Below, piece after piece: positions 1 through 33,366 of a DNA stretch of 33,366 nt. The notes under the pieces were generated by a model that was given only the letters and a program-made list of their open reading frames with translations, was not told the DNA's origin and ran no database searches. Source of the DNA: Gammaproteobacteria bacterium (GTDB taxonomy: Bacteria; Pseudomonadota; Gammaproteobacteria; VBWC01); the NCBI GenBank assembly GCA_006218035.1, contig VBWC01000019.1:1-33366 (forward strand). Reading direction: 5' to 3'. The translations under genes and the position numbers were made by a program. Every line of letters starts with the position of its first letter. Within the stretch, counting starts at the first letter, position 1.

Positions 1-51
1 ACCTTCTGGCATCACCGAGTGAAAGCTTGGCAAAGAGTGGGCGTCCATGTA

Positions 52-84
52 TGGGTTAGCGATGCCCCAGCATCGCGTAACCCA
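52..84. repeat. Short palindromic intergenic repeat (GGGTTA type)
   Basis: The arms TGGGTTAGCGATGC and GCATCGCGTAACCCA pair apart from one offset base, around a 4-nt loop. It resembles the scattered intergenic palindromes of the GTGGGTTA...TAACCCAC kind seen in many proteobacteria. Only one copy lies here, so family membership rests on recognition. Confidence 0.55.
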
Positions 85-136
85 CCAACCGTTGCGCAGA
101 AACACAAACTCACGAAGACGCGGCGCATCCGATAGA

Positions 137-172
137 CATCCGGCGCAATGCGCCTTGCTTATTGCGCCCTAC
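137..172 (+). repeat. REP-like palindrome, copy 1
   Basis: A 36-bp element starts CATCCGGCGCAAT and ends ATTGCGCCCTAC. GGCGCAAT and ATTGCGCC form the stem. Two further copies lie at 1101-1136 (inverted) and 1546-1581 (same orientation), differing only at two or three loop positions. It ends 4 bp beyond the stop codon of the neighbouring minus-strand gene. Confidence 0.85.
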
Positions 173-176
173 CTTT

Positions 177-1082
177 CTACCGTGGCCGACTGGAGGACTG
201 CTCTTCTGTCGGCGGTGGATGCTCGTAGAAGTATCCCATGAGATGGCTGTATCGAAATGCCAATTTGCTGTTTCCAGAATCTTGGTGTTTCCGAAGTTGA
301 GCCATCACAAATGCATATGCCTCGTTGTAAAGAACCACGTGATTGTCTTGTGTAACAGACCACCTGAACGATTCCCCAAGATAATGTAGTGTCCAAGAAC
401 CGTCAGCATCCGGAATAAGCATTTTTAAACACAGATCGGCAAGCGCTCTGTTGAACCGGGAAAAAGGGTCGGTATCGGTATTCCGAGAACAGGCTTGTAA
501 GAACTGGATGGTGCGAGAACTTACGACAATACGCGGATACTGCGCCACCTCGCTTTCCAATTCATAGGCCCGTACAACCGCCGGCCCATATAATTCGCCC
601 ACGTGTAGTTCCATACCCCACGCGACGTCTATCGCACCACGTACAGGTTTCCCCCTAGTAAGGCCCAAGAAACATAGAGTCCCGGATAGACAAAAGATGC
701 TATAGATACCATTCATTAAGCACTTAATGTCACGATCTCCTAGACTCACGAAAGAAACCAAACCATCCGACCATCGCTGCGTGGTTAAACGGGTAAACTG
801 CATCGCATCCCATGTTACCCGCTCCTCGTCAGATAATGTCGATCGAAACGGCGAGTTTGGGTCCGGTTCAATAACCCTCTTCACCATTGTTTCCGCGTCT
901 CTCTGAAGTCGAATTATCGCACCGATACTTTCTCGTATAATCGTGAGAAAGGCTTCCCGGTCAGCATCAGTATTCAGAACCGGCAAAAGGCCCTGGCCAT
1001 GAAGAGCTTCTCGCTGCCCCAGTAGATCTATAAAACTGACGCAATAGTTATAAGTAGCGTAGTTTTCTTGGCGATTGCTCAT
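177..1082 (-). CDS. Hypothetical protein with nucleotide-cyclase-like motifs, bracketed by REPs
   Basis: About 301 residues from the ATG at 1082, which has GGAAAG a few bases upstream. An alternative GTG at 1100 abuts a repeat. The protein opens with a FIDLLG motif (Asp19), has WSDG with Asp106 in the middle, then RGAI...G and a YGPAVVRAYELE stretch at about 141-170. This order resembles the class III nucleotidyl cyclase core: first metal Asp in FxDxxG, second metal Asp in the beta hairpin, then RxGI..G. Related unnamed proteins share the GPA-AYELE-YPRI stretch. No signal peptide or membrane segment is visible. Its base composition looks lower in GC than the enzymes downstream. With inverted REP copies on both sides it looks like an acquired single-gene unit. 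Cyclase activity is inference; the family is not firmly recognised. Confidence 0.7.
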   Translation of the reverse strand: MSNRQENYATYNYCVSFIDLLGQREALHGQGLLPVLNTDADREAFLTIIRESIGAIIRLQRDAETMVKRVIEPDPNSPFRSTLSDEERVTWDAMQFTRLTTQRWSDGLVSFVSLGDRDIKCLMNGIYSIFCLSGTLCFLGLTRGKPVRGAIDVAWGMELHVGELYGPAVVRAYELESEVAQYPRIVVSSRTIQFLQACSRNTDTDPFSRFNRALADLCLKMLIPDADGSWTLHYLGESFRWSVTQDNHVVLYNEAYAFVMAQLRKHQDSGNSKLAFRYSHLMGYFYEHPPPTEEQSSSRPR

Positions 1083-1100
1083 GCCATCTTTCCAGAACAC

Positions 1101-1136
1101 GTAGGGCGCAATAAGCGAAGCGCATTGCGCCGGATG
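1101..1136 (-). repeat. REP-like palindrome, copy 2 (inverted)
   Basis: This is the reverse complement of the element at 137-172 with two base differences in the loop. With copy 1 it brackets the 177-1082 gene. Its other edge touches the stop codon of the transposase remnant at 1137. Confidence 0.85.
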
Positions 1137-1522
1137 TCAGTCCGAATACTCCAACCCAGTCTCATTACCGCCAGCCCAATCCACCGGATAGACGCCCTGA
1201 TCCACCAGCCGATGAAACGTCGAATACGGCCATTGTGCCACAGCCTCCACCAAACCGGGTTTCACCGGGTTGATGTGCACATATTCAAATGGCCCTGAAA
1301 GTCGGTGTCGTTCGGCGATAATTCTATTGCACATACATGACGCTGCATGATAGCCGTCATTCCGAGCGTAGCGCAGCGCAGACCCGGAATCCAGTAGTCG
1401 TAGTAAGACTGGATTCCCGCTTTCGCGGGAATGACGTTCTTTAGATATGTCAGACATTTTCCTGACAGGTTATCGATAAAGAGGCCGAACCACCGGTACC
1501 AGGTGCGGCGATAATCTGGCAT
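1137..1522 (-). pseudogene. REP-associated tyrosine transposase (RAYT, IS200-like) remnant
   Basis: The 3' part encodes YVHINPVKPGLV, then QWPYSTFHR and GVYPVDWAGG, the typical C-terminal end of RAYT (Y1_Tnp) proteins. Just upstream in another frame is DTDFQGHLN, which normally precedes YVHxNPVK, so there is a frameshift near 1284. The N-terminal signature MPDYRRTW survives at 1499-1522 and then loses frame. The catalytic middle, with the HUH motif and the tyrosine, is gone. A repeat at 1355-1436 lies between the two surviving ends. RAYT proteins mobilise REP sequences, and three REP-like copies surround this remnant. It is non-functional. Confidence 0.8.
1355..1436. repeat. dRS3-like intergenic repeat inside the transposase remnant
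   Basis: Perfect 9-bp terminal inverted repeats CGTCATTCC/GGAATGACG enclose the inner pairs GGAATCCAGT and ACTGGATTCC. This is the common proteobacterial repeat containing ATTCCCGC-N-GCGGGAAT, comparable to neisserial dRS3. A relative lies at 9168-9365. Confidence 0.75.
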
Positions 1523-1545
1523 GGCGAAGCGATCGCGCCATTTTT

Positions 1546-1581
1546 CATCCGGCGCAATGCGCTACGCTTATTGCGCCCTAC
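1546..1581 (+). repeat. REP-like palindrome, copy 3
   Basis: Same 36-bp element and orientation as 137-172, differing only at two loop bases. It lies just upstream of the transposase remnant's start, so the remnant too is bracketed by inverted REP copies (1101-1136 and 1546-1581). Confidence 0.85.
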
Positions 1582-1601
1582 GTCCTGACCAAATCGCGCC
1601 T

Positions 1602-1692
1602 TGTCATTTCGACCGCAGGGAGAAATCCTGCTGCGATTGAATCGCCTCGCGGATTTTGACCACTAAGATTTCTCCCTGCGGTCGAAATGACA
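1602..1692. repeat. Perfect 26-bp inverted repeat (MITE-like hairpin)
   Basis: The left arm 1602-1627 begins TGTCATTTCGACCGCAGG. The right arm 1667-1692 is its exact reverse complement, and 39 nt separate them. Repeats of the TGTCATTTCGA...GAGAAATC kind are scattered between genes in many bacteria. There is no coding content. Confidence 0.8.
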
Positions 1693-1708
1693 CTTAACCA
1701 GAACCTCC

Positions 1709-1756
1709 GTCATAGCCCCCTCCTCACCCTAACCCCCTCCAGAAGGGAAAGGGAGA
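1709..1756. repeat. Possible CCTCACCCTAACCCC-type intergenic repeat
   Basis: A C-rich stretch followed by AGAAGGGAAAGGGAG recalls a widespread short repeat in which CCCTAACCCTCTCC pairs with GGAGAGGG. The match is imperfect and it occurs once here. Confidence 0.35.
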
Positions 1757-1810
1757 CGAACAGGCGTTAGCGTCGAGTGCTACGCGGATCGCCCTCGACC
1801 GCGTGTCGAT

Positions 1811-1861
1811 CCGCATGCAATCATGCGGACGTCGACGGCGCAATCAACCCGCATTGGTTGA
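1811..1861 (-). terminator. Two small hairpins after the phosphoketolase gene
   Basis: CCGCATG-caat-CATGCGG (1811-1828) and TCAACC-cgcatt-GGTTGA (1844-1861) lie directly 3' of the minus-strand gene ending at 1868. Neither is followed by a T run on the minus strand, so they would be weak or Rho-assisted terminators or 3'-end protecting stems. Confidence 0.3.
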
Positions 1862-1867
1862 CCCTGT

Positions 1868-4234
1868 TCATGTGTCGCCCTGCCACTTCCAGTTGCGGAT
1901 CTCCGGCATGTCCTGGCCGTGCCTGTTGATGTATTGCCTGTGCTCGATCAATTTTTCCTTGATCTGCTGCTTGAGGTAAATGCCTTTGTCGCCGGTCTGC
2001 GGCAGGCGATCGATGGTATCCATCACCAGATGGAAGCGGTCCAGATCGTTCAGCACCGTCATGTCGAAGGGCGTGGTGATGGTGCCCTCTTCCTTGTAGC
2101 CGCGCACGTGGATGTTGTCGTGATTGGTGCGGCGGTAGGTCAGCCGGTGGATCAGCCACGGGTAGGCATGGTAGGCGAAGATCACCGGCTTGTCCCGGGT
2201 GAAGAGCTCGTCGAAATCCGTGTCGCTCAGGCCGTGCGGATGTTCACTGGGCGGTTGCAGCTTCATCAGGTCGACAATATTGACCACGCGGATCTTCAGC
2301 TCGGGCAAGTGCTCGCGCAGGATGGAAACGGCGGCCAGCGTTTCCAGCGTGGGCACGTCGCCACAGCAGGCCATGACCACATCGGGCGCAACCGCCTGGT
2401 CGTTGCTCGCCCACTGCCAGATACCAATGCCCGCAGTGCAGTGCTTGACGGCGGCGTCCATCGTCAGCCACTGCGGCGCCGGATGTTTGCCCGCGACCAC
2501 GACGTTGACGTAATGACGGCTGCGCAGGCAGTGGTCCATCACCGACAGCAGGCAGTTGGCATCCGGCGGCAGGTATACCCGCACGATCCCGGCCTTCTTG
2601 TTCACGACGTGGTCGATGAATCCGGGATCCTGGTGAGTGAAGCCGTTGTGATCCTGGCGCCAGACATGCGAGGCCAGCAGGTAGTTCAGCGAGGCGATCT
2701 TGCGCCGCCACGGCAGCTGCGCCGTGACCTTGAGCCACTTGGCGTGCTGGTTGAACATCGAATCGACGATGTGGATGAACGCCTCATAGCAATTAAATAG
2801 TCCATGCCGGCCGGTGAGCAGGTAACCTTCGAGCCAGCCCTCGCACTGGTGCTCGCTGAGCATTTCCATCACGCGTCCGGTGGGCGCGAGAAACTCATCG
2901 TTCGGCACGGTCGCCGCGGCCCATTGGCGCTGCGTCACGTCGAAGAGTGCTCCCAGACCGTTGGAGATCGTTTCGTCCGGGCCGAAGACGCGGAAATTCC
3001 GCTGCTCGCTGTTCAGCTTTGCGACATCGCGCAGAAAAGGCCCGAGCACACGGGTGTCGCCGATGCCGCGTATTCCCGGCGCAGTCACGTCGACCGCGTA
3101 GTCGCGAAAATCCGGCATGCGCAGGTCGCGCAGCAGCATGCCGCCGTTAGCGTGGGGATTCGCGCCCATGCGTCGTTCGCCCTCGGGCGCCAGTTCCGCC
3201 AGCTCCGGTTTCAAGCGGCCCTGCGCATCGAAGAGCTCTTCCGGCCGGTAGCTCCTGAACCAGTCTTCCAGCAACTGTAGATGTTCGGGATGCGCGGCCG
3301 GGTGGAGCGGCACCTGGTGTGAACGGAAGGTCCCTTCCACCTGCCGACCATCGACCATCGTCGGCCCCGTCCAACCCTTGGGTGACACCAGGACGATCAT
3401 CGGCCAGTGCGGACGTGTGAGATCGCCATGGGCACGAGCGCGCTTTTGAATATGCTTGATCTGCTCCACTGCCGCATCCAGTGTCGTTGCCATCGCCTCG
3501 TGCATCAGCGCCGGTTCGTGACCCTCGACGAAGACGGGCGTCCACCCGTAGCCGCGCAGTAACTGTTCCAGTTCTTCGCGGCCGATGCGCGCGAGCACGG
3601 CGGGATTGGCGATCTTGTAGCCATTGAGATGCAGGATCGGCAGCACCGCGCCGTCGGTTACCGGATCGAGAAACTTGTTGGAATGCCACGCCGTGGCCAG
3701 CGGCCCCGTCTCCGCCTCGCCATCGCCAACGACACAGGCGACGATGAGATCGGGATTGTCGAACACCGCGCCGAACGCATGGCTAAGCGAATAGCCCAGC
3801 TCACCGCCCTCGTGGATCGAGCCCGGACACTCCGGCGAGGCGTGGCTGGGAATGCCGCCGGGAAATGAAAACTGCTTGAAGAGTCTCTGCAACCCGGCCG
3901 CATCCTGGCTGATGTCGGGATATATCTCGCTGTAAGTGCCTTCAAGGTAGGTGTTGCCCACGACGGCCGGGCCGCCGTGCCCGGGACCGGAGACATAGAT
4001 CATGTCGAGGTCGTATTTTTTGATGACCCGGTTGAGGTGCACATAAATAAAATTCTGCCCGGGCGTTGTGCCCCAGTGTCCCAGTAGCATGGGCTTTATA
4101 TCCGCCAGCGTCAGCGGCCGCCTCAGCAGCGGATTATCGTAAAGATAAATCTGGCCAACCGACAGATAGTTCGCGGCGCGCCAGTAGGCGTGCATTTTGT
4201 CGAGCAGTTCCGGGACAAGGGATTTTTTCTTCAT
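1868..4234 (-). CDS. xfp: Phosphoketolase (xylulose-5-P / fructose-6-P)
   Basis: At 788 residues it has the usual family length. This thiamine-diphosphate enzyme splits xylulose 5-phosphate, and often fructose 6-phosphate, with phosphate into acetyl phosphate and glyceraldehyde 3-phosphate or erythrose 4-phosphate. Visible hallmarks are [12 protein letters not shown] near residue 52, SGPGHGGPA, the first family signature [15 protein letters not shown], and [19 protein letters not shown] containing the ThDP-binding GDG followed by the downstream Asn. The protein is cytosolic, with no signal sequence. The ATG at 4234 has GGAG about 10 nt upstream. It starts only 18 bp after acetate kinase, so the two are almost certainly cotranscribed and acetyl phosphate passes to AckA. 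No truncation is visible. Xu5P-only versus dual specificity cannot be read from sequence alone. Confidence 0.97.
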
Positions 4235-4252
4235 CGTTCAATGCTCCATGTT

Positions 4253-5446
4253 TCAGCCCATGCCGAGTACGCGGCAAACCGACCTGGCTATCATGCGCTC
4301 TTCGTCCGTGCGTATGACGCGGACCGGGACCCGGGCGGTCGTTGCAGAAATCACGCCTGCATTCGCCGCGTTGTGCGTTTCGTCGAGTTCGATTCCAAGA
4401 AATTCCAGCCCCGCACAGATCCGCGCGCGGACGGTGGGCGCGTTCTCGCCGATCCCGCCCGCGAATACCAGCGTATCCAGCCCGCCCAGCGCCGCCGCGT
4501 ATGCGCCTATCCATTTCTTGGCCTGGTAACAAAACAGCGCGATTGCTTCGGCCGCCCGCACGTCCCGCGTTTCGCACTCCAGCAAGTCACGCATGTCGGC
4601 GCTGGTCCCGGACACACCGAGCAGCCCGGACGCATGGTTGACCATTGCCTGAAATTGCGTCGCGCTCATTTTCTCGGTGCGCGCCAGGTAGGCGACCAGT
4701 CCCGGATCCAGATCCCCCGAGCGAGTGCTCATCACCAATCCCGCCGCGGGTGTGAAACCCATGCTGGTGTCGATACTCTTACCGTCGCGCACGGCGGCCA
4801 GGCTCGCGCCGTTGCCGAGATGGGCAAGGATCACGCGACCCTGCGTTGCCGCCGGGTCGCCGACGCGGGCGAGTTCTTCCATGAGGAATTCATAAGACAA
4901 ACCGTGAAACCCGTAGCGCCGCACGCCGGCCGCCTCGTAGCGTCGCGGAATCGGCAACAGACTGGCGACCCGCGGCATGGTGCGGTGAAACGCCGTGTCA
5001 AAGCACGCCACCTGAGGCAATGCCGGATGGCGTTGGCGGAATGTCTCCAGCAACGCGATCTCCAGCGGCAGATGCTCGGGATCGAACGGACTGAGCCGGC
5101 GCAGCTCCTCCACCAATGCCGCAGTGATACGCTGCGGCTCGCTGTACTTTTGCCCGCCGTGCACTACGCGATGCCCCACTGCGGTCAAGGCATCACGCCG
5201 GTTGTGTTCCTCGATCCAGCCCATCAGCGCACCCACCGCCGCCGTGTAATCCGGCGCCGTCACCGACCGCGAACAGTTGTCCGCCGGGTTCAGGCCTTTT
5301 ACCCGCAGGGTGGTCTCGGGCAGTCCAATCCGCTCAATCACGCCTGCCAGCATCCGATGGTACGAGTCACCAACCTCGAACAGCGCAAACTTGATACTCG
5401 ACGAACCGCCGTTGATCGTTAGCACGCGTTCTTTAGTCTGGCTCAC
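4253..5446 (-). CDS. ackA: Acetate kinase
   Basis: At 397 residues it is full length for the ASKHA-fold acetate kinases. It converts acetyl phosphate and ADP to acetate and ATP. The N-terminal NGGSSSIKFALF, HRVVHGGQ, FDTAFH, AHLGNGASL, SMGFTPAAGLVMSTRSGDLDPG and C-terminal FAGGIGENAPTVR motifs are all present, so the active site looks complete. It lies 18 bp upstream of phosphoketolase on the same strand, giving a two-enzyme acetyl-phosphate-to-ATP module. A decayed alpha-glucan phosphorylase gene lies immediately upstream. The enzyme is cytosolic and should also control the acetyl-phosphate pool. Confidence 0.97.
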   Translation of the reverse strand: MSQTKERVLTINGGSSSIKFALFEVGDSYHRMLAGVIERIGLPETTLRVKGLNPADNCSRSVTAPDYTAAVGALMGWIEEHNRRDALTAVGHRVVHGGQKYSEPQRITAALVEELRRLSPFDPEHLPLEIALLETFRQRHPALPQVACFDTAFHRTMPRVASLLPIPRRYEAAGVRRYGFHGLSYEFLMEELARVGDPAATQGRVILAHLGNGASLAAVRDGKSIDTSMGFTPAAGLVMSTRSGDLDPGLVAYLARTEKMSATQFQAMVNHASGLLGVSGTSADMRDLLECETRDVRAAEAIALFCYQAKKWIGAYAAALGGLDTLVFAGGIGENAPTVRARICAGLEFLGIELDETHNAANAGVISATTARVPVRVIRTDEERMIARSVCRVLGMG

Positions 5447-5514
5447 ATTTCATTCCTTTGTTTTTTTGCACGCATTGGATTTCGTTATTAACTCCGATGC
5501 CTTGCAAAACTGAA

Positions 5515-5753
5515 TTACTGTTGCCACAGGATATGGGCGTCTTCCAGCGGAACCGCCACGCCGTCGCGGTGCGGTATCAGCCGCGCGGTATAGTCTGCCG
5601 CCGGTCGGCTTGCAGCCACCTTCGCGCGATAGGCGAAACCGTTTATAGCGCCCACCACATGTCCAGCGCAAGCTCGGCCAGGGAATCGAATCCGTCGATA
5701 TCGGCGGAAAAAAAATGCTGCTTGGGGTGACTGATCTGTGTTTGTTCGTTCAT
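5515..5753 (-). pseudogene. Collapsed alpha-glucan (glycogen) phosphorylase
   Basis: From the ATG at 5753 (GGAG upstream) the frame reads MNEQTQISHPKQ, then DGFDSLAELALDMWWAL and a stop. This is the N-terminal start of the DUF3417-type alpha-glucan phosphorylases. In a different frame the last part reads NGFAYRAKVAASRPAADYTA and ends PLEDAHILWQQ, the extreme C-terminus of the same family. Roughly 800 internal residues are absent, including the pyridoxal-phosphate lysine region, and the junction is out of frame. It is therefore an internal-deletion scar and not a small gene. Its position between cardiolipin synthase and ackA suggests the ancestral operon once fed glycogen-derived sugar phosphate into the phosphoketolase route. 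Confidence 0.8.
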
Positions 5754-5783
5754 GGTGTCTCCTGCAAGGCCCCCGACAGGCCC

Positions 5784-7016
5784 TCACTCGTTTTCGGTCG
5801 GGCGCCTTTCACTGGCATAGCCGCTGATTCCCGTCATCAATCGCAGCACACTGTAACTAAGCCAGCTTATAAACCGTAAACCAGCGCGTTGCTGTTTCCA
5901 GTTTTCCGCCAGAATGCGCTGACCATCCGTTGCCACGGTATTTTTCAGGCTTTTCGCCAGGATCGCGCCAAACGCTTCGTCATCGACGACCACATTCGCT
6001 TCGCGTGAAAGAAGCAGACTGAACGGATCGATATTCGACGACCCCACCGTCGCCCAATGCCCGTCGATCACCGCCACTTTGGCGTGGAGGAAGCCCTTGC
6101 GGTATTCGTAAATTTCAATTCCGGCATCGAGCAGATTGCCGTAGAGCGCGCGCGATGCGTAATGTTCGAGAAGATATTCCACCTTACCCTGCAGCAGCAA
6201 AACCACCCGGACGCCGCGCCCGGCTGCATTGATAAGCGCATGACGAAAATCCACACCCGGCAAAAAGTAGGCATGGGCAAGAATAATTTCGGACTCCGCC
6301 TGCTCGATCGCCAGCATATACGCCGCCTCAATATCCCGGCGATGGCGGAAATTGTCTCTCATCACGAAGGCCGCGCTCATCGATCCCCCGGTGGTGGTCG
6401 GAACCGGTAGCGCCTTGTTCCGGACCGTCCCTTTGCGAAACGTGCTCCATGCCACCATGGACCACAAGCGCCGGGCGGAAAGGTGGACTACATCCACCAG
6501 CGGTCCTTCCACGGCAACGGCGTAATCATAGCGAGTCGCCATATCGCCCGCCGGTTCCCCGTCGTCAATAATGTTAATCCCTCCGACAAAGGCGATCTCG
6601 CGGTCTACCACGACAATTTTCCGGTGCATGCGGCGCAGGCGCTTGCGCCGCAATGTCCAGGGGGATATTTTTGGCCGGAAGATGAGCGTCTTCACACCGT
6701 CCGCCCGCAGCCGGTCCAGCATGCCGCGTGGCAGGTCGCTGGATCCGTAGCCGTCGATCAATACATACACCTTTACGCCGCGCCGGACCGCCCGTGTCAG
6801 CGCGTCGGCAATCCGCAGTCCGGTAGCGTCATTTTTGTAAATATACGTCTCAAGATAAATTTCATGCCTGGCCCGGTCGAACGCCGCTTCGATGGCGGGA
6901 AAATAGGCTGCTCCGTTCTGTAACAGGGTGACCTGATTGCCAGGAACAAAACCGGACCAACTCGCGGACAAGACCGCTTGATAAAAACTTCGGTGTCGTC
7001 GTTTTCCGTGGGGCAT
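5784..7016 (-). CDS. clsB: Cardiolipin synthase, ClsB-like phospholipase D family
   Basis: 410 residues with two phospholipase-D HKD motifs: HRKIVVVDREIAFVGGINI in the first half and HAKVAVIDGHWATVGSSNID in the second, each followed by the family Gly/Ser-Asn signature. The length and the lack of two N-terminal membrane helices fit ClsB-type cardiolipin synthases. These join phosphatidylglycerol with another phospholipid at the inner membrane. The start at 7016 lacks a clear ribosome site, so a slightly different start is possible. It sits on the same strand between transaldolase (337-bp gap) and the phosphorylase remnant (30-bp gap). The link to carbon metabolism is positional only. The gene symbol is by family resemblance; other phosphatidyltransferase specificities are possible. 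Confidence 0.85.
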   Translation of the reverse strand: MPHGKRRHRSFYQAVLSASWSGFVPGNQVTLLQNGAAYFPAIEAAFDRARHEIYLETYIYKNDATGLRIADALTRAVRRGVKVYVLIDGYGSSDLPRGMLDRLRADGVKTLIFRPKISPWTLRRKRLRRMHRKIVVVDREIAFVGGINIIDDGEPAGDMATRYDYAVAVEGPLVDVVHLSARRLWSMVAWSTFRKGTVRNKALPVPTTTGGSMSAAFVMRDNFRHRRDIEAAYMLAIEQAESEIILAHAYFLPGVDFRHALINAAGRGVRVVLLLQGKVEYLLEHYASRALYGNLLDAGIEIYEYRKGFLHAKVAVIDGHWATVGSSNIDPFSLLLSREANVVVDDEAFGAILAKSLKNTVATDGQRILAENWKQQRAGLRFISWLSYSVLRLMTGISGYASERRPTENE

Positions 7017-7353
7017 AACAATAGACTAGTCTCTTATGCCCTCAGTAAATATCCCCGCAAGGTTGCCGGACTCTCCATGAGACGGCTGCGAAATCGTTTG
7101 CACGGGCCATATCCGCTCCCGGTTGCGGCCGATCGCTATGGCTGCGGGTGTGCAAACGATATCGAACACCCCGTATTTCGCTGCGGCCTGCATAGTCCGA
7201 CAGCACTCCGCTGCCCGTGTTCCCGCAAGGGGTTTTACTAATCATCCGGGGTGGCGGGCAGCGGTGTGCGGCACGAGGGCACCCAGCGCATACGGCAGCG
7301 GGGGAAGACTATGTTTCACTATCTTTTTCCTTGGTGACCATTTCAGTAAATGG
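7017..7353. other. Intergenic region between transaldolase and cardiolipin synthase
   Basis: No convincing gene. It contains an 11-bp perfect inverted repeat, ATCGTTTGCAC (7093-7103) and GTGCAAACGAT (7150-7160), around 46 nt, and a hairpin at its right edge. The inverted repeat could be a regulatory stem ahead of the cardiolipin synthase gene. Confidence 0.5.
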
Positions 7354-7356
7354 TCA
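7335..7356 (-). terminator. Hairpin overlapping the transaldolase stop codon
   Basis: TGACCATTT-cagt-AAATGGTCA is a perfect 9-bp stem that includes the TGA stop of the minus-strand transaldolase gene. No T tract follows on the minus strand, so it may stabilise or attenuate the 3' end instead of terminating transcription strongly. Confidence 0.4.
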
Positions 7357-8463
7357 TTTGCGCTGCTCGCCGTCTGGATGTGTCTTCCGGGCAAGCGCGT
7401 CGCTTTTTGACGCGATGCAGGCCATCAGGTCGCGCCAGGATTTTGCGAAAGATTGTGTACCCTCGCGCTGGAGTTGGCCAGCGAGCGCTGTGTCATCTAC
7501 CCCCGCTCGCACGAACGCGGCGAGCACCTGTTCGGCGTCGCCGCCATCCAGCGGCAAAGCGCCTTTCACTGCGCCGTGTTCGGCGAAGGCGAGCAGTGTC
7601 TTCTCGGGCATGGTGTTGATGGTATCCGGCGCGGCGAGCGCTTCGATGTACAGGTTGTCCGACGCGTTGGGATTCTTGGTGCCGGTACTGGCCCACAACA
7701 GGCGTTGCTGCCGGGCGCCGGCGTCGGCCAGTTTCTGCCACCGCTTTGATGCCAGCAGATCGCCATAGGCCTTGTAGGTGCGCCTGGCGATGGCAATGCC
7801 GAGACGATTGCGCAGTGCATCGGCAACTTTGTCCTTGATGGCGACGTCCCAGCGGCTGACGAAAAGCGACGCGACGGAAGCGACATGGGGATCGAGTCCG
7901 GCGGCGATGCGCCGCTCGATACCGCGCATATACGCCTCGGCGGCGGCAATATAGTGCTCGCGGGAAAACAGCAACGTTACATTCACCGGCACGCCGGCGA
8001 AGATCGTCTCCTCGATAGCGGGTATGCCCGCGCGGGTACCCGGTATCTTGATGAACAGATTGGGGCGTTGCGCACGCGCATGCAGTGTCGCCGCCGCCTT
8101 GATGGTGCCTGCCGTGTCATCCGCCAGCAAGGGCGATACCTCCAGCGATACCCAGCCGTCCACGCCGCCGGTGGCAGCGTGGATTGGCCGGAAAAGATCC
8201 GCGGCCTGGCTTAAGTCTTCCAGCGCCAGCTCGAAGAACAATGCCTCGCCAGACTTGCCGGCCAGTGCCTTTTGGCGAATGGCGTCATCATAGAAATCCG
8301 CATTTCTGATGGCGTAATCGAAGATTGTGGGATTGGAGGTCAGCCCGGTGACGGCCAGCTCACGGATATAACGCGCCAGTGTGCCGCTGCGCAGCAGGCC
8401 GCGCGTGATGTTGTCGAGCCAGAGGCTTTGACCGAGATCGTGCAGTTGTTGCGTGGCTTTCAT
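7354..8463 (-). CDS. tal: Transaldolase
   Basis: 369 residues, the longer Tal class found in actinobacteria, cyanobacteria and many proteobacteria. It moves a dihydroxyacetone unit between sedoheptulose 7-phosphate or fructose 6-phosphate and glyceraldehyde 3-phosphate or erythrose 4-phosphate in the non-oxidative pentose phosphate pathway. Visible are LWLDNITR at the N-terminus, TGLTSNPTIFDYAI, PNLFIKIPGTRAG with the Schiff-base lysine in the FIKIPGT strand, NVTLLFSREHY, and LLWASTGTKNP near residue 250. The protein is cytosolic. A HAD-phosphatase fragment ends 17 bp upstream, so the two were one transcription unit. It would adjust pentose and hexose phosphates used by the phosphoketolase encoded further along the same strand. 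Confidence 0.95.
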   Translation of the reverse strand: MKATQQLHDLGQSLWLDNITRGLLRSGTLARYIRELAVTGLTSNPTIFDYAIRNADFYDDAIRQKALAGKSGEALFFELALEDLSQAADLFRPIHAATGGVDGWVSLEVSPLLADDTAGTIKAAATLHARAQRPNLFIKIPGTRAGIPAIEETIFAGVPVNVTLLFSREHYIAAAEAYMRGIERRIAAGLDPHVASVASLFVSRWDVAIKDKVADALRNRLGIAIARRTYKAYGDLLASKRWQKLADAGARQQRLLWASTGTKNPNASDNLYIEALAAPDTINTMPEKTLLAFAEHGAVKGALPLDGGDAEQVLAAFVRAGVDDTALAGQLQREGTQSFAKSWRDLMACIASKSDALARKTHPDGEQRK

Positions 8464-8480
8464 GACATCTCCTGTTGCGC

Positions 8481-8984
8481 TCAGCCGGCTTTCGGGGTGC
8501 CGCGCAAGGTGGAAAAATCGACATCGGTCAGCGCGCCGATACGCTCAATCGTAATGTCAGCCGACGGACAGGCGGCGATATTCGCGGCGTCGAGCGCGTA
8601 ATGTCCCTGACGCGGGAAAACAGTCGTCAGACGATCGCCCCAGCCCTGTTTCATCGCGGCCGGAATGCGCCGCTTGTCGTCGACCATGACGTAATGGCGA
8701 GCGGGGTAACACTGTTCGACGGCCTCAAGCATTTGCTCTTTGTGCAGGTAGATCAGCACCCGGCCATCGACCGCATCCCACAACCCCGATCGCTGCACCT
8801 TGCGCGGCTGGAACACCACGTCGCCATCCGTCAGTATTACCGTCGGTCCCCAGCGGCGTAAATGGGCGAGGACGCTGAGCGCGCCCGGGTAAAGGCGCTG
8901 CGCAAACGGATAGTCCGCCAGAAACGAAGGCATCATCACCGTGAACAAGGCATAAATCGGGATATCATCAGCTGAGGGTTTACG
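8481..8984 (-). pseudogene. N-terminally truncated HAD-family hydrolase
   Basis: The readable part begins around PSFLADYPFAQRLYPGAL and continues with VILTDGDVVFQPRKV, GRVLIYLHKEQML and YVMVDDKRRI. These correspond to the later HAD core, with motif II Thr in ILTDGD and the motif IV acid pair in VDDK. The first 60-70 residues with the nucleophile motif DxDxT are missing: the frame is open only from 8984, just after an in-frame TAG, and offers TTG at 8948 or ATG at 8936. No motif I is seen in the other frames just upstream. The protein could not act as a normal HAD phosphatase. It lies 17 bp upstream of tal. If it is translated from TTG or ATG, the product (about 150 residues) would be catalytically dead. 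Confidence 0.65.
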
Positions 8985-9391
8985 CTACAGCGAGCTTTCA
9001 ACGTGCGCACTCTGCGGCGCCGTAATTTTTGTATCTTGCGGTGCCCGCAGCAACTCCCGGAAAACGCCGTCGTCGCCAGTAAAAACGGGGATGGCGTCCA
9101 GGAACCACGGGGAACCTCAGCGACTCAAACCCGACTCTTTAGCGAAGCTCTTAATAACCCCCTTGTCGTCATTCCCGCACCCTCCGGGTATAAACTTCGC
9201 GGGGATCCAATAACGCACTGTTTCGAAAGCGCTGGATTCCGGGTCTCGACCACTGGTTCCGGACGTGGTCTCGGTCCTTGCTCCCGGCAGGACTCTACCT
9301 TGTCCATCCGTGGGCTCGTCCGCTACGCGCAGCCTGCCCCTGCGAAAGCAGGGGCCCGGAATGACAACACATCCGCGCTTCCCGGATACCT
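8985..9391. other. Non-coding, repeat-bearing gap
   Basis: No gene is supported. Apparent open frames here read through the repeat at 9168-9365. The gap separates the truncated HAD gene from the 3' end of the next operon and may mark the deletion that removed the HAD N-terminus. Confidence 0.5.
9168..9365. repeat. dRS3-like composite repeat
   Basis: It begins GTCATTCCCGC and ends GGAATGAC, giving an 8-bp terminal inverted repeat. Inside are GGGGATCCAATAACGC and GCGCTGGATTCCGG segments and CCCCTGCGAAAGCAGGGG, a 7-bp stem. It is a longer, diverged relative of 1355-1436. Confidence 0.6.
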
Positions 9392-9679
9392 TCACTTGAA
9401 TCTGGCATTGGCTTTCGCTATGCCGGCCCCAAGGGCATCCCGAACCTGACGGGCGATCATCTGGACCTTCCCCCACACATCGCCACGTACGCCCTCCAAC
9501 TCGCCGATCTTGAGGGCGGCCTTACGCCGCTTCGCCTTGATCTCACCAAGTTCGCGGGCGTACTTGCGTCTCACTTCCGCCAGCGCATGCTCTGCCTTTG
9601 CACCTGACTCACTAATCCTGGGGTTCCATTCATGTAGTCGCGCCCCCGGCCTTTTCCTATCTGCCTGTTTCGTTTCCAC
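9392..9679 (-). CDS. Small charged helical/coiled-coil protein
   Basis: 95 residues from a GTG with a strong ribosome site: AAGGAGG lies 6 nt upstream of position 9679, which decides the start. The protein is rich in Lys, Arg, Glu and Ala with long helical stretches (about residues 25-60, HALAEVRRKYARELGEIKAK), so a coiled coil is likely. It has no signal peptide. It follows the BON-domain lipoprotein gene by 36 bp on the same strand and is probably cotranscribed. I do not recognise a named family. Similar small helical proteins often accompany general-stress genes such as BON/OsmY, so a stress role is inferred from context only. Confidence 0.7.
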   Translation of the reverse strand: METKQADRKRPGARLHEWNPRISESGAKAEHALAEVRRKYARELGEIKAKRRKAALKIGELEGVRGDVWGKVQMIARQVRDALGAGIAKANARFK

Positions 9680-9715
9680 GAATTCCTCCTTTGAGGGGCG
9701 CGCGACAACTTGCTG

Positions 9716-10126
9716 CTAGTTGGTGCCGTTTACTAACAGCTGGTTTTTCACTTCTTTTACTCCAGCCACCGCCGTCGCTATTTCCCTGGCTCTATCACTG
9801 CTTTGCTGCGAGTCAACTGTGCCGCTCAGCGTCGTCACACCTTTCGCGGTGTCGACATTGATCTGCAGTACCTTGAGACCAGGCTCCGCCAGAATCGCTG
9901 CTTTGACTTTGGTGGTAATCGCTGTGTCACCGACGGCTACGCCGGCCCGGTCGCTTTGCTCGCCCAGGTTCTCGGAAGCCGCGGCCATTTTATCGCCGGC
10001 CTTCCCGGTTGCCTGGTCGATTGACCTGCCCGCCGTTTCCGCCGGCTTTTCCTTGTCGCACGCGGCAAGCCCGGTCGCAAGAATCACTGCAACCCCTGTC
10101 AACAAAATACTTTTTGAAATATTCAT
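9716..10126 (-). CDS. BON-domain (OsmY-like) lipoprotein
   Basis: 136 residues. The N-terminus MNISKSILLTGVAVILATG followed by LAAC is a lipoprotein signal with the cleavage Cys at about residue 23. A low-complexity Ala/Gly/Lys linker follows, then one BON domain at about 68-134 (TTKVKAAILAEPGLKVLQIN, GVTTLSGTVDS, VKEVKNQLLV). BON domains bind phospholipid or other envelope surfaces, and OsmY-type proteins protect the periplasm in osmotic and stationary-phase stress. AAGGA lies 9 nt upstream of the start. It is the first gene of a pair with the coiled-coil protein gene. Confidence 0.9.
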   Translation of the reverse strand: MNISKSILLTGVAVILATGLAACDKEKPAETAGRSIDQATGKAGDKMAAASENLGEQSDRAGVAVGDTAITTKVKAAILAEPGLKVLQINVDTAKGVTTLSGTVDSQQSSDRAREIATAVAGVKEVKNQLLVNGTN

Positions 10127-10316
10127 TCGTAGCGATCCTTATCAGTATATATGGTTCAACAATGTATCCGTTCGTTCATTCACTGGTGAGACGCTCAAAG
10201 AAAATGCAGCGTACGGGCCGTACTTTGAACGAACGCACAGGATACCGTGCCACACGGAAACGCTCTGTTCGTTGTCGAACATAAGCGGGACAGGGAGTAC
10301 TTCATGGTTCGGTTGC

Positions 10317-12461
10317 TCAGGCTCGCAGGCCAGTGATCCAGCCATTACGACGGCGCGAGGGTTCTGATATACCGCCTTTAAGTAGCTTGGTGTACTCCTC
10401 CGCGACTACCGGCCGGCTGAAATAATACCCCTGCCCCTCGCCACAACGCTCGGCCCGCAGGAAAGCGAGCTGTTCCAGTGTTTCCACACCCTCGGCACTG
10501 ACCCGCTTGTTAAGACTATTTCCCATGCCGATCACGGCGCTGACGATGGTCGCGTCGTCCGGATCGATGGTGATGTCGTGCACGAACGACTGGTCGATCT
10601 TCAGAGTATCGATCGGAAAACGTTTCAGATAACTTAAACTGGAATAGCCGGTGCCAAAGTCATCGATGGCAAGCTGTACCCCCATGGCATTGAGCACTTG
10701 CAGCGCGGCGATTGTGGACTCGCCATCCTGCATGAGCACGCTTTCGGTCAGTTCGATCTCCAGATAGCGCGGTTCCAGGCGAGTCTCCTTCAGGATGTCG
10801 CGAACACCCTCGATAAAATCCTTGCTGCGGAATTCTACCGCAGAGATGTTGATCGCCACAGGGGCTGGCCGAAGGCCCGCATCCAGCCAGGCGCGGACTT
10901 GCCTGCATGCTTCGCGAAGCACCCACCGGCCGATCGGCACAATCAGGCCACACTCTTCGGCGACGGCCACAAATTTCTTGGGAGCGAGTAGTCCACGCGT
11001 CGGGTGCAGCCAGCGGAGGAGCGCCTCGGCGCCGGTAATTTCGCCTGTCTCAAGATTGATTTTTGGCTGATAGTGCAAGACAAATTCCTGTCGTGCAATG
11101 GCGCGACGCAAGCTGGCTTCGATGGATTGCCGCTCGACGACCATGTCGTTCATCTCTTGCTTGAAGAACTGGTAATTGTTTCGCCCTTTTTGCTTGGCGT
11201 GGTACATCGCGGCGTCGGCGTTCTTGATCAGGGTCTCCGCGTCCTCGCCGTCACCGGGATACACGCTGATACCAATGCTCATGGTGATATTGAGATCGTG
11301 TTCCGCGATTCTGTGGTAATCCTCCAGCACCGAGATGATATTTTCCGCGCGGCGTGCTGCATCTTCCGAGTGCTCGATATCTGAAAGCAATATCACGAAT
11401 TCGTCCCCGCCCTGGCGACTGACGGTATCCGAACTGCGTACACAAGTCAGCAAGCGATCCGCTACCGACTGCAATAACTTGTCACCAACCAGGTGCCCCA
11501 GTGAGTCATTGATGTTTTTGAACAGATCCAGATCCAGGAACAGCACCGCCAACAGTTTGCGGCGCCGGCGTGCCAGGGAAAGCGCCTGGGTAAGCCGATC
11601 ATTTAAAAGCACGCGGTTGGGCAAATCAGTCAGAGCGTCGTGTTGGGCGAGATGCGACATTTTGAGCACCATCGTCCGGGCTGCGCTGACATCGTGAAAA
11701 ACCATCACGGCGCCGATGACGTGGCCGCCACGGGCGTGGATGGGGGCGGCGGAATCCTCTATGGGCAATTCAACCCCGTCGCGCCGCACCAGGACACAGT
11801 TTGCGCTGAGACCGACAGGTTTGTTGTGCTGCACGGCCAACTCGATGGGACTGCGGCACGGTTCGCGTGTAGCACCGTCGATGATTTTGAGCACCTCGGC
11901 CAGCGGCCGGCCGGCCGCCTCTTCCCGCGACCAGCCGGTCATGCGCTCCGCGACCAGATTGAGGTAGGTAACATTGCCAACAATATCGGCACTGATCACG
12001 GCATCACCTATGGAATCAAGCGTGACCTGAGCACGTTCCCTTTCGATAAACAGTTCCTCCTCCGCTACCTTGCGCGCCATCACATTGCGCAGCGCGTGAG
12101 ACAACGAGTAGCCGTCAATATGATCTTTCAGGACATAATCCTGTGCGCCGTGTTGTATGGCTTGCTGGGCGATGCCTTCCTGGTCGAGGTCACTGAGAAT
12201 CAGGACTGGAACATGAACCGCAGTCACGTATAGCTTGTCAAAGGTTGCGATACCCTGACTATCCGGCAGGGACAGATTGAGCAAGACCGCCTTGATGCCA
12301 CCCTTATCGAGCCGATCGAGGCCGTCGGAGAGTGTTGCAACCCACTCGATAGCGAATGGGCCATATCGTGCGTCAGCGAGCGCCTCCCGGATCAACCGGG
12401 CGGCAGCAGGATCACTCTCGATGAGCAGTATTTTTTCGTCCATGTCGTCCATTTCGTCCAT
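10317..12461 (-). CDS. REC-PAS-GGDEF-EAL c-di-GMP signalling protein
   Basis: 714 residues. An N-terminal receiver-like domain (about 10-130) has Asn62 in VLLNLSLPD, where phospho-accepting receivers have Asp. A PAS domain follows (about 145-260). The GGDEF domain (about 275-430) has an intact GGDEF and the RxxD inhibitory site RSSD five residues before it. The EAL domain (about 445-695) keeps EALLRW, NIS, ELTES, DDFGTGYSSLSYL and KIDQSFV, so it should be a working phosphodiesterase. The protein is cytosolic, with no membrane segment. The start at 12461 has AGGAG upstream and is followed by two in-frame Met codons. Its promoter region carries the TGTG-N8-CACA dyad 240 bp upstream. Whether the net effect is synthesis or breakdown of c-di-GMP cannot be told from sequence. 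Confidence 0.93.
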   Translation of the reverse strand: MDEMDDMDEKILLIESDPAAARLIREALADARYGPFAIEWVATLSDGLDRLDKGGIKAVLLNLSLPDSQGIATFDKLYVTAVHVPVLILSDLDQEGIAQQAIQHGAQDYVLKDHIDGYSLSHALRNVMARKVAEEELFIERERAQVTLDSIGDAVISADIVGNVTYLNLVAERMTGWSREEAAGRPLAEVLKIIDGATREPCRSPIELAVQHNKPVGLSANCVLVRRDGVELPIEDSAAPIHARGGHVIGAVMVFHDVSAARTMVLKMSHLAQHDALTDLPNRVLLNDRLTQALSLARRRRKLLAVLFLDLDLFKNINDSLGHLVGDKLLQSVADRLLTCVRSSDTVSRQGGDEFVILLSDIEHSEDAARRAENIISVLEDYHRIAEHDLNITMSIGISVYPGDGEDAETLIKNADAAMYHAKQKGRNNYQFFKQEMNDMVVERQSIEASLRRAIARQEFVLHYQPKINLETGEITGAEALLRWLHPTRGLLAPKKFVAVAEECGLIVPIGRWVLREACRQVRAWLDAGLRPAPVAINISAVEFRSKDFIEGVRDILKETRLEPRYLEIELTESVLMQDGESTIAALQVLNAMGVQLAIDDFGTGYSSLSYLKRFPIDTLKIDQSFVHDITIDPDDATIVSAVIGMGNSLNKRVSAEGVETLEQLAFLRAERCGEGQGYYFSRPVVAEEYTKLLKGGISEPSRRRNGWITGLRA

Positions 12462-12841
12462 GCGGCCGGAACGCTCCTGTAATTCGAGTCACTCGTACCC
12501 CTACCACGGTTTAATTTGTATAACGAACGGTCGCGCTGGTATCGAACCGCATGGCTGACCTGACGGAACCGCGGTGGCCAGAATGCGCCGTTATTGCGCG
12601 AGAATAGGCTGCCGAACAAAAACGCATTCTGTCGGCTCATTTATCCCGCTACCCGGCATAGCTCGCCAAGATATTGTGCGATGAGGAATCCGGCGTTATC
12701 TGTGCGGTACCGCACGTTAAGAAACAAGTCACTGTCAATCTGAAGGCGACACTGTCGGAGTCCACTCAATAGATATGGAGATAGCCGTCGTAACACGAAC
12801 GGATTTCTGTCCACGTCGGTGACAGCGGTTCTATCACGCCC
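12462..12841. other. Regulatory gap upstream of the GGDEF-EAL gene
   Basis: About 380 bp without a supported gene. It holds the palindrome at 12701-12716 and the terminator of the neighbouring DUF2892 unit at its right edge. An open frame across it would run through that terminator and resembles no known protein. Confidence 0.5.
12701..12716. promoter_or_regulatory. TGTG-N8-CACA dyad, site 1 (candidate Crp-like operator)
   Basis: TGTGCGGTACCGCACG, containing a perfect 14-bp palindrome. It is one of five related intergenic sites here (others at 13908, 19504, 26400 and 27124). It lies 240 bp upstream of the GGDEF-EAL start. Confidence 0.6.
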
Positions 12842-12874
12842 AAAAAAAAGCCCTGCAAGGGGGTTGCAGGGCTT
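12842..12874 (-). terminator. Rho-independent terminator
   Basis: On the minus strand an 11-bp perfect stem, AAGCCCTGCAA/TTGCAGGGCTT with a 5-nt loop, runs into eight T residues. It ends the transcript of the DUF2892 gene and insulates the GGDEF-EAL gene. Confidence 0.9.
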
Positions 12875-13057
12875 AAGGGGGTAATCCACTTAATCAAATT
12901 CAGGCGCAATCGCAATATGTCCCGGCGTAGCGGCTACAAATCCTTTGCCGGCGCGGGTCCTGGTGCGCGATACCGCGAAATCACCGTTGCCGGCATCACG
13001 ACGCCGAGGCTCATCCGCCGACACGAAGGCGGGCAAGCCCACTCGCCGCTCGCGCCG

Positions 13058-13456
13058 TCACACCCAATACCAGTTGCCATAGAGCACTCCCCCAATGCGC
13101 AAGGCCGGATCGAGGGCGTGGGCCTCGTAACCTTGATCATGACCAGGATGGCGACCCAAGGCCGCGTCCACCTGATACTCCAGGGTTCCGCACCGGTTGC
13201 TGTCAGACAACCCGCATGTCCGGCTGTGAAACACCGAATACAACGGATCCCAGCCCATCATGCCCGTGAGCAGCAGATAGAAAGAAGCAATCAGGGCGTA
13301 TGGCTGCCCGTCCATCAGCGCCGTACTGATTGTTTCCATGGTGATCACTAGCGGCACAATTAATACACTACCCACTATCAGCCGCACGGCGCGATCGACT
13401 ACGCCCATGTTTTCCTGTATCGCCAGTTTTTCTCGTAATATTTTCATTTGTGACAT
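13058..13456 (-). CDS. DUF2892 (YgaP-like) inner-membrane protein
   Basis: 132 residues. MGVVDRAVRLIVGSVLIVPLV and PYALIASFYLLLTGMMGWDP form two transmembrane helices joined by a short loop, followed by LYSVFHSRTCGLS with a conserved Cys. This is the DUF2892 pattern, also found at the C-terminus of YgaP-type rhodanese proteins. After about residue 90 the chain is a polar tail with no recognisable fold. The gene is monocistronic: a strong terminator lies 180 bp downstream and no same-strand gene is close upstream. Its function is not known beyond membrane location. Confidence 0.85.
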   Translation of the reverse strand: MSQMKILREKLAIQENMGVVDRAVRLIVGSVLIVPLVITMETISTALMDGQPYALIASFYLLLTGMMGWDPLYSVFHSRTCGLSDSNRCGTLEYQVDAALGRHPGHDQGYEAHALDPALRIGGVLYGNWYWV

Positions 13457-14032
13457 CTCCAGCTATCTTCCGTAATGTTACTCATCTATCCTTTTCCTAC
13501 TCGCGAACTCTACAATGAAGACATTGCGACCTCTGTCTGCCAACACACATACCGACAGTACAATTTGATATTTCACGGGTTTTATCTTGTCTCATGCATC
13601 TCGTTTCAGTTCTCGTCAAACATGTGAATCGTTGAAACGACGCATGCGCGCACAATGCTCCTTATATAAATAGGCTAAAGAATATCAAGCGTCCGAAGGA
13701 CGATCCCCGCGCACTCCGTCGTCGTCTGCGTCATTCACTCGAAGACATTTTGAAGCACTGCATTTTAATCTTTGGAACGTGCGCCTTGGACACATCGATC
13801 CACATCAAGGGTTGGTTACAGGCAGAGCGCGAGGCCCGCAAAGACAATTTCAAATGACCCGACACGAACGGATGGCCGGCATAGCCTGCAGAACCGTCAC
13901 GCTCATATGTACGGTATCGCACAGAGCGCAGGCGCAATTTACTGGATCATGTGCCGTTATGGATACCTGTTGTGTTAGCGGTATCAAACGGAATCAAAGA
14001 AAACAACCGGGCCCCGTCGACAAAACTTGCAT
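13457..14032. other. Divergent intergenic region
   Basis: About 575 bp between the minus-strand DUF2892 gene and the plus-strand PA2779 cluster, so it should hold both promoters. The only clear motif is the dyad at 13908-13923. Small open frames here lack ribosome sites and family resemblance. Confidence 0.5.
13908..13923. promoter_or_regulatory. TGTG-N8-CACA dyad, site 2
   Basis: TGTACGGTATCGCACA, identical over all 16 bases to the site at 19504-19519. It lies 109 bp upstream of the first PA2779-like gene. Confidence 0.6.
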
Positions 14033-14380
14033 ATGAACGCCTTGCGCTATGTCACCCGACCCGTCAGTTACCTCGTCACCGCCGGCATCCTCGCCCTGAG
14101 CTTGCCGGTCGCGCACGCCGCCATGGTCGGTACCGAGGCGACGATCAACACCACGCCGATTCAGCAAGACCGCACTCGCGTCCCGGACGCCCTCAATCGC
14201 GACGAAGTAAAGGCGAAGTTGTTGTCGCTCGGTGCGGACCCGGCACACGTGCAGGCGCGGGTGGATGCGCTCACCGGGAGTGAGGCGCTAATGCTCTCGC
14301 AACATCTCGACCAGATGCCCGCGGGCGGCAATACCGTGAATTTACTGCTGGTCATCCTGCTGCTGATCCTCATCTTCTAG
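14033..14380 (+). CDS. PA2779-family small membrane protein, copy 1
   Basis: 115 residues. An N-terminal hydrophobic segment (about 11-30) ends in AHAAMVGTE, a helical middle contains LLSLGADPAHVQARVDALT, then QMPAGG, and the chain ends in a purely hydrophobic tail (about 103-115) with no basic residues after it. The family signature is MVGTE plus LxxLGxDPxxxxxRVxALxxxE plus PAGG. A paralogue with the same layout lies downstream, then a C39-like peptidase gene. The double glycine (98-99) just before a hydrophobic tail recalls C39 cleavage sites. The start chosen is the ATG at 14033; an in-frame TTG lies two codons earlier and no good ribosome site is seen. Its function is unknown. Confidence 0.8.
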   Translation: MNALRYVTRPVSYLVTAGILALSLPVAHAAMVGTEATINTTPIQQDRTRVPDALNRDEVKAKLLSLGADPAHVQARVDALTGSEALMLSQHLDQMPAGGNTVNLLLVILLLILIF

Positions 14381-14538
14381 GCTTGGCTAATACGAACAGG
14401 TTCTATAAGACAATGTTCAGGCCCCGCCAGCGGTTGGCCCGCGCAATCCATCAGACAAATGTTCATTACTCATTTGTCTCAATCAGGCCGCCGCTGACAG
14501 AGTCTGCTGTGACCCCTCAACCCTAAGGAGTACTTTCC

Positions 14539-14949
14539 GTGGAAACGTTCCGTCGATTCACTAAACCCGTCAGCTACGTGGTCACCGCCGGCATGCTCGC
14601 CCTGAGCCTGCACCTGCCGGTGGCAAGCGCCACCATGGTCGGCACCGAGGCCGTGGTGTACGCCGCTCAGATCCAGCAGCAACGTTCCCGCATTCATGAA
14701 GCCTTGAGCCGGCAAGAAGTGACCGGAAAACTTGTGTCACTCGGCGTCGATCCGGCGCAGGTGCAGGCGCGCGTGGACGCGCTCACCGATGACGAGGCAC
14801 AACGGCTGGCCGAGAGTCTGGATAAAATGCCCGCCGGCGGTGACGTCGTGGGTGCGCTGGTGCTGATCTTCATAGTGTTGCTGGTTACCGACCTGCTTGG
14901 CCTTACTCACATGTTCCCGTTCACGAATAAAGGCTCCGCGCGCCCGTAA
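14539..14949 (+). CDS. PA2779-family small membrane protein, copy 2
   Basis: 136 residues from a GTG with AAGGAG 8 nt upstream. It shares with copy 1 the N-terminal RxxTxPVSYxVTAGxLALSL segment, MVGTEA, LVSLGVDPAQVQARVDALTD and KMPAGG, so the two arose by duplication. After the double glycine (about residues 100-101) it has a longer hydrophobic segment (VVGALVLIFIVLLVTDLLGL) and a polar tail MFPFTNKGSARP. The tails are thus the divergent part. It ends 24 bp before the peptidase gene and is very probably cotranscribed with it. Known relatives, such as P. aeruginosa PA2779, sit beside PA2778 in the same way. Confidence 0.85.
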   Translation: METFRRFTKPVSYVVTAGMLALSLHLPVASATMVGTEAVVYAAQIQQQRSRIHEALSRQEVTGKLVSLGVDPAQVQARVDALTDDEAQRLAESLDKMPAGGDVVGALVLIFIVLLVTDLLGLTHMFPFTNKGSARP

Positions 14950-14973
14950 GCACCCGTTTCGGCTTTTCTCTAC

Positions 14974-15933
14974 ATGCGTGGCGACAGACACACCCGGCCA
15001 GCACCGGACATTATTCTATTAGCGTTGCTACTGGTGACACTGGCCGGTTGCGCAACGCCGCAGACCGATCGATTGCTCGAGTCACGGTCGGCGTTGCCAC
15101 GGCAGGTGGAACTCACTGCGGTGCCGTTCTTTCCGCAGGAGACCCACCAGTGCGGCCCCGCGGCGCTCGCCACCGTGCTTGATTATTCCGGTCTGAATGT
15201 CACACCCGAAGATCTCGCGCCACAGGTCTATCTTCCCGGACGTCATGGCAGCTTGCAGTTCGAATTGCTCGCGGCCGCGCGCCGCCACGGCCGCGTGCCG
15301 TATCCGCTGCGCCCGCAGCTCCACGCGCTCACCACCGAAGTCGCTGCCGGAAACCCGGTACTGGTGTTGCAGAACCTGGGGATCGCCGCCGCGCCCGTCT
15401 GGCACTATGCGGTGGTCGTGGGCTTCGACCTGGCGCGCGCCGAGGTGATACTGCGCTCCGGTCGCGAGCGTCGGCATATCATGTCGCTGCGAACCTTCGA
15501 GCACACCTGGCGGCGTAGCGACTATTGGGCTGTCGTGGTATTGCCAACGGACCAGATTCCGCAAACGGCCGAGGAGCTGCCGTATTTGCAATCGGTACTG
15601 GCGCTGGAACGGCTCGCACGCTGGCAGGACGCGGCGACGGCTTATGGTGCAGCTCTGCAACGCTGGCCGAATAGTCTCGGGGCACATATGGGGTTGGGTA
15701 ACAGCCGCTATGCACTCGGCGATCTGCATGGCGCCGAGGAGGTGTTCCGGGCCGCGATACGCGGGCATCCACGGGCGGCGGTAGCGTTCAACAATCTGGC
15801 GCAGGTCCTGGCCGATCAGGAGCGCTGGGATGACGCGCAAGTGCCGGCGCGGCGGGCGGTGGAGCTGGGCGGCGAGAACGCCGTGATCTTCCAGCAAACA
15901 CTGACACATATCGACGCGCGCACCAAACAATAA
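14974..15933 (+). CDS. PA2778-family C39-like cysteine peptidase lipoprotein with TPRs
   Basis: 319 residues. An N-terminal lipoprotein signal ends in LAGC (Cys26). A papain-like C39 domain follows with VPFFPQETHQCGPAAL (catalytic Cys60) and PVWHYAVVVGFD (His144). The C-terminal third (about 205-305) is built of tetratricopeptide repeats: WQDAATAYGAALQRWPN, GDLHGAEEVFRAAIRGHP, WDDAQVPARRAVELG. C39 peptidases cleave after double glycines, and the two genes immediately upstream encode proteins with a conserved PAGG before a hydrophobic tail, so they are candidate substrates. The lipid anchor would place the peptidase on the periplasmic side of the envelope. The acidic third catalytic residue is not obvious, so activity needs proof. 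Confidence 0.88.
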   Translation: MRGDRHTRPAPDIILLALLLVTLAGCATPQTDRLLESRSALPRQVELTAVPFFPQETHQCGPAALATVLDYSGLNVTPEDLAPQVYLPGRHGSLQFELLAAARRHGRVPYPLRPQLHALTTEVAAGNPVLVLQNLGIAAAPVWHYAVVVGFDLARAEVILRSGRERRHIMSLRTFEHTWRRSDYWAVVVLPTDQIPQTAEELPYLQSVLALERLARWQDAATAYGAALQRWPNSLGAHMGLGNSRYALGDLHGAEEVFRAAIRGHPRAAVAFNNLAQVLADQERWDDAQVPARRAVELGGENAVIFQQTLTHIDARTKQ

Positions 15934-15965
15934 TGCAACGCGCGGCCGGCGTCGCGGGCACTTAG

Positions 15966-16130
15966 GAGGATGTTGGAAAAGTCCATCCATGACCTTTTCC
16001 AACGCGCAAAGCAAACAGTGTCGCCCCGTAATTGAGAGGGTGCTTTGCTTCATTTTTCAAACAGATAAAAACCTGTTTGAAAAATGGCGGTGCTCCCCTG
16101 CACCGCGCACAGGCTGTTTTTCAACAGCCT
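15966..16130. mobile_element. MITE-like element flanked by CTTAG direct repeats
   Basis: The left end AGGATGTTGGAAAAG and the right end CTGTTTTTCAACAGCCT are imperfect terminal inverted repeats. CTTAG occurs at both flanks (15961-15965 and 16131-16135), as a target duplication would. Two internal hairpins are perfect: GTTGGAAAAG/CTTTTCCAAC near the left end and CATTTTTCAAACAG/CTGTTTGAAAAATG in the middle. There is no coding content. A second copy starts at 33315. Confidence 0.65.
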
Positions 16131-16618
16131 CTTAGCAAGCCATGGCGGCTGGTTCAATCAGTCATCACCGACGCAACCCGAAGTCTTTCGACGACGCTGA
16201 TGCAAACGCAACCTTGTAAAATTTCGATTGCGTGTAACCGAAGAGTTACGTCGGCACAACACCGCACAGTCTCCAACTTCTCGTAATCCCTACGCTCCGC
16301 GGGTAATTCAGGTACTCAAAACCAATTCACCATTGTTAACGTGCGCCGTTTGATATCTTTCCCGGATAATTTCCCCTACGAAGATAGTTGTACAGTAAAT
16401 ACTTCTTTTGAACGCCAACGCACATGTTGTTTGGTCCCGCTGATTCCGGTAAGTGAACGTGCTATCGTTTTGACAATTATCACGTTATGTTCGGTATAGG
16501 ACATATCGGGTTGGGGGGGGGGTATACTGCGCCAAAGGAAGTCAGTTCACATCGCAGGCTATCCGCCATGTTATTAACGTCGAACCATCGGACAAGTCCG
16601 ACAACCGGGAGGCATCCC
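16131..16618. other. Upstream region of the first Crp/Fnr-type gene
   Basis: Nearly 490 bp without a supported gene. It holds TTGACA at 16470-16475 and the G10-containing promoter candidate at 16498-16528. The rest shows no recognisable feature. Confidence 0.45.
16498..16528 (+). promoter_or_regulatory. Candidate promoter with G10 tract in the spacer
   Basis: AGGACA (16498-16503; four of six matches to TTGACA) and TATACT (16523-16528; five of six matches to TATAAT) are 19 bp apart. The spacer ends in ten consecutive G residues (16513-16522). Loss of one or two Gs would bring the spacing to the 17-18 bp optimum. It lies about 90 bp upstream of the start codon at 16619. This is inferred by eye. 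Confidence 0.45.
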
Positions 16619-17335
16619 ATGTCTATCCCACGCCTGGAACAAAATAGTCTACTCGCCGTCCTGCCCGATGCCGTACGTGAGCGGTTGTTTCCCAATCTGG
16701 AATCCGTACAGATGCCGCTTGGCGAAGTCCTTTACGAATCCGGCAGCGAATTGCCCTACGTCTATTTCCCCACGACCTCTATCGTGTCGCTGCTTTACGT
16801 CATGGAGGATGGCGCGTCGGCCGAGATTGCGGTGGTGGGCAAGGAAGGCATACTCGGGGTTTCCCTGTTCATGGGCGGCGAAAGCACACCCAGTCGGGCC
16901 ATAGTGCAGAGTGCGGGCCACGGCTTCCGCCTTAAGGGGAAGATTCTGAAGGAGGAATTCAATCGGGCCGGGCCGCTGATGCACCTGTTGCTGCGTTACA
17001 CCCAGGCATTGATTACGCAGATGGCCCAGACGGCGGTCTGCAATCGGCATCATTCCGTAAACCAACAACTGTGTCGCTGGCTGTTGCTGAGTCTGGACCG
17101 GCTGCCGTCGAACGAGCTGGTCATGACCCAGGAGTTAATCGCCAATATGCTCGGCGTGCGCCGCGAGGGCGTCACAGACGCCGCCGGTAAATTGCAGGAG
17201 GCCGGGTTGATTCACTACAGTCGCGGACACATTACCGTCGTGGATCGGCCGGGCCTGGAGGCGGAGAGCTGCGAGTGCTATCAAGTCGTCAAAAAAGAGT
17301 TCGATCGCCTGCTGCCCGACATCATCGCCGTGTGA
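16619..17335 (+). CDS. Crp/Fnr-family transcriptional regulator, copy 1
   Basis: 238 residues from the ATG at 16619, preceded by GGGAGG; in-frame codons further upstream would run through the G10 tract and are unlikely to be used. An N-terminal cyclic-nucleotide-binding-type beta barrel (about 10-120, VLYESGSELPYVYFPTTSIVSL, GKEGILGVSLFMGG) lacks the canonical cAMP phosphate-binding RxS cassette. A long dimer helix and a winged helix follow, with VMTQELIANMLGVRREGVTDAAGKL as the helix-turn-helix. Aligned to E. coli CRP, the DNA-contacting Arg180 and Glu181 are kept (RREG) while Arg185 becomes Asp. The tail has CECY. It is closely similar to the regulator at 32585-33313 and less so to the next gene. 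The ligand is unknown. Confidence 0.93.
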   Translation: MSIPRLEQNSLLAVLPDAVRERLFPNLESVQMPLGEVLYESGSELPYVYFPTTSIVSLLYVMEDGASAEIAVVGKEGILGVSLFMGGESTPSRAIVQSAGHGFRLKGKILKEEFNRAGPLMHLLLRYTQALITQMAQTAVCNRHHSVNQQLCRWLLLSLDRLPSNELVMTQELIANMLGVRREGVTDAAGKLQEAGLIHYSRGHITVVDRPGLEAESCECYQVVKKEFDRLLPDIIAV

Positions 17336-17779
17336 ATCCTGGCCAGGCTTTACGCCGTCACGACCAGACCGCCTGCCGCGCAATATCCATGCGCTAAGTT
17401 GGACAGCGCACAGACGTTACCGACATCTCAGCCTACTCTGATATCCGGCACACGACCGAACGGTCGTGTTACTTTGTGACCTGTGTAGTTTTTCTTGCGA
17501 GCAGATGAGCATCTGAGGGTCATCTGTCCGGAATCTGTGCGGACGCCCCACGCGTTACGGCGCGTCGGGCGTCGATGCCGGGTTTCCGGGCACAGGTGCA
17601 TATGGGCCGGGAAGCGGCATGACAGCGGCTTCCTCACATGGATTGCCTGCCTTACCACACTGTGGTTGACCGGGTCAGACAGTTATGAATCCCGCAAACA
17701 CCATCCGACATCAGGTTCTCATCGTGCACTTTCCGCGTGCCGCCTGTTGATTTTAACAACCGATCATCCGGAGATTTTG
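17336..17779. other. Gap between the two Crp/Fnr-type genes
   Basis: About 440 bp with no supported gene. It contains the palindrome at 17450-17469 and a single half-site-like TGTGCGG at 17536-17542. In-frame extension of the downstream gene is possible back to 17495 but lacks family resemblance. Confidence 0.45.
17450..17469. promoter_or_regulatory. Perfect palindrome, possible operator
   Basis: ACACGACCG-AA-CGGTCGTGT is a perfect 9-bp inverted repeat with a 2-bp centre, of the ACCG-NN-CGGT kind often bound by TetR-type dimers. No TetR gene is in the window. No T run follows, so a terminator role is less likely. Confidence 0.4.
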
Positions 17780-18490
17780 ATGTCCCCCACCAAGCGCAGT
17801 GTCCCCCATACGAATCGTCTGCTTGCAGCTCTGCCCCGCAAGGACCAGCAACACTTTCTCGCAGGCTGCGAACAGGTCGAGCTCGTTTTCGCCGACATTC
17901 TCTGCGAACCTGGCGAACCTTTTCGTCACGTTTACTTTCCCACCGACAGTTATATTTCTCTGGTGAGCACGGTCGATAGCGACGCGAGGCTGGAGGTGGC
18001 ACTGGTCGGCACTGAAGGCATGCACGGGATCGCCCTCGTACTCGGGGTAGATATTGCACCGCTGCACGCGCTGGTGCAGGGAGCGGGTTCAGCGTTACGC
18101 ATGAAAGCCGCAACGTTTCGCAGCGAACTCCGGCATAGCCCGGCACTGCGACATGGCCTGAGTCGCTACCTCTATGTTCGCATGATTCAGCTCGCACAGA
18201 CAGCTGCGTGCACCCGTTTTCATTTGGTGGAGGCGCGCCTCGCCCGCTGGCTGCTGATGACGCAAGACCGGGCGTACTCGGAGGAGCTGCACATTACTCA
18301 CAAATTCCTGGGCTACATGCTAGGCGTGCGTCGGGTCGGTATCACCAAAGCCGCGGGCTCACTGCAAAAGCGCAAGCTGATCAACTATAGCCGCGGCATT
18401 ATCACGGTACTCAACCGCCGCGGGCTGGAAGCGGCTTCTTGCGGGTGTTATCGGGCCGACAAGGCAACGTATGAACGCATCATGAGCTAG
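17780..18490 (+). CDS. Crp/Fnr-family transcriptional regulator, copy 2 (divergent)
   Basis: 236 residues from the ATG at 17780 with GGAG 6 nt upstream. It has the same architecture as its neighbour: a sensory beta barrel (CEPGEPFRHVYFPTDSYISLV, GTEGMHGIALVLG), a dimer helix (YVRMIQLAQTAACTRFHLVEARLARWLL) and a winged helix with ITHKFLGYMLGVRRVGITKAAGSL. Recognition-helix Arg180 is kept, Glu181 is replaced by Val and Arg185 by Lys, so its DNA preference may differ from the other two paralogues. The C-terminal CGCY parallels CECY in the others. No cAMP-binding cassette is seen. It probably has its own transcript, since 444 bp separate it from the upstream gene. Confidence 0.92.
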   Translation: MSPTKRSVPHTNRLLAALPRKDQQHFLAGCEQVELVFADILCEPGEPFRHVYFPTDSYISLVSTVDSDARLEVALVGTEGMHGIALVLGVDIAPLHALVQGAGSALRMKAATFRSELRHSPALRHGLSRYLYVRMIQLAQTAACTRFHLVEARLARWLLMTQDRAYSEELHITHKFLGYMLGVRRVGITKAAGSLQKRKLINYSRGIITVLNRRGLEAASCGCYRADKATYERIMS

Positions 18491-18817
18491 TGCCTGTCGG
18501 ACATAATAGATCGCGCGAATCCATAATAGATGGAACCTCGATACGGACGAGCGAACTGGTTCATGCCGAAGGCGTCTTGGTCGAATCCCCACGGGCTGCG
18601 GGTAACATGGCCACAAGAGGTAGACGGGGTCACACCGTAATCGTTGCTACCGCAGGTCTGCCGGTCACATCTGTTGTGCAGGAGGATGAAGTATGGAATC
18701 TTGAGGGCGGTAGATAAAGTACGTTTGACTTCCCTGGACTTGCCACAGTCTGACGTCTGCAAGACCGGGGGAAATCCAGGTTAAGTTTTCTAACATTACG
18801 CCTGACAGTGCATATTC
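18491..18817. other. Convergent intergenic region
   Basis: The genes on both sides end here. I see no gene, strong terminator or repeat. A 75-codon open frame on the plus strand starts directly after the upstream stop but has no ribosome site or recognisable motif. Confidence 0.4.
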
Positions 18818-19366
18818 TTACTTCTGTATCTTCGTAATCTTGGAACCCTCAAGGGACAGGTCGCCTATCAGGCCCTTCTCTCCGAAAACGAAGCCGATAA
18901 TAGGTTGCTGCAGTGTTTTGGTGTCGTATTGACCGCCAGCACCCACGGACACGACGGCAACACCCGCGTCGACGCCAATCTTCCAGCCGTCGCTATTCTT
19001 GAACTTGTCGAGCGCTTCCTCGGTCATGAACATGACGATCTCGCTACGACTCGCAATACCAAGTGTGAGTCCGATCGACGCAGACCCGATATTGTAGTAG
19101 TCGACAGTCGCGCCCTTGACTTGCAGGACACCCTCGCCATATTCGCCGGCAACACCCACGCCGCCCTTAGTGATACTCGGGAAGACGAGCATGCCCGCTG
19201 CCTTGGCAGCGAGATCCTTGTGCTTGGCATTCAGTGCATAGAACTGGATCAACGCCTTGCTTACGCTCGCGTCGATATCGCCCTTGCTGCCGGCAACGGC
19301 CGTGGTGATAACGAAAAGACTCAGCATCGCAACGCCGATAATGGCCAACGGATTTTTCCACTTCAT
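18818..19366 (-). CDS. SYLF/Ysc84-domain exported protein
   Basis: 182 residues. The ATG at 19366 has GGAGAG about 8 nt upstream. The signal peptide is MKWKNPLAIIGVAMLSLFVITTAVAG, cleaved after about residue 25. The rest is a SYLF (Ysc84-like) domain: GMLVFPSITKGGVGVAGEYGEG, IGSASIGLTLGIASRSEIVMFMTEEALDKF, DAGVAVVSVGAGG, PIIGFVFGEKGLIGDLSLEGSKITKI. SYLF domains bind lipids; bacterial members are exported and often annotated as stress-related. It is monocistronic and has the TGTG-N8-CACA dyad 137 bp upstream. Confidence 0.93.
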   Translation of the reverse strand: MKWKNPLAIIGVAMLSLFVITTAVAGSKGDIDASVSKALIQFYALNAKHKDLAAKAAGMLVFPSITKGGVGVAGEYGEGVLQVKGATVDYYNIGSASIGLTLGIASRSEIVMFMTEEALDKFKNSDGWKIGVDAGVAVVSVGAGGQYDTKTLQQPIIGFVFGEKGLIGDLSLEGSKITKIQK

Positions 19367-19503
19367 GTTGAACTCTCCATAAGATATCTTGCCAAGCATC
19401 GTCAGACTCTGACGCGTATTACTAACATCGCGTTCGAATCTCCCCTGGCACCCCGAAGGGCGACCATAGGCGCAAGATATTGCAGCTAATCGCCCGCCAG
19501 GTC

Positions 19504-19519
19504 TGTACGGTATCGCACA
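19504..19519. promoter_or_regulatory. TGTG-N8-CACA dyad, site 3
   Basis: TGTACGGTATCGCACA, the same 16 bases as at 13908-13923. It lies 137 bp upstream of the minus-strand SYLF gene and downstream of the DUF2934 remnant, so SYLF is the likely target. Confidence 0.6.
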
Positions 19520-19621
19520 TATTGTTCTTTCTAAATAATCGCCATCGACGCGCTGGTGTGTTGTTGCGACAGGAGAATTGCCGGTCGAACCGCGAACAGC
19601 CGGCGTTTCGCGCGAGATTTT

Positions 19622-19839
19622 TCATAACGCAAACGCGGTCTGCACCTGCCTCCAGTCACTGATCGGGTCGCCACCCTCGAAATGGCAGCGCTCCGCCATG
19701 TAATAGGCAACCTCTGCAATCATATGTTCGCGTTGTTCCCGAGCAGCCGCCGCCGATGCCTGCAGCTGCGCCCCGGACTCTGAACGCTGGTCGGCCCCAT
19801 GCGGACGAATATGCGATTCGTATTTCGGCTGAGCCGCAT
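19622..19839 (-). pseudogene. DUF2934-domain small protein, frameshifted near the start
   Basis: Read on the minus strand one frame gives EQREHMIAEVAYYMAERCHF, then EGGDPISDWRQVQ and a stop. That is a DUF2934 motif (IAExAYxxAExRGF..G...DW). A good ribosome site (AGGAGG) and an ATG at 19839 lie upstream, but in a different frame. The span from ATG to stop is 218 nt, one short of a multiple of three. A one-base deletion soon after the start codon explains this; the intended product would be about 72 residues. It could be a sequencing error, in which case the gene is intact. DUF2934 genes commonly accompany general-stress and carbohydrate genes. Confidence 0.6.
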
Positions 19840-20177
19840 AGTTACCCTCCTGTCAACAATGCTGAAGAAATTGCGAGCGCGTTGTCGCGGCGGCGCAACG
19901 TCCTGCACCGTCTCGCCTACCACATTGGCTTACCGGCGCGACGATTGACCTGACTTTACTTCGTGCTTCCCTGTACTTCGGCGGCTAAGGCGTTCCGCGC
20001 GCCTCGGCTCGTCGAGCACATAATATCGCGTCAAATGGTTGGTCAGGTCTATGCTCCATCGAACATGGTCAGCGGTTTTCCTTGCCGCGTTTTGCCCAGG
20101 CTTCGAGCGCTTCGCGCACCTGCATCAGCCGCCTTTCGATCCGCGCGCGATGATGCGCCGGGCTATCGCCATTCCGG
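19840..20177. other. Gap with an orphan reading-frame tail
   Basis: On the minus strand 20069-20212 is open without a start codon and ends in RIERRLMQVREALEAWAKRGK, a helical sequence that looks like the C-terminus of some protein. It overlaps the end of the large lipoprotein gene in another frame. No family is recognised and it may be chance. Nothing else is visible. Confidence 0.3.
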
Positions 20178-23168
20178 TTAACGCGATATCGTGTAAACTG
20201 CCGCGGCAGCGCCTACGGCGACGGCGTTTTTCCTGGGCGACATCTCGAACATACGCTCGATGCCGGCGTCGTGCACCGCGGTGATGACGAGCTTGGGCTT
20301 TACGCTCCAGGTAATGGTCTTGTCGAGCTTATGCGGCTCGTAGCTGCTGAACGTGCCGGGGTCCGCGACATCGGTATCGTTATACAGCGTCAGCACCGGA
20401 GCGGTTACCCGTTTTCTGACGAGTATCGTATGTCCGGCCGGTATCCAAAACCAGCCCTGGAACGAATCGATCGGCGTTCCCTGCGGGTTGTTGTTGTTCG
20501 TGACGCTCTTGTTTATCACGACGTAGTCCGTCGTTCCAAAGCCGGATATTTCGTGAAGCTCGGCAGAGGTATTTTTCGGTCCGTCGACGGATTCGTGGCG
20601 AATGATCCCGCGTTGCTGAAAGTTACGCAGGTCAGCGCAGTCCACGTTCGGACTGCCGCGTTGTTTAACCCTCCAGTCCCGTACCAGCGCGGGCCGGTCG
20701 TTCGTGACCAGATAGTCCCGCTTGTACTTAAGTTCATAGAACAGGCCGTCCCGTATCACCGAGTCATGTTGACTGTCGAAGTCGGCTACGTCTGCCCAGT
20801 CTCCGTCGGGCTCGGAAGCCGGCACCGCGTCCGACGACACGGCGAACGGATCGCCCGGCTGGCCTTCCGGGGGTGTCCGCGTTTCCCATGCGTTACCGTT
20901 ATAGTTTCTTACTTCGCCGATCACTTCCCAGTCGCCCGGGCTCGGACAGGAAAAGTTGTCGGCTTGGGCAAGGCCCGGTTCCACATTATTGATGGGGCGG
21001 ACACGCCACTCGACGCTGGTGACCGGTCTGACGGAATGTTCGCGCACCATCGTCTCCACGAGTTGATCGGCCTGGTGGCTACTGTCGTCATTGAAGGTGA
21101 CGTAGTACGCCTTGCCGGTGTTGTTCGTGAAGGTGTAGGTGTTGGCGTCAAACGTGACGCCGCTGATATTACCGCGATTGGCGAAGCTGTAGCCGTCGAA
21201 AAATGTCTGGCCGGTATTCGCCATGGAATCGATCGCGATGTCGGGCACCCGGATGTCCGCCCGGAACGTGAATAGCTTTTCCGTGGTGTTACCGGCCAGG
21301 TCCGTGACCTTGACGCGCAGTGTATGGCGGTCAGCAGGGATGGTTTGATGCCAGGTCGCCGCCAGCATCTCCGTCGCGACCGGCACCAGATAGCCATTTT
21401 CTCCTTCGGCAGTGTTGAGCCGACGCCACGGAGTTACCACCTTTTCATTTCGCTCGTACTGCATCGTTACAGTGACGCCGGCGCCACTGGCGGCGGGATC
21501 GGTCACGCGGAATCCAAAAAACGGAATATGGTTATTCTCCAGGTCCCGTCGCGTTATCGGTATCCCGCCCAGATCCAGCCTGTCGCTAGTCAGATACAAC
21601 GGACGATCGTCGTTTCGATCGCCGAGACGTATCTCCTCAAATGCGTCGTCACCGGTAACGAAACGCGCGCTACCGTGCCGACCAGCGGTATCGATGACGG
21701 GCCCGTCGACGTCGAGACGGACACTGGCCGCCGCCTCGTTGGCGTTACCGGCATGGTCCGTGATCACCACCGTCAGCGGGTTGATTCCCGCCTGCAGGAC
21801 CACGGCAACCAGCCAGGTACCATCGACGGCCACGCTTGCCGCGACACCGTTAACCAAAATAGACGATATGCCGGCACCGTTGTCCGTAGAGCTGCCGCTC
21901 ATCAGATAGTTCGGATTGTTGGTGACGAGCGACGACGTCACATTGACAAACGGCCGGGTGTTATCGATGTTTATTAAAAACTCGCGATGCGTCTCGTTAT
22001 CCAGCCCGTCGGTCGCGGTGACTCCTACACGGTGTGCGCCGTCGGCGTCATTGCGCGAATCCACGGCGATCGACGGCCGGGAAAGATCCTGGGCGCTGCC
22101 GATTGCCGTGCCGTCCAGCGTGAAAGTCACGGCCACGACGGCCCCCTGCACGATCACCTCGTAGGTAAATACACCGCTGTAATACAGACCTTCCGGATCG
22201 ATACTATTCACTACCGGAGGCCGGGCGGCGCCCGGATCGGACGGTTCGTTGCCGAATACGCCGCTGTCCGCCTTCGCCAGGAGAACGGCCCGATCGCGCA
22301 GATCGGCGACGCTCAGACCGGTGCGGTTTTCAGCCGAGATCGCCATTGACATCATGTGCTGCGCAAACGAAACGCGATACACGTCGGCATCGAGGGGTAC
22401 CGTGCCGATGGCAAGGTTTATCGGCTGACCGTCCCCGCCCGTGCCACGTCCGTCCAGCGCACCGTCGCTGCGAATATCCCGATACATCAGCTGCGCGAGC
22501 GACATTGATGTGTACGTGGTATGCGGATCAACGTTATTCGTCTCGCCCGCGAGCCGCGTCCAGCTTGAAATACCTGCCAGCAGGAATCCGTAAAAATATT
22601 CGTCGGTCAGCGCATTAGTGAGATTGCGCGGATCGGTGATCACGCGGGGAGTTGTATCGCGCACGTTGACGCCGAACGCCTGTGAGACATCGGCGACTGC
22701 GCTTGCTATCGCCGCACCGACGCCGGCCCCCGTGGAAATCCGGTATGCCGCCAGACCGGCGGCAAGATTGGTCAGCGGCGTCACAGTCACCGTGAGCGGC
22801 TGCCCCGATCGATACAACGACACCGCGCGCAGCAACTGACCGTCCTGCAGCGCGACAGCGGTTCCGGTCGCCTCTTCGCTATAATTCCCGCCCGCCACCT
22901 CGATCAGTAACGGCCCATCCGGCGCGCGAACGTCAATCGCGTAACGTCCTTCACCGTCGGTGGTGCCTCCACCCAGACGCTCGCCCTTGATGCCGTCGTT
23001 GAACACGTAAACATTTACCGTGCCATTGACAATGATGCCGTCGACGGCGCTGCCGCGTATCACTGATGCGGGGCGCTCCGGCGGCAGGTCCACGCTGTTG
23101 TCCAGGCACGCCGTTAACAACGCGCCCGACAGGAGTGCACAGATGAGAGCTCTTCTGTTCATTGGCAT
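20178..23168 (-). CDS. Large Ig-like repeat lipoprotein
   Basis: About 996 residues from the ATG at 23168 (a TTG at 23207 overlaps the upstream stop as TTGA and would add 13 residues). MPMNRRALICALLSGALLTAC is a lipoprotein signal with the anchor Cys at 21. A carboxypeptidase-regulatory-like beta domain follows (SAVDGIIVNGTVNVYVFNDG, GEGRYAIDV), then a helical region (about 110-310) and two or more bacterial Ig-like modules with the phrases DGLDNETHREFLINIDNTRP, VVITDHAGNANEAAASVRLD and VTDLAGNTTEKLFTFRAD. The C-terminal 300 residues are Asn/Asp-rich with no recognised fold. This is typical of an outer-membrane-anchored surface protein or adhesin. It is last in the operon with the barrel protein and the ATPase. 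Confidence 0.85.
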   Translation of the reverse strand: MPMNRRALICALLSGALLTACLDNSVDLPPERPASVIRGSAVDGIIVNGTVNVYVFNDGIKGERLGGGTTDGEGRYAIDVRAPDGPLLIEVAGGNYSEEATGTAVALQDGQLLRAVSLYRSGQPLTVTVTPLTNLAAGLAAYRISTGAGVGAAIASAVADVSQAFGVNVRDTTPRVITDPRNLTNALTDEYFYGFLLAGISSWTRLAGETNNVDPHTTYTSMSLAQLMYRDIRSDGALDGRGTGGDGQPINLAIGTVPLDADVYRVSFAQHMMSMAISAENRTGLSVADLRDRAVLLAKADSGVFGNEPSDPGAARPPVVNSIDPEGLYYSGVFTYEVIVQGAVVAVTFTLDGTAIGSAQDLSRPSIAVDSRNDADGAHRVGVTATDGLDNETHREFLINIDNTRPFVNVTSSLVTNNPNYLMSGSSTDNGAGISSILVNGVAASVAVDGTWLVAVVLQAGINPLTVVITDHAGNANEAAASVRLDVDGPVIDTAGRHGSARFVTGDDAFEEIRLGDRNDDRPLYLTSDRLDLGGIPITRRDLENNHIPFFGFRVTDPAASGAGVTVTMQYERNEKVVTPWRRLNTAEGENGYLVPVATEMLAATWHQTIPADRHTLRVKVTDLAGNTTEKLFTFRADIRVPDIAIDSMANTGQTFFDGYSFANRGNISGVTFDANTYTFTNNTGKAYYVTFNDDSSHQADQLVETMVREHSVRPVTSVEWRVRPINNVEPGLAQADNFSCPSPGDWEVIGEVRNYNGNAWETRTPPEGQPGDPFAVSSDAVPASEPDGDWADVADFDSQHDSVIRDGLFYELKYKRDYLVTNDRPALVRDWRVKQRGSPNVDCADLRNFQQRGIIRHESVDGPKNTSAELHEISGFGTTDYVVINKSVTNNNNPQGTPIDSFQGWFWIPAGHTILVRKRVTAPVLTLYNDTDVADPGTFSSYEPHKLDKTITWSVKPKLVITAVHDAGIERMFEMSPRKNAVAVGAAAAVYTISR

Positions 23169-23203
23169 GCAGTAGCGTTCAGTATCGATAACATAACCGG
23201 TCC

Positions 23204-23875
23204 TCAATATGTGTAAAGCGCGCCCAGAGCCACCGAGAATCCGCCGATTCCGTCCTGGAGCGGAAACATTTGTTCAAGCCTGGCGATAACGTCCCAATGC
23301 CGTGTCAGGTTCCATTCCGTGATCAGGTTTACCAACACTGCGGGCTGGATATCCGTCCGGTCGGCATATCTTCTCGACAGGAATCCCCCCGGATCGACGC
23401 TGTGACGATCGGTGTAGTGCACCTGCGACACGTCCAGTCCGATCCCCAGCCATGGCTGCCAGCCGAAAACGACAGGCACACTTTGCTGAAGCGAGATTCG
23501 CGCACCATATTGCGCAATATTCTGTCCGATGCCGGCCGTCGTCGCCTCCTGTCCGGCCTGCTGATAGTACGCCTCCGCCCAGTAGCGCCGGCCGTCGGAA
23601 AGCCAGTCCGTATACACAATGCCGGACGCCTGTAGCGCATTGTCGTCGGCGGCCGCGCCATATTCCGTAGCGTCGATGGACGGAGCCATCCATCCAAACA
23701 CCAAGCCTGCACGGGCTGTTTGATCCGGCATCCCGATGGCGGCGGCACGGACAGTGCCGCAGAACATCATCAACAGGACGGCGGTAAACAAGGTCCATTG
23801 CACGGTTACCGGACGCCAGCGGAAAAACGACACGGTACGTCTGCCTCGAACACTCCCTGCCACCGCCTTTAACAT
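23204..23875 (-). CDS. Outer-membrane beta-barrel-like protein
   Basis: About 223 residues from the ATG at 23875; a GTG at 23914, 20 bp after the ATPase stop, is an alternative. The signal region WTLFTAVLLMMFCGTVRAAA lies about 25-46 residues in. The mature part has alternating strands rich in aromatics (SGIVYTDWLSDGRRYWAEAYYQ, VFGWQPWLGIGLDVSQVHYT, WNLTRHWDVIARLEQMFP) and ends GFSVALGALYTY, an aromatic C-terminal strand typical of outer-membrane barrels. The pattern suggests a small barrel of 8 or so strands, close to PagL/OmpW-type lengths, but no family is assigned. Its stop overlaps the possible TTG start of the lipoprotein gene, suggesting coupled translation. Confidence 0.75.
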   Translation of the reverse strand: MLKAVAGSVRGRRTVSFFRWRPVTVQWTLFTAVLLMMFCGTVRAAAIGMPDQTARAGLVFGWMAPSIDATEYGAAADDNALQASGIVYTDWLSDGRRYWAEAYYQQAGQEATTAGIGQNIAQYGARISLQQSVPVVFGWQPWLGIGLDVSQVHYTDRHSVDPGGFLSRRYADRTDIQPAVLVNLITEWNLTRHWDVIARLEQMFPLQDGIGGFSVALGALYTY

Positions 23876-23933
23876 TCCCGCAACACCATGTCGATGAACA
23901 GATACAACGCGCACGCGGCCCCCGTCGTTTTAG

Positions 23934-26246
23934 TCACCGGGAATACGTATGGCGAAGCTCGGAGATCACGATGTTATCGTTGCGCCGCTCCACCTCCAGT
24001 CTGATGCGACCCAGGTACGCCTGTACCGCGCGCCGTCCTTTCGCACGGACGGTCACCGTGAACTCACCCTCGCCGCGCGACGTGTCGCCCGCCTCGCTCC
24101 AGCGAACACCGGTCACGACCATGTTGCGCGCCTCTGTCACGTCAAACAACTTGCGATACTCATCGGTTACGCCATTGCGGCCGGTCGAATCATTGGTTTT
24201 AACGTCGTCGGCGAGCAGGCCGGACAAAGACGCGAGGTTTCCCTGTTGATAGGCGCTGGTAAACCGCGATACGAGCTTGTCCAGTTCGACCCGGGGTATG
24301 TCATCAGTAACCGGCACCGGCACGGTTTCCGCGGACGCAACCGCAACGTCGGCAGGGGCGGCGGCGGCGCTTTCCCGCATCTCGATTGCTTGCCCGGTCA
24401 CGGTGGCGCTCGATTCATCACGCCGGGCAAGCCCCGGTCCGGGGACCGGGTGGCGTGCCGCCAGCCCGGCGCCGGCGGCGGAACGCTGTAGTTCCGCGGC
24501 GCGCGGCACCTGCGTCCCGGCTAATTTTGCCGGCACAATCTTCGCCGCGACCGCTGCCGCAGCGGCCCCACTGGCATCGGCGGATGGCGACGCGGGTTTT
24601 TCTGACGGATCACTCGCTGCTACGTCGGCGTCTGACACGCTGTTATTGTCTTCGTCGGTTTGCCAGTGCCGTCTTGCTCCGTCGTTATCGCGCCGCGTGG
24701 CGACCGGCGCGTTGTTGGGTATACCGCCGGTTCGCTCGTTCCTCTCCCGACCATCCAGCATAGCGCTCGAATGATCGGCTCGCAGAACGCCGATGATATC
24801 GTGATCGCCCCGAACGTCGGCGGACGGGAACGATTTCGTCTGCGTTGGCGGGTTCGCCACGTTCAGTCCAGCGACGATGTCCGGGAAAGACTGCACAGGC
24901 TGCACCCACTGCGGCGGGTCGGGTCGCGCAATTTCCACTGGCGATCCACCGGTGCTTGTCCGCGCGCCGCTCTGCCAGTTTCTTGCAGCAGCGGTATCCT
25001 TTGCGACCGCCGGCAGAATGCCGATGAAGATATCGCTGCCAACGGGACGCTGCCCCTTTAATGCGTTCGCTGACAGCGTATTGTCAGGCGCGCTCACCGC
25101 GGTGAGCAGTAACGTCACCAAGGCGGCGCCTGCCGCGATATTCCCGCGCGACGTTGGTGTGCGCTGCAACCCTTGAGGTACGGTAATGCCGGAAACCGCT
25201 ACCGGCGGCAACGCCGCGGCAAGCGTGTCCGCTGCGGCGCCGCCGAAGACCGGTCCGTTCCTGACGACGGGGTTCCTGCGCATAACTTCCGGCGCCGGAG
25301 TGCGCGCGATATTAGCGTTAGCGGCAACCGGCGCCACGCACGATCGCGCCGGACCAGTATCGCCGGTGCCGGAAGCCGAAAGGGTCCGCAACGGCATAAC
25401 AACTTCCGTCGTAGAACCGAACGTTTCGTTCAGTCCGCCGATCTCTTCGTACAACTCCTGTATGACACGCGCGATGATCTCATCGGTAATGACATGACTC
25501 TTCTCCAGACTGCTGCACAACAGTAACCGCTGGCATATCAGGTTGATCCTGCGCGGATTGCCGCCACTATATTGATTCACGGCCATGTAGGCGGCATCGG
25601 TGAAACGCGGATTTCCTTCCCAACCGGCCCGGCGCAAACGATGTTCAATATATTCGGTAACCTCGGACGGCAGCAGCGGGCTTAGCTGATACGCGGCGAT
25701 TACGCGTTCCTTGAGCAAATCCACGCTGGCGCCATCACACTTGTTTCGTAATTCAATGGTACCCAGCAAAATACATTGAAAAAGCGCCCTGGCTCCGAAT
25801 TGCAGATTGGAGAGCATCCGCAATTCCTCGATAGACTCACTCGGCAGGTTCTGGGCTTCGTCGATCAACAGAATCACGCGCTGTCCGTCGCGGACGCGCG
25901 CAAGCATGAACTGACGCAAATTCTTGAGCGCGGAGGCCTTGTCGCCGCACCGCGTCAGACCGAAGGCATCCGAAATGGCGTAGAGCATCTCCTCCGGCTC
26001 CAGCGACGCGATCGCCAATTCGCCCACAATCACGTCCGTTTGCTGCAGTTCGCTCAACAACATCCGGGAAAGTTCGGTCTTGCCCGCCCCGGACTCGCCG
26101 GTGACCACAATAAAACCTTCACATTGCAACATTCCGTAACGCAAGTACGCCAACGCGCCGTTATGGGTGCCGCTCGCGAAGAAAAACTGCGGGTCCGGCG
26201 TCAGACGGAACGGATTCGTATGCAGCCCGTAAAAGTGTTCATACAT
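23934..26246 (-). CDS. ExeA/exosortase-type AAA ATPase with membrane segment and NTF2-like domain
   Basis: 770 residues from the ATG at 26246, GGGAGAAG upstream. It begins MYEHFYGLHTNPFRLTPDPQ, the opening of ExeA/GspA and XrtA-associated ATPases. Walker A GESGAGKT is at 50-57 and Walker B VILLIDEAQN at 124-133, with sensor and winged regions to about 270. After a linker there is one hydrophobic segment (GNIAAGAALVTLLLTAVSA, near 375), then about 250 disordered Ala/Pro/Ser-rich residues, and a C-terminal NTF2/SnoaL-like domain (about 655-770: LVSRFTSAYQQGNLASLSGL ... ISELRHTYSR). So the ATPase is cytosolic and the C-domain probably periplasmic. ExeA carries a peptidoglycan-binding domain there instead. 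It leads the three-gene operon; a dyad lies 153 bp upstream. Confidence 0.9.
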   Translation of the reverse strand: MYEHFYGLHTNPFRLTPDPQFFFASGTHNGALAYLRYGMLQCEGFIVVTGESGAGKTELSRMLLSELQQTDVIVGELAIASLEPEEMLYAISDAFGLTRCGDKASALKNLRQFMLARVRDGQRVILLIDEAQNLPSESIEELRMLSNLQFGARALFQCILLGTIELRNKCDGASVDLLKERVIAAYQLSPLLPSEVTEYIEHRLRRAGWEGNPRFTDAAYMAVNQYSGGNPRRINLICQRLLLCSSLEKSHVITDEIIARVIQELYEEIGGLNETFGSTTEVVMPLRTLSASGTGDTGPARSCVAPVAANANIARTPAPEVMRRNPVVRNGPVFGGAAADTLAAALPPVAVSGITVPQGLQRTPTSRGNIAAGAALVTLLLTAVSAPDNTLSANALKGQRPVGSDIFIGILPAVAKDTAAARNWQSGARTSTGGSPVEIARPDPPQWVQPVQSFPDIVAGLNVANPPTQTKSFPSADVRGDHDIIGVLRADHSSAMLDGRERNERTGGIPNNAPVATRRDNDGARRHWQTDEDNNSVSDADVAASDPSEKPASPSADASGAAAAAVAAKIVPAKLAGTQVPRAAELQRSAAGAGLAARHPVPGPGLARRDESSATVTGQAIEMRESAAAAPADVAVASAETVPVPVTDDIPRVELDKLVSRFTSAYQQGNLASLSGLLADDVKTNDSTGRNGVTDEYRKLFDVTEARNMVVTGVRWSEAGDTSRGEGEFTVTVRAKGRRAVQAYLGRIRLEVERRNDNIVISELRHTYSR

Positions 26247-26399
26247 GATCGGTATTCTTCTCCCGAACCGATGGATAGGGGCCATACACTCTGGATGCAG
26301 GAAATTGCAACATAAACCCCGGATATACGATATGCGACGGGTAACCGTGCGCCACTCTGAAACTACAGGGCCAGCGTAGCTTCAATACTGCGCGCGGTC

Positions 26400-26415
26400 G
26401 GTACGGTGACGCACA
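26400..26415. promoter_or_regulatory. TGTG-N8-CACA-like dyad, site 4
   Basis: GGTACGGTGACGCACA matches the sites at 13908 and 19504 at 13 of 16 bases. It lies 153 bp upstream of the ATPase start and could control the envelope operon. Confidence 0.5.
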
Positions 26416-26902
26416 TAAGACGACAGGCTCCTGGTTGCGGATGTAATCACTTCAGGTAACCGGAGCCGGGATTGACAGAAAGGGTGTTTTACTGCGAGAC
26501 CGCCGGATCCCCGCGGATGCCGCCCCAACTTACGACGGTACAATATTCGCTTTTTTATGAGGGCCGTGTCGCGACATTCCCACTATAGCGACGCAGGGAT
26601 AATCGATCGTTCTCACCAAACCTGATGTCCCTTACAGTTAGCGATCCATCGCTTCCCTGACCCATGATCTTGCGCATTTGCTTATGCATCATGCGCATAT
26701 GCTTCCCATGTCTTGCGGTTATTCATCGTATTTTGCAGCGATGAGCTGTCTGTTACGCCTGGTAATCGGGACTTGACATGGATGCTTTTACATTGAGAGT
26801 GCATGTTGTTCCGTGCGTTATCGTACATAGACTGCGTTTATGTGGCGCCAACGTCGACCGGGCTTACCTGAACATGACCAATCAGCGAGTGAAACGATAG
26901 AC

Positions 26903-26951
26903 GTTTATATGCCCAATGGCTTGAGGGTGTTCAGCCATTGGGCATATAAAC
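26903..26951. repeat. Perfect 19-bp inverted repeat hairpin
   Basis: GTTTATATGCCCAATGGCT (26903-26921) and its exact complement (26933-26951) enclose an 11-nt loop. No T tract follows on either strand, so it is not a classic terminator. It could be a structured RNA, a cruciform-forming site or a mobile-element end. Confidence 0.75.
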
Positions 26952-27070
26952 ATCTCGGGCATCGGATCCCACGGGGGTGAACGCTACTTGATGGTCAAAA
27001 AACGCGGTCGATTGCTTGCTGTGCTATAGAGTAATCGCCAGTGACTTCCCCCAGGCAGCCACTGTTAGCC

Positions 27071-27090
27071 CCTTGCCTTGCCTTGCCTTG
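27071..27090. repeat. Pentanucleotide tandem repeat (CCTTG)4
   Basis: Four perfect CCTTG units followed by a degenerate CCCTG. It lies about 240 bp upstream of the hybrid kinase gene and outside coding sequence. Such tracts can change length by slippage. Confidence 0.8.
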
Positions 27091-27123
27091 CCCTGCCTCC
27101 GCTTTGCATATATTTCCGCTTTA

Positions 27124-27139
27124 TGTGCGACAACGTACG
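27124..27139. promoter_or_regulatory. TGTG-N8-CACA-like dyad, site 5
   Basis: TGTGCGACAACGTACG; its reverse complement CGTACGTTGTCGCACA matches the sites at 13908 and 19504 at 13 of 16 bases. It lies 188 bp upstream of the hybrid kinase start. Confidence 0.5.
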
Positions 27140-27327
27140 GAGAACGGCTGACTTGATCGCTATCGTGACAATTTACGCTCATAATTCCTCCACGAACTCG
27201 ATCTCCGCGCACCTGCAAGCAACATGCATTTTTCTGTGCAGGATGAGGTATAAGTAATGAGAGGTGCTGCTGGTACCTTCGGCCACGCGATCCGCCAGAC
27301 TAATTCGCGCTTTAACAGAGGTCGGCC

Positions 27328-30300
27328 ATGTCCAAAATAATCCGCGGTCCCGCCATTCTCGACACCGCCGCTGGTACCACGGCGAGCATCACCGAGGTTC
27401 AACGCCAGGAGGCCTTGCTTAAAACCGGGGCCCTGCAGAGCGCAATCTTCAACAGCGCCAATTTCTCGAGTATCGCCACTGACGCGAAGGGCGTGATTCA
27501 AATATTCAATGTCGGCGCCGAGCGCATGCTGGGCTACACAGCCGCCGACGTGATGAACAAGATCACCCCGGCCGACATTTCCGATCCGCAGGAAGTGATC
27601 GCGCGCGCCCAAGCATTGAGCCTGGAGCTGGCAACCCCGATTAGGCCGGGCTTCGAGGCATTGGTGTTCAAGGCCTCGCGCGGCATCGAGGACATCTACG
27701 AGCTGACCTATATCCGCAAGGACGGCAGCCGCTTTCCGGCCATCGTGTCGGTCACAGCGCTGCGCGATGCGGAGGACGCCATCATCGGCTACCTGTTGAT
27801 CGGCACCGACAACACCGCGCGCAAGCAAGTCGAAGCCGAGCAACAGCGTTTGCTCGAGATTCAGGAGAAGACGAATAAACAACTGCAGCAGGCCAACGTC
27901 ACCTTGCAGGTCAGCGAGGAAAAGCTCGCCGTTACGCTCAACTCCATCGGCGATGCCGTGATAGCTACCGATGCCGGAGCGCGCGTGACACTCCTGAACC
28001 CCCTTGCCGAACAGCTCACCGGTTGGACACAGGTATTAGCCACCGGTCGCCCGGTGGACGAGATTTTTCACATCATCAACAAAGAAACCCGTCAACCCGC
28101 CACTATCCCGGTAATGGAAACCTTGGCGCATGGCACGATACAAGGTCTGGCCAACCACACCGTACTGATTGCACGCGATGGTAGCGAGTGCGATATCGCC
28201 GACAGTTGCGCACCGATTCGCGACCGCGACAGTCAGGTGATCGGGGCAGTGCTGGTGTTCCGCGATGTCACCGGGGAATATGCAGTGCAGCAGGCCTTGC
28301 GCGACAGTGCCGCGCAGATCCAGACGATACTCAATACCGTAGTGGACGGCATCATCACCTTCCATGCCCGCGGCGGCACCGTCGAGACGGTTAACCCGGC
28401 CGCCGAGCGCATGTTTGGCTATACCGCCGCAGAGCTCATCGGCCAAAACTTCAGCCTGCTGATACCCGAGCTTGATCGAGACCAGCGCAATGGCAATGGT
28501 TCCCTCGAGTATTACAGTGCGAGCGATGAGGCGCGCGCCAGCGGCCTCGGACGCGAGGTTATGGGCCAGCGCAAGGATGGCAGCATTTTCCCGATGGAGA
28601 TGGCGGTAAGCGAGATGTGGCTAGGCCAGCGTTACTTCACCGGAATTTTACGTGATATCACCGCGCGCAAGCAGGCGGAAGCGGCGCTGCTCAAAGCGGG
28701 TGCCCTGCAGAGCGCAATTTTCAACAGCGCCAACTTCTCGAGCATCGCCACTGACGCGAAGGGAGTCATTCAGATCTTCAACGTTGGCGCGGAACGCATG
28801 CTGGGCTACACAGCCGCCGACGTGATGAACAAGATCACGCCGGCCGACATTTCGGATCCGCAGGAAGTGATCGCGCGCGCCAATACGTTGAGCGTAGAAC
28901 TCTCCACACCGATTGCGCCAGGCTTCGAGGCATTGGTGTTCAAGGCGTCACGCGGCATCGAGGACATCTATGAGCTGACCTACATCCGCAAGGATGGCAG
29001 CCGCTTCCCGGCAGTCGTGTCGGTCACGGCACTGCGCGATGCTAAAAACGCGATTATCGGCTACCTGTTGATCGGCACCGACAACACCGCGCGCAAGCAG
29101 GTCGAAGCAGAACAGAAGTTGCTCGATCAGCGACTGCGCGACCAGCAGTTCTACACGCGCTCTCTGATCGAATCCAACATCGATGCGCTGATGACCACCG
29201 ATCCGTCCGGCATCATTACCGACGTCAACAAGCAGATGGAGGCGCTCACCGGTTGCACGCGCGACGAGTTGATTGGTGCGCCGTTCAAGAATTACTTCAC
29301 CGATCCGGAGCGGGCCGAGGCGGGCATCAAACTGGTGCTGAGCGAAAAGAAGGTCACCGACTACGAGCTCACCGCGCGCGCCAGGGACGGCAAGGAAACG
29401 GTGGTGTCCTACAATGCGACCACCTTCTATGACCGCGACAGGAAGCTGCAGGGCGTGTTCGCCGCTGCGCGCGACGTCACCGAACGCAAACGCCTGGATC
29501 AGGTACTGCAGGAAAAGAACGTCGAGTTGACCAACGCCAAGGCCGTGGCGGAAAAAGCCAACCTCGCCAAATCGGATTTCCTTTCCAGCATGAGCCATGA
29601 GTTGCGCTCCCCGCTCAATGCGATCCTCGGTTTCGCCCAGTTAATGGAGTCGGGTTCGCCGCTGCCAACACCCACCCAAAAGGCCAGCATCGACCAGATT
29701 CTTCAGGCGGGATGGTATCTGCTGGAGTTGATTAACGAAATCCTCGATCTCGCGTTGATCGAGTCCGGCAAGCTGTCGCTGTCGCTGGAACCCATATATC
29801 TGCCCGAAGTGCTGCTCGATTGCCAAGCCATGATCGAACCGCAGGCACAAAAAAGCGGCATCCGCATCAGCTTTCCTCAGCTTGAAATCCCGTACTTCGT
29901 TAAAGCCGACCGGACCCGGGTGAAGCAGGTCCTCATCAATCTGCTTTCCAACGCGATCAAATACAACCGCGCGGGGGGGACGGTCGAAGTGGCGTGCAGT
30001 GTGAACACAGCGGAGCGCATACGTATCAGCGTGCAGGATACCGGTGAAGGATTGTCCCCGGAAAAACTTGCGCAACTGTTTCAGCCGTTCAATCGTCTCG
30101 GACAAGAGGCCAGCGCCGAGGAGGGCACCGGCATCGGCCTGATGGTGAGCAAGCGGCTGGTCGAATTGATGGCGGGCGAAATCGGCGTGGAAAGCACCGT
30201 CGGGGTGGGCAGCGTGTTCTGGATCGAACTGAACCTGGCAGCCGCACAACAACTTGCCGCCGGTACAGACGAACCGCTCCCGCTGCTTCAAGCGCATGTC

Positions 30301-30726
30301 CCACGTGGCGCAGCGCTGCGCACCCTGCTGTATGTAGAAGACAACCGGGCAAACATGCAGCTGGTCGAGCAAATCATCGCGCGTCGTCCCGACATGCGCT
30401 TGTTGAGTGCGGGGGATGGCACGCGCGGCATCGCGCTGGCGCGCATCCATCAGCCGGAGGTGATCCTGATGGACATCAATCTGCCTGGCATCAGCGGTAT
30501 CCAGGCGCTGAAAATCCTGCGTGAAGATCCGGTAACGGCGCACATCCCGGTGCTTGCCATCAGTGCCAATGCCATGCCACGCGATATCCAGAAAGGCCTG
30601 GAAGCAGGATTCTTCCGCTATCTCACCAAGCCGATCAAAGTCAACGAGTTCATGGAGGCGCTGGACATGGCGCTGGAACTTGCGGAAGCGGAATTAGACG
30701 GTGCAGTCGTGCCAGGTCCCACGTGA
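27328..30726 (+). CDS. Multi-PAS hybrid histidine kinase with C-terminal receiver
   Basis: 1132 residues, no membrane segment, so it is a soluble sensor. Five PAS/PAC units are visible: about 33-165, 195-320, 325-450, 455-590 and 605-715. The first and fourth are near-identical. The HisKA box SDFLSSMSHELRSPLN has phospho-acceptor His757. The ATPase domain has QVLINLLSNAIKYN, DTGEGLSPEKL and GTGIGLMVSKRLVE, all intact. The C-terminal receiver (about 1000-1120) has LLYVEDN and phospho-Asp1049 in LMDINLPG with Lys in LTKPIK. The gene starts a four-gene plus-strand operon and its stop overlaps the next start. The signal is unknown; PAS domains could bind haem, flavin or small ligands, but no cofactor residues stand out. 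Confidence 0.95.
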   Translation: MSKIIRGPAILDTAAGTTASITEVQRQEALLKTGALQSAIFNSANFSSIATDAKGVIQIFNVGAERMLGYTAADVMNKITPADISDPQEVIARAQALSLELATPIRPGFEALVFKASRGIEDIYELTYIRKDGSRFPAIVSVTALRDAEDAIIGYLLIGTDNTARKQVEAEQQRLLEIQEKTNKQLQQANVTLQVSEEKLAVTLNSIGDAVIATDAGARVTLLNPLAEQLTGWTQVLATGRPVDEIFHIINKETRQPATIPVMETLAHGTIQGLANHTVLIARDGSECDIADSCAPIRDRDSQVIGAVLVFRDVTGEYAVQQALRDSAAQIQTILNTVVDGIITFHARGGTVETVNPAAERMFGYTAAELIGQNFSLLIPELDRDQRNGNGSLEYYSASDEARASGLGREVMGQRKDGSIFPMEMAVSEMWLGQRYFTGILRDITARKQAEAALLKAGALQSAIFNSANFSSIATDAKGVIQIFNVGAERMLGYTAADVMNKITPADISDPQEVIARANTLSVELSTPIAPGFEALVFKASRGIEDIYELTYIRKDGSRFPAVVSVTALRDAKNAIIGYLLIGTDNTARKQVEAEQKLLDQRLRDQQFYTRSLIESNIDALMTTDPSGIITDVNKQMEALTGCTRDELIGAPFKNYFTDPERAEAGIKLVLSEKKVTDYELTARARDGKETVVSYNATTFYDRDRKLQGVFAAARDVTERKRLDQVLQEKNVELTNAKAVAEKANLAKSDFLSSMSHELRSPLNAILGFAQLMESGSPLPTPTQKASIDQILQAGWYLLELINEILDLALIESGKLSLSLEPIYLPEVLLDCQAMIEPQAQKSGIRISFPQLEIPYFVKADRTRVKQVLINLLSNAIKYNRAGGTVEVACSVNTAERIRISVQDTGEGLSPEKLAQLFQPFNRLGQEASAEEGTGIGLMVSKRLVELMAGEIGVESTVGVGSVFWIELNLAAAQQLAAGTDEPLPLLQAHVPRGAALRTLLYVEDNRANMQLVEQIIARRPDMRLLSAGDGTRGIALARIHQPEVILMDINLPGISGIQALKILREDPVTAHIPVLAISANAMPRDIQKGLEAGFFRYLTKPIKVNEFMEALDMALELAEAELDGAVVPGPT

Positions 30727-31682
30727 TGATTAGTAACGTCGATATTCTTAACGCCAGTATTCTGATCGTGGACGATCAGGAAGCCAGCGTGCAGGTGTTG
30801 GAAAACATGCTGCGGGAAGCCGGCTATCGGTGCATTACGCCAACGATGGATCCGTATGCCGTCTGCGCGCTGCATCGTGACAACCACTACGACCTGATTT
30901 TGCTCGATCTGCAGATGCCCGGCATGGATGGCTTCCAGGTGATGGAACGCCTGAGGGAAATCGAAATCGATGGCTATGTTCCGATACTCGTGATCACCGC
31001 CCAACCGGACCACAAGCTGCGGGCACTGGCCTCCGGCGCGAAAGACTTCATCAGCAAACCATTTGATCTGATAGAAGCCAGGACACGTATTCACAACATG
31101 CTGGAGGTGCGGTTGTTGTACAAGCAACTCGAGCATTACGGGCGTGAGCTGGAATCCCTGGCGCTGCATGACGCGCTGACCGGCCTGCCGAACAGGCGGC
31201 TTTTAAATGACCGGCTTTCGTCGGCCATCGCGCACGCGCGCAGGAACAAGCGCACCATGGCGGTGATGTATTTGGATTTGGATGGGTTTAAGGAGATCAA
31301 CGACACCATGGGTCACAATGCCGGTGACACGCTGCTGAGCATGGTCGCCGCTCGCCTGGTGGCCGCGGTGCGTCAGGAGGACACGGTGGCGCGCCTGGGT
31401 GGCGACGAATTCGTGATCGTGTTATGGGAACTAAATCATGCCGATGATGTGGCCAAGCTGGTATCGAAAGTTATCCAGGCCGTGTCACAACCCTATCGCA
31501 TTCAGGACCACGGCGTCGTCATGACCGTCAGCGTCGGTATCGGTATTTATCCCACGCATGGTGAAGAGGTGGAAACGCTGATGAAGAGTGCGGATCTGGC
31601 CCTGTATGAGGCCAAGCGTACAGGCAAGAACGATTATCGTATTGCGGCGCGCACCGACCGGTTGGCGATGGCGCGTAGTTGA
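30726..31682 (+). CDS. Response regulator diguanylate cyclase (REC-GGDEF)
   Basis: 318 residues. The start overlaps the kinase stop by one base (TGATG), so translation is coupled. The receiver (about 10-130) has the acidic pair Asp16-Asp17, phospho-Asp61 in LILLDLQMPGMDGF, VITAQ and ISKPFD. The GGDEF domain (about 150-310) has LGGDEF at 224-229, LTGLPNRRLLNDRL, YLDLDGFKEINDTMGH and the RxxD inhibitory site RQED five residues before GGDEF. It should make c-di-GMP when phosphorylated, with product feedback. The neighbouring hybrid kinase is the obvious phosphodonor, directly or via a phosphotransfer protein not seen here. Confidence 0.95.
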   Translation: MISNVDILNASILIVDDQEASVQVLENMLREAGYRCITPTMDPYAVCALHRDNHYDLILLDLQMPGMDGFQVMERLREIEIDGYVPILVITAQPDHKLRALASGAKDFISKPFDLIEARTRIHNMLEVRLLYKQLEHYGRELESLALHDALTGLPNRRLLNDRLSSAIAHARRNKRTMAVMYLDLDGFKEINDTMGHNAGDTLLSMVAARLVAAVRQEDTVARLGGDEFVIVLWELNHADDVAKLVSKVIQAVSQPYRIQDHGVVMTVSVGIGIYPTHGEEVETLMKSADLALYEAKRTGKNDYRIAARTDRLAMARS

Positions 31683-31738
31683 CGTCACCTGTCGTCATAG
31701 AGCTGAATCTCAATTTAAACGAAGGAAAACGTTTTTTT

Positions 31739-32560
31739 ATGGTGAGTAACGCTGATATTCTTAACGCCGGCATCCTGATCGTAGACGATCAGGATGCCAA
31801 TGTGCAGCTGCTGGAGCAAATGCTGCGTGAGGCCGGCTACACCTGCGTTGCCTCGACCATGAAGCCACAGGAGGTCTGCGCCCTGCATCGCAAGAACCGC
31901 TATGATCTGATTCTGCTCGATCTGCAGATGCCCGGCATGGACGGCTTCGAGGTGATGGAAGGTCTCAAGACAAATGCTGCGGATGTCTACCTTCCGGTCA
32001 TTGTGCTCACGGCCCAGCCCGGTCACAAGCTGCGCGCGTTGCAGGCCGGCGCAAAGGATTTCATCAGCAAGCCGTTCGATCTGGTCGAAGTCAGGACGCG
32101 CATCCACAACATGCTCGAAGTGCGGCTGTTGTACAAAACACTCGAGAATTACAGCAAGGTTCTGGAACAGACGGTGCAGGAACGGACCGCCGAACTGCGC
32201 GAAAGCGAAGCACGCTATCGCAGCCTGACCGAACTGGCCTCCGACTGGTACTGGGAGCAGGACGAGCACGGGAACTTCACCAGGGTTTCCGGCCCGGTCC
32301 TGGAGATGCTCGGAATCCGGGTCGATACCTTGGCGGGAGAATCAAGCAGTGTTCGATTGGCGGGCTGGAACGAGGCAGAGCGGGAAGTACTACAGACAAA
32401 GATTGCCGCCCGGCAGCCATTCCTGGACTTCGCATTCAGCCGCGTCAACGCCGATGGCTCGCAACAAAAGTTTCGGGTGAGCGGGGAACCGATGTTCAAC
32501 CAGTCCGCCCGCTTCATCGGTTACCGCGGAATCGGTGTGGAAATCACTGCAAAGAATTAG
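31739..32560 (+). CDS. Receiver-PAS protein without an output domain
   Basis: 273 residues from the ATG at 31739, GAAGGA about 12 nt upstream. The receiver (about 10-130) is a paralogue of the preceding gene's: both begin MxSNxDILNAxILIVDDQ and share CALHR, YDLILLDLQMPGMDGF with Asp61 and the LRAxxxGAKDFISKPFDL segment. A short helical linker (LEQTVQERTAELRESEARYR) leads into one PAS/PAC domain (about 160-270, ASDWYWEQDEHGNFTRVSG ... GYRGIGVEIT), where the protein ends. Homologous PAS domains usually continue into kinase or GGDEF/EAL modules, so this is either truncated or acts by protein contact. The next gene, a Crp-type regulator, starts 24 bp on. Confidence 0.92.
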   Translation: MVSNADILNAGILIVDDQDANVQLLEQMLREAGYTCVASTMKPQEVCALHRKNRYDLILLDLQMPGMDGFEVMEGLKTNAADVYLPVIVLTAQPGHKLRALQAGAKDFISKPFDLVEVRTRIHNMLEVRLLYKTLENYSKVLEQTVQERTAELRESEARYRSLTELASDWYWEQDEHGNFTRVSGPVLEMLGIRVDTLAGESSSVRLAGWNEAEREVLQTKIAARQPFLDFAFSRVNADGSQQKFRVSGEPMFNQSARFIGYRGIGVEITAKN

Positions 32561-32584
32561 AACACGGAATTTTGATAGCCCGCC

Positions 32585-33313
32585 ATGTCATCACCTCATA
32601 GTCCGAATCAGAACCATCTTCTCGCCGCCTTGCCCGCGGCGGAATTCGAGCGCCTGGCGGCGCATCTGGAACTGGTGCCGATGCTGCTCGGTGAAATGCT
32701 CTACGAACCCGGCGAACAGTTGCAGCACGCCTATTTCCCCACCACCGCCATCGTGTCGCTGCACTATGTCATGGAGTCTGGCGCTTCGGCCGAAACCGCG
32801 GGCGTGGGTAATGAAGGCGTGATCGGTATTTCGCTGTTCATGGGCGGGGGTACCACGCCAAGCTCGGCCGTGGTGCAGACCGCGGGCCACGCTTACCGGC
32901 TGGAGAGCCGCTTGCTGATGCAGGAATTCAATCGCGCCGGCCTGATGCAGCGTTTGTTGTTGCGCTACACCCAGGCACTGATTACCCAGATGACCCAGAC
33001 TGCGGCCTGCAATCGGCACCACTCGGTAGAACAGCAGCTGTGCCGCTGGCTGTTGCTGACCCTCGATCGATTGCCTTCGAACGAATTGATCATGACGCAG
33101 GAACTTGTCGCCGGCATGCTGGGCGTGCGCCGGGAAGGTATTACGGAGGCCGCCGGGAAGTTGAAGCATGCCGGTTATATTCGCTACCGCCGTGGCCACA
33201 TTACAGTGCTTGAGCGGTCCGGCCTGGAGGCCCACGCGTGCGAATGCTACACCGTGGTCAAGAAGGAATTGAGCCGTCTGCTCTCCGATGTGCGGTGCCG
33301 TGACGTTGCCTAG
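32585..33313 (+). CDS. Crp/Fnr-family transcriptional regulator, copy 3
   Basis: 242 residues, last gene of the signalling operon, 24 bp after the receiver-PAS gene. Its sequence closely tracks the regulator at 16619-17335: LAALPAAEFERL, LYEPGEQLQHAYFPTTAIVSLHYVM, GNEGVIGISLFMGG, LLLRYTQALITQMTQTAACNRHHSVEQQLCRWLLLTLDRLPSNELIMTQEL, HTH MLGVRREGITEAAGKL, tail ACECY. Relative to E. coli CRP, Arg180 and Glu181 are kept and Arg185 becomes Glu. No cAMP cassette is visible. Placing a DNA-binding protein at the end of a kinase/c-di-GMP operon suggests it supplies the transcriptional output, possibly on the dyads found here. Confidence 0.94.
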   Translation: MSSPHSPNQNHLLAALPAAEFERLAAHLELVPMLLGEMLYEPGEQLQHAYFPTTAIVSLHYVMESGASAETAGVGNEGVIGISLFMGGGTTPSSAVVQTAGHAYRLESRLLMQEFNRAGLMQRLLLRYTQALITQMTQTAACNRHHSVEQQLCRWLLLTLDRLPSNELIMTQELVAGMLGVRREGITEAAGKLKHAGYIRYRRGHITVLERSGLEAHACECYTVVKKELSRLLSDVRCRDVA

Positions 33314-33314
33314 C

Positions 33315-33366
33315 AGGATGTTGAAAAAGTCCATCCATGGCCTTTTTCAACGCGCAAAGCAAAAAA
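33315..33366 (+). repeat. Second copy of the 15966 element, cut by the window end
   Basis: Starting 2 bp after the regulator stop, AGGATGTTG...CGCGCAAAGCAAA repeats the left end of the element at 15966 over about 47 bp with four base differences. The left hairpin is kept through paired changes: GTTGAAAAAG/CTTTTTCAAC here, GTTGGAAAAG/CTTTTCCAAC there. Confidence 0.75.

Follow-up and report, generated by a model that had tools for sequence, protein, structure and literature searches.

What do an ATPase that ends in an NTF2-like domain, a small barrel of the outer membrane and a large lipoprotein with Ig-like domains do together? Genes for the three lie in the same direction on the minus strand, at positions 20178-26246 of the 33,366-nucleotide gammaproteobacterial stretch analysed here (the window), and an initial annotation had read them as a compact export or surface-display system. 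A literature search gave no description of these families, at most analogues. From the sequence and from single-chain models, on which the analysis was based throughout, we tentatively favor another reading, held with somewhat less than even confidence: the barrel and the lipoprotein would together provide contact or anchoring at the surface, with the inner-membrane ATPase-NTF2 protein positioning or assembling the two.

The three genes and their products

The features of the locus are collected in Table 1. The ATPase start at 26246 (MYE...) matched the starts of its homologues, and the given starts of the other two genes are probably too far upstream. The GTG start of the barrel gene would yield a signal peptide some 57 residues long, and the true start therefore probably lies further in. 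For its part, the lipoprotein gene has an ATG 15 codons beyond the given TTG (at 23162) that yields a normal lipoprotein signal of about 18 residues, and a GAGGA motif fits both of these starts poorly. Since the TTG start is doubtful, the translational coupling through TTGA that had been suggested for the two genes is not to be relied on.

Table 1. Positions of the features discussed (window coordinates, except for the contigs in the last row)
Feature	Position	Strand	Length or residues	Basis
ATPase-NTF2 gene	26246-23934	minus	770 aa	AAA_22 1e-22, SnoaL_2 5.8e-5, TIGR03015 285 bits, homologues
Predicted XrtA/ExeA-type AAA ATPase domain, Walker A GESGAGKT	25437..26246	minus	residues 1-270	TIGR03015 alignment, own-genome relative
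Single predicted membrane segment (GNIAAGAALVTLLLTAVSA)	25086..25142	minus	residues 369-387	Kyte-Doolittle scan
Pro/Ala/Ser-rich linker, presumed disordered and periplasmic	24312..25085	minus	~250 residues	composition of translation; inference
C-terminal NTF2-like domain	23937..24311	minus		SnoaL_2; A2 profile vs PDB; 30/369 genomes
Barrel gene	23914-23204	minus	236 aa as given	AlphaFold2 model, Foldseek
Mature barrel	about 23207-23743	minus		within 23204..23914
Lipoprotein gene	23207-20178	minus	1009 aa as given	lipobox LTAC, Glucodextran_B/Big_13
Mature lipoprotein	20181-23108	minus	from Cys34	lipobox
Conserved N-terminal lipoprotein domain, TTR-like beta and helical, into first Ig-like domain	22038..23090	minus		alignment A3; model
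Ig-like domain (Glucodextran_B / Big_13)	21711..21929	minus		Pfam-type match
T4SS-type pair loci	contigs C53, C62 (window genome); G205 C17; CP013100

The layout first proposed for the ATPase, an ExeA/XrtA-type AAA domain followed by a membrane segment, a disordered linker and an NTF2-like end, was borne out. AAA_22 (1e-22) covered residues 43-168, with a Walker A motif, and the TIGR03015 model of XrtA/PEP-CTERM ATPases aligned end to end with the N-terminal 270 residues (6e-85). The genome's own true TIGR03015 member (at C51) was 52% identical to the window domain and sits in an exopolysaccharide cluster. The window protein differs from that group in its score (284.9 bits, under the curated cut-off of 324.5), in its additional membrane segment, linker and NTF2 domain, and in belonging to a genome without exosortase, as a PF09721 search of the whole assembly found none. 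The hydropathy of its membrane segment was marginal (1.71, Kyte-Doolittle), and most homologues had a stronger segment at a similar place. Assignment of the C-terminal domain to the NTF2/SnoaL-like group is based on SnoaL_2 at residues 659-751 (5.8e-5, below the gathering score) and on the alignment profile A2, which matched NTF2/ketosteroid-isomerase chains in the PDB at 1e-3 to 1e-2.

A cytoplasmic AAA domain, one membrane segment and a periplasmic domain are also the layout of ExeA/GspA and DamX, and the trio, judged from its domains, appears to follow this known plan as a variant. Unlike those proteins, the window ATPase has an NTF2-like periplasmic domain rather than a peptidoglycan-binding or SPOR domain; Pfam gave no match to a peptidoglycan-binding domain, the C terminus being SnoaL/NTF2-like. 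A defence-system or phage origin was considered and rejected, with PADLOC and PHROG matches to the ATPase part only and none for the barrel and the lipoprotein. At one homologous locus (L143, 2941-7385), the barrel is preceded by two XrtA-type ATPases in tandem, and the coding sequence of the second breaks into two frames ahead of its NTF2 part.

The AlphaFold2 model of the barrel protein had eight strands (pLDDT 86.2), and the best Foldseek matches were Ail, OmpA, OmpX and NspA (E 1e-6 to 1e-5), which points to an OmpA-like small barrel. The protein shares its strand number and Foldseek fold with the OmpA/Ail/OmpX/OmpW proteins but differs from them in its low identity (about 10-15%), in its conserved extracellular loops and in lying nearly always beside a dedicated lipoprotein. 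It also matched no Pfam family, OmpA and OmpA_membrane included; a sub-threshold match to OmpW was obtained with one homologue only. Conservation was higher in the extracellular loops (0.50) than in the periplasmic turns (0.39), a difference that has no control family for comparison, and was highest in loop 3. The general rule for outer-membrane proteins is the reverse. Because the loops exceed the turns and loop 3 exceeds all other regions, the sequences suggest a conserved partner on the outside, for which the N-terminal domain of the lipoprotein would be the nearest candidate. The outer and inner halves of the barrel as wholes did not differ in conservation (P 0.79), the difference being restricted to loops versus turns.

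The lipoprotein has the features of an outer-membrane lipoprotein: a lipobox signal (LTAC-L) with no Asp at position +2. Most lipoproteins of the family likewise lack this Asp, which is present in the homologue L064, and the lipoprotein-type signal and a short tether are kept among the lipoproteins of the pairs. In the model (pLDDT 80, pTM 0.45), a TTR-like beta domain and a helical domain were followed by Ig-like domains and, at the C terminus, by a further beta domain. Foldseek matched the lipoprotein to adhesins of the Ig type, SiiE and RTX adhesins among them, a likeness of generic fold only; the C-terminal domain had no sequence match in the PDB and gave only generic Ig-type matches in Foldseek. 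A lipoprotein of more than 2900 residues that starts with the same N-terminal domain was found on a Vibrio campbellii replicon (L134), with no barrel found beside it.

These properties bear on the machine first envisaged, in which the energised ATPase would drive the lipoprotein out through the barrel. The order of the genes, the cell-envelope layout and the adhesin-like body of the lipoprotein speak for it. However, the barrel is predicted to be eight-stranded and OmpA/Ail-like, and we know of no protein-sized pore in the OmpA/Ail/OmpX class, so export through it is unlikely and is not proposed here. In addition, the periplasm lacks ATP, the linker is long and presumed disordered, and the pair is found without the ATPase. 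Sec and Lol would be enough to bring the lipoprotein to the outer membrane, since it has an ordinary signal peptide and a lipobox, mostly with no Asp at +2 in the family. Altogether, we regard such a machine as highly improbable. SLAM also combines an outer-membrane barrel with a neighboring surface-lipoprotein candidate; SLAM is a large barrel with an N-terminal TPR domain, whereas the window protein has 236 residues, eight strands and no TPR match.

The genes around the trio were as first described in that no secretin, pilin or exosortase was present among the annotated genes of the window. Between the ATPase gene and a divergent PAS histidine kinase lies a 23-bp inverted repeat (26899-26955, 96% complementary, 11-nt loop) that occurs as a single copy in the genome. 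The window also encodes three Crp/Fnr-type regulators (16487-18490 and 32585-33313), as well as a hybrid kinase rich in PAS domains and a number of c-di-GMP proteins, and genes for phosphoketolase, acetate kinase and transaldolase occur in one stretch of the minus strand (1868-8463).

Recurrence of the trio in related genomes

The three families were searched for in 369 genomes of the class, mostly MAGs, in which several loci were cut by contig ends. The barrel was found in 18 genomes, the NTF2 domain in 30, and the N-terminal domain of the lipoprotein more widely, in 62. Sixteen of the 18 barrel genomes also had the NTF2 family (P 5e-18), and at the level of taxonomic families the two were shared in 7 of 9 (P 3e-7), relatedness being not fully corrected for in either value. 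At 32 distinct barrel loci, the lipoprotein gene directly followed the barrel gene in 27 cases, and a gene for an NTF2 protein directly preceded it on the same strand in 15. When the lipoprotein alone was used as the query, most loci with enough contig again showed ATPase-NTF2 and barrel genes upstream, a check that is partly independent, as some contigs came from the same genomes as in the barrel search. No fourth gene recurred at the trio loci. In a sample of 398 genomes at the phylum level, the barrel was found in no genome besides that of the window.

The three genes are thus real and lie where they had been placed; they are not a chance grouping of open reading frames, because their neighborhood is conserved, and the trio recurs across little-studied gammaproteobacteria. 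The expectation that the three families would adjoin in related genomes was therefore confirmed, and their divergences track each other: pairwise distances of the NTF2 domain correlated with those of the barrel and of the lipoprotein (r 0.84-0.85), and those of the barrel with those of the lipoprotein (r 0.69, paralogues included). Such co-conservation and correlated distances are also expected from simple co-inheritance. The genes might then be mechanically independent, an adhesin lipoprotein and its companion barrel being co-transcribed with an unrelated ATPase-NTF2 gene. The pair and the NTF2 proteins do each occur alone, and the NTF2 tree did not support the barrel-linked NTF2 domains as one clade. 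Against this, all three genes are on the same strand and closely spaced at the 15 loci, in several families and with no fourth gene, and we consider independence quite unlikely. The pair lacked an adjoining ATPase-NTF2 gene at many loci, and the ATPase is therefore not obligatory beside it.

Exopolysaccharide and T4SS settings

The NTF2 tail proved to be modular, its partner being an AAA domain, a DnaJ-like domain (mostly without HPD) or, within a single chain, both. Two NTF2 domains in tandem occurred in proteins from five loci (L110, L114, L113, L123 and L126), and one genome (G300) gave ten NTF2-domain matches. Several of the DnaJ-NTF2 and AAA+DnaJ-NTF2 proteins are encoded in exopolysaccharide operons, alongside Poly_export/SLBB, Wzz/tyrosine kinase, Wzy_C, YjbH and CpsB, and the DnaJ-type member of the window genome itself adjoins a sugar transferase. 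This context was mostly read by eye from the starts of the sequences, and 9 of 10 proteins matched in a profile check.

That several NTF2 relatives occur in polysaccharide operons without the pair counts against the reading that we favor. The main rival takes these operons as its basis: the ATPase-NTF2 protein would be an accessory of polysaccharide export, and the pair would anchor or retain the polymer at the surface. The similarity of the AAA domain to TIGR03015, with its exopolysaccharide-cluster member in this genome, agrees with this as well. However, no polysaccharide genes surround the trio in the window, none recur at the other trios, and the pair occurs with T4SS genes instead; we judge service to an exopolysaccharide to be on the unlikely side.

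At four loci (Table 1), the pair had no NTF2 protein and instead closed a T4SS-like operon that included genes of the VirB4/TraC and VirD4-like kinds, the assignment of the T4SS gene families being weak except for VirB4. Two of these loci are in the window genome, which has four barrel-lipoprotein pairs in all. The contig with ParA and an RepE/RepM-type initiator (C53) is for that reason probably a plasmid, the contig of genome G205 is cut and holds only the downstream part of the operon, and CP013100 is a plasmid of Candidatus Tenderia electrophaga, the only one found to carry the pair in PLSDB. The two loci of the window genome (L012, C53 1-593, and L011, C62 18714-19315) have the same breakpoint inside the lipoprotein gene, with an identical tail of 59 bases; the two copies, both in T4SS operons, have a stretch in common that was left unresolved in the assembly. 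A similarity of the VirB8-like T4SS protein to the NTF2 domain, which would have connected the T4SS setting with that of the NTF2 proteins, was considered and was not detectable (hhalign probability 0.8%, no PDB match).

The recurrence of the pair in T4SS operons points to a mobile module for contact at the cell surface, more than to a novel channel for export. In IncHI plasmids, Ig-like proteins promote conjugation by cell contact (PMC6764697, PMC8730810), a precedent that, by analogy, would fit this setting. The proteins in question, RSP and RSP2, are large and Ig-like, as is the window family, and are encoded in transfer regions. RSP, however, is exported by the T4SS, whereas the window family consists of lipoproteins with a barrel of their own, most copies of which do not adjoin a T4SS.

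A candidate trans-envelope surface module

In the reading that we favor, the trio would be a trans-envelope surface module with a dedicated outer-membrane pair. The N-terminal domain of the lipoprotein, tethered near the lipid anchor, would associate with the OmpA/Ail-like barrel, and the Ig-like part would project as a stalk, adhesin-like or able to bind a ligand. The ATPase-NTF2 protein would be their partner in the inner membrane. On the cytoplasmic side, its XrtA/ExeA-type AAA domain would use ATP, and the linker would carry the NTF2-like domain through the periplasm, where it would capture, position or assemble the pair. The domain layout makes such a link between the two membranes plausible; contact between the proteins, exposure at the surface, a function as adhesin and the part played by ATP are what we infer.

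The action envisaged would be comparable to that of ExeA and ExeB, which help to assemble the outer-membrane secretin (PMC4098917). The trio differs from that system in having no adjoining gene for ExeB or a secretin, none being present among the annotated genes of the window, and in having a small barrel and a lipoprotein as outer-membrane partners.

A broader and more doubtful version would make the pair a mobile, general-purpose surface contact unit plugged into AAA-NTF2, DnaJ-NTF2 and conjugative T4SS systems, and would cast the NTF2-tailed AAA and DnaJ proteins as adaptors across the envelope, of a class not described before and in common with exopolysaccharide export. Three settings that to our knowledge had not been linked before, namely XrtA-type ATPases, operons for exopolysaccharide and those of T4SSs, are joined here. 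If the proposal is true, a periplasmic NTF2 domain with a pair of small barrel and lipoprotein would join the short list of routes by which inner-membrane ATPases may act on the outer membrane, and the pair would be a candidate contact device for the conjugative elements of uncultured gammaproteobacteria.
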